This document shows positions 1 to 64,000 of a DNA stretch of 64,000 nucleotides, one piece after another. Each line of letters begins with the position of its first letter. Position 1 is the stretch's first letter. The position numbers and the translations under genes are program-made. The notes under the pieces were generated by a model. That model was not told where the DNA came from. It was given only the letters and a program-made list of their open reading frames with translations, and ran no database searches. The stretch is from Sedimentisphaerales bacterium (GTDB lineage Bacteria; Planctomycetota; Phycisphaerae; Sedimentisphaerales; SM23-30). The stretch is from positions 1-64,000 of the forward strand of contig JANQJS010000042.1 in assembly GCA_028281535.1 (NCBI GenBank), given 5' to 3'.

Positions 1-482
1 AATAATCTAGGTGATTTTGCTTTTAACGTTTTTACCCAAGCCAGAAATTGCTTGTCTCCAACAATCATGGTTGCATCAACTGTAAATGTTGGAGGCGGCA
101 CTGGAGGTGCTGGCGGCTTTTTAGGTTTTGGCTTAGGTTTTGGTTTTGGGGGAGGAGGTGGCGGCGGAGGAGGTTTTTTCACCTCAACTTCCTTTTTGAC
201 CTCTTTTTTTGCCACAACTTTTGGTTTTTTAGGCTTAGGAACTTTTTTTACAGGATTCCACTTGTCTGATAATTGTTTAGCGACCAGCATCAACGATGAA
301 TCTTTTTTAGCGTCCCCTTCACCTGAAACCTTTGCATTCTTGTCGACTTCATTCACGCCTGATTTATCCTCAATCATGGATGATTGCCCCATCAAAGCTG
401 GCAATGCAATTATTCCTATCAGCAGAACCAAAAGCGCCAGGCCGCTAATAATCCCATTTGTCAACCACATCCATCTCAGCAA
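1..482 (-). CDS. Proline/lysine-rich single-pass membrane protein (3' part beyond the window)
   Basis: The frame is open from about 482 down to base 1, so the C-terminus is missing. The first ~25 residues hold one hydrophobic helix (LALLVLLIGIIALPAL). A charged linker follows, then a Lys/Pro tract of roughly 45 residues with PPPPPPPP and KPKPKPKPK runs, as in TonB- or secretion-type periplasm-spanning linkers. After it comes a short segment (TFTVDATMIVGDKQFLAWVK) that begins a folded domain. A TTG at 482 lies 9 nt after an AAAAGG motif and is preferred. An in-frame ATG at 470 is the alternative. I see an anchored protein with a stiff linker. A role in secretion or energy coupling is only a guess, because the diagnostic C-terminal domain is outside the window. 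Confidence 0.65.
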   Translation of the reverse strand, partial: MLRWMWLTNGIISGLALLVLLIGIIALPALMGQSSMIEDKSGVNEVDKNAKVSGEGDAKKDSSLMLVAKQLSDKWNPVKKVPKPKKPKVVAKKEVKKEVEVKKPPPPPPPPPKPKPKPKPKKPPAPPVPPPTFTVDATMIVGDKQFLAWVKTLKAKSPRL

Positions 483-836
483 ACTATTATCCTTTTATTT
501 AATAATGAGTTACAAGTATTTTCAGCGTTAAATTAAAGCAGATTGTCTAAACACAGTCTGCCTATTGGATTTGACCATTCAATATTGATTTTGTTCCATA
601 ATATCTAAAAAATTATTATCTATTTGCCTGAAACCACTATAGTTTAAGCTTATAAACAGCTTAAGCTTTCACTATACGCGCAAAAATTACAGAGCTTTAG
701 ATATTATCGGAACAGAGATTAGTTAACTTGATAAATTTTAGGTATTTACAAGTTACCCCAGACAAACCCCACCTCAATTATACCCCCCAAAAATATAAAA
801 AAATAAGCACTTACCGCCTACTTACAAGCTTCAAGA
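483..836. other. Intergenic region with an imperfect stem-loop
   Basis: No convincing gene is seen. Around 632-675 there is a two-part inverted repeat: TTAAGCT and AGCTTAA arms around a 7-nt loop, flanked by TATAGT and ACTATA that can pair outside them. A second short stem (GCAGA / TCTGC) lies near 540-563. The stems could mark the end of the upstream minus-strand transcript or the promoter region of the truncated gene. Neither has a clear T-tract, so no firm call is made. Confidence 0.3.
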
Positions 837-1748
837 TCACTCTATGTGATCTAAAAAATCATCAAGACTTGGTAAACTATCTTCTTTCCAAGTACTTACA
901 ACTTCACCTTCCCTTAAAAACAAAAGAGATGGGGTCGTAACGAGCCATTCTTTCTCATCAGAAATTTTGCCATACTTAGCATCTGACTCGATACTCACAT
1001 CATAATCACCATAAGGTGGAAGCTCAATAAATGCAAACTGAAAGACATCGTCATTGCCTGCAAACTCATTTGCCATTTCCTGATAGACTGGCAAAGTCTC
1101 CTGACACTTAGGGCAGTCATGATGAAATAAAGTAACAACCCAATTACTAACCGCCAAATGGTCTTTTATATCTATATATTTCAAAATGGGCAAAGGGTTC
1201 CCAACCCAAGTCTCTGGTTCCAATAAAACATTATCACTTTCACCAACAATTTCACCATCCTGTGAAACAGTAGTTGCCTTAAAGGTCACCATGGCATAAG
1301 TCGAAGGAATGCAAACGGCTAAAAATACAAAGCAAGCCAAGTTGAACTTTTTCAAATCAAAGCCGCGTCCTGCCCCCCCCCCTTTTTGCGGCCTAAAGAA
1401 AAGCAATAACACCAATACTGGTATATCGATCGCAAGAAGCGTTATCCACGGATTAATGTGTACATTACCAAAACAACCACAAGAACCTGCACCTGTAATT
1501 GCATTATAAAAAGTCACAACCGTGAAAATAGCAAAGCCAACCGCAGTGATTTTCCAAGCCAGAACTGAAAACAAGCCACTTAATAGCCAAATAGACCATG
1601 CGAATTCAAGCTGAGTTAAGAGAATTAAAAACCAGCGGGATGTCCATATACTATCATTTGCGACCGGTGTTGTTGCTAATTGCCACCCTTTTAAAATAGC
1701 AGCTACCAATAGCAATAAGCCCAATAATTTCAATATCCACTTATACAC
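837..1748 (-). CDS. MauE/DoxX-like redox membrane protein with C-terminal thioredoxin-like domain
   Basis: This is a 303-residue protein with a GTG start. About four hydrophobic helices fill residues 1-165. The motif GSCGCFG between helices is typical of MauE/DoxX-type membrane proteins that shuttle disulfide redox. The C-terminal third (about 190-303) looks like a thioredoxin fold facing the periplasm, with CPKC as the candidate redox pair and a TTPSLLFL strand matching the cis-Pro region. The expected role is supply or relay of reducing equivalents for periplasmic cysteines. It lies 39 nt downstream of the DUF1573 gene and is probably cotranscribed with it. The substrate is unknown. The GTG lacks a strong ribosome-binding site, so the exact start is less certain. 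Confidence 0.75.
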   Translation of the reverse strand: MYKWILKLLGLLLLVAAILKGWQLATTPVANDSIWTSRWFLILLTQLEFAWSIWLLSGLFSVLAWKITAVGFAIFTVVTFYNAITGAGSCGCFGNVHINPWITLLAIDIPVLVLLLFFRPQKGGGAGRGFDLKKFNLACFVFLAVCIPSTYAMVTFKATTVSQDGEIVGESDNVLLEPETWVGNPLPILKYIDIKDHLAVSNWVVTLFHHDCPKCQETLPVYQEMANEFAGNDDVFQFAFIELPPYGDYDVSIESDAKYGKISDEKEWLVTTPSLLFLREGEVVSTWKEDSLPSLDDFLDHIE

Positions 1749-1787
1749 AAGTTATGCCCGCTGAAAAAATACCGTTCTACTGCCCAG

Positions 1788-2873
1788 TTAATTCTTCAGG
1801 CGACCAAAACAATCGACACGCAAGACATCTTTTTCAAAGCCCTTGATTGTCACATCAAAATAATCCTGTACACGGCCTTTAGCCTCTTGAGGTACATTTA
1901 AGCGGTATTTAACTTTGTAGCCATTCTTGCTTTTTTCAGAGCTAATGACTTCCAAGCTACCATTATTAGATTTAATATTATCAATCTCAAACTCTTGTCC
2001 AAAATTTGAAACGACTTCAAATTCGGCCTCAGATGAAATACCAGGCTTTAGGTCACGGAAATATTTTGAACGAGGCTTAGCAGAAAATGGTTTTATCGCT
2101 GTATAGGAAACCTTGATATCTTTTGCCTTAGCATGATCAACACTAACAATAATTGTGCCATGCTGTGATTTGCGAAGCCCCTCAATATTTGTCTTAAGAG
2201 TCAATTCATGTTTATTTGCCTTGGCTTCTTTATCAAAATCAACGGTAAGCCCATCAGTATTACAATAAGCTTTAGTGATTTTGAACTCGGTCCCATCTGT
2301 GCTCTCAATAACGAGTTTTTGTGGCTCAGATTGTTCTTGAATATTCAGCTTTAGCTTTTCTGGTGTCGCCTTAAGGTATCGAACAATCTCAGCAGTAAGC
2401 TTCATCGTTAAACGCTTAGGCTTGTGAGGTGCTTTTGTTTCTATCCAAACATTTTTGGTTACTTTACCTGGACGATTATTTGCACTATAGGTCACGCTTA
2501 AAGGAACACTTTGACCAGGCTGCAACACTTTTGTTTTAAGCTCTGGCACGGTACAGCCACAGCTTTTGCCCACCTTCTCGATTTCAAGAACTTCTTTGCC
2601 ATTATTGGTGAGAATAAATTCACCGTTGTTTTTGCTTTTGGGTTCTACTTTCCCAAAATCTAAGACCATTTTGTCTGAGACCAACAAACCTGCATCATCA
2701 CGACGCGGAACCTCAGGTGCTTTTTCAGCTGCTTTTTTGGCTTCAGCAGCAGGATTTGTCTTAGCAGGCTTCTTTTCATCTTGTGCAAACACTGCTATCG
2801 GGCTGCTCCAAATGACCAAAGCGAAAATGGCAATAACAACAATGGTGTTTTTAGTCGTATTTTTTAGCAACAT
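1788..2873 (-). CDS. DUF1573-family secreted/periplasmic protein
   Basis: The product has 361 residues with an N-terminal signal segment (IVVIAIFALVIWSSPIAVFAQ) followed by a Lys/Ala/Glu-rich linker. From about residue 65 an Ig-like DUF1573 domain begins, with the hallmark pattern DFG.V......G.F.LTN.G...LEI..V..SCGCT. Further beta-rich segments suggest two more Ig-like (ASH/HYDIN-type) domains to the end. DUF1573 proteins are numerous in Planctomycetota and Bacteroidota, and their function is not established. An AGGAG site 8-9 nt before the ATG supports the start. A good sigma70 promoter lies about 75 nt upstream. The MauE-thioredoxin gene directly downstream suggests that the conserved SCGC cysteines are redox-managed, which is an inference. 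Confidence 0.85.
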   Translation of the reverse strand: MLLKNTTKNTIVVIAIFALVIWSSPIAVFAQDEKKPAKTNPAAEAKKAAEKAPEVPRRDDAGLLVSDKMVLDFGKVEPKSKNNGEFILTNNGKEVLEIEKVGKSCGCTVPELKTKVLQPGQSVPLSVTYSANNRPGKVTKNVWIETKAPHKPKRLTMKLTAEIVRYLKATPEKLKLNIQEQSEPQKLVIESTDGTEFKITKAYCNTDGLTVDFDKEAKANKHELTLKTNIEGLRKSQHGTIIVSVDHAKAKDIKVSYTAIKPFSAKPRSKYFRDLKPGISSEAEFEVVSNFGQEFEIDNIKSNNGSLEVISSEKSKNGYKVKYRLNVPQEAKGRVQDYFDVTIKGFEKDVLRVDCFGRLKN

Positions 2874-2946
2874 TCAAATTTTCTCCTGAATATATCTTCT
2901 TCTTTCATCGTTAAATTCTTATTCAAACTTTCCAACCGATTCTACA

Positions 2947-2975
2947 ATTTTATCTTATTTCTCCTATTTGATCAA
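2947..2975 (-). promoter_or_regulatory. Sigma70-type promoter for the DUF1573 operon
   Basis: On the minus strand TTGATC (-35) is followed by a 17-nt spacer and TAAAAT (-10). It is correctly oriented about 75 nt upstream of the DUF1573 start. Six-mer matching only. Confidence 0.5.
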
Positions 2976-3132
2976 CAATGATTTTAGAGAAAGAACTTAA
3001 GATAAGCACTTTATTATTACATACTTAGATGCCAACTTGACATATAGGACCCTAAAACCACTGATATCCCTACAGATATAAAATCTTTACGCCACCAGCA
3101 CCCAGCAAGTTCAATTATCCTCAGCAAACAAC

Positions 3133-4074
3133 CTACACTAACAAAGTTTTGACGTGCTCTTTTACGCAACTACCTAGAGCCTCTAAATCATACCCTCCTT
3201 CAAGCAGTGATATCATTTTGCCTTGGGCACATTCTTTAGCCACTGATTTTATTTCACTAGAAGCTCGGATGAATGCCTCTTCCGTTAGATTTAATTGTGC
3301 AAGTGGGTCACTTTTATGCGCATCAAATCCAGCGGAGACCAGTATAAATTCTGGTGAAAATTCCATCGCAGCGGGTATAAAATGCTTTTTAAATTGATCA
3401 ATCCACTGCCCATCAGTGCATCCTGGTTCAAACACCAGATTCATCGTTGCTCCAATCCCTTTGCCAGTTCCTTTTTCTTCTGGCCAGCCCGTACCAGGAT
3501 ACAGCGTCGCTGGATGCTGATGCAGACTACAGTAGAACACTTCGGCTTCTTTTTCAAATATATGCTGGGTACCGTTGCCATGATGCACATCCCAATCGAG
3601 TACAAGAATACGTTGCAACTTGTAATTCTGCTGCAAGTACCTGGCAGCAATCGCGATATTATTAAATAAACAAAATCCCATCGAACGATCCGCTTCCGCA
3701 TGATGACCCGGTGGACGCAGGGCACAAAAACCATTATCCGCTTGCTGATTCATAATCATATCACATCCAGCTAACGTCATAGCAACCGCCTGCCTTGCTA
3801 CGTCGTAGGATTCTGGACAGATAACAGAATCAGGACAATCGATTGCAGGACGTCCCATTTCACATGCGTTTTTTAATCGTTGAATATAAGCGTCATCATG
3901 GCATAGCTGAATCCAATGACCTGGTTCAACTCTTTTTTTAACGGGTATCAATTCTTCGTAAAACGCCTGCTTTTCCATTTCCGTCAGGATGGTAGGAAGC
4001 CTTGCTGGCTGCTCAGGATGGGCTCCCGTTTCGTGCAGGGTAAAATATGAGTCGTAGCCAAAAAAAGTCTTCAA
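3133..4074 (-). CDS. Histone deacetylase family (class II-like) metal amidohydrolase
   Basis: This is a zinc-dependent deacetylase-fold enzyme (acetylpolyamine amidohydrolase/HDAC superfamily) with all core motifs. They are TGAHPEQPARL near the N-terminus, RPPGHHA (His-His pair), DWDVHHGNGT (Asp and His metal ligands), GFDAH (second Asp ligand) and LEGGYDL near the C-terminus. With the start chosen here it has 313 residues, normal for the family. I prefer TTG at 4074 because GGAGAGG lies 5 nt before it and the protein then starts close to the conserved core. A GTG at 4116 would add 14 residues but has no ribosome-binding site. The natural substrate in bacteria is unclear: acetyl-polyamine, acetyl-lysine or another amide. 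No partner gene is adjacent. Confidence 0.88.
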   Translation of the reverse strand: MKTFFGYDSYFTLHETGAHPEQPARLPTILTEMEKQAFYEELIPVKKRVEPGHWIQLCHDDAYIQRLKNACEMGRPAIDCPDSVICPESYDVARQAVAMTLAGCDMIMNQQADNGFCALRPPGHHAEADRSMGFCLFNNIAIAARYLQQNYKLQRILVLDWDVHHGNGTQHIFEKEAEVFYCSLHQHPATLYPGTGWPEEKGTGKGIGATMNLVFEPGCTDGQWIDQFKKHFIPAAMEFSPEFILVSAGFDAHKSDPLAQLNLTEEAFIRASSEIKSVAKECAQGKMISLLEGGYDLEALGSCVKEHVKTLLV

Positions 4075-4193
4075 AAGAGCCTCTCCAAAATATTCATTTA
4101 GATAAACCAAATCCACTCACTAATTTATATCATATTATTCGATAAGCAAAGGCTTGATTTTCCTAACGACATCGCTTATAAGGTTCTATCTCT

Positions 4194-4279
<86 letters not shown>

Positions 4280-4373
4280 GTTCCTATCGATAACCCTCTA
4301 CAAAAAAGCCATTAATAATAATTAATCTAGGAAATGTTCAATAAATGATGATGCCATAAATCCGACTATGAAT

Positions 4374-5054
4374 CTATTTTCTGGGTATGCGGCGTCTTAT
4401 AAGAACTAACGAGCCAGAAGCTAAAATTAATGACGTAACAGGTTCAGGGATGGCATTAAAATCTATGATTTCCATCTCAACGCTTGTCCCGCCATACGAT
4501 CCTGCGTACAGTTCCATTTGAAACTCATATTGATGTGTTGGATCAATAGCAACCACACCAGCGGTACTCAGGTAACTGATTTGGTGCTCGTTATAAATAC
4601 CATCGGTTTGATCAAATGAAAATAGAATCTGGTTATTAGTTAAGTCTAATAATTGGTAGCTAAAAGATAATTCCGGCCAAGCGGACCATGCAAACTCTGT
4701 ATAAATATCATACATTAAGCTAGTATGATGTGGTTTAGGCTGAAAATGTAATAGAGACGAAGCCCTTGCTTCATAATACCAGGCGTCATCACCAGCAGTA
4801 GCGCCATAAAGCTCCGAAATGTCAGCGGTACTGCTAGCCCATCCAAAAACACTTCCGACTGATCCAGAAGCAAATATGGGATCCGAATCAGAATAATGAA
4901 ACTCTTCAACTTGGTTATTGATTAATCCGTCGGTTAAACCAGAAACCGACATGCTTGAACTGTGAATATTTATTCCTGAAATTCCCCCATACGTTACAGA
5001 AGAGAATAATAACACACAGCAAAAGCCAATTGCTATTAATGATAATCTTAACAT
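4374..5054 (-). CDS. PEP-CTERM sorting-signal protein, exported
   Basis: A 226-residue protein. Residues 1-23 form a signal peptide (IAIGFCCVLLFSSVTYG). The body is Ser/Tyr-rich and beta-type with no recognised domain. The C-terminus has the full PEP-CTERM layout: IPEP, a hydrophobic stretch (VTSLILASGSLVLI) and a basic tail RRRIPRK. Proteins with this tail are processed by exosortase and usually end up in the cell surface or extracellular matrix. No exosortase gene is in this window. The gene stands alone behind a perfect-consensus promoter and a 21-bp palindrome, so it is probably strongly expressed but under switch-like control. Confidence 0.85.
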   Translation of the reverse strand: MLRLSLIAIGFCCVLLFSSVTYGGISGINIHSSSMSVSGLTDGLINNQVEEFHYSDSDPIFASGSVGSVFGWASSTADISELYGATAGDDAWYYEARASSLLHFQPKPHHTSLMYDIYTEFAWSAWPELSFSYQLLDLTNNQILFSFDQTDGIYNEHQISYLSTAGVVAIDPTHQYEFQMELYAGSYGGTSVEMEIIDFNAIPEPVTSLILASGSLVLIRRRIPRK

Positions 5055-5100
5055 TAACCTGAGAACTCCCAGATGATGACCGGTACATTTTCAACCTCAA

Positions 5101-5121
5101 GAATTAAGAGACTCTTAATTC
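5101..5121. promoter_or_regulatory. 21-bp perfect palindrome, candidate operator of the PEP-CTERM gene
   Basis: The 10-nt arms GAATTAAGAG and CTCTTAATTC flank a single central A, with no mismatch. On the minus strand it begins about 10 nt after the -10 box, so it covers roughly +3 to +23 of the predicted transcript. That position suits a repressor operator. A 1-nt centre is too tight for an RNA hairpin loop, which favours a protein-binding dyad. Confidence 0.6.
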
Positions 5122-5130
5122 AACAAATGA

Positions 5131-5159
5131 ATTATAGAATAAATGACGAATATTGTCAA
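5131..5159 (-). promoter_or_regulatory. Perfect-consensus sigma70 promoter of the PEP-CTERM gene
   Basis: On the minus strand TTGACA, a 17-nt spacer and TATAAT match the consensus at all 12 positions. The predicted transcription start is near 5124, leaving a leader of about 70 nt before the ATG at 5054. Confidence 0.75.
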
Positions 5160-5199
5160 TGGAGTCTAAAAACTAAGATTTTGATCAGGATGGGAATGG

Positions 5200-5391
5200 C
5201 TATTTCTTTAGCTTAAGCCAGCGGTGTCGCCAGGTATCTCGAACCTTTTCGGTCATGGAAATCCCTAATCTTTTGGTACTGGTTGAGAATTCCATCGCGA
5301 ACATCCGTCGATTCAGGTCTTTCTTTTTATTGGACCTAAAAGACCATTTCATCATGTTTGTTGCGATAAGTGTAGCTATACGACGCTTCAT
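5200..5391 (-). CDS. Small basic protein of unknown function
   Basis: 63 residues from an ATG at 5391. The frame is open upstream, but this Met follows a GAGAA stretch and gives a coherent product. It is rich in Lys/Arg (MKRRIATL..., ending RHRWLKLKK), with no signal peptide or membrane helix. It starts 20 nt after the end of the 192-residue gene and would be the last gene of a tyrS transcript. I do not recognise the family. The evidence is position, reading direction and plausible composition, so it may be spurious. Confidence 0.45.
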   Translation of the reverse strand: MKRRIATLIATNMMKWSFRSNKKKDLNRRMFAMEFSTSTKRLGISMTEKVRDTWRHRWLKLKK

Positions 5392-5411
5392 TTCATTCTC
5401 AAGGTTTTTAT

Positions 5412-5990
5412 TTATCGCTGAAATTCTAAACCGACACAATCCAGAAGCTCAGCAAAGCTGCGATCTTCAAGTGAACTTTGTGGCCACAACTGATGGCGTT
5501 CGATAATTTCGTAATCCATCTCAACATAACGCTGCACCTGGCTGACGCCAGCATCAACAGCGGCTCGCCCTTTAAACCCGCTCTTATTGAGCCAGTCGCC
5601 CACTTCATTATCATATTCGGCAGGATATATTAAAGCTATCAATGAAATTTGGTCGCCTTGTGCTAGCTGCATATTAACAGGACATGGCGGCAGAGTTGAC
5701 TCACCAAAGGATTTGATGACATTAAACCCTTCTTCAGAATCTTCCAAGTTTAGGCCATAAAAAAAGAGACCACTTTCCAATTGGAATCGTTCGTTAGAAA
5801 CACCGTTAATTTCCATACTGCCATCGGGCATTGCACGATAAACTTTATAGACTTTGACATCTGAAAACTTTTCAGACTCTAGAAGCGTTGCCACTTCACG
5901 GGCGGTATATCCCAGACTGGCGCTTTCGCCAAAATCGACGGCGTAAAGACCAACATACTTTTCTGGTTTATCTGTTTTGGGTAAATTCAT
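5412..5990 (-). CDS. Conserved-looking hypothetical protein downstream of tyrS
   Basis: 192 residues, soluble, acidic, with no signal peptide or membrane segment. AAGGA lies 7 nt before the ATG, a good ribosome-binding site. The gene starts 27 nt after tyrS stops on the same strand, so cotranscription is likely. The sequence looks like a compact alpha/beta protein (KYVGLYAVDFGE, TAREVATLLES, VKVYKVYRAMPDGSMEI, ISLIALIYPAEYDNEVGDWL). I cannot assign a family or function. Confidence 0.75.
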   Translation of the reverse strand: MNLPKTDKPEKYVGLYAVDFGESASLGYTAREVATLLESEKFSDVKVYKVYRAMPDGSMEINGVSNERFQLESGLFFYGLNLEDSEEGFNVIKSFGESTLPPCPVNMQLAQGDQISLIALIYPAEYDNEVGDWLNKSGFKGRAAVDAGVSQVQRYVEMDYEIIERHQLWPQSSLEDRSFAELLDCVGLEFQR

Positions 5991-6017
5991 TTTTTATTCC
6001 TTATGCACTTATTTGCA

Positions 6018-7289
6018 TTATTCGAATTTCAATAAATGGTATTTCTTTTTGCCTCGACGAAGCACCATAATGGTTTCAGAGGCTAAGTGCTCAGAGGTTA
6101 GCGTAGCATCTAACTCACTCACTCGTGAATTATTGACATAAACGCCTCCTTCTTTCACGGCTCGTTTTGCTTCGCCTTTAGAGCTGCATAATTTTGATTC
6201 GGCCAGAGCATCAATAATCAAGATGCCTTCATTTAATCGAGATTGCTCTATTTTCGTACTTGGAACATCAGCGAAAATACCGCTTAAATCAGCATCGCTT
6301 AACCCGGAAATTTCTTCACCGAATAAGACGCGACTGGCTTGCAGTGCTTTTTGCAATCCGTCTTCACCATGAATGAGCTTGGTGACTTCTTCGGCAAGGA
6401 CTTTTTGAGCTTCTCTTTTTTCAGGCTCTGTGGCAACCTGCTTTTCAAGTTCATGTATTTGCTCGATGGGCAGGAAGGTGAAATATTTCAGCAGTTTAAC
6501 CACATCACTATCTTCTGAATTTATCCAGTACTGATAGAATTGATAGCTGCTGGTTTTTTCTGGATCGAGCCAGACATTACCCCCCTCGGTTTTTCCAAAT
6601 TTAGAGCCATCTGATTTCGTGATCAATGGTGAGGTTAATCCATATGCCGCGGCGCCCTCCACTTTGCGAATGAGCATCGTACCCGCGGTGATATTTCCCC
6701 ACTGATCATCACCACCAACTTGCAATGTGCAATTATGTTCCCGGAATAGATGCAAGAAGTCATAGGCTTGCAAAAGCTGGTAACTGAACTCGGTAAAACT
6801 TAAACCTGCTTCGCTATCGAGACGCTTACGAACCGATTCTTTGCCTAACATTTCACCCATACGAAAATTCTTACCGACATCACGCAGAAAATCGACAAAA
6901 CGAAATGGGTGAATCCAGTCAGCATTATTGACAACGAGTGCTCCTGTCTCTTTGGATTCAAAATCGAGATGTTTTTCGAGCTGACTTCTAATCCCTGCCA
7001 AGTTCTTAGCAATAGTTTCTTCATCAAGTAGATTTCGCTCTTCACTTTTACCGCTGGGATCGCCAATCATGGCAGTTGCTCCACCGACAACAGCAATGGG
7101 CCGATGGCCATGACGCTGAAATTGAGCCAACAACATGATCTGCAATAGACTACCTATATGCAGACTATCTGAGGTGGGATCAAACCCGGCGTAGACTGTC
7201 ACCGGCTGGGTGATTTTCTTGGCCAGATCCTGATCTGACAGCTGGCTGACAAAGCCACGCTCTGTTAATGTTTCGATTATATGAGCCAT
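6018..7289 (-). CDS. tyrS: Tyrosyl-tRNA synthetase
   Basis: A 423-residue class I aminoacyl-tRNA synthetase of normal bacterial TyrRS length. The HIGH-type motif appears as HIGS (about residue 43) and the KMSKS-type motif as KFGKT (about 230). The tyrosine pocket signature (YQLLQAYDFLHL, QVGGDDQWGNI) is intact. A C-terminal S4 RNA-binding domain follows (LAESKLCSSKGEAKRAVKEGGVYVN). It charges tRNA-Tyr in the cytoplasm. A promoter-like TTGATT-N16-TATAAT lies 38 nt upstream. No T-box element is seen in the leader. Confidence 0.97.
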   Translation of the reverse strand: MAHIIETLTERGFVSQLSDQDLAKKITQPVTVYAGFDPTSDSLHIGSLLQIMLLAQFQRHGHRPIAVVGGATAMIGDPSGKSEERNLLDEETIAKNLAGIRSQLEKHLDFESKETGALVVNNADWIHPFRFVDFLRDVGKNFRMGEMLGKESVRKRLDSEAGLSFTEFSYQLLQAYDFLHLFREHNCTLQVGGDDQWGNITAGTMLIRKVEGAAAYGLTSPLITKSDGSKFGKTEGGNVWLDPEKTSSYQFYQYWINSEDSDVVKLLKYFTFLPIEQIHELEKQVATEPEKREAQKVLAEEVTKLIHGEDGLQKALQASRVLFGEEISGLSDADLSGIFADVPSTKIEQSRLNEGILIIDALAESKLCSSKGEAKRAVKEGGVYVNNSRVSELDATLTSEHLASETIMVLRRGKKKYHLLKFE

Positions 7290-7326
7290 AATGCCTCTTA
7301 AATTCTTAAATTATCACAAACGGACT

Positions 7327-7354
7327 ATTATAAACATTTTACGGCAATAATCAA
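7327..7354 (-). promoter_or_regulatory. Promoter of tyrS
   Basis: On the minus strand TTGATT, a 16-nt spacer and TATAAT sit 38 nt upstream of the tyrS ATG. The spacing is slightly short but the -10 is consensus. Confidence 0.55.
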
Positions 7355-7654
7355 CCATCAAGATTGTGATTTCATTGCAGCACTTTGTGGGGCGAATTTT
7401 AGAATAAAAGACAAATTCTGAGACGGTGGGATTTAAATTGATGCCGGAGCGATCTAAAAAATAACTCTATACGAGATGGCGGCGAAATTATAACCTAAAT
7501 GGTAAACGAATTACACAGGTAAGCAATGTCTATTAACAAAGAATCACAGCATGGGACTCAACGAAATATCTCAAACAGATACTTACCCAGGAGGCATACT
7601 CAGACAAAACTTGTCCGCATTAGTATTTAAATACCCCCATTTTCATCCCGCTGG
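7355..7654. other. Intergenic region, nothing recognised
   Basis: About 300 nt lie between the tyrS promoter and the end of the sulfatase-like gene. No open frame with a plausible start, tRNA, strong hairpin or terminator was seen on either strand. Confidence 0.5.
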
Positions 7655-9283
7655 TCATTTAAGATTTGCTTCAGAAACTTTTTCAAAACGTTCATTTAGC
7701 TTGTTAATAGGACGGTAGCAAACATCATCGGTCAGTGGGTAATCCATTCCAAAGAATTGATTGAATACCAATCGAAAGGTATTGACAGTGCTCATCGTTG
7801 GATAATAATCTGAATAATTTTGACCTGGCAAATATACGGTATGAAAAATAGCATAAGTCCGATCGATGTTATCTTTTACTTGCCCTTCATGTTTTAGTCT
7901 CATGCGAAAACCGTGATCAGCCTGGATAATAATGATCGGATCGTTCTTCGAATTCGAAAGTATACGATCCACCATTTCAAGTATTTTCTTATTTACAAAC
8001 TGCACCTGTCCCTTCATGATTTCTATAGGATGATGTTTTTCCTGGTCAAGATTTTTACTATTCAAAGAAAACTTGCGATCCATCTGTAAAGGCTCGCCAT
8101 CCGGGCCAAAAATAAATGGTGAATGAGGACAGAGTACATGAGCAAAAACAAATTTCGGGTTTTCGGTATTTGTTTCATTACCTAACTCATTAAACGTATA
8201 CAATACCCTTTGGCGGTGCAAACGATTTTGAACCGTTTGGATTTTTTTCATACAGACGAGCATCGATGTATTTATCAATTCATTCTCAAATTCATTTAAA
8301 TTAAACCCACTGTAACGGTATTGATCCACATCTTGCCATTCAGTTGGTTCGTACCCACTTTCATAAGCAACAATTTTGTATCCATACTCTTTCAAAAATC
8401 TAATCACTCGATTATCACGAAGAAGTTTTTTATAATATCCAAAAAAACTACCTCGAACAGAATTTTGAGTAAATAACTTGTCCAAAGAATTAACAGAGGC
8501 CCCCTCCTGGGCAATAAATTCATGCATGCGATTGACATAATCAACATCCAGATTGAGTGTTGAGCATAACGACAAATAGGTTTTATTGAAATTTGAACGC
8601 CCCTTCTTGACAACATAGAAACGACGATCCTCCAACTCCTGAAGAACTTCTTTATTATCAAAATCGATCATTTGCTCTAATACATCATCACGCGAATAAG
8701 CATCTAATACGATATAATAGATATCTGGTAGCGGGTCTGAAACGACTGGTTTCTTAGCCTCCTCTTGAGGTTTTTGCATAAATGCATCAATCCCACTTAA
8801 AGATTGGCTCTGTAAGTTAAAAGAGAAAATATTAAACAACACGAGAGCAATCATTACCCCACCAAACATATTCACAATTTTTGTCAATGGAATTAAACTG
8901 CGTTTAGTTTTTAAAAGCCAGGCCCCTACCAGGCTCACCATCAATACCCAAAGTGGCAACAAATAGGTATTTACACCAATTTTAAAACCAAATAATTGAT
9001 ACCCCCGTAGAGAATGATTCATGCAATAATTTTGCGCAATGCCATAAGTAAAAAATAACAATATTACCAGAGAAACAAGCAAGTTTGCTTTTTCTTTATG
9101 TTTAAAAAGAGGGTAAAATCCCACCCATAAAAGAGCTGCGAAAGCAAAGATGACCAACTGAGACCGAACAGTCTGGGAGAAAACCACTTGCCCACTATTG
9201 TTTGCATATAAAAACAAAACGGGGAATAAAGCGAAACATATAACATGTATAAAACTTGAAGCGCCCTCAAATTTTTTAAGCAT
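7655..9283 (-). CDS. Membrane-anchored sulfatase-like / LTA-synthase-like hydrolase or transferase
   Basis: 542 residues. About five transmembrane helices occupy residues 10-165. The extracytoplasmic domain starts with PDIYYIVLDAYSRDDVL, the first metal-binding strand of the alkaline phosphatase/sulfatase superfamily. A Thr/Ser/Cys-rich nucleophile region follows (NKTYLSLCSTLN). Later come HVLCPHSPFIFGP and IIQADHGFRM, matching the His and Asp-His metal ligands. The architecture resembles phosphoglycerol or phosphoethanolamine transferases and surface-polysaccharide sulfatases. The exact reaction is not visible. An AGGAG site 8 nt before the ATG fixes the start. It is the third gene of a unit with a YLDPGTGS protein and a methyltransferase, with a 65-nt gap after the latter. 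Confidence 0.8.
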   Translation of the reverse strand: MLKKFEGASSFIHVICFALFPVLFLYANNSGQVVFSQTVRSQLVIFAFAALLWVGFYPLFKHKEKANLLVSLVILLFFTYGIAQNYCMNHSLRGYQLFGFKIGVNTYLLPLWVLMVSLVGAWLLKTKRSLIPLTKIVNMFGGVMIALVLFNIFSFNLQSQSLSGIDAFMQKPQEEAKKPVVSDPLPDIYYIVLDAYSRDDVLEQMIDFDNKEVLQELEDRRFYVVKKGRSNFNKTYLSLCSTLNLDVDYVNRMHEFIAQEGASVNSLDKLFTQNSVRGSFFGYYKKLLRDNRVIRFLKEYGYKIVAYESGYEPTEWQDVDQYRYSGFNLNEFENELINTSMLVCMKKIQTVQNRLHRQRVLYTFNELGNETNTENPKFVFAHVLCPHSPFIFGPDGEPLQMDRKFSLNSKNLDQEKHHPIEIMKGQVQFVNKKILEMVDRILSNSKNDPIIIIQADHGFRMRLKHEGQVKDNIDRTYAIFHTVYLPGQNYSDYYPTMSTVNTFRLVFNQFFGMDYPLTDDVCYRPINKLNERFEKVSEANLK

Positions 9284-9348
9284 ACGCTTGACTCCTTAAG
9301 GATCAATCAGATTCAGAATAAATACCTCATCCAATCAAACCAAAGACA

Positions 9349-10761
9349 TCATGACCTTGAATGAATTGTCTCCAAATCAGTTTTGTTACGCATCAAATAG
9401 AGTATACGCTTGGAATCTCCAACCGATTGTTTTGATTCAATTTCAAAATATGGTTGAAATGCTTTTTCAAAGGCCGCTTCGTGATACTCTGGAAAAATAT
9501 CTTCCCGTGTAGCTAACAACCTTTCAACTTGAGAATCCTCTTTAGGAACAAATTCAATGATTAAATAACCACATAATTTTTGAAAAAATGAAGCGACTCG
9601 GTCTAAAGGCACATTATTTGATATGGCCAAATGATGAATTAAGGCTAATGCCATTGCCATGCCAGCAGGACCACGTTGCTCAAAAGAATTTCGTTCGGCA
9701 TGATCCCACCCAATGGCACTGCTTGGGTTGGTTAAATCTAAGATTAATGGTAAAATTAAGTTGTCATCCTTATGCTTTTGTCGAATTAAAAAATGTTTTT
9801 CAACCGCTGCCGGATCAACATCAAACGATAAAGTTTTTATACCTTTATCAGAGGCAATTTTACTGAACACACCTTGATTGGCTCCTAAATCCCAAATCAG
9901 TTGCGGATTGACTTTATCGATAAACTCTGCGACCAATCTTTTTTTATCATTCATCCCAGAATCACTATAATTCGTCTCTTCGTAGTAATCACCCCATTCT
10001 GTTCCTATTGGTTTCCAGGTCAACTTTTTTATCATACTTTCCAGACTGTCAATTAAAGCACGAATGCCAAACTTGCTCATTTTTCGCACTTTGACATCCA
10101 TGGTTTTACTTGCATATTTCTGTTGAGATTTAGCATGCAAATGAATATGTGACAACAAAGAAACATTTAATCGCGTGCGCCAAGGAAGTAATTTACTAGC
10201 CAAATCGAGCGGAATACCATCAAGGTGAACTGACAAGAGTTTATTAAGATTCACGTCAACATAACTCATCAACGCCAATGGTGCTAAAAAATGCTGGCAA
10301 AACTGGCGATAGGCTTGCCAAACCTGCCCTTCAACGTAGGTCTCAAACGAGAGCGTATCAATAAAAATTGGCTTCACACCTACAAACTGAATATTGTATC
10401 CACTTGCGTCCTTAAGCGTCATGCCAAACTCAAATGCTTTCTTTTGAATGGCCAGCGTTAAAAGTGCAGATTTTTTTAACTGACTAAACGACCACTCATA
10501 TGGATAGGAAATAAAATCGATATGCTGAGGCTTAAGAATCTTATAAGCACTTTGAAGATTTATTATTTGTTGATCATCGACCTCTACATGATCAACCATC
10601 ATATTCTTATCAATTAATTCTTGATAAAGCCCTGACGTCATTAAACGATCATAATGTTCTTTATAAACCTTATTGACTTGACGATAGACGACACTATCTT
10701 GCTTAAATATGAACCCGCTTGGATCACGGAATGAAGCAGAGTCTATTTGACTATTCGCCAT
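9349..10761 (-). CDS. Class I SAM-dependent methyltransferase of the YLDPGTGS trio
   Basis: 470 residues from the ATG at 10761, which overlaps the end of the upstream micro-gene by 11 nt, so translation is probably coupled. The in-frame ATG at 10794 would lie deep inside that gene and is less likely. The N-terminal half (about 1-270) is a specialised region (DPSGFIFKQDSVVYRQVN, KDASGYNIQFVG, FIDTLSFE). The C-terminal half carries the Rossmann SAM site WDLGANQGVFS, an acidic strand end TLSFDVDP and a downstream ALIHHLAISNNVP segment. Cytoplasmic, with no signal. The substrate is unknown, but the link to a membrane sulfatase-like enzyme suggests a surface glycan or lipid precursor (inference). 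Confidence 0.8.
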   Translation of the reverse strand: MANSQIDSASFRDPSGFIFKQDSVVYRQVNKVYKEHYDRLMTSGLYQELIDKNMMVDHVEVDDQQIINLQSAYKILKPQHIDFISYPYEWSFSQLKKSALLTLAIQKKAFEFGMTLKDASGYNIQFVGVKPIFIDTLSFETYVEGQVWQAYRQFCQHFLAPLALMSYVDVNLNKLLSVHLDGIPLDLASKLLPWRTRLNVSLLSHIHLHAKSQQKYASKTMDVKVRKMSKFGIRALIDSLESMIKKLTWKPIGTEWGDYYEETNYSDSGMNDKKRLVAEFIDKVNPQLIWDLGANQGVFSKIASDKGIKTLSFDVDPAAVEKHFLIRQKHKDDNLILPLILDLTNPSSAIGWDHAERNSFEQRGPAGMAMALALIHHLAISNNVPLDRVASFFQKLCGYLIIEFVPKEDSQVERLLATREDIFPEYHEAAFEKAFQPYFEIESKQSVGDSKRILYLMRNKTDLETIHSRS

Positions 10762-10984
10762 CGGTATTTTCTTCTTCCGCTTTATTTTTGCCAAATAGTT
10801 TTAGAAAAAAATTGATGATATTTCGCCAAAACATTTTTATCGCAAAGGCAATGGCACAAAATCCAGCGATCAACATTTGAAATACCATACTGCCTGTCCC
10901 AGGATCGAGATAGGCTTGTGCTGTATTAGAGTATGTCATCAAAAACACAGCGGCTAAAACTAAGATGTCTTTACGTAATTTCAT
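10751..10984 (-). CDS. YLDPGTGS-motif small membrane protein
   Basis: 77 residues from ATG 10984, which has GGAG 9 nt upstream. A TTG at 10999 would add five residues and is less likely. Residues 1-24 form a signal peptide (VLAAVFLMTYSNTAQA). The mature protein then begins exactly with YLDPGTGSMVFQMLI, followed by one transmembrane helix and a basic then acidic tail (LFGKNKAEEENTDGE). The motif at the mature N-terminus suggests it is a functional, exposed element. It is the first gene of the trio and overlaps the methyltransferase gene by 11 nt. The function is unknown. Confidence 0.85.
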   Translation of the reverse strand: MKLRKDILVLAAVFLMTYSNTAQAYLDPGTGSMVFQMLIAGFCAIAFAIKMFWRNIINFFLKLFGKNKAEEENTDGE

Positions 10985-11256
10985 TTTTCGTTTCTCCAAC
11001 TCATCGCCGAATCATCATTGACCCAATGTAAGTGGCTATTTCAATATTTTGTATTTTCATGCCGCCTGAGCCCATAAGGTATTTAATTATTCGCAGGTAC
11101 TGCACCAAATCTTATAACTAAGCTATCGAAAGATATATCCCTTGGTTAGCAACATTAGCACATGAATAGATTTATGTGGTTAATATATTAGAATAACGTT
11201 TATTATCCGCTTTTTCAACCTTAAATATCTGGAGCATCCGGCACCATTTATCATAT
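10985..11256. other. Intergenic region upstream of the YLDPGTGS trio
   Basis: About 270 nt between the trio and the globin terminator. A weak minus-strand promoter pair (TTGAAA, 17 nt, TATTCT) is visible near 11190-11220. No gene or strong structure is seen. Confidence 0.35.
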
Positions 11257-11284
11257 AAAAAAGACCCCTGCGAAACAGAGGTCT
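11257..11284 (-). terminator. Rho-independent terminator of the globin gene
   Basis: On the minus strand a 9-bp stem (AGACCTCTG / CAGGGGTCT, one wobble) has a TTTCG loop and is followed by six T. It lies 57 nt after the globin stop codon. Confidence 0.85.
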
Positions 11285-11341
11285 AATCCACGGTAAGAAG
11301 TCGTGTTACCCAACTGGCCTTTTCTGTGTATCTATTTTATG

Positions 11342-11752
11342 TTAAGAAACCGCTGAGAGGGATTTCTGTTTTTCACAAATCACCTGACCGATCCACTCGA
11401 AACAAACCTGCCATTCTTTTTTGAGTTGCATGCTCCAGATCTCCCCGCCAAATTCTTCAAAAGTATCTAGCAATGCCTGGCCGACTTTTGGGTAGTCTTC
11501 CTGACGGACATTGTCTCGAACATGCTGGTCGCGAAGTTTTTTCAAGTAGGGTACTAAGACGTCTTCTTGACGAAGATGCTCAACCACAAATTCGAAAGAA
11601 TTGATTAAGCTGGATGAATCGTCATTTTTAAACAGTCCCCGAATTTCCGGGTAGGTGGTATACAGACGATCATAAAATGCCTTGACCATAGATTTTTTAT
11701 GAGGTGAAAATAATCGAAAGCTGTTTTCCAACAAATCGACGTTCAGCGACAT
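11342..11752 (-). CDS. Single-domain globin, paralogue 1
   Basis: 136 residues, the length of a bare globin fold. Helix-like segments follow the globin order, with FDRLYTTYPEIRGLFKND-type B/C/D helices (actual FYDRLYTTYPEI) and KKLRDQHV placing the likely proximal His in helix F. An ending WIGQVICEKQ fits helix H. It resembles the globin part of flavohemoglobins without a reductase domain. Roles of this class include O2 or NO binding and NO detoxification with an external reductase. AAGGAG before the ATG supports the start. Monocistronic, with its own terminator. It is clearly divergent from the second globin at 17504-17914. Confidence 0.82.
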   Translation of the reverse strand: MSLNVDLLENSFRLFSPHKKSMVKAFYDRLYTTYPEIRGLFKNDDSSSLINSFEFVVEHLRQEDVLVPYLKKLRDQHVRDNVRQEDYPKVGQALLDTFEEFGGEIWSMQLKKEWQVCFEWIGQVICEKQKSLSAVS

Positions 11753-11858
11753 AGCTCTTACTCTCCTTTTTGACCTAACTTAGAAGGTCCAATAAGTAAC
11801 ATAATCGTCCATTAGCTCATGAATCATGATATGACTTACACCTTTGTACGCCCATTCT

Positions 11859-11872
11859 AGAACGATTGTTCT
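11859..11872. promoter_or_regulatory. AGAAC-N4-GTTCT dyad between the divergent globin and der genes
   Basis: A perfect 5-bp inverted repeat with a 4-nt centre. It contains GAAC-N4-GTTC, the core of LexA boxes in Firmicutes. It lies 107 nt upstream of the globin ATG and 85 nt before the der -35 box. It could be chance, because only one copy was noticed. Confidence 0.3.
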
Positions 11873-11956
11873 TAGTATTTTCTATCGTCAATTTGAAATG
11901 GTGTAATTAACCTGAAATCGACCTTTGGAGGATAAATGGGCCCAAAAAAGAGCTAC

Positions 11957-11985
11957 TTGAGATTTTAATTCAATCTGGTTATAAT
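11957..11985 (+). promoter_or_regulatory. Sigma70 promoter of der
   Basis: TTGAGA, a 17-nt spacer and TATAAT lie 35 nt upstream of the der ATG, with an AAGGA ribosome-binding site in between. Confidence 0.7.
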
Positions 11986-12020
11986 ATTGGGTTTGGTAAG
12001 ATTATTATAAGGACCTAATC

Positions 12021-13364
12021 ATGAGCATGCCCATCGTCGCAATCGTCGGACGGCCAAACGTAGGCAAAAGTTCCCTGCTAAATGCCATGGCAAAAAAACG
12101 CATTAGCATTGTTGACCCTACGGCAGGCGTTACGCGCGATCGCATTTCAGCCATCATTGATCATGAGGATCAATATTTCGAGTTGGTCGATACCGGCGGG
12201 TTAGGTATTGAAGATCATGACAATCTGACCGAACATGTCGAAAACCAAATCAACCTGGCCATCGAAAAAGCCAGTCTGGTCATCTTCCTGGTGGATGTCC
12301 GGGAAGGTGCCTTGCCATTGGATCAGAAGGTCGCCGAGCTTCTTCGAGATCGACCGATCAAAGTGTTGCTAGTGGCCAACAAAGCTGATGAAGGGCATAT
12401 GGACCCCCTCGCAGGTGAGTTTCACAAATTAGGATTTGGCCAGCCACTCTGCATTTCTGCCAAACATGCCAGAAATCGAACGGTTCTTTTGAAGGAAATT
12501 TTTAGTCATCTCGAACAAACGGATACGGCCCAACCCAAAAATGAAGTCATGAAAATGGCTATCGTTGGTAAGCAAAACGTTGGCAAAAGCACCTTCATTA
12601 ATCAATTGGCAGGTGAAGATCGTGTGATTGTCAGCGAAGTGGCCGGCACAACTCGGGATTCCATTGATGTGAGGTTCGAGAAAGATGACAATGCCTTTAT
12701 TGCCATCGATACAGCTGGTGTAAAAAAGAAGAAAAAGATGTATGGTAACGACATTGATTTTTACAGTTACACGCGTGCGATTCGATCTATTCGCAGAGCG
12801 GATGTTGTTCTTTTTTTCCTGGATGCCTCCAGCAGCATTTCTCAGGTCGACAAGAAATTGGCCAATTACATTGTTGAGCAATTCAAACCCTGTATTATTG
12901 TGATTAATAAATGGGATATTGCGATGGAAAATGAAGCTTCGACAGATGACTATCAGGAATATATTGACAAAATGCTGCCTGGCCTAAGCTTTGCCCCGAT
13001 TTGTTTTATTACAGCGATTGAAGGAAAAAATATCCAATCACTGGTAGATTTAGCACAACAGCTCTTTAAGCAGATTAACACGACAGTAACAACGTCACAA
13101 CTGAATAAAGCGATTAATGCAATTACCGCTGAGCGTGCCCCATCCGTTCGGCATAAGGTTGGCTTGCCACGCATCTATTACAGTACACAGGTGTCTAATC
13201 AACCACCGACGTTAATGTTGTTTGTCAATAATCCCAATAAACTAGATGAAAATTACCAAAGATTTCTTATTAATCGACTACGTGACGTACTACCATTTTC
13301 AGAAGTACCAATACGATTGCTTATGCGGCATCATCAAGAGAAACTCCCTAACACTGCGAGTTAA
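12021..13364 (+). CDS. der: Ribosome-assembly GTPase Der (EngA)
   Basis: 447 residues with the diagnostic tandem GTPase domains. The first has GRPNVGKSS (residues ~9-17), DTGG and NKAD. The second has GKQNVGKST (~183-191), DTAG and NKWD. A C-terminal KH-like domain follows (SAPSVRHKVGLPRIYYSTQ-type region, residues ~365-440). It acts in 50S subunit maturation in the cytoplasm. The length is typical. Its own consensus promoter precedes it and AAGGACC is the ribosome-binding site. A lipoprotein gene starts 15 nt after its stop, so the downstream genes may be read from the same promoter. Confidence 0.97.
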   Translation: MSMPIVAIVGRPNVGKSSLLNAMAKKRISIVDPTAGVTRDRISAIIDHEDQYFELVDTGGLGIEDHDNLTEHVENQINLAIEKASLVIFLVDVREGALPLDQKVAELLRDRPIKVLLVANKADEGHMDPLAGEFHKLGFGQPLCISAKHARNRTVLLKEIFSHLEQTDTAQPKNEVMKMAIVGKQNVGKSTFINQLAGEDRVIVSEVAGTTRDSIDVRFEKDDNAFIAIDTAGVKKKKKMYGNDIDFYSYTRAIRSIRRADVVLFFLDASSSISQVDKKLANYIVEQFKPCIIVINKWDIAMENEASTDDYQEYIDKMLPGLSFAPICFITAIEGKNIQSLVDLAQQLFKQINTTVTTSQLNKAINAITAERAPSVRHKVGLPRIYYSTQVSNQPPTLMLFVNNPNKLDENYQRFLINRLRDVLPFSEVPIRLLMRHHQEKLPNTAS

Positions 13365-13379
13365 CTCCGACTGTTTATC

Positions 13380-14267
13380 ATGAAAACCCAACGGTTCACA
13401 TTTTGTTTCATTAGTTATTTATTAACGGTTCCCCTTCTTTCCTATCTATTTTTGGCAGGCTGCCAGAGTAACAAACTGGACAAATCATTGGCCAAAGACA
13501 ATCCATTTAGCCATGAACAAAAAAGTGAATCGATCGAAATTCTTGCTTGCCAGGGCAACACATACCGTTATCCAAGCGAAATCAATTTAAGTAAAATACT
13601 TTCCTCAGCCTCGTTTACACTTAAAACTAAAGAAGAAAGCCCAAAAGCCTTCACATGGCTAAATCAATCAACCTGGTCGGAAAATGGCTTGGATATCTAC
13701 TTTGTCGGCAGCGAACATTGGGAATCATTGAAAATTCTTCTTGAAGAATCGAATGTTAGCCAAACCAGCCAAACAAAATATTTTATTAGAAATACCGATG
13801 AGGTGGCTGAATTTGAAATGACCTCTGTCGATAACGAAAGTACATTTTTTATCAAAAAAGATAATGGCCAATTACGCGGGTACACCATTGCTCAAGGCGA
13901 CTGCCTGTTCCGTGTCAATGGCACCCCTTTAAATAACACGCTTCAAACGTCACAGGATTTATTATTAAATATTGTGCCACTATTTAAAAGCAATATCAAG
14001 CAAACAGGCTACCAACTTCAAAAAGATCGCAAAATCAGTATCGTGGATAAAACACAAATGGTTGTTTTTGAGGACATGCTTACCAGTGGCCAGATTCCAG
14101 CTAATACCTTTATCATTATATTGAAATCAAATAAAAATGAAGGTATTGGAAATATAGGGCGATATTTCTTAAGTGACCAGAACCAATCAGATGTTTACAA
14201 TTTAATGCTGATTTTACAACCGCAACGTGTCAAAATGAACCGCAACGTATCTGAGAATAACATATAA
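13380..14267 (+). CDS. Predicted lipoprotein of unknown function
   Basis: 295 residues. Residues 1-28 form a lipoprotein signal peptide ending in the lipobox LAGC (Cys at about 28), so the mature protein should be lipid-anchored. The rest is a soluble alpha/beta region without a family I recognise (IEILACQGNTYRYPSEINLS..., later IVDKTQMVVFEDMLTSGQIPANTFIIIL). It lies 15 nt after der and 17 nt before the sensor kinase, all on the plus strand. A sensing or envelope role is possible but unsupported. Confidence 0.75.
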   Translation: MKTQRFTFCFISYLLTVPLLSYLFLAGCQSNKLDKSLAKDNPFSHEQKSESIEILACQGNTYRYPSEINLSKILSSASFTLKTKEESPKAFTWLNQSTWSENGLDIYFVGSEHWESLKILLEESNVSQTSQTKYFIRNTDEVAEFEMTSVDNESTFFIKKDNGQLRGYTIAQGDCLFRVNGTPLNNTLQTSQDLLLNIVPLFKSNIKQTGYQLQKDRKISIVDKTQMVVFEDMLTSGQIPANTFIIILKSNKNEGIGNIGRYFLSDQNQSDVYNLMLILQPQRVKMNRNVSENNI

Positions 14268-14284
14268 ATTATATAGGGTCAACT

Positions 14285-15391
14285 TTGGAACCAGATAACA
14301 ACAATCCTTATCCATTAAACATGAATGTCCAGCATGAATACTATCGCCACCTGATTAGTTGTTCTAGTTTCGCAATCATTGGTACAGACTGCCAGGGAAT
14401 CATTGTCAGCTGGAACGCCACCGCAGAGAAAATGTTTAATGCAACTCGAACCGAAATGTTAGGTTGCCATCTGGACAAAATCATTCCGGAAAACCGACAT
14501 AAGCTCACACATAAGTTCATTGAGAAGACCGTAGCCACACGCGAAATCAATGAATTTGAAATTGAGCATCGTGACAATCGTGACCTTAAAAACACGCTGG
14601 CAATTACGATTACGCCGGTAACCAACGCGAGCAATGAAATTCTTGGCCTAGCAGCATGGGTACGAAATATTACAAATCGTAAAGTATTAGAAAAACAGCT
14701 GGCTCAAAAAGAAAAAATGGCATCACTAGGTAATCTTTCAGCTGGAGTAGCCCATCATTTCAATAATATCATTGGTGGCATGGGCACCGTTGTCGATTTT
14801 GCACTGCAATCAGATAATCCTGATCACATCAAACAAGCCCTTAAAATGACTGCAGAATCTACGACGCGCATGAGTAAAATTACGCAATCACTCTTAACCT
14901 TTGCGGAAAAAGATTTCAGACAGTTTGATCTATCCGACCTGACAGAAGTAATTCTATCATTTGTCCAATTGGCTGAAAAATCTCTGAATGAAAAAAATAT
15001 CAACCTGCAAATGCACATGCAATCTGTCCCAACCTACGAAGTACCTGGTTCCCGAATTCAACAGCTCCTAGGCAATCTTCTGGATAATGCAGAGGCAGCC
15101 ATGCCTAATGGCGGAACCATTGAGATTCGACTGGAAAAACAAGGTGATGATCTCGTGATTACATTCAAAGATAGCGGCGTAGGAATTGAAGCGGAACATC
15201 TGACCAAAATCTTCGACCCATTTTTCTCAACAAAGGACGTTATCAGTGGAGGAAACACCCACTGTACTGGCTTAGGGCTATCTGTCGTTCATGGCATCAT
15301 CCGAGAACTCAACGGAACCATCGAGGTTGCCAGCGAACCCAATCATGGCACCACATTTCGCATGTATTTACCGATCAACAAAGAAAATTAA
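14285..15391 (+). CDS. Soluble PAS-domain sensor histidine kinase
   Basis: 368 residues from a TTG at 14285, with GGG upstream. The in-frame ATG at 14321 lacks a ribosome-binding site. A PAS domain covers ~15-130 (FAIIGTDCQGIIVSWNATAEKMF). The HisKA box is GNLSAGVAHHFNNIIGG with the phospho-acceptor His. The ATPase domain has an N box (LLGNLLDNAEAAM), a G1 box (DSGVGIEAEHLTKIFDPFFSTK, split across the loop) and a G2 box (GLGLSVVHGI). There is no membrane helix, so it senses a cytoplasmic signal. HHFNN is the subtype seen in PAS/NtrB-like kinases. No response regulator is adjacent. The sigma54 regulator at 35852 already has its own kinase. Confidence 0.9.
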   Translation: MEPDNNNPYPLNMNVQHEYYRHLISCSSFAIIGTDCQGIIVSWNATAEKMFNATRTEMLGCHLDKIIPENRHKLTHKFIEKTVATREINEFEIEHRDNRDLKNTLAITITPVTNASNEILGLAAWVRNITNRKVLEKQLAQKEKMASLGNLSAGVAHHFNNIIGGMGTVVDFALQSDNPDHIKQALKMTAESTTRMSKITQSLLTFAEKDFRQFDLSDLTEVILSFVQLAEKSLNEKNINLQMHMQSVPTYEVPGSRIQQLLGNLLDNAEAAMPNGGTIEIRLEKQGDDLVITFKDSGVGIEAEHLTKIFDPFFSTKDVISGGNTHCTGLGLSVVHGIIRELNGTIEVASEPNHGTTFRMYLPINKEN

Positions 15392-15634
15392 ACGACATTT
15401 TTCTCTAAAATTTGATCTCACCTCGAACTTTCGCTCCAATTAATACGTATAGATATTATATGGAGTGCAGGCTTTCCACAACAAGTATAACTCTCTATAT
15501 ATAAAAAAGATACAGTCACTACCTTAACAGCCAGATTTTAAGCAAGTCATGATTGAAATGTTAAAATGGCCATGGCAAATGGATAAACGTGCTACATTAT
15601 TTTAATTTTGAGCATTTTTAAGCGAGGTAAGAAC

Positions 15635-16186
15635 ATGATCAGCGAAACTAAAATTCGAACACTTCAACAAGAAGTTCAGAAAAAAAATCCCTTTGAATTG
15701 CCCGAGGAAGAAGCCTACCTAAATCTACTAAGAACACAAGAAACGCTGTATGACCATTTCTCGAAAATGTTCAAAAGGTACGGCATAACGCAACCCCAAT
15801 ACAATGTTTTACGAATCCTTCGAGGCATCGGTGGCGATGGTGTTCGCACCCTGGATCTGGTTAAACCCATGGTCAATCGGGTACCAGACATCACTCGACT
15901 CGTTGATCGATTGGAGCGAGCAGGTTTGATATCTCGCAACCAAACCAAAGAGGACCGACGCGTGGTTTTGGTCAGCATCACGCAAAAAGGATTAGAGCTT
16001 TTGGAAAAACTTGATGAACCGGTTCAATTTGAACTCAAAAAACAACTCAGCCATCTTGAACCAGGAGAATTGGAAACATTAAATCAACTTCTCTTAAAGG
16101 CTAGAAATTCTGAAGCATACGTAGCATCTTCAAATATAAAAGATGTGACAGAGCCCACAGCAAGCTCCGGGAAGGTTCTAAATTAA
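15635..16186 (+). CDS. MarR-family transcriptional regulator
   Basis: 183 residues from ATG 15635, which has GAGGT 6 nt upstream. A TTG at 15608 would add nine residues without a better site. The winged-helix core is clear: ITQPQYNVLRILRG (helix), LDLVKPMVNRVPDITRLVDRLE (recognition helices), then the wing LISRNQTKEDRRVVLVSITQKG. It is a likely dimeric repressor that responds to small molecules or redox stress. Its own upstream region has no strong dyad. It converges on the HDOD gene and their stop codons overlap by 4 nt. Confidence 0.9.
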   Translation: MISETKIRTLQQEVQKKNPFELPEEEAYLNLLRTQETLYDHFSKMFKRYGITQPQYNVLRILRGIGGDGVRTLDLVKPMVNRVPDITRLVDRLERAGLISRNQTKEDRRVVLVSITQKGLELLEKLDEPVQFELKKQLSHLEPGELETLNQLLLKARNSEAYVASSNIKDVTEPTASSGKVLN

Positions 16187-17103
16187 TTGGTCAAAGAAAG
16201 AAGTAATAAGGATTGCTTAATACTCTCTTTGATTTCTTCTCGCAACTCATCAATCAGATTTGGTGAGATATTTAAAATATCGCGGATGACTGGATCATAG
16301 TTGCAAATTTCATTTCCGCTTTCACCCAGTCTCAGCTTATGGGCAATATAATCAGCCATATGAACCAGCATGACCAGCTCTTTGTCTTCTTCGTCAGGAC
16401 AACCCAATGGATCATGATGCCAACGAATTACATTCGTAATTTCTCTACCCAAATTCCATTTTTCAGACAACCAGCCCCCCGCTTCATCATGGCCCATCCC
16501 CATAACACGTTTTTCCTGAATCAGTAAACTTTGATTCATAGAGTTTGATTTGTGAATGGCTAAATGAAATTCAACATTCGCATATCGCTCAAAGAGGATT
16601 TTTCCCATATCATGAACAATACCTGCCAGGTGAACGACATCTTTGGGGAAGCGTTTTTTTGATAAATCCGACATATGATTATGCATCAGCGATGCAAGTA
16701 ATCCAACACTAACGCTGTGATGCCAGAACTGTTTGCGATCAAATGCAGGTTTAGTACTTGGGTTAAACGCCTTAAAGACACTCGTACTTAATGCAATATT
16801 TGCAACGGCAACAAAACCTAACCTGGAAATTGCCAATGGCAAACTGGTTATTTCTCGACTGTTAGCTGGAGCATATAAACTGGAATTTACCATCTTGAGT
16901 ACTTTGACAGAAATGGCCGGGTCATCTGCAATGAGTTTGGCAGCATCGGTCGCACTGCTCTTTGAATCATTTAACATTGAAATCAATTTCACGGCAACTT
17001 CAGGTAACGTGGGCAAATCATTTGCTCGCTCGAAAACTTCGAGTAACTCATCAGCTGTTCTGATGGGTTGCGTCATTGTCATTTCTTCCGCACTCGTGTG
17101 CAT
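16183..17103 (-). CDS. HDOD-domain signalling protein
   Basis: 306 residues from ATG 17103, preceded by AAGGATG. An upstream in-frame start at 17160 is not favoured. The HDOD core starts with NDLPTLPEVAVKLISMLND and continues with LIADDPAISVKVLKMVNSSLY and AISRLGFVAVANIALS. HD-type residues follow (HHSVSVGLLA, HLAGIVHDMGKILF). HDOD proteins are non-catalytic or degenerate HD relatives that act in signalling of growth, motility or stress. No partner such as a GGDEF protein or receiver is adjacent. Confidence 0.88.
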   Translation of the reverse strand: MHTSAEEMTMTQPIRTADELLEVFERANDLPTLPEVAVKLISMLNDSKSSATDAAKLIADDPAISVKVLKMVNSSLYAPANSREITSLPLAISRLGFVAVANIALSTSVFKAFNPSTKPAFDRKQFWHHSVSVGLLASLMHNHMSDLSKKRFPKDVVHLAGIVHDMGKILFERYANVEFHLAIHKSNSMNQSLLIQEKRVMGMGHDEAGGWLSEKWNLGREITNVIRWHHDPLGCPDEEDKELVMLVHMADYIAHKLRLGESGNEICNYDPVIRDILNISPNLIDELREEIKESIKQSLLLLSLTN

Positions 17104-17444
17104 TGGAACATCCTTTTTGTGTATATGTATTATATGTTCCCAGTTTTCACGCCGCCACAAAGCACTTCATGCTTGTAGCCCTACTGAGTTCCTATCGGAT
17201 GCCCATAATCTCAACTCCAACTATAATTTATGATATAAAACCTGTAAAAACGTCACCATTTTGTAGCATGACAGATTAACTTCACTTATCAGCACTTCTT
17301 GGGTTAAAATAGTCCGGTTATGCTGAATAGGCAACCAATTACCACTAAAAAGCAACTTAACTGGAAAACGTGTATTTTCTGATCGCATCCCATTTAGATC
17401 CGATAACAATACATGTGCTCGCCACGATAAATTCTGGTATGAAG
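17104..17444. other. Intergenic region, nothing recognised
   Basis: About 340 nt between the HDOD start and the terminator of the redox operon. Short open frames exist but lack ribosome-binding sites and look like noise. Confidence 0.4.
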
Positions 17445-17479
17445 GAAAAAGTCATACCGATTTTACATAGGTATGACTT
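17445..17479 (-). terminator. Rho-independent terminator of the redox operon
   Basis: On the minus strand a perfect 10-bp stem (AAGTCATACC / GGTATGACTT) with an 11-nt loop is followed by T residues. It lies 25 nt after the globin stop and marks the 3' end of the 17.5-22.5 kb operon. Confidence 0.85.
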
Positions 17480-17503
17480 GCAAATTTGAATGCAAAATTA
17501 CAA

Positions 17504-17914
17504 TTAATAGGATGCAGCAATCATGGTATCTGACATGACCTTATAAATGGCAGCCCAAGCGTCCCTACAATCATCTGTAAAGATTTCTGGCCCTAATCCT
17601 TGCTCCAAAGTCCAAAGTAATGCTCTACCGACAGTATCGTAATGCTCTGGCAACACTTTGTAATCGACATGTTTTTTCCCCAGACTCTCTAAGGCTGGAA
17701 CCAGCTTTTCTAAATCCCCCAATCCTCGAACGGCAAGGGTAATCATATCCATTAATTTTTTACCTTGCTCTTCCATATTGCTCGTGAAGAGAGGTTTTAG
17801 ATCAGGATCCATTTCAAATAGTTTTCCATAAAAAAGCTCAGCAGCCTGAGGTGCAATGGGAACAACTTTTTCCCAAGAATCCTGTACGAGTTTTACTTGT
17901 GATTCTGTGACCAT
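17504..17914 (-). CDS. Single-domain globin, paralogue 2 (redox operon)
   Basis: 136 residues with a clear hemoglobin/flavohemoglobin-type globin domain. LVQDSWEKVVPIAPQAAELFYGKLF (helices A-B) leads to DPDLKPLF, and SLGKKHVDYKV gives the likely proximal His in helix F. The HYDTVGRALLWTLEQGLG segment is typical of flavohemoglobin-like globins. No reductase domain is attached. It is the last gene of the redox operon, 111 nt after the cytochrome c lipoprotein and just before a strong terminator. Having no signal peptide, it stays in the cytoplasm while the cytochromes are exported. NO or O2 binding is the expected chemistry. Confidence 0.93.
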   Translation of the reverse strand: MVTESQVKLVQDSWEKVVPIAPQAAELFYGKLFEMDPDLKPLFTSNMEEQGKKLMDMITLAVRGLGDLEKLVPALESLGKKHVDYKVLPEHYDTVGRALLWTLEQGLGPEIFTDDCRDAWAAIYKVMSDTMIAASY

Positions 17915-18025
17915 ACTTAAAAATCAAACCTTTCTACATCAATTTAAATAGATAGTAGGTATTCTATCTATGATTTGTTTATATTCTAAATTTACTCTTG
18001 CTTGCTCGATTTTATAAAAATTAAC

Positions 18026-18454
18026 TTATTCTACAGTTTTAACCATATATAAAACAGCTGCTTTGACCTCATCATCAGTAAGGTCCATATGGCCACCTTT
18101 CGCAGGCATTTCAGTTCCTCCCGGACCTTCGTAACCTTCAATGGCACGCTTTACCAGAACATCAATTCCTTGCGGTAGACGCTTTTGCCAATGTTTTGCT
18201 TTACCAACAATGGGAGCATCTTCACGCCCTGTCTCATGGCAAAGTGAACATTTTTCAACCACAACGGTACGGCCTACCTTCAAGATAGAATCTTGATAAT
18301 GGGGAAACTGTTCAACAGGCTCCACACTGGCCGCCGGTTGAGCAGTTTCAGGCCCACTATCTTTCCCGCCACATCCGGCCATATGTAAAGCTAGAGTCAT
18401 GATTCCAAAAACAGAGTAATAACGTATGCTTGCCTTATATGATATTTTCATCAT
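18026..18454 (-). CDS. Mono-heme cytochrome c lipoprotein
   Basis: 142 residues. The N-terminus ends in a lipobox (HMAGC), followed by an Ala/Pro/Glu linker. One c-type heme site CSLCH is in KCSLCHETGREDAPIVG, and the likely axial Met is in EMPAKGGHMDLTDDEV, a pattern of class I cytochrome c5-like proteins. Probably membrane-tethered in the periplasm as a one-electron carrier. It lies 31 nt downstream of the Tll0287-like gene in the same operon. Confidence 0.9.
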   Translation of the reverse strand: MMKISYKASIRYYSVFGIMTLALHMAGCGGKDSGPETAQPAASVEPVEQFPHYQDSILKVGRTVVVEKCSLCHETGREDAPIVGKAKHWQKRLPQGIDVLVKRAIEGYEGPGGTEMPAKGGHMDLTDDEVKAAVLYMVKTVE

Positions 18455-18485
18455 ATTTATTTCACTATCGTTTTTATAAGTTATG

Positions 18486-19091
18486 CTATGATCCTAATGG
18501 TATTCGAACGACAACGCCCCCCATCGTATCACCTAATTTAAAATCAGTCCGTGGTGTGTCTTTATGCTCATTGTGACAAGTGACACAAGCAGGAGATACT
18601 GCCACATCGGCATATATGGCTGTGAAATATTTTTTACCAGCAATGGTTTCTTCCCCATAGAAAGGTTCTTTCCCACCATTGGCGACAATAAAATCAAATC
18701 CCTTCTTTTCAACATCCGTTTTAGGCATATTTTGTTTATTGACAGGCCATGGTGATTTTAATTGATAACTAAAGGTCTCTGTTTTTTCTGACACACGCTC
18801 AGAAGCCATTCGGAACATTTGAGCAGGAAGTGGCAAACTTCCTTTGTCATCTTCATCTTTCCATTGCTCTGAGGCTTTAACTAGCCCTGCATCTTTACTA
18901 CGCTTAACGACATTACGTGTATAAATGGTTCGATCCGCTTCCATTACTGCAAACAATGCATCTGCCATAATTTTTGGATCAATACCCGCTTTCGGTGCTG
19001 GGCCCGACGAAGCTTGCTTACCGCATCCTCCCATACCTGTAAATAATAATGCTGCGCACAAACTTGTTAATAGGGTTTTTCTGATAGTCAT
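18486..19091 (-). CDS. Tll0287-like (DUF3365) heme c protein, exported lipoprotein
   Basis: 201 residues. The signal segment ends in a lipobox-like GMGGC. The domain from about 40 to 195 matches the Tll0287/DUF3365 type: a PAS-like fold with helices at the start (ADALFAVMEADRTIYTRNVV) and a single c-type heme motif CVTCHNEH near the end, then GDTMGGVVVRIPL. Proteins of this type are sensors or redox components. AAAGGA before the ATG supports the start. It lies 48 nt after the multiheme cytochrome gene and 31 nt before the cytochrome c gene. Confidence 0.85.
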   Translation of the reverse strand: MTIRKTLLTSLCAALLFTGMGGCGKQASSGPAPKAGIDPKIMADALFAVMEADRTIYTRNVVKRSKDAGLVKASEQWKDEDDKGSLPLPAQMFRMASERVSEKTETFSYQLKSPWPVNKQNMPKTDVEKKGFDFIVANGGKEPFYGEETIAGKKYFTAIYADVAVSPACVTCHNEHKDTPRTDFKLGDTMGGVVVRIPLGS

Positions 19092-19139
19092 TAGTTCGTT
19101 GTCCTTTCTGAATTTTGTTATAAAAACCTCATATTCATT

Positions 19140-20480
19140 TCAATTCGACTCTCTCGCTTCCACCCGGTCTTTGACCCACTGCATCGACTCAAGATGCACA
19201 CTGGGAGGACGATCATAATTATTCTCTACTAACGTACTATCTACTAAAGCATCTAAGGTAAATTCAAGACCATGGCATTTCATACAAACGGGTCTGGCCA
19301 TTTTTTCATTGGGTCTTAAATAATCATTCTGATTGTGCATGACTCGGACTTCTGGATTTCTCTTACTGCCCACATTAACTCGCGGCAAGTGACAACTTGC
19401 ACAAGACACTCCTTGTCCGGCAGGAATGTCTCCAGCGATTTCTTTTTCCCAAAGTTTGTAGTGAGTGGTTTGGGTGAAATTATTTGAATGGGCATCATCA
19501 TGGCAACTCATACAAGCATCGGTCGCAGCATATTGCACATCATATCGATGTGCCGTATGACATGAATTACAAGATAACTCTTTATGCATCGATTCGGCTT
19601 TCATGGGAAGACGAGCCATTTGAGGGGTCATGGGTGAAAGGTTTTGAGCCAAACGCATGCCGTGTCTTCCACCCAGAAAACCCTCGACTTCCGCATTATG
19701 ACAGCTGCGGCAGCTGTTATAGTCTGGAGAATTAGTCCATTGCTTTACACTGCTAGCCTCCATCGGCTGCATATGACAATCATTACAACTAACACCCTTT
19801 TGTTGATGCACAGAGAGCATCCAATTTTCATGTTCTTGTCCTTTGAGCTGATTTTCTACGGCAACATTCTGCTGTGATTGCGATTGCATCTCACCGTAAG
19901 ATCTCAGCAATGTTTTTAGTGGTAGCTCCGCCTTAACAGCATGTTTAGGCTGATCCAGATTCTTAGCAAGAAAATCTTCATAGAGTGCACGATTATCGTG
20001 AAAATTATGGCAATCCAAACACGTATCAAATCCAAGCCCTTCGTGAGTCGGACGTTCTTTACCAATATCTTCATGACAATAAAAACAATAATCTGTTGGC
20101 ACCGTAACACCCATCGCATGTGTTTGTTTAGGCACATGCTCTTTATGGCACGTTAAGCATTGATGGGCATCCATATGTTCAAGTAAATGAGCATTACCTG
20201 GATTGGTAAACTTTTTAGCGGGATGGCTATCGTTAACCAAATCCAATTCTGCTTTATGGCATTCCAGGCAAGCGTCTTGCTTGACGCCCATAAAGGGTGT
20301 ATGGCAAGCATCGCATTTCAGTTCAATCTGGTAGTGACCTACCGTTGTCTGCCCAGGTAAAAACATTGTCTTGTCGGCTCCTTGCCATGCATTCATTGCT
20401 AATAAATAAGTCGCGACCAAGCTCAAAAGCAACCAGATCAACCAGAGCTTCCAGCCTTGCATCTTTTTAATAAATTCCAT
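19140..20480 (-). CDS. Eleven-heme membrane-anchored cytochrome c
   Basis: 446 residues. One N-terminal signal-anchor helix (LWLIWLLLSLVATYLLAM) holds the protein in the cytoplasmic membrane with the rest in the periplasm. I count eleven CXXCH motifs, from CDACH at 56-60 to CMKCH at 399-403. In order they are CDACH, CLECH, CLTCH, CFYCH, CLDCH, CNDCH, CRSCH, CNSCH, CMSCH, CASCH and CMKCH. Extra His residues between them can serve as distal ligands. The spacing is like cytochrome c3/NapC-related multiheme proteins, but the count of eleven fits no common enzyme I know. It starts 29 nt after the flavoprotein gene and is the natural electron acceptor for it (inference). Confidence 0.9.
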   Translation of the reverse strand: MEFIKKMQGWKLWLIWLLLSLVATYLLAMNAWQGADKTMFLPGQTTVGHYQIELKCDACHTPFMGVKQDACLECHKAELDLVNDSHPAKKFTNPGNAHLLEHMDAHQCLTCHKEHVPKQTHAMGVTVPTDYCFYCHEDIGKERPTHEGLGFDTCLDCHNFHDNRALYEDFLAKNLDQPKHAVKAELPLKTLLRSYGEMQSQSQQNVAVENQLKGQEHENWMLSVHQQKGVSCNDCHMQPMEASSVKQWTNSPDYNSCRSCHNAEVEGFLGGRHGMRLAQNLSPMTPQMARLPMKAESMHKELSCNSCHTAHRYDVQYAATDACMSCHDDAHSNNFTQTTHYKLWEKEIAGDIPAGQGVSCASCHLPRVNVGSKRNPEVRVMHNQNDYLRPNEKMARPVCMKCHGLEFTLDALVDSTLVENNYDRPPSVHLESMQWVKDRVEARESN

Positions 20481-20509
20481 ACACCCTTAGACTCTACTTC
20501 TTTTCCTTA

Positions 20510-22504
20510 TTACCAATAATAAACCGAGAAAATATGGAAGCCAATCAGTACTGGTAGTGGCCAAAAACAGGCTATATGTAAACCAGTCGCCATGGATCGA
20601 TATTTTCTTGCCACCTCTCCTACACGCGATGACGTTTTATTTTCTAAACCTGATGCGATTCCTGCAAAAGCGCCTAGTAAATTAAGCAATGCAAAAGCGA
20701 TCATCAGAATAAAATTTAAATTTGCACCAAAGTTAAATCCGGTATGCACAAACAGAGCGATTAAAGTAGTCATGCCAATAAATCCATGTAAAAATCTCCA
20801 GCTGGCAAACTCGCCAAAACTAAACCATTTTACACGTTTACGTAGCGACATGATCATGGCAACAGCTGAAAGCCCCAACAAAGAAAATCCTGATACCTGC
20901 TTTAGAAAACTACTTCGCCATAATGCATCAATGGTATACCACATTTTTTGAACGGATAATGAAAATTTCATTTCAGGTGTAAACACCGTAGCAACTAACG
21001 CTAGTAAAGAAATTAAACTTACGCCTACCAATAGACTTGCTGCAATGGGTGGCTTCACCGTCATTGTCACTCCGGTCATCTGTACCAACAGCGGCTTACA
21101 GGATCCACAAATCGTTGCAGCACCTGTTCGATCCATCAGCTTTTCTACCGTTTTGCATCCTTGCTCCATTGCTTCACAGAGCGTCCCTTTAGAGATATTC
21201 ATGCAATTGCAAACTGCCGCTTCATTGGGCCAAGACTGCACCATTCCGCCAGGTTTGTCTTCACAGAGAAATCCTTCCCGTAGGAAACGTTCGAAATGTT
21301 TTTCTTTAAATTTTCTATTGGATTGAATGGCATTTTGAATCAGTGGCACTTCAGGATTGGGCCCTAGAAACATCGCACCAATAAGCCGATTTTCACGAGC
21401 TACTAATTTACGATAGTTGCCTTCTGTTTCAAAAATATACGTTTCCCCTGATTGTAAGCTATCGCCTAATGACGTCACTTCAATCCCCATAACTTTCAAT
21501 CTTGTGGAACGATCCCCCTTTGTAAATGTCGCTTTTTTACCAACCAATCGTTTTGCCAAAATATCAGCCATTTGATACCCAGGAGCTACCAAGCCATAAT
21601 TTTCACCATTATGATTTACACATTCTCCTATAGCATATATATCCTCTGTTGAGGCCTGGAGTGTATCATCAACATGAATCCAGCCCATAGGATCACATTT
21701 TAATCCGGTCTCCCTTGCTAACTCATTGGAAGATTTAATTCCCACGGAAACGACAATCATATCAACTAGCAATGATTCACGATCTTCATCATCAAAAACC
21801 AATTGATGAGTGCCATGTCGGGACGAATGAATATGCGAGGTTGTGGATTTTGTATGAATTTGTATCCCCATGCTTCGAATAGTATCTTCGAGTAATTCAC
21901 CCGCTCGTGGATCTAATTGCTGGGGCATGAGATAATGTGCAATTTCTACGACATGTACTTCTTTACCTAAATCATGGAGAACTTTTGCCGCCTCTAAGCC
22001 CAATAAACCACCACCAATAACAGCAGCAGATTCACATTTCTGGCTATATTCTAATATTTGTTCAATGTCTGATATTGTTCGGTAAACGAATTGTCCTTCA
22101 CGATGAGCATGATTAAATACAGGCGGAATGAAAGGAACAGATCCAGTGGCAAGGACTAAATGATCGTAGGATTCGATATGTCCCGCTTGACTAACTATTT
22201 GTTTCGAATCGGGATCAATTTTTAATACGGGATCATTCAAATGCAAAGAAATGTTTTGCTGCTCATACCAATTCTCTTCAGCCAGATACAATTGTCGAGC
22301 ACTACGGTGATTTACAAAATCTGTCAGATTAACGCGATCGTATGCCGGCTGGGTTTCCTTACCAAAGACGGTGATGTCAAATCGTTCTTTTCGATCAATT
22401 TCTTTCAGTTGTCGGCAAAAATGATATCCCACCATACCATTGCCTACGACAACTATCTTCTCTTTACTTTTTTCTTTCTGCTTGGAAATTAATTTCGCAA
22501 TCAT
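20510..22504 (-). CDS. NirB-like NAD(P)H/FAD oxidoreductase with BFD [2Fe-2S] cluster fused to a two-heme-b membrane domain
   Basis: 664 residues. Residues ~16-420 match the NirB-type pyridine nucleotide-disulfide oxidoreductase: IVVVGNGMVGYHF (FAD), AAVIGGGLLGLEAAK (NAD(P)H) and IYAIGECV. A BFD-like [2Fe-2S] domain follows with Cys at 432, 434, 466 and 469. The siroheme half of NirB is absent. In its place are about five hydrophobic helices (~505-664) with four His placed as two H-x13-H pairs (H573/H587 and H643/H657). That is the spacing of bis-His b-heme ligands in ferric-reductase/NOX-like domains. The order implies NAD(P)H to FAD to [2Fe-2S] to heme b across the membrane. First gene of the operon. 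Confidence 0.85.
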   Translation of the reverse strand: MIAKLISKQKEKSKEKIVVVGNGMVGYHFCRQLKEIDRKERFDITVFGKETQPAYDRVNLTDFVNHRSARQLYLAEENWYEQQNISLHLNDPVLKIDPDSKQIVSQAGHIESYDHLVLATGSVPFIPPVFNHAHREGQFVYRTISDIEQILEYSQKCESAAVIGGGLLGLEAAKVLHDLGKEVHVVEIAHYLMPQQLDPRAGELLEDTIRSMGIQIHTKSTTSHIHSSRHGTHQLVFDDEDRESLLVDMIVVSVGIKSSNELARETGLKCDPMGWIHVDDTLQASTEDIYAIGECVNHNGENYGLVAPGYQMADILAKRLVGKKATFTKGDRSTRLKVMGIEVTSLGDSLQSGETYIFETEGNYRKLVARENRLIGAMFLGPNPEVPLIQNAIQSNRKFKEKHFERFLREGFLCEDKPGGMVQSWPNEAAVCNCMNISKGTLCEAMEQGCKTVEKLMDRTGAATICGSCKPLLVQMTGVTMTVKPPIAASLLVGVSLISLLALVATVFTPEMKFSLSVQKMWYTIDALWRSSFLKQVSGFSLLGLSAVAMIMSLRKRVKWFSFGEFASWRFLHGFIGMTTLIALFVHTGFNFGANLNFILMIAFALLNLLGAFAGIASGLENKTSSRVGEVARKYRSMATGLHIACFWPLPVLIGFHIFSVYYW

Positions 22505-22770
22505 CTATCTAAATGTTCCAGCAATGTTCAAAGCTATAGTCCATGTCTGTAAATGACACATTGCAACAACCATGCCGAAACAGATTCGCCCCTTTGATGA
22601 CTTGGAAACATCCCCCCAAAGAAAAGTAAACTTAACCCCTTTATTTTTTAATAAATTAACAACGGTAATCACGTGAAAGAAATTTAATTAATTTTAGAAT
22701 GAATTCAACAAATTTCTAATTCTGTTGATAGCAAACAGATTGAAGACCCAATTACAAAAGCAACTGAAAT
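22505..22770. other. Upstream region of the redox operon
   Basis: The region 5' of the flavoprotein gene has no gene. I looked for an FNR-type TTGAT-N4-ATCAA site and found none. A weak -10-like TATAGC lies ~35 nt before the ATG. No firm promoter call is possible. Confidence 0.35.
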
Positions 22771-22794
22771 GTAGGCGCAGCGACATGCGCCTAC
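22771..22794. repeat. Perfect GC-rich stem-loop, possible REP-like element
   Basis: GTAGGCGCA and TGCGCCTAC form a 9-bp perfect stem with the loop GCGACA. The 8-mer AATGTAGG occurs beside it on the left and is repeated directly on the right at about 22798-22806. It is far more GC-rich than its surroundings. It lies 48 nt after the patatin stop codon and has no T-tract on the minus strand, so it is not a standard terminator. Confidence 0.6.
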
Positions 22795-22842
22795 CGCAAT
22801 GTAGGTTTGTCATCAAAAAGTAAACGCATCTTGTAAGCTTTA

Positions 22843-23856
22843 TTAGACCGACTCTGTTTCCAATAGATAATTTAGAAATGTATTTAATTGCTCGTCATGC
22901 TCTTCGGCAATACGGGTACCATCTTGCTGAAGATGCAGCAAATTTTCTTCACTGGCATCATCCATATCAGTATTGGCAAAAAGCAGCGACGAATTAATTC
23001 GTACATATTGGTCAGGACATTCAATCGCATCAAAGATCTGCTGGAGTTGGTAATCAACCGTTTCTGACACGCCCGACATCATCATGTCAATGAGAGGCGC
23101 GACCCATTCAATTAGCCCCCAATTCTTTGCGGCATCATAATCATATTCTTTTTCAATTTTTCCTGTACCTAATGATAAAATGACCATGTCTTTAGCGGTA
23201 GGCTTTCCTGGCAAATGCTTTCTCGCTTCAGAGTAAGCGCAAAGGGTTGGATTATTTGCAAAAATTCCTCCATCCACCAATGGGTAGGGAACGTCTGACA
23301 TAGATTTGATATGTGCCAACTCAAAATAGGTCGGGGCCGCCGATGTCGCTCGGGCCACATCTCGCACGTAATAATCGTGACTGTTCTGATCAGCATCATG
23401 CTGTGTGAAAAATTTGGAACGTCTGCGTTTGACATCATAGGACGTCAGAAGACAGGGCTTCAATAATTCTGACAATTTTAGATCACCAAAATAGTCGACA
23501 AATGCAGATTCCAGTTCATTTGCACTAAATTTTTCGTCTCGCAGTCCTTTGGCCGAACGGATTTTCTGCCAGGTGGAAATGTCGAAAATTTGTCCACCCC
23601 GCTGCAAATAGAGATTCACCGCATCTTCCGCAGAATATTTTGCTCGACAGGGATCATCAGGATCAGGACAAAGATACAAACAACTTAAAATGCCTCCGGT
23701 GCTTGTCCCGGCAATCATATCAAAATAATCTGACAATCGAGCATCTGATTGCCCGGTCATTTTCTGTATTTTGTTTTCCAGAACCACAAGAATCTGGCCT
23801 GGAATAATTCCTCGGATACCACCACCATCAATAGATAAAATTCGCACTTTAGACAT
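22843..23856 (-). CDS. Patatin-like phospholipase
   Basis: 337 residues from ATG 23856 with GAGG 8 nt upstream. The oxyanion loop is DGGGIRGIIPG, the nucleophile elbow is GTSTG (Ser) and the catalytic Asp is in DGGIFANNP. Serine-aspartate dyad lipid acyl hydrolases of this type cleave phospholipids or neutral lipids. There is no signal peptide, so it is probably cytoplasmic or injected. The N-terminal catalytic core (1-200) is intact. The C-terminal part (DYQLQQIFDAIECPDQYVRIN) is typical of the CapV/plant-patatin-like group. CapV-type patatins are effectors in CBASS defence, but no cyclase gene is adjacent, so a defence role is not supported here. Confidence 0.9.
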   Translation of the reverse strand: MSKVRILSIDGGGIRGIIPGQILVVLENKIQKMTGQSDARLSDYFDMIAGTSTGGILSCLYLCPDPDDPCRAKYSAEDAVNLYLQRGGQIFDISTWQKIRSAKGLRDEKFSANELESAFVDYFGDLKLSELLKPCLLTSYDVKRRRSKFFTQHDADQNSHDYYVRDVARATSAAPTYFELAHIKSMSDVPYPLVDGGIFANNPTLCAYSEARKHLPGKPTAKDMVILSLGTGKIEKEYDYDAAKNWGLIEWVAPLIDMMMSGVSETVDYQLQQIFDAIECPDQYVRINSSLLFANTDMDDASEENLLHLQQDGTRIAEEHDEQLNTFLNYLLETESV

Positions 23857-24014
23857 AAAACCCACCTCAATTTAGTTATGTTTATTTACAGAAATTAGAG
23901 TGATGTTTCCCTGAGAATCCCTGTCACAATTGACGAGTATGCATTGTAGTATCTTTTTAGAAATAGGCAAGTACGTTCTGCAGATAGCCTCATGTATCTT
24001 GCTAAAATCAGGAA

Positions 24015-24896
24015 TTAACTAAAAACGATTCCTGCATACCCTACACTATCGTGCGTTGCTTGATGATATTTTTCTGCGAGCACTTCAGCACTGGTCGTAT
24101 GAGCTAACAACGTGCCCTGCTGAGCCCCCAATTTCTTTGCCGCGGCAACCGTAGCTGCAACGGCCCCAGCCCCACAGGCATTGTTATACATTTGAGCCGT
24201 TTCGACGATCTGGTCAGCTTGCATCGAAATCGTCAGATCGATAAAGTATTGATCGTTCGTTTCTTTGGCCCACCGCAAAGCTTCTCCACCTGTTCCCATA
24301 TGCGTGAATCCATATGAAGGACCATAGTGCGTTAAATCTGTTGATGCTAATAAAACAATTTTTTTATCAGAGGTATGGATGATATCAGCTATCACTTCAC
24401 CGACCGAAACAGCAGCCGGAATCGCTGGCAGCATCAATGGAACGATTTTCACCTCTTCGAACAAATGCTGTATAAATGGGACCTCAACCTCAATCGAATG
24501 CTCACGGTCATGCACACCGCAATCTGCTTTAACCCATTGGCTGGTTTTTGCAAGGATCTCTGCTGAAAGCTCGCTATCAATCTCAATAGAACCTAAAGGT
24601 GTTTCCCACTGACCCTGATCATACAAATGGCCCATTTGGGTATGCATGACATGAATAGCCCCAAGGATAATAAATGTATCAACGGGTTGGATGTCTTTGA
24701 TCGTACGGAAAACTTTTCCCGCAACATCACCACTGAATGCCCAGCCTGCATGCGGTACAACCCCTGCTATAATATGCGAGTTATTTTCAACCGATGCTGG
24801 TAACATTTTGGGAATCAACTGTTCGAGCTGCTCAACGCACCCCTTTTCTGTTCCTTCATAAAAACGACCAGCCACTGCCGGCGATCTCGTTGCCAT
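24015..24896 (-). CDS. amrB: AmmeMemoRadiSam system protein B (MEMO family)
   Basis: 293 residues of the MEMO/class III extradiol dioxygenase-like fold. It has the MEMO signature residues: RSPAVAGRFYEG at the start, PHAGW, GAIHV, VHDREHSIEVEVPF, STDLTHYGP and NNACGAGAVA. In many genomes MEMO pairs with AMMECR1 and a radical SAM protein. Neither partner is in this window. The function of the bacterial protein is not settled, although a role with AmrA and AmrS in modifying a substrate is inferred from the set. Its start lies about 170 nt from efp, divergently. Confidence 0.9.
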   Translation of the reverse strand: MATRSPAVAGRFYEGTEKGCVEQLEQLIPKMLPASVENNSHIIAGVVPHAGWAFSGDVAGKVFRTIKDIQPVDTFIILGAIHVMHTQMGHLYDQGQWETPLGSIEIDSELSAEILAKTSQWVKADCGVHDREHSIEVEVPFIQHLFEEVKIVPLMLPAIPAAVSVGEVIADIIHTSDKKIVLLASTDLTHYGPSYGFTHMGTGGEALRWAKETNDQYFIDLTISMQADQIVETAQMYNNACGAGAVAATVAAAKKLGAQQGTLLAHTTSAEVLAEKYHQATHDSVGYAGIVFS

Positions 24897-24937
24897 AATG
24901 CCTCGCTTTTTGGCCTTTTAGGGCCGATTTCCGGGCC

Positions 24938-24966
24938 TTGACCCTTTGCTTAAAGTTGATTATAAT
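24938..24966 (+). promoter_or_regulatory. Sigma70 promoter of efp
   Basis: TTGACC, a 17-nt spacer and TATAAT lie 98 nt upstream of the efp ATG in the correct orientation, in the gap to the divergent amrB gene. Confidence 0.75.
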
Positions 24967-25064
24967 AGATAGTTTATGTCAATTTCCATTCGCTGATCGT
25001 CCCTGGTTGTCTGGTCGGCATTATATCAGAAAACAAACTTTTTTAAGAGGAAAAATAGAAAAAC

Positions 25065-25625
25065 ATGATTAAAGCAACTGAAATGAAAAAAGGCATGGTA
25101 TTAAAAATCGATGGCAAACTTTCGATTGTTGTTGAATATCAGCATGTCAAACTCGGAAAAGGTGGCGCTGTTCTTCAAACAAAGTTCAAAGATGTCATTG
25201 ATGGTTCAATTACCTCTAAGCGTATTCGTAGCGAAGAAGCTTTAGAGGATGTCTATGTTGATAAACAAACATATGAATACCTTTATTCTGCAGGCTCAGA
25301 ACATGTTATTATGCATAAAGAAAATTTTGATCAAATCACTATCGACGATCAATTATTTGGTGATGGCCCTAAATATCTCAAACCCAACAATGATGTGGAA
25401 GTTCACTTTTTCGATGGCAAACCTTTGACGGTTATTTTACCAAACTCTGTCGAACTTGAAGTAACCGATACTCCCCCAGCCATCAAAGGCGCAACAGCCA
25501 CAAATCAATATAAAAAAGCCATACTGGAAACAGGCATTGAAATTACCGTGCCTCCATTTATTGAAAATGGCGAAATGATTCGAGTCGACACACGCACCGG
25601 CGATTATATTGAGCGTGTAAAATAA
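25065..25625 (+). CDS. efp: Elongation factor P
   Basis: 186 residues, the standard length. The N-terminal KOW-like domain has the modification loop VKLGKGGAV with the tip Lys at position 32. In most bacteria the residue two before Lys is Pro (KPGKGG); here it is Leu. The middle and C-terminal OB domains are present, ending in VDTRTGDYIERVK, which matches the EF-P signature. EF-P relieves ribosome stalling on polyproline runs, which fits the proline-rich protein at the window start. No EpmA/EpmB or other modification gene is adjacent. It has its own promoter and terminator. Confidence 0.97.
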   Translation: MIKATEMKKGMVLKIDGKLSIVVEYQHVKLGKGGAVLQTKFKDVIDGSITSKRIRSEEALEDVYVDKQTYEYLYSAGSEHVIMHKENFDQITIDDQLFGDGPKYLKPNNDVEVHFFDGKPLTVILPNSVELEVTDTPPAIKGATATNQYKKAILETGIEITVPPFIENGEMIRVDTRTGDYIERVK

Positions 25626-25667
25626 ATTTGTCGCCCTACCACAAACAGGAACTACAATGTAAAAACC

Positions 25668-25714
25668 AAACCCCATGAAACGTTTCAAACAGCTTTCATT
25701 GGGGTTTTTATTTT
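25668..25714 (+). terminator. Rho-independent terminator of efp
   Basis: The arms AAACCCCA-TGAAA and TTTCA-TTGGGGTTT form a 12-13 bp stem with a 1-nt bulge, followed by TTTTTATTTT. It begins 43 nt after the efp stop. Confidence 0.85.
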
Positions 25715-25902
25715 ATCGAACTCATCACATCCCAATAGAGCAGAAAATTCCAGAATAATTCGCTGAGTGACAAGTAGAACATAAACTAAAAATATGTTGA
25801 GTTCTAGAAGGTTTTGTGTTAAGTATATGGGTTTTAATGGAGTTAGAATCGTTCGGGCCTGTCTCGAAGACCCAATAAACCTTAATTTTAGGATAAAAAA
25901 CG

Positions 25903-28900
25903 ATGGTCATGCAAGTCATCGGTAAAGCTTTTACCAAAATCTTTAAAACATCCAGTGAACGCTATGTACGTAAACGCGAAGATTTTATCGAGCAAGTAAA
26001 TAGCCTGGAAGCAGAATTTAATCAACTAACTGATAGCGAACTCATGGCCAAATCGGATGAGATCCGCGAGAAAATTCAAGCAAACCAGGAACAAATCATT
26101 GGGGATGATTTACGTGAAGTCCTTCGAGAATTGATCCTTCTGCCGGAAGATGCTCGTCGCCCTGCTAAAGCCAAAGTGACTGGACAACTTCGCCAATGCT
26201 GTGAAGAAGTTCTACCCGAAGCGTTTGCCGCGGTTCGTGAAGCATCAGATCGTCACTTAGGAATTCGAAATGTTTTTGATCATCAACTCGATTTCAATCC
26301 GTCTATTTTATCAAGTGAGATGCAAACGGTTTTCAATGAGGCCAATCAAAAGATCCAAGATGGCCAGGATGTCCATGCCATTGAATTACCCCCTCAATTC
26401 TATAAAGAAATCCGAAGCAAATATAAAGCCGAAGATCGCCCTCCATTTCGCTTTCGTCATTTTGACGTTCAGCTTATTGGTGGCAATGTCCTCTATGAAG
26501 GAACCATTGCTGAAATGGCAACCGGTGAAGGTAAAACACTTGTCGCGACACTGGCCGCATATCTTGTGGCTCAAAGTGGCCGAAAAGTTCATGTCATTAC
26601 CGTCAATGACTATCTGGCCAGACGTGATGCCGAATGGATGGGACCGGTTTATCAAGCTTTAGGATTATCCGTTGGATTTATACAATCCGATATGGATTCA
26701 ATCGGTGAAATACGAAAACAGCAGTATAGCTGTAACATCACCTATGGCACAAACAATGAGTTTGGATTTGACTATCTCCGCGATAATATGAAAATTTCGG
26801 CAGACGATCAAGTACAGGGCCCACTCGACTATGTTGTTATCGATGAGGTTGACTCAATCCTGATTGATGAAGCTCGGACGCCATTGATCATATCAGGTCC
26901 TGCTCAGGACGATACTGAACGCTATAAAAAAGCAGACAAAATTGCGCGCGAATTGATTCAAATGCAACAAGGCCGCACTAAGATCGAAAAAGAACTAGAT
27001 CAAATCAATCGTAAAGTGGCAGATACGCTAGCGGAAATCAGTGATGCCAAAAAACAGAAAGATAATACCCGCCAGGAATCAGCACAACAGCAACTAACAG
27101 ACCTACAAGAACAACTTGACCAAACACAAGCCAATCTCGATCAGAAAACGCAGTATTACGAAGTGGAATATGACCGAAACAGCGTCCATTTGACCCACGA
27201 AGGTATTGGTGAAGCACAAAACCTTGCTGGCGTTGGCAGTTTTTTTGTCGGCAGCAACATGGAATGGCCTCATCTCATGGAGCAATCATTACGTGCTCAC
27301 GTGGTCTTTGAAAAAGAAAAAGATTATGTCGTTCAAAATGGCGAAGTCGTCATTGTTGATGAGTTTACCGGTCGTTTAATGGTTGGCCGCCAATGGAGTG
27401 ATGGCCTGCATCAAGCTGTGGAAGCAAAAGAAAATGTAAAAGTTAAACAAGAATCACAAACTCTGGCAACTATTACCATTCAAAATTTCTTCAAATTATA
27501 TCAGCAACTTGCCGGCATGACTGGTACTGCGATGACTGAAGTTGACGAATTTATGAAAATTTATCAACTGGAAGTTATCAGCATTCCAACCAACACCCCC
27601 ATCGTTCGCGATGATCGTGAAGATTTAATTTATAAAACCATGGCAGAGAAATTCAATGCCATCGCAGATGAAATTCGTGATGTCAGTTTGAGCGGGCAAC
27701 CCTGCCTTATTGGTACGGTCAGTATTGAAAAAAGTGAAGCACTCTCAACCGCTCTGACAAAACGGTATGCACTTGAGCATGAAGTTCTCAATGCAAAACA
27801 ACATGAACGTGAAGCGAGTATCGTCCTGAAAGCCGGCCATCAACATGAGCGGCGTGATGGTAAAATGTGCGGTAACATTACCATTGCGACCAACATGGCA
27901 GGCCGCGGCACAGACATTAAATTAGGCCCCAGTGTCCTAGAGGCGGGCGGCCTATATGTGCTAGGAACGGAACGGCATGAAGCACGCCGTATTGATAATC
28001 AGCTTCGCGGTCGTTCTGGCCGCCAAGGCGATCCTGGAACCAGTCAGTTTTTTCTAAGCTTTGAAGATGACCTCCTGAAACTCTTTGGCGGCGATCGAAT
28101 GATCAAAATCCTAGGGATGTTCCGCTGGGAAGAAGGCGAGCCACTGGTTCACAAGCAGGTCTCAAACTTCGTCGAAAAAACACAGAAAAAGGTAGAACAG
28201 AGAAACTTTGAATCCCGTAAATCATTGCTGGAATATGATGAAGTGATGGATTACCAGCGACAAGTATTTTACACACGACGTCAATCCATCCTGGAAGGTC
28301 GAAATCTCGAAGAAACCATCTGGGAAATGATTGATGATGTGATCATCGAAAATGCTGAAAACATGCTCAGTCGCGACTACTCCTACACATGCGCTCTGGA
28401 ATGGGCAAAATCCACCATGAGCGTTGAAGTAGATATTGATCGCGTTCGTGGATTGGAAGTTGATGAACTTGAAAAAGTACTCCGTGAAAACGCCATTAAT
28501 GATGCTGACCAAAAAATCAGTGTGACACTTGGCGAATATATGAACGAAGATTCAGAACCACAAGATTGGGATCTAAAAGGACTCAGTAAATGGGCGATGA
28601 GCCAGTTTGGCGTAAACTTATCTCAAAATCAATTGAAGAAAATGTCATTTGAAGATGTACAGGATCAACTCACTGAATCAGCAGCTGAACGTATTGGCAA
28701 ATATGACTGCTCAAAGCTCTCTTCATTTATGAAAGAAGATTTTGCAACAGAAAGTTTACGCGAATGGATTAACCAAAAATATTCATTAAAACTTAAGCCT
28801 GAAGATTTTTCTGGAAAAGAGAAAAATGACACGATTGCCCTTCTAAAACAAAGTGCCAGAGATGCCTATCGTCAACGCGAAATCGAGTATCCTATTGATT

Positions 28901-29697
28901 TCATCATGAACATGTCTGTGCGACATCAGCAAGCTGGTAGTGGTCAGGCTGCCCAAGCCATTGTGAATTGGGCAAATCGCAAGTTCGACACCTCTCTTGA
29001 ATTGGAAGAAATTCAAAACCAATCATTTGACAAACTGCGCGGCTATCTTATTGATTTAAGCACAAACTATAACAACGGCAAACTTGATGAACAAATCAAT
29101 AAACATCTCTCAGCCTGCACTTGGACCGATTCAGACAAAGACTCTCTTGCAGAATGGGTCCAAGCAAGATTTGATCACAAATTAAAAATTAAATCAATCA
29201 ATCAAGACAATGGAAAAGAAGTTCTAACTGACATCGCTAGAAAATTCCTTAGAAGTGAACTAACAGATCTGGAAAAATATGTTCTGATTCAAATATTTGA
29301 TTCCAGCTGGAAAGATCATCTTTACGCTATGGATCATCTGAAAAATAGCATTGGTCTTCGCGGCTTTGCAGAAAAAGATCCCCGCATCGAATATAAACGC
29401 GAAGGTTTCCGCATGTTCCAGGAAATGCTCAGTAGTATGCGAAACAAAATTACTGATATTATTTTCAAGGCCCAATTGGATCAAACCGGCGAGATGCGTA
29501 GCGTCTGGAATATTTCCAATGCCATGCATGCGGAATATGAACGATTCCAGGAGCAACAGCAAGCTGCCCAGTCCCCACAAGGTCAACCGCCCAAGCAAAA
29601 GCAGATCAAAAATGAAGGCCCAAAAGTTGGCCGAAATGACCCATGCCCGTGTGGAAGTGGCAAAAAATATAAGAAATGTTGCGGAAAAAACCTCTGA
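25903..29697 (+). CDS. secA: Preprotein translocase ATPase SecA, enlarged, with internal Trp repeats
   Basis: 1264 residues against about 900 in E. coli. The motor is intact: TGEGKT (Walker A), VIDEVDSILIDEARTPLIISGP, MTGTA, TNMAGRGTDIKLG and QLRGRSGRQGDPG. A Gln/Lys-rich coiled-coil insert lies at ~350-410 in the cross-linking region. In the helical scaffold (~825-1115) is an insertion with five copies of a ~60-residue unit, each with an L-x2-W-x4-F/M pattern (W834, W897, W955, W1023, W1085). The SSWKDHLYAMDHL scaffold end and the C-terminal zinc motif (CPCGSGKKYKKCC) follow. It drives export through SecYEG. There is no good promoter directly upstream, and a weak AT hairpin follows. Confidence 0.97.
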   Translation: MVMQVIGKAFTKIFKTSSERYVRKREDFIEQVNSLEAEFNQLTDSELMAKSDEIREKIQANQEQIIGDDLREVLRELILLPEDARRPAKAKVTGQLRQCCEEVLPEAFAAVREASDRHLGIRNVFDHQLDFNPSILSSEMQTVFNEANQKIQDGQDVHAIELPPQFYKEIRSKYKAEDRPPFRFRHFDVQLIGGNVLYEGTIAEMATGEGKTLVATLAAYLVAQSGRKVHVITVNDYLARRDAEWMGPVYQALGLSVGFIQSDMDSIGEIRKQQYSCNITYGTNNEFGFDYLRDNMKISADDQVQGPLDYVVIDEVDSILIDEARTPLIISGPAQDDTERYKKADKIARELIQMQQGRTKIEKELDQINRKVADTLAEISDAKKQKDNTRQESAQQQLTDLQEQLDQTQANLDQKTQYYEVEYDRNSVHLTHEGIGEAQNLAGVGSFFVGSNMEWPHLMEQSLRAHVVFEKEKDYVVQNGEVVIVDEFTGRLMVGRQWSDGLHQAVEAKENVKVKQESQTLATITIQNFFKLYQQLAGMTGTAMTEVDEFMKIYQLEVISIPTNTPIVRDDREDLIYKTMAEKFNAIADEIRDVSLSGQPCLIGTVSIEKSEALSTALTKRYALEHEVLNAKQHEREASIVLKAGHQHERRDGKMCGNITIATNMAGRGTDIKLGPSVLEAGGLYVLGTERHEARRIDNQLRGRSGRQGDPGTSQFFLSFEDDLLKLFGGDRMIKILGMFRWEEGEPLVHKQVSNFVEKTQKKVEQRNFESRKSLLEYDEVMDYQRQVFYTRRQSILEGRNLEETIWEMIDDVIIENAENMLSRDYSYTCALEWAKSTMSVEVDIDRVRGLEVDELEKVLRENAINDADQKISVTLGEYMNEDSEPQDWDLKGLSKWAMSQFGVNLSQNQLKKMSFEDVQDQLTESAAERIGKYDCSKLSSFMKEDFATESLREWINQKYSLKLKPEDFSGKEKNDTIALLKQSARDAYRQREIEYPIDFIMNMSVRHQQAGSGQAAQAIVNWANRKFDTSLELEEIQNQSFDKLRGYLIDLSTNYNNGKLDEQINKHLSACTWTDSDKDSLAEWVQARFDHKLKIKSINQDNGKEVLTDIARKFLRSELTDLEKYVLIQIFDSSWKDHLYAMDHLKNSIGLRGFAEKDPRIEYKREGFRMFQEMLSSMRNKITDIIFKAQLDQTGEMRSVWNISNAMHAEYERFQEQQQAAQSPQGQPPKQKQIKNEGPKVGRNDPCPCGSGKKYKKCCGKNL

Positions 29698-29765
29698 TTT
29701 CACAGTAAATATCATTTTTCCCTCACAACGATATAAAACTATATCCTATTTATAGATAACCACTT

Positions 29766-29797
29766 ATAAAATAAGGTGAAAATATTCTTATTTTATT
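29766..29797 (+). terminator. AT-rich hairpin after secA, weak terminator candidate
   Basis: ATAAAATAAG and CTTATTTTAT form a perfect 10-bp stem with an 11-nt loop, followed by TGTGTTTT. The stem has only one G-C pair, so it is thermodynamically weak. Confidence 0.4.
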
Positions 29798-29808
29798 GTG
29801 TTTTAATA

Positions 29809-29837
29809 TTGACAAAGTTTGGCCAAGTGAACATTAT
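29809..29837 (+). promoter_or_regulatory. Promoter of the outer-membrane-like protein gene
   Basis: TTGACA, a 17-nt spacer and CATTAT lie about 80 nt before the ATG at 29916. The -35 is consensus. Confidence 0.5.
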
Positions 29838-29915
29838 ATGTACCATCGTACCGTTGGTGGCAACACTAACACTTGATTGCAAAACTAACTATTTAAGGAA
29901 GGATTTAACACTACG

Positions 29916-30653
29916 ATGAATCTCATCAAACTCAGAGTAAGAAATGCACTTTTACTTGTCATTTTATTGGCGTTTGTTACGTCAACCGCACAAGCTCACA
30001 GACAAAGTCTAGTTTGGACCAAAGAATACTTAACCTTGAGCAAAGGCGAAGTTGAAATTGAATATTTCCTGACCACTAAAATTCCAGATATCCACAAATT
30101 TGACAAAAAAAATACATGGGAACATCAGTTGGAGCTCGAGTATGGTATCACAGATCATTTAACCATGGGAATATACCAAACCGCACAAAATACGCATATC
30201 AATAATGGACATACTTTTGATTATACCGGTACTAAAATCGAACTAAAATATCGAATCGCTGAAAAGAACGTTCATCCTGTTGACATGCTTTTATACGTAG
30301 AATATGTCCATGGTGATAATGTAAATGATAAAGACGAAATGGAATACAAATTTGTACTTTCCAAAGATATTGGTGATTTCAATATCACGTACAACCAAAT
30401 TATCGAAGACCCTGTTGCTGACAGCACCAAAGATACGCAACATGAATTTGCAGCGGGTATCTACTATGCACATAGCCCTGGCTTACATCTTGGTATCGAA
30501 GCAACAGGAAATTATACCGCTGATACCTATCGTGTTGGACCTACACTCTCTTGGGCATCGAAAAAATGCTGGGTGGCCTTAGGTTTCCTTCGTGGCGTAG
30601 ATTCACGAACGGATGATATTCGTTCACGACTTGTCGTCGGGATCCCATTTTAA
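29916..30653 (+). CDS. Exported beta-barrel-like protein, probable outer membrane
   Basis: 245 residues. Residues 1-28 form a signal peptide (LLLVILLAFVTSTAQAH). The mature part has alternating polar/aromatic strands (VEIEYFLTTKIP, HQLELEYGITDHLTMGIYQTAQN, TKIELKYRIAEK, MLLYVEYVHG) and ends in a strand with a terminal Phe (SRLVVGIPF), the usual barrel-end signal. I infer an outer-membrane beta barrel of unknown role. It has its own promoter and a strong terminator hairpin downstream. AAGGAAGG precedes the ATG. Confidence 0.75.
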   Translation: MNLIKLRVRNALLLVILLAFVTSTAQAHRQSLVWTKEYLTLSKGEVEIEYFLTTKIPDIHKFDKKNTWEHQLELEYGITDHLTMGIYQTAQNTHINNGHTFDYTGTKIELKYRIAEKNVHPVDMLLYVEYVHGDNVNDKDEMEYKFVLSKDIGDFNITYNQIIEDPVADSTKDTQHEFAAGIYYAHSPGLHLGIEATGNYTADTYRVGPTLSWASKKCWVALGFLRGVDSRTDDIRSRLVVGIPF

Positions 30654-30676
30654 ATTAGACTAAACAATCCATTTGT

Positions 30677-30724
30677 AGCCATGTGAAAGATGCACTATCT
30701 TTTGCATGGCTTATTTGGTTTTAC
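30677..30724 (+). terminator. Terminator hairpin after the barrel gene
   Basis: Two 15-nt arms, 30677-30691 and 30697-30711 (AGCCATGTGAAAGAT and ATCTTTTGCATGGCT), pair with two mismatches around a GCACT loop. A T-rich tail TATTTGGTTTT follows. An ATG at 30690 lies inside this stem. Confidence 0.7.
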
Positions 30725-30725
30725 C

Positions 30726-30998
30726 ATGCTATACAAAGCCATACTATCAACTTCCATCATTTTTATGACACTTCTATTAGCGACACAACTTGGCTGTGAA
30801 ACAGTTGGCTTGGTCGACTATGCAAACATGACACCAGAAGAAAAGCTCTATAGAGCCAAATGTGGAAGCTGTCATAAACTCCGTGATCCAAAATCTGAAA
30901 CAGATGAAGATTGGGTTACCTATGTGCATGAATATGGTGAAAAATGCACTGAACAACAAAAAGCGATCATTATTGCCTATCTCCAAGCCAATAACTAA
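30726..30998 (+). CDS. Small cytochrome c-like lipoprotein
   Basis: About 90 residues from ATG 30726. The in-frame ATG at 30690 lies inside the terminator hairpin of the previous gene, so I chose the later start. A signal/lipobox (STSIIFMTLLLATQLGC) precedes the mature protein, which holds one heme c motif CGSCH (AKCGSCHKL). There is a possible axial residue in a later helix (WVTYVHEYGEKCTEQQKAIIIAYL). The axial Met typical of cytochrome c is not obvious and may be His in VHEYG. It could be a small electron carrier. Confidence 0.7.
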   Translation: MLYKAILSTSIIFMTLLLATQLGCETVGLVDYANMTPEEKLYRAKCGSCHKLRDPKSETDEDWVTYVHEYGEKCTEQQKAIIIAYLQANN

Positions 30999-31055
30999 TA
31001 TTCATATTTAGCTAAATAATGCACTTTTTTCAGTTTATTTGAAAAAAAATGTGTA

Positions 31056-31085
31056 TTGACTTGCCCCTTAAAGTCCTCATAATAA
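31056..31085 (+). promoter_or_regulatory. Promoter of the ABC/GldG/DUF4340 operon
   Basis: TTGACT, an 18-nt spacer and TAATAA lie 168 nt upstream of the ATP-binding subunit gene. A 5-bp hairpin (CCTGC-TTT-GCAGG) sits immediately downstream. Confidence 0.4.
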
Positions 31086-31087
31086 TA

Positions 31088-31118
31088 CCTGCTTTGCAGG
31101 GGAACTGTGTAAAGCAGG
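31088..31118 (+). promoter_or_regulatory. Two mutually exclusive stem-loops in the ABC operon leader
   Basis: CCTGCTTT (31088-31095) can pair with GCAGG right beside it (5-bp, TTT loop), or with AAAGCAGG (31111-31118; 8-bp perfect, 15-nt loop). Both cannot form at once. The region is at or just after the predicted transcription start. Confidence 0.35.
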
Positions 31119-31252
31119 AAACAAGAGTTAGAAGTGGCGTAACATTCTAAAATTCAAGGAATTGGAGTTATCTATCCGATTCTGTATTACACCCAAAAAT
31201 GATGTTAAACGTCTTAAATTGTAATATTTTACGTATAGGATGGTTTTATTAG

Positions 31253-31978
31253 ATGATGATTAGTGTTAAGAATTTGAAGAAGAGTTTTGGCCCAATCACT
31301 GCCGTCAATGACATTTCATTTGATGTGCAAAAAGGTGAAGTTTTAGGCTTATTGGGCCCGAATGGAGCTGGCAAAAGCACTGCCATGAAAATGATTACCT
31401 GCTTTTTGCAGCCCGACAGCGGCACAGCTGTCGTGAATGGATTTGACATCCAAAACGACCCTATCAAGGTTCGGCAATCCATTGGCTATTTGGCTGAACA
31501 TGCCCCCGCTTATGGCGAAATGACCGTGAACTCATTTTTGAATTTTATCTGTGATGCCCGGGAAATCGCTAAAGGACCACAACGCAAAGAAGCCATTGAA
31601 CGCGTTTTGAAACTGTGTGCTATCGAGCAGGTTTTCCATCAAACGATTGAAACATTATCTAAAGGATTCAAGAGACGTGTTGGTCTGGCTCAGTCATTAA
31701 TACATGACCCTGACATTTTGATTCTCGATGAACCAACCGATGGTCTAGACCCTAATCAAAAACATGAAGTTCGCCAATTAATCAATAAAATGGCCAAAGA
31801 TAAATGTATTATCATTTCGACACACATCCTGGAAGAAGTTGAAGCAATTTGTAGCCGCTCGATTATTATTGCCCGCGGAAAAATAATTGTTGATTCAACA
31901 CCACAAGCATTAAAAGATGAGCATCAATGCAGCCTGGATGAAGTATTTCGTAAACTAACCCACAAGAAAAGTGCATAA
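31253..31978 (+). CDS. ABC transporter ATP-binding protein, GldA-like
   Basis: 241 residues. Walker A GPNGAGKST, signature LSKGFKRRVGLAQ, Walker B ILILDEPTDGLDP and the switch His in STHIL are all present, so it is an intact single NBD. The HAPAYGEMTV stretch resembles GldA-type ATPases of the ABC-2 export family. It probably drives the permease encoded next, 44 nt downstream, with the GldG-like and DUF4340 proteins as extracytoplasmic partners. AGGATGG precedes the ATG, and the second ATG at 31256 is an equally good start. Confidence 0.92.
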   Translation: MMISVKNLKKSFGPITAVNDISFDVQKGEVLGLLGPNGAGKSTAMKMITCFLQPDSGTAVVNGFDIQNDPIKVRQSIGYLAEHAPAYGEMTVNSFLNFICDAREIAKGPQRKEAIERVLKLCAIEQVFHQTIETLSKGFKRRVGLAQSLIHDPDILILDEPTDGLDPNQKHEVRQLINKMAKDKCIIISTHILEEVEAICSRSIIIARGKIIVDSTPQALKDEHQCSLDEVFRKLTHKKSA

Positions 31979-32022
31979 ATTATTACGAAAAATCATAAAA
32001 GCATAATGGGAGCTTAGCAATT

Positions 32023-32754
32023 ATGAATGGTTTTTTTACAGTTTGTAAGCGAGAATTAAAAAGTTATTTTATGACACCTGTTGCCTATGTGTTCCTGGTG
32101 ATCTTTTTATTCTTCGCAGGATATTTAACATTTAATAAGGGATTCTTTTTTGAATCTCGTCAAGCAGACATGCGGGTATTTTTCAGTTTCATGCCCCTTC
32201 TTTTTGTATTCATTGTACCTTGTACAGCCATGCGACTATGGGCAGAAGAACGTAAATCTGGTTCGATTGAATTATTACTAACATTACCCATAACTGTCAC
32301 ACAAGCTGTCCTAGGTAAATTCATGGCAGCCTGGATTTTCCTGGGAATCGCATTATTGCTCACATTTCTCATGCCGGTGACCCTTGCCAACCTTGGCAGC
32401 CCTGATTATGGTCCAATCATTACAGGATATCTGGGAAGTTTCCTCATGGCGGGAGGCTTTTTAGCCATTGGTAGTTTCTTTTCGGCACTAACAAAAAATC
32501 AGGTGATCAGTTTTATCCTATCAGTCGTTGCTTGCGGCATACTCGTCTATGCGGGAATGCCAAGTACCTTAAGCTACATATCAGAAATGTCACCCACCAC
32601 TGCAGGTATCATCGAAAGCATGAGTTTCCAAAGCCATTTTGAATCGATGCTACGTGGTGTCATTGAACTCAAAGATATCACATTTTTTGTAGGATTGATC
32701 GCAGGTTTTTTAATGTCTTGCTGCATTTTATTGGATGAAAGGAAGGCCGCATAA
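32023..32754 (+). CDS. ABC-2 type permease, GldF-like
   Basis: 243 residues, six predicted membrane helices. It opens with FFTVCKRELKSYFMTPVAYVFLVIFLFFAGYLTF, typical of ABC-2/GldF permeases. A charged motif RLWAEERKSGSIELLLTLPIT in the cytosolic loop is the family's hallmark. It pairs with the ATPase upstream and stops exactly before the GldG-like ATG, so translational coupling is likely. GGGAG precedes the ATG. Confidence 0.92.
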   Translation: MNGFFTVCKRELKSYFMTPVAYVFLVIFLFFAGYLTFNKGFFFESRQADMRVFFSFMPLLFVFIVPCTAMRLWAEERKSGSIELLLTLPITVTQAVLGKFMAAWIFLGIALLLTFLMPVTLANLGSPDYGPIITGYLGSFLMAGGFLAIGSFFSALTKNQVISFILSVVACGILVYAGMPSTLSYISEMSPTTAGIIESMSFQSHFESMLRGVIELKDITFFVGLIAGFLMSCCILLDERKAA

Positions 32755-34716
32755 ATGAATAAGACCACACGCAACATATTAGGCATTCTTTGTGTGATTA
32801 TTATCACATTTAGTACGATCAATATTTTCCAAAATATGCGAACCTTAACTCGTGTCGACATTACGGACCAAAAAATATATACACTTTCAGAGGGGACATA
32901 TAAGGTTCTAAACAAATTAAACCAACCGATTACCCTAAAATTATATTATACCAAAACAGCCGTCAATGACTTACCAGATGAATACCGTTTCTTTAACGAC
33001 TACTATTATTATGTCAAAGCTCTTTTGGAAGAATACCAAGCTAATTCTAATAATATGGTAAAACTGGAATTCATTGACCCACGTCCATTAACTCAAGAAG
33101 AGGAAGAAGCTCGTGGCTTTGGATTAGCAAGCAGCCCATTACGAAATAATGAAAGTTTCTTCTTTGGCCTTGTTTTACAAACAGAATTTGGCGTGACCAA
33201 AAAGATTGCTGCCTTTTCACCACGAAGAAAAAATTTCGTTGAATATGATGTTAGCTATTTAATTGATACCGCAATCACAAAACAAAAAAGACGTATTGGC
33301 GTCATCAGTTCGCTTAATGTTTTTGGTGACAATATGTCAGGCTATATGGCCCAAATGATGCGTCAAAGAGGACAGCGAATCGCTCCTCCTTGGATCTTCA
33401 TTCAACAACTGAAACAACAGTTTGAAGTGAATAATATCCCTACTACAGCAAATGAAATTACCGATACAGATATTCTTATCGTATATCATCCAAAAGAATT
33501 ACCAGATAATATCCAGTTTGCGATTGATCAATTTGTATTAAAAGGTGGCCCAACAATTGTCTGCGTCGACCCATTTGCCGTTGCAGATCAACCTCAGGGC
33601 AATAACCCACAAGCTCGCATGAATCATTTGCCTTTTTCAGATTTAAATCGCTTGTTAGGCACTTGGGGCGTTGAAATTCCTATTGGGCAATTTTGTGGTG
33701 ACCTTTCGTTAACACAACCTATTCCAACTCGAGCGGGTAACATAAGCGTGCCAGGCGTCACCATGTTTACCAACAAACAATGTAATCCAGAGGACCCTAT
33801 CAGTGCCCCATTGAATCAAATTCTTTTCTACTTCGCAGGTGGTATTATTGACAAAAAAGTTGAAGGTGTAAATATATCCCCCATACTTTCAACAACGGAT
33901 AAAGGCAATGTTTTTGAAGCATCTCATATGGAATTCCTAGCAGGATTTAATAACACCGTTGCACAAAACATGCAAAATAAATTTACTGAAGGCGTTGAAC
34001 CAGTCAATGTTGGCATTCACTTAACAGGTAAATTTAAATCAGCCTATCCGAATGGCGTCATGGTTAATCCTAAACCAGACCCGGACGCGCCGGCAGATTC
34101 TAAACCCGAAAAAATCAAACTGACAGGACTCACCGAATCCGAAAATCAAAGTTCAATTGTTGTGTTTTCTGATATTGATTTCTTATCTGATAATGCTGCG
34201 TATGAACAATCTTTTCTCGGTACAGTAGCAACCCGTGGCGACAACAGCGCCCTTTTATTAAACACCATCGAAGTGATCAGTGGATCAGCTGATTTGCTGG
34301 CGATAAGATCACGTGGGAATTTCCAAAGACGATTTGAAGTCATTGATGAAATTGAAAACAAAGCCGAAAAAGAAAGTCTTGGTAAACTTCAGGAATTACA
34401 AGCTAAACGCGACAGTTTAGATCGAGAATTACAACAAATCATTGTGGAATCACAAAAATCAGATGGCACCATTGTTGTTGGCGAATCTTTCCAGCAAAAA
34501 ATCCAACAAAAGGAAAATGAAAAACGCCAGGCGGAAAAAGAAATTAAACAAGTACAATTGGGCAAACGCGTTCAAATTGAAGCGGTCCAAAACTACTGGG
34601 CGAACATGAATATGTTTGGCGCCCCTGTCGTGATTCTAATTATTGCCATTATTCTTGCCCTGAAACAAAAAATACAACGAAAAAAACATTTAGCGCAGCT
34701 AAAAGATTCTGAATAG
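32755..34716 (+). CDS. GldG-like extracytoplasmic ABC component
   Basis: 653 residues. An N-terminal membrane helix (ILGILCVIIITFSTINIF) and a C-terminal one (MFGAPVVILIIAIILALK) anchor a large domain between them. The GldG/ABC-type auxiliary domain is seen in TDQKIYTLSEGTYKVLNKL, FDYQ-like EFIDPRPL and TDILIVYHPKELPDNIQFAIDQFVLKGG. A coiled coil (ELQAKRDSLDRELQQIIVESQKSD...) precedes the last helix. In Bacteroidetes GldG helps gliding motility. In other phyla the same three-gene arrangement exists without gliding, and the transported substrate is unknown. Confidence 0.9.
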   Translation: MNKTTRNILGILCVIIITFSTINIFQNMRTLTRVDITDQKIYTLSEGTYKVLNKLNQPITLKLYYTKTAVNDLPDEYRFFNDYYYYVKALLEEYQANSNNMVKLEFIDPRPLTQEEEEARGFGLASSPLRNNESFFFGLVLQTEFGVTKKIAAFSPRRKNFVEYDVSYLIDTAITKQKRRIGVISSLNVFGDNMSGYMAQMMRQRGQRIAPPWIFIQQLKQQFEVNNIPTTANEITDTDILIVYHPKELPDNIQFAIDQFVLKGGPTIVCVDPFAVADQPQGNNPQARMNHLPFSDLNRLLGTWGVEIPIGQFCGDLSLTQPIPTRAGNISVPGVTMFTNKQCNPEDPISAPLNQILFYFAGGIIDKKVEGVNISPILSTTDKGNVFEASHMEFLAGFNNTVAQNMQNKFTEGVEPVNVGIHLTGKFKSAYPNGVMVNPKPDPDAPADSKPEKIKLTGLTESENQSSIVVFSDIDFLSDNAAYEQSFLGTVATRGDNSALLLNTIEVISGSADLLAIRSRGNFQRRFEVIDEIENKAEKESLGKLQELQAKRDSLDRELQQIIVESQKSDGTIVVGESFQQKIQQKENEKRQAEKEIKQVQLGKRVQIEAVQNYWANMNMFGAPVVILIIAIILALKQKIQRKKHLAQLKDSE

Positions 34717-34731
34717 ACTGAGGAGACAACC

Positions 34732-35835
34732 ATGAGCGAAAAGAAACTAGCAGTATTAGCGATTATTGCAGCCATCACGCTTAGCATCTCAATTTTACAA
34801 TCAAAAATGAGTCAAACCAAAACAGGAAGCACAAAGCAAGCTGGAGCAGGCGGCCTGCTCATTCAAGGACTGGATACTAGTTCTATTGAATCCATACAAA
34901 TCAAAGCTGGTGACGAAGATTTTAAAATTACCAAGCAAAATGGAAACTTTATCATTCCATCAAAAGCAAACTATCCAGCCGACCTGTCAGCCATCAATGA
35001 CTTAATCACATCCTGTTTAGATATCAAACTCAAAAATCTTGTAACCAGTAATCCTGAAAACTTTTCAGATCTGGGTTTAACAGACGAAAATGCCAACAGC
35101 CTTGTGAGATTTTTTGATAAAGATGATAAAGAAATGACTGGAGTCATCGTTGGCAACAATAGCATGGAAACTCGAAGCAAATTTGTCCGACAAACGGTTA
35201 AGAATGAAGCCTATGCCTCTAACAAAGCACCTTATATTCGCCCACAAATGCTCCAATATATTAACAAAATCATTTTGGAGTTAGAAGAAGATGACATTGC
35301 AAAAGTCATGATCCAAAATCCAGATGACACCTATTCCATTCGGAAAAATGAAGGTGAATACACCTATCAGCTTGATGCGACACCTGAAGGCCGTACAGCT
35401 AACAAGTATGCCATTCAAGCCGCATACCGCGCTGGTCAGAAAATCCAACTTACCGATATCGCGACTGGCTCTGTCGATATTTCAGGTTTAGATTTTACTA
35501 AATACAATGTCATCACCGAAATGGACAGCGGCATGATTTATACCTTCAAATATGCTGAAAAAGATGGAAAATATTATATGGTTTGCGATGCGATGTTTAA
35601 GGAAGAACTCCCTGTCTTTGATACATCACAACAGCATTCTGAAGATGAATTAAAAGCAATCGAAGCAAAATATCTAGCCAAAGATACTGCGGCAGCGTTT
35701 AGTGCCAAACACAAATCCTGGATCTATGAAGTTGGAAAAAGCACCTTTGATCAAATATCGAAGAAATCTGAGGACCTGCTAGATAAATTGCCAGAACCTA
35801 AAGAAGAGACGGCAGAAACAAACAGCAACGGCTAA
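34732..35835 (+). CDS. DUF4340 domain protein
   Basis: 367 residues. An N-terminal hydrophobic anchor (LAVLAIIAAITLSISILQ) is followed by an exposed domain. The repeated beta-strand pattern SIESIQIKAGDEDFKITKQNGNFIIPS is typical of DUF4340. It follows GldG by 15 nt and starts after GGAG, so it is part of the same operon. DUF4340 regularly lies downstream of GldG-like genes, but its role is not known. The gene converges on the sigma54 regulator with only 16 nt between stop codons and no visible terminator. Confidence 0.88.
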   Translation: MSEKKLAVLAIIAAITLSISILQSKMSQTKTGSTKQAGAGGLLIQGLDTSSIESIQIKAGDEDFKITKQNGNFIIPSKANYPADLSAINDLITSCLDIKLKNLVTSNPENFSDLGLTDENANSLVRFFDKDDKEMTGVIVGNNSMETRSKFVRQTVKNEAYASNKAPYIRPQMLQYINKIILELEEDDIAKVMIQNPDDTYSIRKNEGEYTYQLDATPEGRTANKYAIQAAYRAGQKIQLTDIATGSVDISGLDFTKYNVITEMDSGMIYTFKYAEKDGKYYMVCDAMFKEELPVFDTSQQHSEDELKAIEAKYLAKDTAAAFSAKHKSWIYEVGKSTFDQISKKSEDLLDKLPEPKEETAETNSNG

Positions 35836-35851
35836 ATAAACAATAATGATA

Positions 35852-37210
35852 TTATGTAAGGTTGTATTCTTTTATTTTACGGTAGAGGGTACGCTCACCA
35901 ATACCTAAAATTTTTGCTGCCATTTCACGATTTCCGCTTACCATCTCCAATGTCCGCTGGATAGCCGTTTTTTCAAGCTCACTAAGATTGACGCCAGCAA
36001 GATTACTTATTTCATCATTGGCATGGGTTTCGCCATGCATCTCAAATGGCAAATCTGCGACATCAATTAACTCTGATTCGGTGAGTACAACCATCGCTTT
36101 GACAGCATTTCGAAGTTCTCGAATATTTCCGGGCCAATGGTAGCTTTTTAATGTACGTAGAGCCGCTGGGGTGAACCCTTTAACTTTCCGATCTTCAGAC
36201 TTCGCAAATTCAGAGATGAAATGTTCGAGAAGCAATGGAATATCTTCACGACGATTTCTTAACGGTGGAATATCAATGTTGACACCACGAATTCTAAAAT
36301 AAAGATCTTGTCTGAAATTTTTCTCTTCGACCTGCTGTTCCAAATCCTTATTGGTCGCACTAATGATTCGGACATCAACTTTTTTTCCCGATGTCGCACC
36401 AACAGGAATGACAATCTGATCTTCTAGAATACGTAATAATTTAGCCTGCATTGTCAGGGGCATATCTCCAATTTCATCCAGAAACAATGTCCCCTTATCA
36501 GCAATTTCGAAATACCCTTTACGATCTGAGGTGGCTCCGGTAAAGGATCCTTTAATATGACCGAATAACTCACTTTCTAATAAAGTATCACTTAAACCCG
36601 CACAGTTGACGGCTTGAAATTGCTCTAATTTTCTTGGAGAATTATTGTGAATTGCCGCGGCAAGTAATTCCTTACCCGCGCCGCTTTCGCCATGAAGCAA
36701 CACTGGAATCGTAGATCGAGCCGCTTTTTGAAGCTTATCCAATATTTTCAGCATTTTTGGCGAATCACCAATCACACCATCAAAACCAAATTTTTCATCT
36801 AGCTTCTCATGAAGCAATTCATTTTCCGTCTCGAGATGGACTTTATCCGTCGCACGGTTCACAACAGCTCTTAGCAAATCCAGATCAATCGGTTTTTCAA
36901 TATAATCGTAAGCCCCTTCTCTCAGAGCTTTTTTACAAGTATCAATTGTACTATGCGCCGTAATTAATACGACCTCACAATTCTGTGTACTATTTGCGAC
37001 CTCATTAACGATATCCAGACCATCGACTTTACCGCCCAATTTCAAATCGGTAACAACAACATGCCAAATGCCGCTGTTATATTTTTCAAGGCCCTCTTCA
37101 CCATTGACCGCTGTCGAAACGTTATACCCCTCATTCTCTAAAGCTTCTGCTAACGCTTCACCGTGTGCGACTTCATCTTCAACAATTAATATATTCGATT
37201 TTTGACTCAT
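35852..37210 (-). CDS. NtrC-family sigma54-dependent response regulator
   Basis: 452 residues. A receiver domain (~1-120) has the acidic pocket EDE and the phospho-acceptor Asp in VVVTDLKLGG. The AAA+ domain has Walker A GESGAGKE and the sigma54-contact loop as GSFTGA instead of the usual GAFTGA. A Fis-type HTH ends the protein (SGNREMAAKILGIGERTLYRKIKEY). It activates sigma54 promoters when phosphorylated. The cognate kinase is encoded 7 nt upstream, so the pair is one unit. The target genes are not evident. The A to S change in GAFTGA is a conservative substitution that some activators carry. Confidence 0.95.
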   Translation of the reverse strand: MSQKSNILIVEDEVAHGEALAEALENEGYNVSTAVNGEEGLEKYNSGIWHVVVTDLKLGGKVDGLDIVNEVANSTQNCEVVLITAHSTIDTCKKALREGAYDYIEKPIDLDLLRAVVNRATDKVHLETENELLHEKLDEKFGFDGVIGDSPKMLKILDKLQKAARSTIPVLLHGESGAGKELLAAAIHNNSPRKLEQFQAVNCAGLSDTLLESELFGHIKGSFTGATSDRKGYFEIADKGTLFLDEIGDMPLTMQAKLLRILEDQIVIPVGATSGKKVDVRIISATNKDLEQQVEEKNFRQDLYFRIRGVNIDIPPLRNRREDIPLLLEHFISEFAKSEDRKVKGFTPAALRTLKSYHWPGNIRELRNAVKAMVVLTESELIDVADLPFEMHGETHANDEISNLAGVNLSELEKTAIQRTLEMVSGNREMAAKILGIGERTLYRKIKEYNLT

Positions 37211-37217
37211 AGTGTTC

Positions 37218-38069
37218 TTATTCTACTAAAGGCAAACTAATTGTAAAGCTCGAACCTTTACCTGGTTCACTGTGTAATTCAATATGTCCCTCATGTTCTT
37301 CAATGATTCGACGACAGGTTGGTAATCCCAAACCGCTCCCGCCTGATTTTGTGGTATAATAGGCATCAAATATTTTTTTCGAATCTTCTGGCCCTATTCC
37401 AGGCCCCGTATCAATCACTTCAATAATAGCATCCGTTTTATCTGTTTTGCTATTTATGATTAAATCACCGTTACCATCCATTGCCTGTACCGCATTAATA
37501 AATAAATTTAATAAAGCCTGCTTGATCAAATCGGCATCAATTTGACAATGTAATTGAGATTTCAGTATATTTGGGCGAATTTGAATGCCTTGCGAAACCG
37601 CTTGAGGCTCGTAAAAATCTATTAATTCTTCCAACAAAGCATTGATATCATGCTTTTGAGTACGAAGCTCCATTCGACCGGCATACTTCATGAAATCATT
37701 TAATGTGTCTGCCAGCCTATCAGCTTCAGACGTCAATGTGTCGATTTTCCGTAATTGTCGTTTGAGGCGATGTTGAATATCACCCATATCGATATGCTCA
37801 GTATGATCCTGATCAAAACCGACTCTCATCCGAGTAATATCTTCCGATAAGAGTTTTAAATTCACCTTAATAATCGAAAGAGGATTTCGAATTTCATGGG
37901 CAAGATTTCCAGTTAACGTCCCCAGTTCCGCAAGTTTCTCAGCTCGCTTCGTACGTCGCATCAATCGCTGTTGGCTTAGGCTCTTTCGCCGTGACCACAC
38001 GAGAGCCACTTGCCAAAAAATCAATGCACTCACTAAGACACCAACACTAAATGCCAAAAAAGAGTTCAT
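37218..38069 (-). CDS. Sensor histidine kinase partner of the sigma54 regulator
   Basis: 283 residues. One N-terminal hydrophobic helix (FSVGVLVSALIFWQVALVW) anchors it, with little periplasmic sensor. The HisKA box is LGTLTGNLAHEIRNPLSIIKVNL with phospho-acceptor His. The ATPase part has ALLNLFINAVQAM (N box), DTGPGIGPEDSKKIFDAYYTTK (G1, split over its loop) and GSGLGLPTCRRII (G2). The organisation resembles NtrB/AtoS-type kinases. It is transcribed with the response regulator downstream. Its 5' end lies 90 nt after the pnp stop codon, beyond the pnp terminator. Confidence 0.93.
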   Translation of the reverse strand: MNSFLAFSVGVLVSALIFWQVALVWSRRKSLSQQRLMRRTKRAEKLAELGTLTGNLAHEIRNPLSIIKVNLKLLSEDITRMRVGFDQDHTEHIDMGDIQHRLKRQLRKIDTLTSEADRLADTLNDFMKYAGRMELRTQKHDINALLEELIDFYEPQAVSQGIQIRPNILKSQLHCQIDADLIKQALLNLFINAVQAMDGNGDLIINSKTDKTDAIIEVIDTGPGIGPEDSKKIFDAYYTTKSGGSGLGLPTCRRIIEEHEGHIELHSEPGKGSSFTISLPLVE

Positions 38070-38099
38070 GCAGTGGAACCTACCCAGAAAATGCTAACG

Positions 38100-38134
38100 A
38101 AAAAAATAAGGCGACTACCATTAAAGTAGCCGCC
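38100..38134 (-). terminator. Rho-independent terminator of pnp
   Basis: On the minus strand GGCGGCTAC and GTAGTCGCC form a 9-bp stem (one wobble) with a 7-nt loop, followed by TTATTTTTTT. It lies 25 nt after the pnp stop. Confidence 0.88.
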
Positions 38135-38158
38135 ATAAAATAATCTAATAGAAATTGA

Positions 38159-40273
38159 TTATGCTTCAGCTGCGGCGGCTTCTTTTTCTTCATCAGCCAT
38201 AACACTTTTACGAGACAATTTAATACGTCCCTGCTCATCAATACCAATGACTTTGCAACGAATTTCATCGCCAACTTTGCAATAATCTTCGACGGAATTA
38301 ACATATTCGTTGGCCAATTCGCTAATATGGCAAAGCCCTTCTTTGCCAGGAGCGATTTCAATAAATGCACCAAATTCTTTGATCGCAACCACTCGGCCGT
38401 TATAAACACGACCTTCTTCAACAGGTTCGACCATCGACTGGATGATTTCTTTCGCTTTCAAATAGCCGTCAGTGCCAACACAGGAAATAATAGCAGTACC
38501 ATCTTCTTCGATTTCGATAACGGTACCTGTATTCTCTTGAAGCTTCTTAATATCTTTACCACCAGGACCGATGATCTTACCAATCATATCCTGCGGAATA
38601 ACGGTACTTGTAATACGTGGCGCATATGGTGACAGATCGCCGCGAGGTTGATCAATCGCTGCCAGCATGGTCTTGAGAATATCCATACGAGCCTGCTTAG
38701 CACGACCCAAGGTTTCGCGAATGATATCAAAGGAGATACCACGTGTTTTCAAATCAAGTTGAATACCGGTAATCCCTTTTTGGCTACCAGCGACTTTGAA
38801 GTCCATATCACCATAATGATCTTCTTCGCCCAGAATGTCTGTCAACAAGATGGTTTGATCACCTTCTTGCACCATACCGATAGAGATACCTGCAACAGGA
38901 CGCTTAATAGGAACACCAGCATCCATCATAGCGAGCGTTCCACCGCAAACAGATGCCATAGAACTTGAACCATTGGATTCAAGAATATCACTGACCAACT
39001 TAATGGTATATGGGAATTCATCTGGACCAGGAATAACAGGTTTCAATGACTTTTCAGCCAAAGCTCCGTGACCAAGTTCACGTCGACCAGGGCCCATGAT
39101 GCGTCTTGCTTCACCCACACAGAATGGTGGGAAGTTATAGTGCAGCATAAATTTTTGTCGGTACTCTTCCTGAAGGTTTTCAATGATTTGCTCATCTTTC
39201 ACCGTACCTAGCGTCGCGGTCACAAGCCCTTGTGTTTCGCCTCGAGTAAACAAAGCGGAGCCATGTGTACGAGGTAGCAATGCTACTTCAGCGGATATAT
39301 CACGCAATTGATCATGTGGGCGACCCGCGCTGCGGCGTCCCGCTAAAATTTCATCACGAACAACACTTTCTTCAAAATCTTCAATAGCCATACGAACCAC
39401 TTCTGGTGCATGTTGAGGTTCACCTTCTTCAGGGCACCATTCTTCTTTGATTGGATCAAATAAAGCTGAAATTGCATCCCTTCGTTCTTGCTTGCCTTCT
39501 AATTTACGGGCATCACGATACGCATCACCAATGCGATCATGCAATTCTTTAACTAAAGCGGAGGTGTCTGGCGAAACAAACTCTTTTTTCGGCTGGCCTG
39601 CAACATCTACTAATTCGTTAATCAAATCACAAACATCAATAATGGTTTTGTGACCTAATTCCATCGCACTGGCAATGACATCTTCTTCTAATTCATTTGA
39701 CTGAACTTCAATCATATTGATAGCATCATGATGACCACCGAGAACCATCTCCAAAGCAGATTCTTTCATCTGCTCGATCGTCGGATTGACAACAAACTCA
39801 TCATTAATATACCCAATACGCACAGACGCCAGAGGACCATTAAACGGCACTTCTGAAATACTCAGTGCGGCGAAGGCACCAATCATCGCCAAAATATCAG
39901 CATCATTTTCTTCATCTGCCGACAACACCATGGTTTGAATCTGCACTTCATTAAAATATCCTTTGGGGAATGCAGGACGACAAGGCCTGTCGATCATACG
40001 CATGGTTAAAATTTCTTTATTCGATGGACGACCATCACGCTTGATAAATCCGCCAGGGAATTTACCGGCAGCGGAGGTTTTTTCACGATAGTCTACCGTC
40101 AACGGAAAAAAATCGATCCCCTCCCTGGGTTCAGCAGAAACCACGGTTGCGAGAACCATTGTTTCGCCATACTGTACAACGACTGCCGCCGATGCTTGTT
40201 TTGCTAACTTACCTGTCTCAAGGGACAATTCTCTTCCTGCAATTGTTTTTGATACTTTCTTAACCGTTGACAT
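38159..40273 (-). CDS. pnp: Polyribonucleotide nucleotidyltransferase (PNPase)
   Basis: 704 residues, normal for PNPase. Two RNase PH domains (1-~220 and ~310-540) are present, with MRMIDRPCRPAFPKGYFNE, GQTILLTDILGEEDHYGDMDFKVAG (actual GDQTILLTD...) and RTHGSALFTRGETQ. A KH domain (MIGKIIGPGGKDIKKLQENTG) and an S1 domain (GRVVAIKEFGAFIEIAPGKEGLCHISEL) follow. It degrades RNA 3' to 5' with phosphate. A short Ala/Glu tail ends the protein. The order rpsO-pnp is the ancient bacterial arrangement. AAGGAAAAAAC precedes the ATG. Confidence 0.97.
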   Translation of the reverse strand: MSTVKKVSKTIAGRELSLETGKLAKQASAAVVVQYGETMVLATVVSAEPREGIDFFPLTVDYREKTSAAGKFPGGFIKRDGRPSNKEILTMRMIDRPCRPAFPKGYFNEVQIQTMVLSADEENDADILAMIGAFAALSISEVPFNGPLASVRIGYINDEFVVNPTIEQMKESALEMVLGGHHDAINMIEVQSNELEEDVIASAMELGHKTIIDVCDLINELVDVAGQPKKEFVSPDTSALVKELHDRIGDAYRDARKLEGKQERRDAISALFDPIKEEWCPEEGEPQHAPEVVRMAIEDFEESVVRDEILAGRRSAGRPHDQLRDISAEVALLPRTHGSALFTRGETQGLVTATLGTVKDEQIIENLQEEYRQKFMLHYNFPPFCVGEARRIMGPGRRELGHGALAEKSLKPVIPGPDEFPYTIKLVSDILESNGSSSMASVCGGTLAMMDAGVPIKRPVAGISIGMVQEGDQTILLTDILGEEDHYGDMDFKVAGSQKGITGIQLDLKTRGISFDIIRETLGRAKQARMDILKTMLAAIDQPRGDLSPYAPRITSTVIPQDMIGKIIGPGGKDIKKLQENTGTVIEIEEDGTAIISCVGTDGYLKAKEIIQSMVEPVEEGRVYNGRVVAIKEFGAFIEIAPGKEGLCHISELANEYVNSVEDYCKVGDEIRCKVIGIDEQGRIKLSRKSVMADEEKEAAAAEA

Positions 40274-40417
40274 GTTTTTTCCTTCTTTCTTCTTTCTTTA
40301 CATTGCTAAAATTTTCTTCTCAAGCCTCTATTTCTTTCAACGTCCATTTCTTCATGTTGCTCATTCGCTGCTGACAAAATATAAATTGATTGAAACATAC
40401 TATTGACATTTGTTCTC

Positions 40418-40430
40418 CCTGCGCAGCAGG
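40418..40430 (-). other. Small stem-loop between rpsO and pnp
   Basis: CCTGC and GCAGG surround a 3-nt loop. It lies in the 206-nt rpsO-pnp gap where several bacteria have an RNase processing hairpin. It has no T-tract, so it is not a terminator. Confidence 0.35.
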
Positions 40431-40479
40431 AAAGACACATTAAATACTATTTTTATTAAAACATTATTGAAAATAATCT

Positions 40480-40746
40480 CTATTTTCGCAGACCTAATCG
40501 GCCAATAAGAGTGGTATATCTTTCATGATCATTTTTGGAAAGATACTTCAATAAGCTTGAACGCTTACCGACCATTTTCAACAAACCACGACGGGATGCA
40601 TGGTCTTTTTTATGAGTTCTGAGGTGTTCAGTGAGCTCCTGAATACGGCTGGTCAAAATAGCAACCTGCACTTCAGGGGACCCAGTATCGTGATCATGAA
40701 TAGAATATTCTTTGATCACTTTTTGCTTATTCTCTTGTGTAATCAT
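40480..40746 (-). CDS. rpsO: 30S ribosomal protein S15
   Basis: 88 residues, exactly S15 length. The family pattern is complete: [40 protein letters not shown] (across the sequence), then [13 protein letters not shown] and [12 protein letters not shown]. It binds 16S rRNA early in 30S assembly. AAGGAATGTAAGTT precedes the ATG. It has a near-consensus promoter and a ~100-nt leader with a stem-loop. S15 often represses its own translation by binding its leader. Confidence 0.98.
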
Positions 40747-40812
40747 AACTTACATTCCTTCCCCGCCGGGCCCGAACAACGAAACCTGGCAGCTTAGAAG
40801 ATTAATCTTTGG

Positions 40813-40837
40813 TTCTCTCGGCACTCTGCCCAGAGAA
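40813..40837 (-). promoter_or_regulatory. Stem-loop in the rpsO mRNA leader
   Basis: On the minus strand TTCTCT and AGAGAA pair, followed after a G-G mismatch by GGCA / TGCC and a GAG loop. It lies at the start of the ~95-nt leader of rpsO. A second palindromic stretch (AAGATTAATCTT) and a G/C-rich run follow before the ribosome-binding site. Candidate S15 autoregulatory leader. Confidence 0.45.
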
Positions 40838-40847
40838 TGAATCAAGT

Positions 40848-40876
40848 ACTATACTCAATAATCACCTAAAAGGCAA
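40848..40876 (-). promoter_or_regulatory. Promoter of rpsO-pnp
   Basis: On the minus strand TTGCCT, a 17-nt spacer and TATAGT. The predicted start is near 40841, which leaves about 95 nt of leader. Confidence 0.65.
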
Positions 40877-40893
40877 TAACTTGTTAAATATTT

Positions 40894-41880
40894 TTATTTC
40901 AGAAACTTATAGGCCATTTCGGCATGATATGAAATGATCAGATCGGCCCCCGCCCGCTTGAGACTGGTAAAAATTTCTTGGACAATTTTTTCTTCATCCA
41001 GCCACCCTTTTTCCGCGGCAGCTTTAACCATAGCATACTCCCCAGACACATTGTAAGCCACGGTCGGCATTTTGAAGGATTCCTTGGCTCGGTAAATGAT
41101 GTCCATATAGGATAGGGCCGGCTTGACCATGACCAGATCCGCATTCTCTGAGACATCAACATCAATTTCCCGCATCGCTTCATGGCTATTGGCAAAATCC
41201 ATTTGATAACTTTTTCGATCACCAAATTGAGGTGAGCCTTGCGCAGCATCGCGAAATGGACCATAGAAATTCGAGGCGTACTTTGCGGAGTATGCCATGA
41301 TCGGCACATGACTGAATCCTTGCTCATCCAAAGATTCACGAATGACCCCAACTCCTCCATCAATCATACCCGAAGGCGCTACCATATCAGCCCCAGCCTT
41401 AGCATGGGACACGGCTTGCAATGCCAAATTATTTAACGTTGTATCATGATCGAGCACATACTCACCATTTCGCTCAATCAGTAAACCACAATGCCCATGA
41501 TCAGTATATTCGCAAAAACAGACATCCGTAATTAACAGCATACCAGGAACAGCTTCACGCAATGCTCGCAAGGCATTCTGGATGATGCCATTTTTATCAT
41601 TCCACGTATCAGTTCCTTGTGGATCTTTCTTTTCAGGAATACCAAAGAGCAAGATCGCCTTAATTCCACAATCTTGAAGAGATTTTACATAATCAATGGA
41701 TTTGTCAACGGACCATTGAAATTGACCAGGCATCGAGGAAATTTCATTTCGAACATTTTCGCCATGATGGATAAAGACGGGTTGAATCAAATCATCCACT
41801 GAAAGTATGGTTTCACGTACCATAGAGCGAATGGTTTCATTGGCACGCATACGGGATAGACGTTGTATAAATTCATTCAT
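40894..41880 (-). CDS. hemB: Delta-aminolevulinic acid dehydratase (porphobilinogen synthase)
   Basis: 328 residues, the standard HemB size. The zinc-site cysteines are in [15 protein letters not shown]. The two active-site lysines lie in [19 protein letters not shown] (first) and [10 protein letters not shown] (second). FVHHGENV-type start (actual [19 protein letters not shown]) matches the family. It condenses two 5-aminolevulinate to porphobilinogen in heme biosynthesis, which this cytochrome-rich organism needs. It lies between rpsO and comF on the minus strand. Confidence 0.97.
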
Positions 41881-41963
41881 AAGATTGTCTCAAAAATACT
41901 ATTATACCTAAATCCCTCATAGCACACAAGAGTCGCGTTATGATTAGTTTATCGCCTAGATAA

Positions 41964-42731
41964 TCAAACATTTCCAGCGGCAGTTATCACCGCAGCAGAA
42001 ATCATCTTGGGAGAAGCACTCTTCAAGGCATTTGCAGCAACACGAAGCGTCGTACCTGTTGTTGTCACATCATCAACAAGGCATATATGTTTGTTTTCAA
42101 AATCCAGATCTGGTCTTACCACAAAAGACCCACTGAGATTTCGGACTCGCTCACTAATCGACAAATCTGTTTGCGCAGGAGTGTCCTTCACCTTAATCAG
42201 GTCCGTACAAACCCCCGTTTTAATGCCATGCATTTTTAGATGATAAGATGTTTGCCGGGCAAGAAGCTCGCTTTGGTTATACTTTCGTAGCCACTTACGT
42301 TTCCAATACAGTGGGATAGGCACAAAAACATCAACCCTGCTCAATGCTTTATCACCGATAATAGCACTAGCTAGAAGTTTTCCTAAAAATGAATCCAGAT
42401 GACTTTGATTGTAATATTTTAATTGATGGATCAAATCCCGAAGTAAACCATCAAATTCTCCTACCCGTACGACACGCGACACCACAGGTCGACGATTTTG
42501 GCACTGATGACAACGATCATCAATCAAAGCAAAAGCTCCAACATTATGGCCACAGGTCGGACAATAATCTGACTGTAAATTTAAACGGCATTTTTCCCAA
42601 CATGTATTACACAAATAATCAGTATACGTATCGATAGATTTATGACAATTTTGACACGAAGCAGGACAAAGTAGATCCAGAACCTGAGACGTAATCAATT
42701 GAGGAAATTTCATCCATTTATCTGCAACCAT
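41964..42731 (-). CDS. comF: ComF family protein (phosphoribosyltransferase-like)
   Basis: 255 residues. An N-terminal zinc-ribbon region has CPASCQNCHKS, CNTC, CPTCGH and CHQCQNRRP (four CXXC-type pairs). The C-terminal phosphoribosyltransferase core includes VFVPIPLYWKRKWLRKYNQSELLAR and the PRPP loop HICLVDDVTTTGTTL. ComF proteins act in DNA uptake in competent bacteria, possibly as helicase partners. No other com gene is nearby. It is divergent from lptF. Confidence 0.9.
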   Translation of the reverse strand: MVADKWMKFPQLITSQVLDLLCPASCQNCHKSIDTYTDYLCNTCWEKCRLNLQSDYCPTCGHNVGAFALIDDRCHQCQNRRPVVSRVVRVGEFDGLLRDLIHQLKYYNQSHLDSFLGKLLASAIIGDKALSRVDVFVPIPLYWKRKWLRKYNQSELLARQTSYHLKMHGIKTGVCTDLIKVKDTPAQTDLSISERVRNLSGSFVVRPDLDFENKHICLVDDVTTTGTTLRVAANALKSASPKMISAAVITAAGNV

Positions 42732-42803
42732 AACCCACTTTAATGTCTAAACTCCTATTGAGCGAATAATTAATCGATGCGCCTAGAATTTTTTATTGAC
42801 AAA

Positions 42804-42831
42804 TTGCCTAAACCCTGAAAAATCATAGACT
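42804..42831 (+). promoter_or_regulatory. Promoter of the lptF-lptG pair
   Basis: TTGCCT, a 16-nt spacer and TAGACT. The -10 ends only 10 nt before the ATG at 42842, so the transcript would be leaderless or nearly so. A TTGACA at 42796-42801 is an alternative -35 but with poor spacing. Confidence 0.35.
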
Positions 42832-42841
42832 AATAAAGATT

Positions 42842-44515
42842 ATGGTATTTACGATACAACGATATATTTTCTGGGACCTGCTGAAAACCTTCCTGATGGC
42901 CACGGCGATACTGAGCTTGATTTTAGGTTTAGGTGTGATGCTCCGTCCGCTCAAAGAGTATGGCGTCGAGCCGACACGTGTACCCGAACTTATATTATGT
43001 ACGCTGCCCATTACCTTAACCATGGTCGTTCCCATTGCGGCTCTGCTTTCTGCAACACTAACTTATGGTCGATTGGCGGTTGATAATGAAATTAATGCAT
43101 GTCGCAGCAGCGGAATTGGATTGATAACATTAATGTATCCAGCGTTGACCTTGGCTTTACTGGTTGCCTTTGGGACCTTACTACTTGCTTTCCATGTGAT
43201 TCCCTCGTTTACCGCTCGGTTTGACGAGATCATTAAATCGGACGCCGAAGCGATAATCTATCGTAACATTGAAAAATCCGGTAGCCTTGGAAAACTTGGT
43301 GGCGAATTTTCGCGTTATCAGGTTTACGCCCAAAGAGCTTATCCTGAAAAGCATCGTCTGGAAAATGTGACCGTGCTGCAAACCGATAAACAAGACATTC
43401 AAGCTGTCTTCTCAGCACGTGCGGTAACTATTAAATTTACCACCGAAAATGATCGCCAGGAAATGGTGCTTAAGCTCTACGATTACACCTCAAACAATCG
43501 TCGCGGCGGCGATGAAATGTCCACTCAGGCAAAATCGACCGAACTGATTATCCCCATGCCTAGCATTTGGCAGGATGATATCAAATTCAAAAAGCTCGAT
43601 CAGATGCAAAAAATCCGAGAGGACATGACGCGATTTGGCCCAATCAATGATCTATTTGAAAATTACAAACGCCAGCTGGCCATCGAAAATTTTTACCACC
43701 ACTGTGATCAGCATCTTTCAGAACCAGGCAATTTTATCGATTTTTCTATTAATAATGATCGCCTTCGCGTTCGAGCCCAGGATGTCACCCTCAAATCTCC
43801 CTTGAATAAAAAGGCTCAGGAAAAAGGTCGAATCAAAGGGGCTATGCGTAAGATTCGCTCTGCCAATTTGGCTCCACTCGAAACGGGAAAAGTTGAAATA
43901 GATTACTATTATAAAGGGCGACCAAATACGCCATCGCGACAATTCAAAGCGAACAAAGTCAAATTACAAGTGGATCCTTTACGCAGAAACATGAGAGCGA
44001 ATTTGGCTCTGGAGAATGTCACCTGGACCAACCATACCAATCCTCGCGAATACAGTGATCGCAATTACCTGATTCCAAATTTAAAAATTCCTGATAGTAT
44101 TCAAGCTCAATCCAATAACCTAACGCTACCTGAAGTTTTAGCTAATCCAGCCCACCCAGAAAATACCTCTAATTTTTTAAATCTACTTTATAAGCGTCTA
44201 AAGAAAAGTTGTAATGAACTCGAGGCAGAAATCGTCGTTGAACTTCATACACGCTTGGCATTTGGCGTCAGTTGCGTCGTGTTGGTACTTTTTGGTTCGG
44301 CATTAGGAGTTATATTGAAAAGTGGCCACTTGTTGAGTGCTTTTGGTGTAAGTTGTATTCCCGCGATATTTTGTCTAACAACTATTTTCACCGGAAAACA
44401 TATTGTCGAAGACAGTGCCTCCAGCATGGGCAGCGGCATGCTCTTTCTCTGGTCAGGTATTATCATCGTGGCAATCGCCGATTTTGTTATATACAAAAAA
44501 CTATTGAAACAATAA
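42842..44515 (+). CDS. LptF/LptG-family permease (first subunit)
   Basis: 557 residues. The family fold is seen: an N-terminal set of helices (FLMATAILSLILGLGVM, LCTLPITLTMVVPIAALLSATLTYGRLAVDNEINACRSSGI, split here over its length) and a C-terminal set (LAFGVSCVVLVLFGSALGVIL, SAFGVSCIPAIFCL, LFLWSGIIIVAIADF). A large periplasmic domain of about 350 residues lies between, longer than in E. coli LptF. It should work with the partner encoded 4 nt downstream as the LPS-export permease pair with LptB. It could be LptF or LptG. No LptB or LptC is near. AATAAAG, not a good ribosome-binding site, precedes the ATG. Confidence 0.85.
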   Translation: MVFTIQRYIFWDLLKTFLMATAILSLILGLGVMLRPLKEYGVEPTRVPELILCTLPITLTMVVPIAALLSATLTYGRLAVDNEINACRSSGIGLITLMYPALTLALLVAFGTLLLAFHVIPSFTARFDEIIKSDAEAIIYRNIEKSGSLGKLGGEFSRYQVYAQRAYPEKHRLENVTVLQTDKQDIQAVFSARAVTIKFTTENDRQEMVLKLYDYTSNNRRGGDEMSTQAKSTELIIPMPSIWQDDIKFKKLDQMQKIREDMTRFGPINDLFENYKRQLAIENFYHHCDQHLSEPGNFIDFSINNDRLRVRAQDVTLKSPLNKKAQEKGRIKGAMRKIRSANLAPLETGKVEIDYYYKGRPNTPSRQFKANKVKLQVDPLRRNMRANLALENVTWTNHTNPREYSDRNYLIPNLKIPDSIQAQSNNLTLPEVLANPAHPENTSNFLNLLYKRLKKSCNELEAEIVVELHTRLAFGVSCVVLVLFGSALGVILKSGHLLSAFGVSCIPAIFCLTTIFTGKHIVEDSASSMGSGMLFLWSGIIIVAIADFVIYKKLLKQ

Positions 44516-44519
44516 TTTT

Positions 44520-45689
44520 ATGGATTCTAAACAGAATAAAACAGTTCGAGTAGATCTGGGATTTTCACCCAAAATCCTGGACCGTTATGTAGCTAAAGAA
44601 TTTCTCTTAAGCTACGTTGTTGCTGTTGCCTCTGTTTTGTCGTTACGTATTGTGATGGATCTATTAATTCTTGGCGACGAATTTGTTGAAGCCAATGCCG
44701 CCGGAGAAGCACCGGGAGCCTTAACGGTCATTGGCTATATTTTCGATTATTACTGGCCAAAAATATTTGAATATTTTCGTGATTTCTCAGGCACCATGAT
44801 CTTTCTAGCGGCCTGCTTTTCATTGGTACGAATGACACGACAAAATGAACTCACTGCCATATTAGCTTCTGGTGTTAGTCTAAAACGTATTATAGCTCCC
44901 ATTGTATTTATTGCGTTATTTCTAAATGTTCTAATGGTCATTGACCAGGAAGTTATCTTACCCAAATTGGCAGACAAACTTGTCAGACGTCCTGACGAGC
45001 GAGATGCACTAAGGAAAAAACCCGTATGGCTGCTCCCTGATGTACATGGATCCTTATTATCTGCTACAAAATTTGATCCTGAGAAAAATGAGATGGAAAA
45101 TTTCTTCGTAGTTCTTTGCCATGAGGAAATTGCTATGGGGCACATCGCCTCTAAAAAGGCCACTTGGAACGCATCTGACAATCGCTGGGATCTTCAGGAT
45201 GGTTTATTCGTCAGTTACGATGGCATCACCGAACATCCAGCATTGAAACCAGAATGGGCGTCAAGTAATTATGGCGTGATACCTGTGCCCTATTACGAAT
45301 CGAATCATTCTGCTAATTATCTATGGAAACAACGAAATTCGAATTTCAAAACATTGTTGAGTAGCGACCAGCTAACAAGTATTATCCAAAAAGAAATCAA
45401 GGCAGGTGAACAGCGAGAAGCCATCAGCGAGAAGCATTTTAGATTTACAGATCCCATGATCAACATGGCCATGCTTTTACTGGGACTTCCCATGCTGATA
45501 TCCCGTGAACGACGCAACACCAAAACCAGCCTGATACTCGCTACGATTGGACCCCTGACCTGCTTTATGTTCACATTTATCTGCAAATTGATCGGTGCAG
45601 AGCTGGCAAATCCCCTGTTGGCAGCCTGGATGCCATTGATTATCTTTTTGCCATTATCGGTCCTGGCACTGGATAGCTTAAAGACTTAA
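44520..45689 (+). CDS. LptF/LptG-family permease (second subunit)
   Basis: 389 residues, close to E. coli LptF/G length. Helix groups at the start (ILDRYVAKEFLLSYVVAVASVLSLRIVMDLL) and end (MINMAMLLLGLPMLISRERRNTKTSL, ATIGPLTCFMFTFICKLIGAEL, AWMPLIIFLPLSVLAL) frame a beta-jellyroll-like periplasmic domain. The VRMTRQNELTAILASGVSLKRII motif is the family's coupling-helix signature. It starts 4 nt after the first subunit's stop, so they are translated as a pair. tRNA-Glu follows. Confidence 0.88.
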   Translation: MDSKQNKTVRVDLGFSPKILDRYVAKEFLLSYVVAVASVLSLRIVMDLLILGDEFVEANAAGEAPGALTVIGYIFDYYWPKIFEYFRDFSGTMIFLAACFSLVRMTRQNELTAILASGVSLKRIIAPIVFIALFLNVLMVIDQEVILPKLADKLVRRPDERDALRKKPVWLLPDVHGSLLSATKFDPEKNEMENFFVVLCHEEIAMGHIASKKATWNASDNRWDLQDGLFVSYDGITEHPALKPEWASSNYGVIPVPYYESNHSANYLWKQRNSNFKTLLSSDQLTSIIQKEIKAGEQREAISEKHFRFTDPMINMAMLLLGLPMLISRERRNTKTSLILATIGPLTCFMFTFICKLIGAELANPLLAAWMPLIIFLPLSVLALDSLKT

Positions 45690-45800
45690 AGCCCCTTGGG
45701 AATAATGACGAATAAAAATCATGTATTTATAAATATTTATCCGATTTTACCTTTGACAGAGATCTGCCAAAATGGTAAAAACTCTCTTTCCAAATTAGAC

Positions 45801-45875
45801 GGCCCCATCGTCTAGTCAGGTCTAGGACACAGGGTTTTCATCCCTGCAACACGGGTTCGAATCCCGTTGGGGTCA
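45801..45875 (+). tRNA. tRNA-Glu (anticodon TTC)
   Basis: Acceptor GGCCCCA pairs with TGGGGTC (one G-U). The anticodon arm CAGGG-TTTTCAT-CCCTG gives TTC. The T arm is ACGGG-TTCGAAT-CCCGT and the discriminator is A at 45875. No CCA is encoded. Confidence 0.95.
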
Positions 45876-46151
45876 TTTTAAATTCCTGTAGATAAAAGAC
45901 TTGCACTTAGCACCTCACGAAATTTGTCAAATCAGTATCTTAATTATATTTATCTATTTCATACAGTATCGTTGCTTAAATAATAATTCCCTTGCTCGTC
46001 TTTGCTATATCAACGTCTGTAATCGCATATTATATTTTGTGGATGCAATTACCTAAATATCTCGATTCTTGATCTGGGCCTTTGCTTGTTTTCATTATCT
46101 TTTGGGCCAAAAGATGTCTATCGATAAGAGGTCTACGTAATCCATCATTTT

Positions 46152-47843
46152 TTATATTTTCTCTTTGATTTGTTTAATAATGGGAGCAATCGAATCTATT
46201 GACATATCAAATTTAAGTCCCGCACACTGAAATAATTCGGGCAGTGACTTTGAACCACCAAACGCCATTGCCTTTTTGAGTTTAGCTAATGTCCTCGGGT
46301 AATCTGACTTTGAGTGCAACCATAGTTGCAATGCACCTAGCTTGGCGATACTATATTCAATATAATAAAAAGGTGCTTCATAAATATGTAGTTGCCTCTG
46401 CCAACTTGAAGCTTCGCTATCCTCGTAACCATCATAATTAACTATCCCTCCAAAACGTTTACACAATTTAAGCCAACATTCAGTACGTTCGTCAATTGTA
46501 TGATTGGGATTACTGTATATGTAATGTTGAAAGGCATCTATCATTGCATCCCAGGGTAAAATTCGCAACATGGACTCTAAATGCGTTTTAATAATGCGAT
46601 TGGCATCATCCGGCGTAAAAATATGGTGAATATGGTCAAGAGCAAAAAGCTCCATACTCATCGCAACTAATTCCGCAAATTCAATAGGGCTTGTTCGATA
46701 AGAAATAAATTGATGATGTCTCGCGGCATAATAGTGAAACGCATGACCACATTCATGCATAAGCCCTCGTAAATCGCAATAAGTTCCAATGGTATTTAGA
46801 AAAATAAATGGGTGACGCGAATGTTCATAAAGTGCAATATAACCACCTGGCATTTTTCCTTTTCGATTATCAAGATCAAAATAATTATTCTTTCGCATGT
46901 CTTGATAATAGTCATGAAAATCCTTATCAATCAAACTTATAACATATTCTGACCGCTCGCAAAGTTCTTCTGGGGATATAATGGGATATTTGGGAGTTGG
47001 CCCATCAACATTAATACTCATATCCCATGGCCGTAATGAAGACAGATCAAAAGCTTTCAATCTCTTTTCTTGCAAAGAAACACATACAGGAACAACAAGC
47101 TTTTCGATGGTATCATGAAGAACTAAACAATCTTCCTTTGTATAATCGATTCTTTTTCTATTTAAAAAGGCATATTCCTGATAATTTTTGAAATCACAAT
47201 TAATCGCAATTTGATGCCGACACTCTATCATATCAGACAAGATCTTATCTAGTTTGTCCTTATCAAGTAAATGCTTTTCACTTTCACTGACCCACGCTTT
47301 TTTACGTATTTTACGATCTTCACTTTCCAGGTATCTAGAAAGCATATTACTTTTTTCCTCTTTACCATCCATAGTAAAGGTTTGATTGCTAGCAATGGCC
47401 TGATACTCTCGAATAAGTTTTTGCTCTTCGTTTATTAAGGAAGCATTACTAGCTGAATATAGTTTTAAGTTATTACGTTGATTTAAATGGTAGATTGAAT
47501 AGTATGCTTCCGGCAGAAATTTTCTAAATGGACAATCAATATATTTTTGGTTAATCTTATTTTCGTATTTCTTGCTAACAGTGTAAATTTCTTCGGAAAA
47601 ACGTGTATAGTTATCAAATAGTGTTTTATTCATTGTATCTAGCGTGTATTTCACATAGTAATCATTACGAGCTTGCTCAATAATGCTAAAGACCTGATCG
47701 CAATAATCTAACCACTCTATCAAGTCTCCCAATGAATGCACCTGCACATCTAATAAATAAGTATAACAAGAATTAATTTCACCCTGACACTCCAGAATAT
47801 TCGATAAATTTGATGATAATATTTCTATCGATGTATCAATCAC
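46152..47843 (-). CDS. M3-family oligoendopeptidase
   Basis: 563 residues with a GTG start and an AAGGA site about 9 nt upstream. The zinc motif HECGH is in LMHECGHAFHYYAAR, and the third-ligand Glu is in SPIEFAELVAMSME. The N-terminal half is all helical, as in PepF/M3 peptidases. It should degrade short peptides in the cytoplasm. The gene is more AT-rich than its neighbours and has unusually Tyr/Asn/Lys-rich residues, which could mark acquisition by transfer. It has no operon partner. Confidence 0.92.
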   Translation of the reverse strand: MIDTSIEILSSNLSNILECQGEINSCYTYLLDVQVHSLGDLIEWLDYCDQVFSIIEQARNDYYVKYTLDTMNKTLFDNYTRFSEEIYTVSKKYENKINQKYIDCPFRKFLPEAYYSIYHLNQRNNLKLYSASNASLINEEQKLIREYQAIASNQTFTMDGKEEKSNMLSRYLESEDRKIRKKAWVSESEKHLLDKDKLDKILSDMIECRHQIAINCDFKNYQEYAFLNRKRIDYTKEDCLVLHDTIEKLVVPVCVSLQEKRLKAFDLSSLRPWDMSINVDGPTPKYPIISPEELCERSEYVISLIDKDFHDYYQDMRKNNYFDLDNRKGKMPGGYIALYEHSRHPFIFLNTIGTYCDLRGLMHECGHAFHYYAARHHQFISYRTSPIEFAELVAMSMELFALDHIHHIFTPDDANRIIKTHLESMLRILPWDAMIDAFQHYIYSNPNHTIDERTECWLKLCKRFGGIVNYDGYEDSEASSWQRQLHIYEAPFYYIEYSIAKLGALQLWLHSKSDYPRTLAKLKKAMAFGGSKSLPELFQCAGLKFDMSIDSIAPIIKQIKEKI

Positions 47844-48000
47844 TCAATCTTATTCCTTATTAAATAATTCCTCCAATCTCGCCGCAATCTTGCAAAGTGT
47901 CCGACCTCTTGTGTCATATAATATTAGTAATAACTGGTGTTGTCGAGCGTGAAATTACCATTAAGAATAAATACTTTTTAAAATTATACACTCCAGAGAT

Positions 48001-48040
48001 AAAAAAAGGAGTATTCCAATCTTCTGATCGAAATACTCCT
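48001..48040 (-). terminator. Rho-independent terminator of the di-heme cytochrome gene
   Basis: On the minus strand AGGAGTATT and AATACTCCT form a perfect 9-bp stem with a 16-nt loop, followed by seven T. It lies 39 nt after the stop codon. Confidence 0.88.
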
Positions 48041-48078
48041 AATAATTCATTTATGAACGCTTAAAATCTGCCAGTTAG

Positions 48079-49539
48079 CTATTTGGTAGGCACTTTCATA
48101 GATTTTAAAAACTTTATTACTGCCAATTGATCCTCTTCGGACAGTGTAAAATATTCATCACGACTCTCACGGGCATCGCCGCCATGGTAATGAATGGCTT
48201 CTGTTAGTGTCGTCAAATCGCCACGATGGCCATAGGGATCTGAACTTCCGGCATCCCATAATTTACGAGTTAAAAACTGTTCTGTTGGACGAGGTTGATC
48301 TGCAATGGTAAAATCATCAGGATCTGCAAAACCAGATAACATCCCTTGCGGCAACTGTTCATTTGCAAAATGATTTAAATCATCATCATTCAAATCCCAA
48401 CGTTTCAAATCAGTAAATGCATTTACAATCCCGGCACCTTTATTCTGACCTTTTTCCACTCTCTCCAAGAATCCTCTACGTACCAAATTCACCTTAACGA
48501 CTTCATCCACATCATCTGGATGCAAATTACCAGAAGGATTATAAGGATTTGGCTCGCTAAATACAGGATTATTTAATAGCAACTCAGGCTTATGACATGT
48601 GGCACAGCCCACTTGATTAAAAAGATCGCGTCCTCGACGAATCTCTTTACGCTTAGCAGGTCTTTTTGGCCACTGAATTGCAGGAGTAGGCAATGTTGCC
48701 TGATAAAGCGATAACGCTGTAACATCACCCGTAGTTAATTCATTGACCATACCATCTTGATCTGCATCTACATCCAAACCAAAACGTTCGGTGGTTTGCA
48801 TGCCATGATGATGATTCATGGCGTTATTCGTAAATTCACGAAGCGATACTACCGCTCCTTTTTGATGGAAAGGTTTGATAATTAAATCCCAATCCACACC
48901 TTCAATATTACTCGGGTCTATTTTACCATCAGGCAATACCGTGATAGAACCAAAACTAACATCTTTAGTGACTAAATCTTTTGTCACAGATTCACCAGAT
49001 TCTTCTGCTTCTGCACGAGCCGCTTCGCGTATAGCGATCAAGTCATCTGACATTTCACGCGCCAACATTTCAATGGCGCCTGCACCATGCATACCGAGCG
49101 TGTTACGTTCATTACTGAATTCAGGTGAAACAGAAAATGTCACAGGATCCAATGCTTGGGCTAACACAAACACATTGGCTACGATATCACCGGCACCACC
49201 AGATGATGGAATATTGTGACAACCAGCACAAGAATTGGATTCCGGCGCGGATGTACGTATAAATTCAGGCTGATCCGCAATTCTTGGAGCTCCCGTCCCT
49301 GTAGAAGCTGGCCGCCCTTGCCCATCTGCTTTATTGAATCGAGCATCAAACAATAAATTACCTTGCTTAATTATTTCTTTAAGACTGTACTGGCCATCTT
49401 CAATATCTTGTTGGTCCATATGAAATTCGACAACTGGGGGATCAATAATTACAGGAGGATCAATTGCCAAAACAGAAGAGACTGCCCCTAAAGAAAGTAA
49501 ACATACCATTAATTGTCTGACCAAAGAATAAAGGTTCAT
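48079..49539 (-). CDS. Exported di-heme cytochrome c oxidoreductase (DHOR/peroxidase-like)
   Basis: 486 residues. A signal peptide (residues 1-25, ...LSLGAVSSVLA) is followed by two c-type heme motifs, CAGCHN (SNSCAGCHNIPSSGG) and CATCHKPEL. HGAGAIEMLAREM and YGHRGDLTTLTEAIHYHGGDA resemble the di-heme oxidoreductase family. The family is often annotated as thiol oxidoreductase or putative peroxidase. True activity is unknown. AAGGAG 7 nt before the ATG fixes the start. It lies directly downstream of the radical-copper oxidase on the same strand, but a terminator and 319 nt separate them. Confidence 0.87.
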   Translation of the reverse strand: MNLYSLVRQLMVCLLSLGAVSSVLAIDPPVIIDPPVVEFHMDQQDIEDGQYSLKEIIKQGNLLFDARFNKADGQGRPASTGTGAPRIADQPEFIRTSAPESNSCAGCHNIPSSGGAGDIVANVFVLAQALDPVTFSVSPEFSNERNTLGMHGAGAIEMLAREMSDDLIAIREAARAEAEESGESVTKDLVTKDVSFGSITVLPDGKIDPSNIEGVDWDLIIKPFHQKGAVVSLREFTNNAMNHHHGMQTTERFGLDVDADQDGMVNELTTGDVTALSLYQATLPTPAIQWPKRPAKRKEIRRGRDLFNQVGCATCHKPELLLNNPVFSEPNPYNPSGNLHPDDVDEVVKVNLVRRGFLERVEKGQNKGAGIVNAFTDLKRWDLNDDDLNHFANEQLPQGMLSGFADPDDFTIADQPRPTEQFLTRKLWDAGSSDPYGHRGDLTTLTEAIHYHGGDARESRDEYFTLSEEDQLAVIKFLKSMKVPTK

Positions 49540-49796
49540 TTTTCTACTCCTTCCAATGTTGAAAATGATAAACTGTTAGAGAAACCTCTTGAACACACTA
49601 AAAACCCCACATAATGCGAACACGCAAAATGTCGTAATTACGAGTAATTATAGCTGAGCGAAGAACATTTATCAAGATGCATTATGCATAAAATTAAAAG
49701 TGACAAGCATTTACTATAAAAAAGCAAGGAATTGGATAGCTCACCCCAAAATAGAAACAAAATATTTTATTAATCTAAATACCTTATTAAATTCTA
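49540..49796. other. Intergenic region, nothing recognised
   Basis: The stretch between the di-heme cytochrome start and the copper-oxidase terminator. Short open frames only, with no ribosome-binding sites. A short TCGTAATTACGA palindrome is visible near 49632-49643. Confidence 0.35.
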
Positions 49797-49835
49797 TAAA
49801 AAACGGTGTAGCAAAAAACATCTTTACCACACCGT
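49797..49835 (-). terminator. Rho-independent terminator of the copper-oxidase gene
   Basis: On the minus strand 11-nt arms (ACGGTGTGGTA / TGCTACACCGT, two wobbles) with an 11-nt loop are followed by TTTTTTA. It lies 24 nt after the stop. Confidence 0.88.
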
Positions 49836-49858
49836 CACATAAAATTCATAATAATAAT

Positions 49859-52800
49859 TTATGGCACAAGATTAAACTTCACCTCAGACAAACTGGTAAA
49901 TGAATCGCCACTGAAATTTGAATTAACTTTCAAGTGAACATAACGTGCACAGATACCACCAAAGTCTGGCCCAACAAAACCAGTATAGGTTGCCAGTCCT
50001 GAGGCTTGCTGGAAGGTATATGTTCCTAAAGTTGTCCAGTTTAAACCATCCTGAGAATGATAAATCGTCACACTATTGATGCCGCGGCCCGTGCAACAAG
50101 ATTCATTATGATTCCAGACATGCATCAAACCAAGCGTATACAAATGACCAAAGTCATATTGAATCCAATGACCAGTGTCGCCAGCAACGGGGTCCGTCGA
50201 TGGAGCTGAACTCTGCCAAGCGGTTAGATTACTAGTATCATGCTGATTACCTGTTAAGCCCGATCCATTCACTGTTTGAATGCCTGCAGACTCACCTTCA
50301 TCATCACTACTATAAGTCACGTTGATACCGGTCGATTGACCAGCACCAAGAAAATCTGTGAATGGTTGACCACTGCCACACAAAGGCGCATCCGTCGTTG
50401 TACATGCCGATACAGATGCAGTATTTGTGAAACCTAAACTATCACGCGATTGAACCGTGTAACAATATTGCGTACTAGCAGATAAACCAGTATCAGAATA
50501 CAACGGTGATGCTTGCCATGCACTATCGGTTCCACCAGCGTTACCCGAGGTTTCATCAAAGAAGTAATCAACAGGAGATGATGCGTCAATGGCAACAGTT
50601 GCAGCCATACTAATATCAGATGGGCTGGTCGCTGCAGGTAGTGAATCAAAAGTAGCTGGATTAGGTTGAGGCCCTTCTGAATCAATTGATAACAACCATA
50701 AGCTATGTAAAATAGCAACATCATCCAACGTTACTTGTCCATCGCAGGTAAAATCAGCACCGCTACAATAATTATTGCTCGCATGGCAACCAGACATCAA
50801 CCAAGGATTGATCATCAATTGGAGATCTAACAAATTAACGACATTATCATTGTTGATATCAGGATTGGGCCCTTCTGTTTGAACCGCTGCAATCACAGAG
50901 GGCGTAGTTTCAAAACCAAGGGCATCTCGTGCTTTCACGCTGTAACTATAATTGGAACACGGCTGTAATCCTGAATCTTCATACACGCGTGAAGATTGCC
51001 AACCACTATCAGTTCCACCGCTATTACCCGACGTTTCATCAAAGAAATATTCTGTCGGTGAATTTTGCCCATCAAAAGCTTGCGAGGCTGTCATCGCAGC
51101 TCGACTACTGGATATTGAAAAAGGCAATGAATCAAACGTCATTGGATTTGGATGAGGTGCGGCGGTATCCACACCTCCATTGATGGTAATGGTGCCTTGC
51201 ATAAAACTAGGAGGACCACTGCCATGAATGTGACAATGATAATTATAAGCATTTGCGGATCCTGCATCACCAGTCGAATTATCCAAAAATGTTTGGTCAA
51301 AAGTCATTGAATATACAAAACCATTCGGATTGGTCACTACAGGCACCGCTGAAGATGCAAATAAAATCTGACTTGGATTATTTAAATAAAAATTATGACC
51401 ACCAGAAAGTCCAGCCCATACATTATGTCCATCCTCCAGAAACGTCCACTGGACAGTGTCTCCAACATTGATCGTAATATTGGCAGGTGTAAATATTTGA
51501 CCTGGCCCAACGGAAACATCTGTAAAACCATCTTCCACGGCTGTCGTTGCACAACTATTCGCCGAGGCGGCAGTGGTATTTCCCTGGCCATCACGTGACT
51601 GAACCATATAGCAATATTGTGTACCTCCCATTAATTCGTGATCATAGTAGACAGAACTTTGTTGCCAACCACTATCGGTTCCACCACTATTACCAGACGT
51701 TTCATCAAAATTATATTCGATAGGCAAACTGTCATCACTGGCTGTCGTTGCGGTCATCGAGATAACGGCATCACCAATCGCTACGGGACTAGATATAAAG
51801 GTTGCAGGGTTTGGCGAAGGAGGCGTGGTATCAGGCCCTGCTATCGTCGACTGACAAACACTATTTGAATAACTTGTCTCATTCGGAGTACCAGCACTAT
51901 CACGACTACGAACACGATAACAGTATTGCGTTAGTTCTACCAGGTCAGTGTCTGTATATATAATACCATTTTGCCACGCACTATCAGTGCCTCCAGTATT
52001 GCCAGACGTTTCATCAAATTGATACTGCACAGGTAAACTGCCTTCTGCATCAATCGATACTGTGGATTGTACTGTTAAAGAATTTTCTGTCACGTTAGTA
52101 AATGTGTCGATACTTGGCTGACTAGGCGCATTTGAATCTGGTCCTGGAGCTGTACCACTAATCTTTATCCACTTGGCCACAGATGGGACTTCCACCCCAC
52201 TATTATTCGACAGAATAAAAAGTAAATAATAACCAGGCGGAATCAGATTCGGATTCGAAGGAATGCTCACTGTCAACGCAGAACCACTATCGGTATAACT
52301 TAATGGTACACCAATCATATTATAGCTAAAATGGTGCGTTTGCGTTCCTGGACGATGCAAAGCGACTTTAGAAATGGAGCCACCAGTTGAGGTATAAGGC
52401 ACATTGATATTATCGCCATAGACAGCTGTTGTTGGTGCAGAGGTAATAACTGGACGAGCCCCATTAAATAAATATGGCGGGGAATACATTTCCATATGAG
52501 CGGATTCGCCAAAAGCACCCGGTCCACTGTATGGAGCAGAATTTGTACCTCCACTCGTCGTCACACGTCCATCTGGCATTAATACACAGGTTGAATGATA
52601 AATACGGTTTACTACCATGGGAGCACTGGCTGTCCAAGCATTGGAAACAGGATCATAGAAAGCTTCTGATCCTCCACCACCAATCACAAAAACATGGCCA
52701 TTGGGAAGCAGTGCAACATCTTGATAATTTGTATCAGGCCCAGGCTTATTCGGTAAAGCTTGCCATGTCGGAATGGGGGCACTTAGATCAATAATATCAG

Positions 52801-53680
52801 AGCCTTTATAATCAGTCTCAACGATCTGCTGACCATCGATAGCCATAAAGCGCCCATCGTGCAATCGAACCGATTCCATATAAAATCGGACAGTATCATC
52901 TGGACTACAATTAATATTCGCTTGAGAACTAACCGGTGGTATATTTGCCCAGGGGCCAATGACTTGATGGGTTGTGATCATATATGTATTTAAATTAACT
53001 TCCCAAATACGAGTATCAGGATATGTTCCCGTTTGAAAAACACGGTAGATACCAGGGCCAGGTTGATCAGGCAATAAATGAATGCGAGGATATAGCGTTT
53101 CGGAATCCATTTTAAAGTCTGGTATCACAGCACCACCATTTAACATGGTCCAGGTGTTCGTGGTTGGATTATAGACTTCGGCTGTAAATTCACATAGCTC
53201 GGGGCCTGAATTTAAATTGGTTCCTCCCATCGTCAGGATCGAACCATCCCCCAGCATAATGGTTGATGGATACCATCGCTGGCGATTCGAATCAGTAAGC
53301 ACATCCCAAGTACCTGTCACAGGATTAAAAGAACCTGTTTTTTCATGGCCTACTTGACTAGCTAATCCGCCATGCATCAAGTAACGACCATCAGCTGTCA
53401 CAGTCATGCCTCCGCAAAAATAATTGACATTTGAAGTTATTCCTGAAACCCCGGCTAAAGGACTCGCTGGATCAAACACATAATAAGGGGCATCAGAAGA
53501 AATATGCCGATACGAATACAAAATAATGTCACCAGTATGAAGTGCTCCCGAATGAACACCCTCTACAGGTAAAACAATCGGTGCAGCCCACTGACCAATA
53601 ATGGATGATTGACTAAAAACGACTTGGTTGAAATTTAAGAGTGCACAAACGATGATGATAAATGAGGTACATTTTTTCAT
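49859..53680 (-). CDS. Secreted kelch-type radical-copper oxidase with cupredoxin, dockerin-like and discoidin domains
   Basis: 1273 residues with a signal peptide (1-23). Residues ~30-515 match galactose/glyoxal oxidase: kelch blades plus a DUF1929-type end. The radical-copper residues appear conserved: Cys89 (NYFCGGM), Tyr137 (RWYPST), Tyr361-His362 (IYHST) and His449/450 (TQTHHF). Four FN3-like repeats follow, each with FDETSGN.GGTDS.WQ, interrupted after the second by a cupredoxin (DGHN..., NYHCHIHGSG). A dockerin-like EF-hand pair (DINNDNVVNLLDLQLMINPW) and a discoidin domain (F5/8C) at the C-terminus follow. It oxidises primary alcohols or aldehydes, making H2O2. Upstream AGGAAGG supports the start. 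Confidence 0.92.
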   Translation of the reverse strand: MKKCTSFIIIVCALLNFNQVVFSQSSIIGQWAAPIVLPVEGVHSGALHTGDIILYSYRHISSDAPYYVFDPASPLAGVSGITSNVNYFCGGMTVTADGRYLMHGGLASQVGHEKTGSFNPVTGTWDVLTDSNRQRWYPSTIMLGDGSILTMGGTNLNSGPELCEFTAEVYNPTTNTWTMLNGGAVIPDFKMDSETLYPRIHLLPDQPGPGIYRVFQTGTYPDTRIWEVNLNTYMITTHQVIGPWANIPPVSSQANINCSPDDTVRFYMESVRLHDGRFMAIDGQQIVETDYKGSDIIDLSAPIPTWQALPNKPGPDTNYQDVALLPNGHVFVIGGGGSEAFYDPVSNAWTASAPMVVNRIYHSTCVLMPDGRVTTSGGTNSAPYSGPGAFGESAHMEMYSPPYLFNGARPVITSAPTTAVYGDNINVPYTSTGGSISKVALHRPGTQTHHFSYNMIGVPLSYTDSGSALTVSIPSNPNLIPPGYYLLFILSNNSGVEVPSVAKWIKISGTAPGPDSNAPSQPSIDTFTNVTENSLTVQSTVSIDAEGSLPVQYQFDETSGNTGGTDSAWQNGIIYTDTDLVELTQYCYRVRSRDSAGTPNETSYSNSVCQSTIAGPDTTPPSPNPATFISSPVAIGDAVISMTATTASDDSLPIEYNFDETSGNSGGTDSGWQQSSVYYDHELMGGTQYCYMVQSRDGQGNTTAASANSCATTAVEDGFTDVSVGPGQIFTPANITINVGDTVQWTFLEDGHNVWAGLSGGHNFYLNNPSQILFASSAVPVVTNPNGFVYSMTFDQTFLDNSTGDAGSANAYNYHCHIHGSGPPSFMQGTITINGGVDTAAPHPNPMTFDSLPFSISSSRAAMTASQAFDGQNSPTEYFFDETSGNSGGTDSGWQSSRVYEDSGLQPCSNYSYSVKARDALGFETTPSVIAAVQTEGPNPDINNDNVVNLLDLQLMINPWLMSGCHASNNYCSGADFTCDGQVTLDDVAILHSLWLLSIDSEGPQPNPATFDSLPAATSPSDISMAATVAIDASSPVDYFFDETSGNAGGTDSAWQASPLYSDTGLSASTQYCYTVQSRDSLGFTNTASVSACTTTDAPLCGSGQPFTDFLGAGQSTGINVTYSSDDEGESAGIQTVNGSGLTGNQHDTSNLTAWQSSAPSTDPVAGDTGHWIQYDFGHLYTLGLMHVWNHNESCCTGRGINSVTIYHSQDGLNWTTLGTYTFQQASGLATYTGFVGPDFGGICARYVHLKVNSNFSGDSFTSLSEVKFNLVP

Positions 53681-54073
53681 AGCTCAAACTACCTTCCTAA
53701 CGAATACATTTTCTAGCACCAATACTACACAATACGTGCACACTTTATTTTGAAGATGGTAAATTTTTGGAGCGAATCATATGGGGTAAAGTTAGCCAGA
53801 AATATCCCCCTGAGATTTTCTGACTAAAACATACTTCGCTATGCGGGCTATATTTTGAATTATACCATATAAATATTCATAATAAAATAAAACTTATCGA
53901 ATATTATGGTTTCGCCCTTCCCACGGTCCCACATCCAATCATCACCATACTGGTAAATTATTGAGGTCATTTTGTTGTTTTTTGTAAAATATCTGAAAAA
54001 GATTTATAACTTGTTATTAATAATGGATTTATTATATTTTTCTCTGCTTTTATCCCCAAAAGTTCTCACAACC
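53681..54073. other. Intergenic region, divergent promoter space
   Basis: The region between the copper-oxidase start and the CBS promoter. A minus-strand TATAAT-like box lies near 53857 but has no good -35. A small open frame at 53972-54157 (plus) overlaps the CBS promoter and looks spurious. Confidence 0.35.
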
Positions 54074-54102
54074 TTGCTTTTTTACCCCTTTTTTGGTATA
54101 CT
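54074..54102 (+). promoter_or_regulatory. Promoter of the CBS-domain gene
   Basis: TTGCTT, a 17-nt spacer and TATACT, 69 nt upstream of the ATG. Confidence 0.65.
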
Positions 54103-54105
54103 TAA

Positions 54106-54123
54106 TTGTTCATATCAGAACAA
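54106..54123. promoter_or_regulatory. TTGTTC-N6-GAACAA dyad, candidate operator of the CBS gene
   Basis: Perfect 6-bp inverted repeat beginning 4 nt after the -10 box, so it covers the predicted transcription start. The position suggests a repressor site. Confidence 0.45.
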
Positions 54124-54170
54124 AGTAAGAATGTTTGCACGTCTAAAACACTATTGAGAAAGGAAGAGCT

Positions 54171-54602
54171 ATGGTAACAATACAGCAAATCCTAAGATCC
54201 AAGGGGCACGAGGTAATCCGCATCCAGCCGGAAGTCAAGGTATTTGAAGCACTTAAAATCATGTCAGATAACAATATTGGTGCTTTAATGGTCATGCGAG
54301 GCAACGATCTTCAAGGAATCTTTTCTGAACGCGATTATGCCCGGAAAGTGATTCTTGAAGGCAAATCATCCAAAGATCTCTCCGTCGAAGATATCATGAC
54401 GAACAAAGTGGTTTATCTTCGCCCTGATCAAACAGCTCAGGAATGCATGGAAATGATGACTCAAAATCGCATTCGTCATTTACCTGTCTTTGAAGATGGT
54501 AATTTGATGGGTGTCATTTCCATTGGCGATATCGTTAAAGCTGTTATCTCCGACCAGGAAAATATGATCCAACAACTGGAACATTACATCGCTGGTGTTT
54601 AA
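54171..54602 (+). CDS. Tandem CBS-domain protein
   Basis: 143 residues. Two CBS domains fill it: MSDNNIGALMVMRGNDLQGIFSERDYARKVILEG (first) and MMTQNRIRHLPVFEDGNLMGVISIGDIVKAVI (second), each listed here over its span. Tandem CBS pairs (Bateman modules) bind AMP/ATP or SAM and act as energy sensors. The ERDYARKV motif is typical of stand-alone CBS proteins. GAAAGGAAGAG precedes the ATG. It has its own promoter with a dyad at the start site and no operon partner. Confidence 0.93.
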   Translation: MVTIQQILRSKGHEVIRIQPEVKVFEALKIMSDNNIGALMVMRGNDLQGIFSERDYARKVILEGKSSKDLSVEDIMTNKVVYLRPDQTAQECMEMMTQNRIRHLPVFEDGNLMGVISIGDIVKAVISDQENMIQQLEHYIAGV

Positions 54603-54731
54603 CACAATTATCTAAATTAACACCCTGATTAATTGATCTGAAATTCAATGCTCATGTATTGAAAAGCGGGGAATGTACGTCTCTACAGATTATTTTTAAT
54701 TGAAAATAGCTCTAGAGCCTCATTTGCGCGT
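54603..54731. other. Gap after the CBS gene
   Basis: No gene. A weak TTCAAT / ATTGAA hairpin is present near 54642-54663 without a T-tract. Confidence 0.3.
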
Positions 54732-54812
54732 AAAAAAAAGCCCTTGATTTTATTAGAGCCCTTGAAAGACTCTGTTCTAATCTTCCAAGATCCCTACTCT
54801 ATCGTCAAGGGC
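54732..54812 (-). terminator. Complex terminator region of the thioredoxin-subtilase gene
   Basis: On the minus strand GCCCTTGA (54805-54812) can pair with TCAAGGGC (54740-54747), which runs straight into eight T. A third copy, TCAAGGGC at ~54759-54766, offers an alternative partner. An internal TTAGA...AGAG / CTCTAA structure lies between. It begins ~150 nt after the stop at 54965. Confidence 0.6.
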
Positions 54813-54964
54813 CTGAGGCGAAATCTTATTTTATCTATAGACTAGTTGCCGCAAATTGAGATTTGTCCCAAAAATTCCCAAGATTTTAAATAAATTTTTA
54901 AGCATATACCTTACCTATTTATTGACAATTGTTTAGAATTTAAAAATATCTGGGACTCCACTGA

Positions 54965-57900
54965 TTATGGACAAATTGCCAACCAATACTGAGAAAACAA
55001 CTCTAAATCCCCTAAATTAACAGCTTGATCTGAATTTAAGTCTGTTTGAAGGCTACCACTATTTTCTAGCCATTCAGATGAAATAATCGCAAAATCACGT
55101 ATGTCCACCCGCCCAATTCCATCCAGATTAGCACTCTGACAAGCTGACAATGCTGACATGATTGTGACGTTAAGTGTATTCGTATGATCAAAACTTGTTG
55201 CACTTTGGTACAGACCTTCGATTTTTGTTTTTTCTGACACAGCTCCAACAGCAAACACTTCAAATACCTGCTGGCAAGTCTCTGTGGGATTCATGTCAGG
55301 ACAAGTCACAGGGTGCATCTGATGGCTATACAGAGGCGTATTAATGGGAGATTCGGGCAAAGTTCCAGAAAAAACATTGGGCGTGGAGGTAATCCCTCTA
55401 ATCATAATGTTACCATTAATATTTGGCAAAGAATCACATAAGATTGGAAAAACCAAACATGTAAGATGAAGCTCATAAAGATTAAACCATCCGCCTAAAC
55501 CAGGAAGATATCCCCAAGTTCTTTGATAATTTGTACTATTGGTATCGAAACCAACTTGATTTTTGTCTGAACCAATTTGTCTCCAGCCGATGTAAACATC
55601 CCCGCTATTGATGATGATGTTTTGCTCCGCTAGTTCAATGTCAAACCAATTGATATTTTCCGCAGTTGATGGTGCTACAGGATCAACGACCATCGGTGTC
55701 ATTAAATCACTTCCTGGTGAACCAGAAATTCCTGAATCATCCCAAACATGCAATTCAAATGGGTAAGTTGTTTCATCCCAGATGAAAAAGCGTGCGATAT
55801 CCAGTTTAGCAGGATAACTTTCAGGTGTGACTCGCACAGCAATAAAACCTGTTGAAGAACCAATGTCTCCAAAATCTTCTGCACCGCCATCATCATAAAT
55901 GAGTTCAACAGGATCGTTTAATAGCAAGCTTGCTTGTACATCATCGCATTCACCCGACTGACATTCCACTTGCGTTGTAACCATAAAGCTTTCACCTTTG
56001 GGCACATTTATATTACTGACTGGGCTTACAAGTGTTGAGGTTAATGTTCCCCATGGTACAAGCCAGGTAAGATCTTGCGTTGCCTGATTGCTATCCACAT
56101 CTGTCGCAGTTACTGTTAATTGCCAATCGCCTGAATCCTGAATTATCAGGTTTGCTGGATAGGTAAACGTTGAACCACCCACATGGCTCGCACTAGCATT
56201 AATCCAGGTTTGGTTATCTGGAATATTCTCTAATTTGATATTGATGCCTGGTACTTGCTGTGGGTCTGTTGCATCAACACGTATCTGTTGAATGGTATCG
56301 CCAAAACCTGCCGCTTGGCAATCCACCCAATTACTATTAATCATACAATCAATGTTGTTGATGACTGGCTTGTTTGGATCAATGACCTGTATGACGATGG
56401 TATCAGATTTATCATCAACCATGGTTGTGCCGCTCGCTGTCAAACGAATCGAATATGTGCCATCTGATGATGGATTGACCTTCCATTGAGCTGTGCCAGA
56501 ATTAAATTGTGATTTTAAAAATATTTCTAATTCGGGAGGATTTGCTCCGTTAGAACCATCTATTGTAAAGAGTTGATTTTCAAATTGCTCATTAATCAAA
56601 AAGGCGATGTAGTCTTCACCGCTTTCGACCGCATCTTCGAGAGCGGCACGGACATTATTTTGCTTTTTACCTGCAGTATTTGCTGAAAAGGTCTTGATAG
56701 GATTAATTAAATTCGAATATGAAGCGGGGTCTGCATCGTAAATCGTTAAGGCGCCTGTCAGTGATTCATAGTTGCTATCAACTAATTGCACCTCTGCAAC
56801 AGCTTCCGGGTCGGTATTGGTGACCGTTAAATTCAACAGTGCGGAATCAATTTCAGCATCCGGGGTTAAACTAGAAATATCAAATTTTAAATAATAACGA
56901 CTGACCTCATCATTATTCGGATCAATCTGGTAATCCACTATCACTTCAATATCATTAAATGTCAGCCAATCAAACACGCCAACATCGTGCGACAGGAGCT
57001 TAATATAGCTTGTGCCTCCCGGGTTTAAATCGGAAAGAACTGCAGGGTTTTGCGAGGTCCACCAGCAATCTGGCGGTTCAGGTAACCCACCTCCGCCCTC
57101 ACCTGGAATACAATCGCCTATGAGATTGTTTTCTGAACCAATCTGATCAGACGTATAAATGAACCAACCAGAAGATGGAGCTGTTGATTGGATGACCAGA
57201 TAATGTTCCATACGAATACTTATCTGGGAAACAACACCTGGGGGCAATTCAAATGAATAAATTGAAAACACATCCTGCTCGATAGCACCAATGGCATCTT
57301 GTGGCTCGAGATCCCCGGTATTAAATTGTAATGCGACAGGTGACCCTACTTCAACAGATGCAGGCGAATCCAGCTTCGTAAAACTATTGCTAGAAATATC
57401 TCGAATCGCTTTGGTATCGTATGCTGGAATCAATAGTTGATCCATCGGAAGATTTGGATCATTGGGATTAATCGGTACTGCTTGTTGCGTGTTGTCTTTC
57501 TGGGAAATGGTCAGTGTCGGTGCATTTGTATTTCCCGAAGCATTTACTTGAAACTGTTGATCATTGTTTCTTTCTCTAATCTGGAATGTTATTTTATCCT
57601 GATTAGTTTGGAGAGCATCTTCTACGGCGGCTTTCAAGTTCAGACTGACTTGGCCGTTTGATTGACAGCTAAAACTTTTTACGGGATTTAACAAATTAGT
57701 ATAATTGGGATCACCCGGTTCATGAAGAGTTTGGGGCGAATCACTGGATTGCATAGCATTATCAATGAGAAAAAGATCGGCTTCACAACCAGGTGAAGAT
57801 TGTGTTAGTTCTAGATTTAACCTGGCCGAAGTGACTTCAAATTCTGAATTAATACTGGAGAGATCCATTTGCATGGTATAGGCAAACTGATCATCATTAG

Positions 57901-60430
57901 CCGGATTGATTTGATAATCCACAATCACTTCAATATCATTAAATGTCAGCCAGTCAAACTCTCCTACATTGCTCGAGATTAGTTTAATATAATTTGTTCC
58001 ACCTGGATTGAAATCAGCCAGAACGACAGGCGAAGTAGTAGTAAACCAACAATCGGGTGGTTCGGGCAATCCTCCTCCCCCTTCATCTGGAATGCAGCTG
58101 TCGACTAAATTTAATTCATCTGCATTACTATTTGAGGTAAAAATATTCCACAATGATGGCGGTGCTGTTGATTGAATCACCAGATAATGTTCCATTCGAA
58201 TGCTTATCTGCTGAATCACACCAGGAGGCAAATCAAACTGATATAAAGCAAACACATTTTCTTCAATTGCTCCCAGCGCATCGCCCGGTTCCAAATCACC
58301 TGTATTGAATTGCGTCGTCGCAGTTGAACCGACAAAAGAAACTGTTGGACTTAATGTTTTCGAATAAGTCGTTGTAGCTAATTCAAGTGATGTTTGGGCA
58401 TCGAAGAGAATTGGCGCATCTGTATCAACAGTCACGCCGCTGAGATTTCCTAGAGTGGTTGGATTATCGTCTTGGGTTGATAATAAATGTACCGGACCAA
58501 GACTGGTATAATTATCACAATCAATTCCCTGACATGCCTCAGCGAGAACAGAGACCTGGCCACAGCCATCACCGCCAAAACAATTTACTTGAGCGGTCAA
58601 ATCAAATGGTTGGCCGACAAACTGATCAACTGAGACATTTGGCTCAGTAACCGACACACTTAATTCAGACACTTCTGCGGGTAAATTATCGATCGTTCTT
58701 TCTAAATTTATTTTACCCCAACCATACACGCCATCCCATCCTGGCGGTCCCAGATCATCGGCATTTTCTTCTAGAACCTGCTTTACCTGGGCAGGCGATA
58801 ATGTTGGATTTTCACTGAGAATGAGAGCTGCGGCACCTGCAACATGGGGGCAGGCCATGGAGGTACCTACCGCTCGAATATAGCGATTACCATCAACGAT
58901 AAATTGATCATCGAAGCATTGGTTAATGAGAAAGTAAAGACAAAGAAATGGATCATTCGCAACAAGTGTGCTAAAGGTTGAAACAATTTCAGGATAATTG
59001 GTGCCACCAACGGAATCGCCCCCAGGAGCGACCAAATCTAATTCTGCCCCACCATCTGAATAGGAGGCAATAAAATCTGCTTTGTCTAATGCACCTACGG
59101 CAATAACTTTGGATGCACATGCCGGGGAGACTAAATCGTTAGGCGTCCCATCATTTCCTGCGGCACAGACAACCACAACACCAGCATCCACTGCAGCGTT
59201 GACCGCTTGTGCCATGGGTTCTGAATCACAGGTGCCAGTGAACTGACCTTCCCCGAGACTCATATTGATCACATCAGCACCATTGTCGACGCACCAATTG
59301 ATGCCTAAAATCACATCAGAAGCGAAACCATTTCCGGTGGCATCCAGTACTTTGGCTGCCATCAGTTCGGCGTCAAAGGCAACGCCGCGATAATTAATGC
59401 CTTCAGATGCCACGATACCAGCAACATGCGTCCCATGAGAATTGTCATCAAATTGGACGGTATCTCCCGTTGCGGCATCAAATTGAGCCACGACTTTGTT
59501 TTGCAAATCAGGATGATCGACATCAATGCCCGTATCAATAACACAGACTCGAACGCCATTACCAGTGATGCCATTACTCCAAGAATAATCTGCGTTAATC
59601 TGATAGACGGAATCTTCCAATAACAGACTGACTTCTTTGTCTTCCTGGATATCTTTTAAATTTGGCAATTCGTTCAATGCCTGTAATTTTTCTTCGGGAA
59701 TTTCCACGACCATGCAATTTTGTAATTTTCCATAATTATGAACGATTCGGCCGCCATGTTTTTTGATAATATTTAAATAGTCCTGGTTGCGACGATTGAT
59801 AATATTTCTGGCTAACTTTTTCGACAATTTTGGCGATTCATCAAAAGCCACAATCATTCTTTTTTTTCCCTTTGGCACTCGGGTGGTTTTCTGTTTAAAG
59901 CGGCTTTTCGCTTTTTTCTTTGGTTGCGTCTGTGTAGATATTCCTAGAAGTCGATCTGAGATTATTTTCTCATCAGGATACCCTCTAAAAATCACTTTCC
60001 CTTTTTTATTAATCAATATCGCTGTAGGAATCCGTTTAATCTTATATTTACTGGCAACAAATCCGTCATAATCCAGTAAAATATCGCAATCCAAATTATT
60101 CTGATTAGCAAAATCGTTTATTGTTTTTTCATCTTCGCGAATGGCGATAAAAATGAGTTGTAATTTATCATAGGCAAATTGAGATCGCAGCTGATCAAAA
60201 AGAATAAAATTGTCATTACAAGCTGGACACCAGGTTGCACCGAAAAAAAGTAATGTAGGCATGGTTGGTTTTTTCTGAATGGTTATGGGATGACCATTCA
60301 AATCAGGCAGCGTAAAGGTATAAGAATTGGCTCTAGAATCTTTTGCCTCTAAAGTCAGAACTGGTACGCACAAGTATAATAGGCATGCAATCAGGGATTT
60401 TACAACTATCTGGTTTTTGCAGTCAAACAT
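54965..60430 (-). CDS. Secreted thioredoxin-like/subtilisin fusion with duplicated domains and dockerin-like end
   Basis: 1821 residues. A signal peptide (1-29) precedes a TlpA/thioredoxin-like domain (~35-165) with CPAC (Cys68, Cys71) in GATWCPACNDNF and cis-Pro region KRIPTAIL. A propeptide-like stretch follows (~185-275). The S8 subtilase has Asp299 (VIDTGID), His332 (SHGTHVAG) and Ser524 (GTSMACPH), an intact triad. Two ~300-residue tandem domains (~698-1010 and ~1027-1335) share FNTGDLEP, RMEHYLVIQSTAP and DWLTFNDIEVIVDYQI. The end (~1745-1820) has two dockerin-like EF-hand units (NLDGIGRVDIRDFAIISSEW, LNSDQAVNLGDLELFSQYW). A GAGG ribosome-binding site precedes the ATG. Confidence 0.9.
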   Translation of the reverse strand: MFDCKNQIVVKSLIACLLYLCVPVLTLEAKDSRANSYTFTLPDLNGHPITIQKKPTMPTLLFFGATWCPACNDNFILFDQLRSQFAYDKLQLIFIAIREDEKTINDFANQNNLDCDILLDYDGFVASKYKIKRIPTAILINKKGKVIFRGYPDEKIISDRLLGISTQTQPKKKAKSRFKQKTTRVPKGKKRMIVAFDESPKLSKKLARNIINRRNQDYLNIIKKHGGRIVHNYGKLQNCMVVEIPEEKLQALNELPNLKDIQEDKEVSLLLEDSVYQINADYSWSNGITGNGVRVCVIDTGIDVDHPDLQNKVVAQFDAATGDTVQFDDNSHGTHVAGIVASEGINYRGVAFDAELMAAKVLDATGNGFASDVILGINWCVDNGADVINMSLGEGQFTGTCDSEPMAQAVNAAVDAGVVVVCAAGNDGTPNDLVSPACASKVIAVGALDKADFIASYSDGGAELDLVAPGGDSVGGTNYPEIVSTFSTLVANDPFLCLYFLINQCFDDQFIVDGNRYIRAVGTSMACPHVAGAAALILSENPTLSPAQVKQVLEENADDLGPPGWDGVYGWGKINLERTIDNLPAEVSELSVSVTEPNVSVDQFVGQPFDLTAQVNCFGGDGCGQVSVLAEACQGIDCDNYTSLGPVHLLSTQDDNPTTLGNLSGVTVDTDAPILFDAQTSLELATTTYSKTLSPTVSFVGSTATTQFNTGDLEPGDALGAIEENVFALYQFDLPPGVIQQISIRMEHYLVIQSTAPPSLWNIFTSNSNADELNLVDSCIPDEGGGGLPEPPDCWFTTTSPVVLADFNPGGTNYIKLISSNVGEFDWLTFNDIEVIVDYQINPANDDQFAYTMQMDLSSINSEFEVTSARLNLELTQSSPGCEADLFLIDNAMQSSDSPQTLHEPGDPNYTNLLNPVKSFSCQSNGQVSLNLKAAVEDALQTNQDKITFQIRERNNDQQFQVNASGNTNAPTLTISQKDNTQQAVPINPNDPNLPMDQLLIPAYDTKAIRDISSNSFTKLDSPASVEVGSPVALQFNTGDLEPQDAIGAIEQDVFSIYSFELPPGVVSQISIRMEHYLVIQSTAPSSGWFIYTSDQIGSENNLIGDCIPGEGGGGLPEPPDCWWTSQNPAVLSDLNPGGTSYIKLLSHDVGVFDWLTFNDIEVIVDYQIDPNNDEVSRYYLKFDISSLTPDAEIDSALLNLTVTNTDPEAVAEVQLVDSNYESLTGALTIYDADPASYSNLINPIKTFSANTAGKKQNNVRAALEDAVESGEDYIAFLINEQFENQLFTIDGSNGANPPELEIFLKSQFNSGTAQWKVNPSSDGTYSIRLTASGTTMVDDKSDTIVIQVIDPNKPVINNIDCMINSNWVDCQAAGFGDTIQQIRVDATDPQQVPGINIKLENIPDNQTWINASASHVGGSTFTYPANLIIQDSGDWQLTVTATDVDSNQATQDLTWLVPWGTLTSTLVSPVSNINVPKGESFMVTTQVECQSGECDDVQASLLLNDPVELIYDDGGAEDFGDIGSSTGFIAVRVTPESYPAKLDIARFFIWDETTYPFELHVWDDSGISGSPGSDLMTPMVVDPVAPSTAENINWFDIELAEQNIIINSGDVYIGWRQIGSDKNQVGFDTNSTNYQRTWGYLPGLGGWFNLYELHLTCLVFPILCDSLPNINGNIMIRGITSTPNVFSGTLPESPINTPLYSHQMHPVTCPDMNPTETCQQVFEVFAVGAVSEKTKIEGLYQSATSFDHTNTLNVTIMSALSACQSANLDGIGRVDIRDFAIISSEWLENSGSLQTDLNSDQAVNLGDLELFSQYWLAICP
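56930..57335. repeat. DNA copy 2 of the duplicated domain in the subtilase gene
   Basis: This block is a direct repeat, at nucleotide level, of 57910-58318. A shared stretch reads CATTAAATGTCAGCCA in both copies. It encodes the second FNTGDLEP...NDIEVIVDYQI domain. Confidence 0.75.
57910..58318. repeat. DNA copy 1 of the duplicated domain in the subtilase gene
   Basis: Direct-repeat partner of 56930-57335, offset by about 980 nt (327 codons). The offset is larger than the block, so a linker region separates the copies. Nucleotide identity is visibly high in the block, which suggests a recent or homogenised duplication. Confidence 0.75.
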
Positions 60431-60440
60431 CTATACCTCT

Positions 60441-60452
60441 TTCCACGTGGAA
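60441..60452. promoter_or_regulatory. 12-bp perfect palindrome in the leader of the subtilase gene
   Basis: TTCCACGTGGAA lies just upstream of the ribosome-binding site (AGAGG) of the minus-strand subtilase and about 19-30 nt after its predicted start. It could be an operator. A perfect 12-mer may also be chance. Confidence 0.4.
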
Positions 60453-60476
60453 CACTCACTACACTGTCGGTACACT

Positions 60477-60505
60477 ATTATACCTAATTTCCAGCGAAAT
60501 GACCA
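60477..60505 (-). promoter_or_regulatory. Promoter of the thioredoxin-subtilase gene
   Basis: On the minus strand TGGTCA, a 17-nt spacer and TATAAT. The -10 is consensus. The -35 matches at four of six positions. It lies back-to-back with the patB promoter at 60512-60540. Confidence 0.5.
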
Positions 60506-60511
60506 GTTTCG

Positions 60512-60540
60512 TTGACATATTTATCTGTCTAAGATATAGT
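60512..60540 (+). promoter_or_regulatory. Promoter of patB
   Basis: TTGACA, a 17-nt spacer and TATAGT. The predicted transcript start (~60547) lies just 4 nt before the AAAGGA ribosome-binding site. That supports a translation start near 60564 rather than 60651. Confidence 0.7.
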
Positions 60541-60563
60541 TATCGTTTTGAAAGGACATAACG

Positions 60564-61709
60564 ATTCAGTACGATTTTGACACAATTATTGACCGTAGCA
60601 ATACCGGAAGCGAGAAGTGGGAAAAATATGCCGGGAAGGATATTTTACCGATGTGGGTGGCTGACATGGATTTCGCCTCACCGCCAGAAGTTTTAGCGGC
60701 ATTACGTGATCATGTTGACCATGGGGTTTTCGGCTATCAGGATTCGCCTACACCAGAATTGGTTTCGGTCGCTCTGGAAATGTTGCAAAAACGATACAAT
60801 TGGCAAGTAGAAGAAGAGTGGCTCGTCTGGCTTCCTGGGCTGGTGTGCGGATTGAATGTTACGTGCCGCACGATTGGTAAGCAAGAAGATGAGGTGGCGA
60901 CATTTACGCCTATTTACCCTCCCTTTTTAACGGCCCCGCATTTTTCAGATCGCAAATTAGTAACTATCCCACTGATTGAAAACAATCAAGAATGGACCAT
61001 TGATTTTGATGCCTTTGAACAATCGATTACCGAGAAAACAAAACTACTGCTTTTATGCAATCCACATAATCCAGTGGGACGCTTGTTTCGTGAAGATGAA
61101 CTGAAGCGAGTTTGTGAGATTTGCTTACAACATGATATCGTTATCTGCTCAGACGAAATTCATTGCGATCTGGTATTGGATGACATTCCACATAAACCAA
61201 CAGCATCTTTAGATGCCAACATCGCCAATAATTCCATTACATTAATGGCACCTAGCAAAACGTATAACATTCCAGGTTTGGGATGCTCCTTTGCGATTAT
61301 CCCCAATTTGAAACTACGTAAACGTTTTTTACGGACACGCCGCGGCATCGTCCCCTGGGTTAACACACTTGGCTATACGGCCTGCAAGGCGGCTTTTGAG
61401 CATGGAGAGCCATGGCGAAAAGAATTGATTGCATACCTACAAAAGAATCGCGACACCGTCGAATCATTTACCAAAAAACATCTTTCCCCCATCACGGTCA
61501 ATCATGTTGAGGCAACCTACCTCGCCTGGTTTGATGTTCGCAGCTTGAAACTAAATAATGCAGAAGAACATTTTGAAAACTTTGGCGTGGGACTATCAGA
61601 TGGCAAATGGTTTCAGGGAAATGGATTTGTTCGTTTGAATTTTGGATGTCCACACTCAATGCTTCTTGAAGGTTTAGAAAGAATCAAAAAAGCAGTAGAG
61701 GCTGTTTAA
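60564..61709 (+). CDS. PatB/MalY-type PLP-dependent C-S lyase with apparent AUU start
   Basis: Aminotransferase fold type I of the MalY/PatB subgroup. It has YDFDTIIDRSNTGSEKW at the N-terminus, PMWVADMDFASPPEV, GVFGYQ, NPHNPVGR, SDEIHCDLV and the PLP Lys in APSKTYN. It is likely a cystathionine beta-lyase/C-S lyase. The conserved N-terminus is encoded upstream of the first ATG (60651). In that frame the stop TGA is at 60549-60551, so the only possible starts are near-cognate codons. ATT at 60564 is 7 nt after AAAGGA and gives 381 residues, the usual length. An AUU start is rare but known. A sequencing error at this codon is the alternative. It is followed by a GNAT gene with overlapping stop/start. 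Confidence 0.85.
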   Translation: MQYDFDTIIDRSNTGSEKWEKYAGKDILPMWVADMDFASPPEVLAALRDHVDHGVFGYQDSPTPELVSVALEMLQKRYNWQVEEEWLVWLPGLVCGLNVTCRTIGKQEDEVATFTPIYPPFLTAPHFSDRKLVTIPLIENNQEWTIDFDAFEQSITEKTKLLLLCNPHNPVGRLFREDELKRVCEICLQHDIVICSDEIHCDLVLDDIPHKPTASLDANIANNSITLMAPSKTYNIPGLGCSFAIIPNLKLRKRFLRTRRGIVPWVNTLGYTACKAAFEHGEPWRKELIAYLQKNRDTVESFTKKHLSPITVNHVEATYLAWFDVRSLKLNNAEEHFENFGVGLSDGKWFQGNGFVRLNFGCPHSMLLEGLERIKKAVEAV

Positions 61710-62191
61710 TGAGTTTTTTTATTCGACAAGCTACATTATATGATTGCGATTTAATATCAAAGCTAACACGTGAAGCTTTTCACGACGTCGCGGATTCATT
61801 GGGAATTAGCAAAGAAAATTACCCGAAACATAATGCCTACTGTGAACCAAATTGGATCTTAGAGGCACTTAACAAGAATATAAACTATTATCTTCTGGAA
61901 ACAACAACAAAGACACTAGGATATTTAGCATCAAAATTGATCGGTAATACCATGAGTCTGGAAACCATCGGTGTTTTACCGAACTATCGCAAGCAAGGCT
62001 ATGGCCAATTAATGATGAACCATATTGAAACACTCTCCAGACGAAATAATTGTAAAAACTTGACGCTACGTGTCAATGACTCCAGAACGCAATTAAAAAA
62101 CTGGTATATCAAACAAGGTTTTATTGAAAATGGCGAAGTAAATATACCCAACTTTAATTTTAAAGTAAGATTAATGTATAAGAATTTTTAA
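61709..62191 (+). CDS. GNAT-family N-acetyltransferase
   Basis: 160 residues. The acetyl-CoA motif is LETIGVLPNYRKQGYGQLMMNHIE (here given across its span), with R-K-Q-G-Y-G as the pyrophosphate loop. NLTLRVNDSRTQLKNWYIKQGF gives the typical motif B. The start ATG overlaps the patB stop in a TAATG arrangement, so translation is coupled. The acceptor substrate is unknown; coupling with a C-S lyase could mean a sulfur amine product, but this is speculative. Confidence 0.88.
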   Translation: MSFFIRQATLYDCDLISKLTREAFHDVADSLGISKENYPKHNAYCEPNWILEALNKNINYYLLETTTKTLGYLASKLIGNTMSLETIGVLPNYRKQGYGQLMMNHIETLSRRNNCKNLTLRVNDSRTQLKNWYIKQGFIENGEVNIPNFNFKVRLMYKNF

Positions 62192-62249
62192 CAATTTTAT
62201 TTCATGCAACACAAACGTATGCATGATTGCAGATGAGTAAACATAGATA

Positions 62250-63161
62250 ATGAAAATAGCAATTGTAGGAACAGGTGCTTTAGGTGGATTTTATGGGGGC
62301 CTGCTTGCTCGCCATGATTATGATGTGCATTTTTTGATGCGTCGTGATTATGATCTGGTCAAAGAACATGGTTTAAAAATGAAGTCACCTTTAGGGGATT
62401 TTCATTTACCGAAAGTACAATGTTATAATGATCCAAAAGATATTGGCCCCGTTGACATAGCATTTGTGGGATTGAAAACCACATCAAATGACAGTTACAA
62501 GGCTTTACTATCTCCTCTTATGGGCTCTAAGAGTAAAGTTTTGACGGCACAAAATGGCCTTGGAAACGAAGAACAACTTGCCGAACTATTCGGAAAAGAA
62601 CATGTGGCAGGTGGCCTGGCTTTTTTATGTTCGAATCGTCTTGACGATGGCACCATTCATCATTTAGATTATGGCCATATTCACATAGGAAATTTCGAAA
62701 GGGGCAGCGATGACGCACTCATTCTTTTTGGCCAGCTACTGAATAACTGTGGCGTAGAGTGCAAAGTGGTTGAAACCCTTGCTGAAGCACGCTGGAAGAA
62801 ATTGATGTGGAATGTCCCCTTCAATGGACTTTCTACGCTACATAATATCACCGTGGACAAAATCATGGTTAGTAGTCGATTGCGGAATCTTTCCTGGGCA
62901 CTTATGAAAGAGCTGCAAGATGCTGCTGCCAGCATTGAGATTTCAATTCGTGATGACTTTCTAGAATTAATGATGGCATACACAGAAAAAATGGAGCCCT
63001 ATTACACCTCGATGCATCTCGATGCCATGGATCAGCGTCCACTCGAAATTGAATCAATCATTGGGACTCCGTTAAGACTTGGTCAAGAACATGGTTTACC
63101 CATGCCGGAAACGAAACATCTCTACGAGGGACTAAAAACGTCTTATCCAGCGTTAGTTTAA
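62250..63161 (+). CDS. 2-dehydropantoate 2-reductase family (ApbA/PanE-like)
   Basis: 303 residues. The Rossmann loop GTGALGGFYGG starts the protein (residues 7-17). The catalytic-type Lys lies in ARWKKLMWNVPFNGLSTL, and the C-terminal helical domain is complete. NADPH reduction of ketopantoate (coenzyme A route) is the family activity. The family has many paralogues, so true PanE function is not certain. The Asn/Ser of the active site are in WNVPFN. It is followed 2 nt later by tilS. Confidence 0.85.
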   Translation: MKIAIVGTGALGGFYGGLLARHDYDVHFLMRRDYDLVKEHGLKMKSPLGDFHLPKVQCYNDPKDIGPVDIAFVGLKTTSNDSYKALLSPLMGSKSKVLTAQNGLGNEEQLAELFGKEHVAGGLAFLCSNRLDDGTIHHLDYGHIHIGNFERGSDDALILFGQLLNNCGVECKVVETLAEARWKKLMWNVPFNGLSTLHNITVDKIMVSSRLRNLSWALMKELQDAAASIEISIRDDFLELMMAYTEKMEPYYTSMHLDAMDQRPLEIESIIGTPLRLGQEHGLPMPETKHLYEGLKTSYPALV

Positions 63162-63163
63162 TC

Positions 63164-64000
63164 ATGCCAGAACCATTACCCACATCCGGTTTATTAACAT
63201 CTGTTCGTGAACAAATTGAAGCGAACGACATGGTCGCCCCTAACGAGCGATGGCTATTAGCGGTATCTGGCGGCATGGATTCTATGGCGATGCTTCATGC
63301 ACTCATCATGTTAAAAGAGCATTCAGGACTGCCTGCTGACTTACATGTCGCTCATTTAAATCACCAATTAAGAGCAGAAGAAAGTGAGCAAGATGCTGAG
63401 TTTGTACGCTTGGCCGCAGAGACATTAAAGACACCCATTTCTGTTGAAACAAAAGATATTGAATCCATTGCAAAAAAAGATGGCAAGTCCCTTGAGACTT
63501 GCGCACGCGATGAGCGTTATCATTTTTTAGTCAAAACAGCCAAGGAATTCCATTGCCATAAAATTGTCACAGCCCACAATGCAGATGATCAAACAGAAAC
63601 GATTCTCTATCGCATCTTACGCGGAACCGGACTTCGTGGATTGTCAGGTATCCCAGCTAAACGGCGATCATCTCAAGAAGATGATTGTCAGATTGAATTA
63701 ATTCGCCCGCTTCTTACTACGAGTCGCGAGACCATTGAACAATTTGTTCAAATGCACCAAATTTCTTTTCGCAATGACAGTTCCAATGAAGAAACAACCT
63801 TTACACGTAATCGCATTCGGCATAGCTTACTCCCTTTGATTAAGGAGCAGTTTAACCCAAATATTTTCAGTGCGATTCAACAACTTGGCAACATCGCTCA
63901 GTGGCAAAATGAGTTATTACATTCAGATATTCACCAACTCATCAACGATGTCATTATCACTAAGACTTCGTACAGGATCGAGTTGAGTTGCGACCTACTT
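63164..64000 (+). CDS. tilS: tRNA(Ile)-lysidine synthase, 3' end outside the window
   Basis: About 279 residues are visible and the frame is open at the window end. The PP-loop ATPase motif is SGGMDS (residues ~36-41). The HxxDDxxET-type motif reads TAHNADDQTETIL. The C-terminal side of the catalytic domain has FRNDSSNEETTFTRNRIRHSLLP, split here across its length, a TilS signature. It converts C34 of the tRNA-Ile(CAU) anticodon to lysidine, so AUA is read correctly. It starts 2 nt after the panE-like stop and likely shares its transcript. The C-terminal tRNA-binding domains are missing from the window. Confidence 0.95.
   Translation, partial: MPEPLPTSGLLTSVREQIEANDMVAPNERWLLAVSGGMDSMAMLHALIMLKEHSGLPADLHVAHLNHQLRAEESEQDAEFVRLAAETLKTPISVETKDIESIAKKDGKSLETCARDERYHFLVKTAKEFHCHKIVTAHNADDQTETILYRILRGTGLRGLSGIPAKRRSSQEDDCQIELIRPLLTTSRETIEQFVQMHQISFRNDSSNEETTFTRNRIRHSLLPLIKEQFNPNIFSAIQQLGNIAQWQNELLHSDIHQLINDVIITKTSYRIELSCDLL

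Follow-up and report, generated by a model that had tools for sequence, protein, structure and literature searches.

Organization of the Locus

The window, a 64,000-nucleotide stretch of contig JANQJS010000042.1 from a Sedimentisphaerales bacterium, contains five minus-strand genes at 17504-22504 which, according to ORF calls, are separated by intergenic gaps of 29, 48, 31 and 111 nt (Table 1). They encode a flavoprotein (FlavB), an 11-heme cytochrome c, a Tll0287-like heme protein, a cytochrome c lipoprotein and a globin. The gene set, positions, gaps, terminator and domains described in an earlier note on this DNA all agree with ORF, Pfam and motif checks. The terminator was recognized by direct reading; the hairpin scan is blind to it, since the 11-nt loop exceeds the loop size of the scan. 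A terminator-like hairpin reported by the scan at 22771-22794 belongs to the patatin gene upstream of the operon. DNR/NnrR-type and sigma-70 sites were scanned in the operon upstream region, and none scored above chance, leaving no convincing promoter or NO-regulator box there.

Table 1. Coordinates of the operon genes and associated features in the window.
Feature	Position	Strand	Basis
Intrinsic terminator: 10-bp perfect stem AAGTCATACC / GGTATGACTT, 11-nt loop, T run	17449..17479	(-)	Direct reading
Single-domain globin, Hmp/Vgb/Cgb-type haem domain, 136 aa, predicted cytosolic	17504..17914	(-)	PF00042 6.1e-17; Hmp haem domain 2.2e-22
Mono-heme cytochrome c lipoprotein, 142 aa	18026..18454	(-)	PF13442 (CBB3 type) 5.7e-9
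Tll0287-like (sCache_heme) periplasmic lipoprotein, one c heme, 201 aa	18486..19091	(-)	PF11845 1.4e-19, above cut-off
11-heme cytochrome c, N-terminal membrane anchor, 446 aa	19140..20480	(-)	Heme motifs, conserved His, AF2
Heme 5 motif, CX2CH in the window	20007..20021	(-)	Alignment, n=86
FlavB, 664 aa: NirB-like FAD/NADH domain (residues ~13-411), BFD [2Fe-2S], 5-TM di-heme b domain	20510..22504	(-)	Pfam, TIGRFAM, homologues, AF2
FlavB C-terminal five-helix membrane domain	20510..21046	(-)	AF2 helices, His conservation, loop charge
Predicted heme ligand H657	20534-20536	(-)	
Predicted heme ligand H643	20576-20578	(-)	
Predicted heme ligand H587	20744-20746	(-)	
Predicted heme ligand H573	20786-20788	(-)	
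BFD-like [2Fe-2S] domain, residues 431-473	21086..21214	(-)	Pfam PF04324 1.1e-8
Likely operon promoter region	22505..22770	(-)	Downstream of the terminator-like hairpin of the patatin gene

The Flavoprotein

FlavB carries Pyr_redox_2 (5.8e-54), Rubredoxin_C (1e-10) and Fer2_BFD domains, and its residues 17-477 match NirB (TIGR02374) at 3.4e-133 with 445.8 bits, which is below the full-length cut-off of 578. These FAD/NADH, Rubredoxin_C and BFD [2Fe-2S] parts are shared with the NirB of the same genome (41% identity over residues 11-478), whereas the siroheme half is replaced in FlavB by a membrane domain of five predicted helices and two predicted b hemes; Pfam gave no PF01077/PF03460 match for the siroheme/4Fe-4S half (NIR_SIR) in FlavB, and the NirB of this genome has it. 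Full-length homologues occur at 77 loci, a count that leaves out locus L087. The cluster ligands Cys 432, 434, 466 and 469 are invariant across 75 FlavB sequences, and the AF2 model has a mean pLDDT of 90.5.

In this model the membrane domain consists of helices 487-508, 532-556, 566-588, 596-621 and 627-663. The four His that the earlier note expected to line up on helices do so pairwise, each pair spaced H-x13-H, with H573/H587 on helix 566-588 and H643/H657 on helix 627-663. H573, H587 and H643 are invariant and H657 is kept in >90% of the 75 sequences, while all four are invariant among 34 C-terminal domains. Charge analysis indicated that loops 553-568 and 620-636 are positive-inside; thus FAD and BFD are predicted on the cytosolic side and H587/H657 at the periplasmic side. 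Such His pairs on two membrane helices, for two predicted bis-His b hemes, are a ferric reductase/NOX-type feature. DUF4405, MsrQ, PepSY and ferric-reductase cytochromes (PMC11334425) likewise carry four His on their membrane helices, have predicted b hemes and lead from cytosol to periplasm; FlavB differs from them in its five predicted helices, its fused NirB-like flavodomain and the weakness of the family matches. PF01794 (ferric reductase/NOX type) matches one of the 34 membrane domains (E = 0.003) and not the window member; DUF4405 (PF14358), a six-helix fold as against the five helices predicted here, gives weak matches in 14 of the 34 (best 3e-4). Sequence searches of solved structures matched none for the membrane domain, and Foldseek matches of full FlavB were dominated by ferredoxin-reductase-type flavodomains and were uninformative for it. 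The flavodomain is missing at loci L087 and L109, which retain the membrane domain, the 11-heme protein and Tll0287, so NADH is not the sole possible donor. In Crenothrix the flavoprotein homologue carries a fused NO-binding H-NOX domain (PF07700, 6.2e-34).

The 11-Heme Cytochrome

The second protein contains cytochrome c3/c7 domains (Pfam) and 11 CXXCH motifs in the window, and its AF2 model reaches a pTM of 0.83. Across the alignment, 11 CXnCH motifs and exactly 11 additional His are conserved in at least 85 of 86 sequences; the heme 5 motif is CX4CH in 85 of them, that is in all 85 relatives, and CX2CH in the window only. Since a second His is on offer for each heme, all 11 are probably bis-His and no vacant catalytic heme is evident, suggesting a wire rather than a catalyst. 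Heme segments resemble NrfA/ONR locally (profile E about 1e-10), and profile searches also returned local MtrC/DmsE-like matches. The best PDB folds are those of HAO (E 2e-3, TM about 0.3), with NrfA at E 0.29 or worse. Likeness to NrfA, octaheme nitrite reductase and HAO lies in local heme-binding segments and a weak HAO fold match, whereas the module cytochrome differs in having 11 hemes, an N-terminal anchor and no open-site heme evident.

The Tll0287-Like Protein, Cytochrome c Lipoprotein and Globin

The Tll0287-like protein shares PF11845, a single CXXCH heme and a periplasmic stand-alone domain with the Tll0287/DUF3365 sCache_heme family, whose hemes have NO-binding or redox roles and which includes NO sensors (PMC12889525). 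CXXCH is present in 85/85 sequences. Tll0287 itself has Cys/His ligation, whereas the module proteins have no conserved Cys axial ligand, an extra Cys past residue 45 outside CXXCH occurring in only 13/85. Stand-alone family members look redox-type, and the only one tested so far is a weak NO binder with a Cys ligand (PMC12889525), which is not conserved in the module proteins. The flavo-b and 11-heme operon context is undescribed in that work, and no solved structure was matched by sequence searches with the Tll0287-like protein.

Homologues of the cytochrome c lipoprotein occur at 30/85 loci, with CXXCH and M116 invariant. In the globin, Y29, Q50, H82 and Y92 are conserved; by comparison with Vgb, the first three are presumably Tyr B10, Gln E7 and His F8 of an Hmp-type haem pocket, a set of residues which suggests a likeness to the NO-detoxifying globins Vgb, Cgb and Bjgb. 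It has no signal peptide, so it should be cytosolic and outside the periplasmic branch. A globin gene accompanies the module at 65/85 loci, single-domain in 57 and truncated in 8 others, and several of these loci also encode the globin's own reductase. At the other 20/85, some of them incomplete, there is no globin in the available stretch.

Conservation and Distribution

Relatives of the 11-heme protein are encoded at 387 loci, of which 85 from many phyla were examined in detail. The flavo-b, 11-heme and Tll0287 genes stand together at 84/85, the Tll0287-like gene being present in 84/85, and identity among the recurring module proteins is about 31-66%; recurrence at this scale indicates an association far beyond chance. 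The genes thus stay together across relatives, which the earlier note had proposed to check. As judged from gene content, three genes make up the core, to which the cytochrome c lipoprotein and globin are frequent yet dispensable additions, and this core recurs in unrelated bacteria numbering in the hundreds, the majority of which assimilate nitrate. Correlations between the protein distance matrices were positive (Spearman 0.2-0.6); species kinship is not accounted for in these values, which are no proof of co-evolution.

Hosts in which the module is linked to nitrate-assimilation genes include Planctomycetota, Verrucomicrobiota, Lentisphaerota, Pseudomonadota and others. An order-level search found the module absent from every other genome of the source's own order, so its distribution is patchy, and perhaps it has been exchanged between lineages. 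No relatives of the module were found in the viral contigs searched, and the plasmids searched gave nothing but a local 29% match. The earlier note knew of no described system with this gene set, and our literature searches found no published description either.

Nitrate and NO Context

Specific nitrate genes (NrtA, NasT, NasA/NarB, NarK) are present at 34/85 loci. For instance, the module sits between nasT and nrtABC at L049, L056, L081 and L084. Among loci with full flanks, only 18/48 have one of these specific nitrate genes no more than 10 kb away, and in the source genome the nitrate genes are on another contig. At the genome level, 54/55 hosts have a NasA-like gene, although loose cut-offs let formate dehydrogenases into the NasA-type matches. 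In a sample of the phylum, roughly 41 of 392 genomes have a strong match to NasA, and all 6 that carry the module are among them (hypergeometric p about 1e-6). NirB-like siroheme reductases are found in 32/55 hosts; the tested hosts without NirB encode NIR_SIR proteins in all cases except G571 and G585, many of them adjoining NasA. In addition, an NsrR-like Rrf2 gene lies near 7 loci. The gene set, its conservation, the ligands and this nitrate context are read from sequence comparisons, and going by the context the acceptor is more likely a nitrogen oxide of nitrate assimilation than a metal.

A related situation has been described in Bradyrhizobium japonicum, where the nitrate-assimilation operon narK-bjgb-flp-nasC produces NO, which is countered by the globin and an NAD(P)H flavoprotein, Flp, the probable donor to NasC (PMC4724949). 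Both systems tie an NAD(P)H flavoprotein and a single-domain globin to assimilatory nitrate reduction; the redox proteins of B. japonicum are cytosolic, and membrane b hemes, a multiheme cytochrome and a Tll0287-like protein are absent from its operon.

Alternative Functions

The NirB-like input domain, the NrfA/ONR-like heme segments with the weak HAO fold match, and the linkage to nitrate transport and NasA would suit a periplasmic assimilatory nitrite reductase that brings NADH electrons to nitrite and forms ammonium on the multiheme protein, like NrfA or octaheme nitrite reductase. We consider this unlikely, given the conserved second His for all 11 hemes, the poor structure matches to NrfA, and the NirB-like or NIR_SIR proteins of most hosts. 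Because hosts already carry NirA or NirB, the module is probably not the missing nitrite reductase, a candidate rejected as the main reading. It is similarly improbable that the module serves as an electron donor or redox-balance partner of NasA, swapping electrons among NADH, NasA and the respiratory chain. The NarB/NasA gene directly precedes the module in L036/L037, and Flp offers a precedent for such donation (PMC4724949); nevertheless, NasA is cytosolic while the module is mostly periplasmic, nasA is non-adjacent at most loci, and it already has its own FeS/DmsC-type partner gene in the source genome and in L036/L037.

The NO sensors within the Tll0287 family (PMC12889525) and the Crenothrix H-NOX fusion would fit a non-enzymatic module, a redox or NO sensor or relay whose Tll0287-like heme reports the periplasmic NO or redox state. 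This appears very unlikely, as the operon has no signalling output domain, a 13-heme wire would be a costly sensor, and stand-alone family members have a redox-type look. We give still less credence to a general-purpose conduit that delivers electrons to metals, electrodes or other oxidants in the periplasm or outside the cell and lies near nitrate genes only by coincidence. It would accord with the MtrC/DmsE-like local matches and with porin-like genes (Alginate_exp type), which adjoin only 8/85 loci, but the cytochrome has an inner-membrane anchor, and the module is strongly associated with globins and with genes of nitrate assimilation. Moreover, no MtrB-type partner was seen; unlike MtrCAB-type conduits, the five-gene operon has no outer-membrane beta-barrel or surface cytochrome.

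Proposed Mechanism and Implications

The reading we tentatively prefer, at close to an even chance, is that the operon forms an inner-membrane NADH-to-periplasm conduit serving assimilatory nitrate reduction by handling reactive nitrogen oxides reductively. NADH would reduce the FAD of the NirB-like domain, from which electrons would pass through the [2Fe-2S] cluster to the cytoplasm-side b heme (H573/H643), then to the periplasm-side b heme (H587/H657) and the anchored 11-heme cytochrome. From there they may reach the Tll0287-like lipoprotein and, where present, the cytochrome c lipoprotein. The most likely job of the module would be reductive handling of NO, or of nitrite that has leaked into the periplasm; the globin encoded with it may handle NO in the cytosol. 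The conduit claimed by the earlier note is supported in its anatomy (NADH, FAD, [2Fe-2S], two b hemes and 11 c hemes) by ligand conservation, predicted helices and charge topology, but not for the globin, which is a predicted cytosolic partner. The helices and topology of this conduit are predicted by modelling; from the whole we infer which way the electrons run, that the hemes are loaded, what the substrate is, and that the Tll0287-like protein supplies the terminal or substrate-binding heme.

A bolder proposal, which we regard as rather doubtful, is that the module represents a new type of nitrogen-oxide reductase, with the Tll0287-like protein as substrate-binding subunit, fed by NADH via the NirB-derived flavo-b protein and the 11-heme wire, and that it shields nitrate assimilators in many phyla against NO or nitrite in the periplasm. 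The usual description of nitrate assimilation places the whole pathway in the cytosol (NasA followed by NirA or NirB). A conserved wire from NADH to the periplasm, with 13 predicted hemes and a link to nitrate genes, would imply a periplasmic step or a protective system that has so far gone unrecognised, and would provide a testable function for a group of stand-alone Tll0287-like proteins as well as for genes that otherwise can be recognised just as encoding a NirB-like flavoprotein and a multiheme cytochrome of generic type.

Conservation of the gene set

When the sequence was re-read, the five open reading frames, their strand, the gaps between them and the terminator were all as the earlier note gave them, and its descriptions of the proteins agree with the Pfam and NCBIfam matches. 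The genome comprises 4.4 Mb in 67 contigs. The flavoprotein is absent from the other genomes sampled in the same taxonomic order. Full-length flavoprotein was found in five other genomes of the phylum sample, all of which encode flavoprotein, multiheme cytochrome and Tll0287-like protein in the gene order of the window; three of the five possess the globin and one locus (L035) has all five genes.

The multiheme alignment, run against 84,980 species genomes, revealed 387 loci encoding a relative. The best 80 of these come from Planctomycetota, Verrucomicrobiota, Lentisphaerota and alpha-, beta- and gammaproteobacteria, as well as Poribacteria, Myxococcales, Acidobacteria (Bryobacterales), Binatia and Dadabacteria. 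The flavoprotein (at least its membrane domain) and the multiheme gene are present in all 85 loci examined, and the Tll0287-like gene in 84, the exception (L100) ending at a contig end. Single-domain globin occurs in 57/85, truncated globin in 8/85 and the cytochrome c lipoprotein in 30/85. The genes nearly always lie close together on the same strand; a minority (e.g., L047, L048 and L063) show the order Tll0287-cytochrome c-globin-flavoprotein-multiheme. This recurrence indicates that the gene set is real and widespread, with flavoprotein, multiheme cytochrome and Tll0287-like protein as its core.

The hairpin GTAGGCGCA/TGCGCCTAC may separate the upstream patatin gene from the operon, or it could be a repeat element. 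Elsewhere in the window, a 1273-aa galactose-oxidase-like protein adjoins the DHOR-match protein listed in the table.

Coordinates of features in the window and in module loci of other genomes
Feature	Location	Size	Remark
Heme 5 motif, multiheme cytochrome	window 20007-20021		CX2CH
Terminator-like hairpin	window 22771-22794		behind the upstream patatin gene
Di-haem oxidoreductase (DHOR) match	window 48079-49539	486 aa	C-terminal match
AhpC/TSA-type redoxin domain joined to subtilase	window 54965-60430	1821 aa	unusual fusion (Pfam)
Crenothrix polyspora flavoprotein	L105:7380-9962		N-terminal fusion: H-NOX (HNOB) and V4R-like
Stand-alone di-heme b membrane domain	L109:9436-9969 and L087:9475-9996	173-177 aa	no flavodomain; adjoins 11-heme and Tll0287-like genes

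Flavoprotein and multiheme cytochrome

Up to residue 477 the flavoprotein corresponds to the electron-input half of NirB (TIGR02374, 3.4e-133), whereas the siroheme half of NirB is replaced by a membrane domain. The 75 aligned flavoproteins all have H573, H587, H643 and the four BFD cysteines, and >90% of them have H657; all four histidines are invariant in 34 C-terminal domains. In the AlphaFold2 model (mean pLDDT 90.5), H573 and H587 share one helix, and H643 and H657 lie on another helical stretch. Since loops 553-568 and 620-636 are Lys/Arg-rich, they are assigned to the cytosolic face of the membrane along with the flavodomain and H573/H643, and H587/H657 to the periplasmic face. L087 and L109 retain membrane domain, multiheme and Tll0287-like genes and lack the flavodomain, so electron input can differ, for instance from quinol or a separate flavoprotein.

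Each of the 86 aligned multiheme proteins contains the full set of 11 CXnCH motifs, and exactly 11 further histidines (49, 86, 115, 146, 161, 225, 273, 311, 331, 340 and 382) are conserved in at least 85 of them. The simplest reading of this alignment is that the protein would carry 11 bis-His hemes and act as a wire without a catalytic site. At heme 5, only the window protein deviates, having lost two residues from the otherwise invariant motif (CX4CH in 85/85 relatives). Structure comparison of the model (pTM 0.83) found no close solved relative; hydroxylamine oxidoreductase is the best fold match (E 2e-3), and profile comparison showed the heme segments to be similar to NrfA and octaheme nitrite reductase.

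Possible links to nitric oxide

Tll0287-family hemes have been described as NO-binding or redox-active (PMC12889525). In the Tll0287-like protein of the module there is a single CXXCH, and Arg, Tyr and Met residues are conserved; the alignment of relatives shows no conserved Cys ligand. Two further Tll0287-like (sCache_heme) matches in the window's genome, in open frames at L151 (contig C21, 577 aa) and L153 (contig C6, 647 aa), are probably signalling proteins. The globin has an Hmp/Vgb haem pocket; at the eight loci where a truncated globin takes its place, a flavin reductase gene follows in several. The Crenothrix flavoprotein, with its H-NOX domain (PF07700, 6.2e-34), is apparently an NO-binding variant of the module. 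Seven loci have NsrR-like Rrf2 regulators in their vicinity. NO made by an assimilatory nitrate reductase is reported to be countered by a globin and an NAD(P)H flavoprotein of the same operon (PMC4724949).

Nitrate assimilation and proposed function

Four loci (L049, L056, L081 and L084) have the module between nasT, which encodes an ANTAR antiterminator, and nrtABC. In L036/L037 a NarB/NasA gene and its FeS/DmsC partner precede the module, and a nitrate ABC transporter is found further on. Both transporter ATPases tested exceed the curated nitrate-transporter cut-off (TIGR01184). Counting NrtA, NasT, NasA/NarB and NarK only, a nitrate gene occurs in the stretch examined at 34/85 loci (18/48 with full flanks). 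NasA-like genes (E at most 1e-40) were found in 54/55 module genomes, a few of which may have formate dehydrogenases only. By hand count, strong NasA matches (E at most 1e-160) occur in about 41 of 392 phylum-sample genomes, including 6/6 module genomes (p about 1e-6, kinship of genomes ignored). In the window's genome, a NarK-NirB-FeS/DmsC-NasA-like cluster lies on a different contig.

NirB-like siroheme proteins are present in 32/55 module genomes, and all but two of the NirB-less genomes tested encode NIR_SIR proteins, in many directly adjoining NasA; nitrite reduction is therefore already provided in these hosts. The module itself is not NirB, because the siroheme half is absent, nor NrfA, because no open heme is evident. 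It is not an MtrCAB-type conduit either. No description of the gene set was found in the open-access literature searched, subscription journals being mostly outside that search; all parts are of known kinds, and it is their combination, together with the connection to nitrate assimilation, that appears to be undescribed. In the best-supported reading, NADH would drive an inner-membrane conduit sending electrons to periplasmic heme proteins, its task being to remove the reactive nitrogen oxides to which nitrate assimilation gives rise; the globin would form the cytosolic arm. The conduit itself is quite probable, and the nitrogen-oxide role has roughly even chances.
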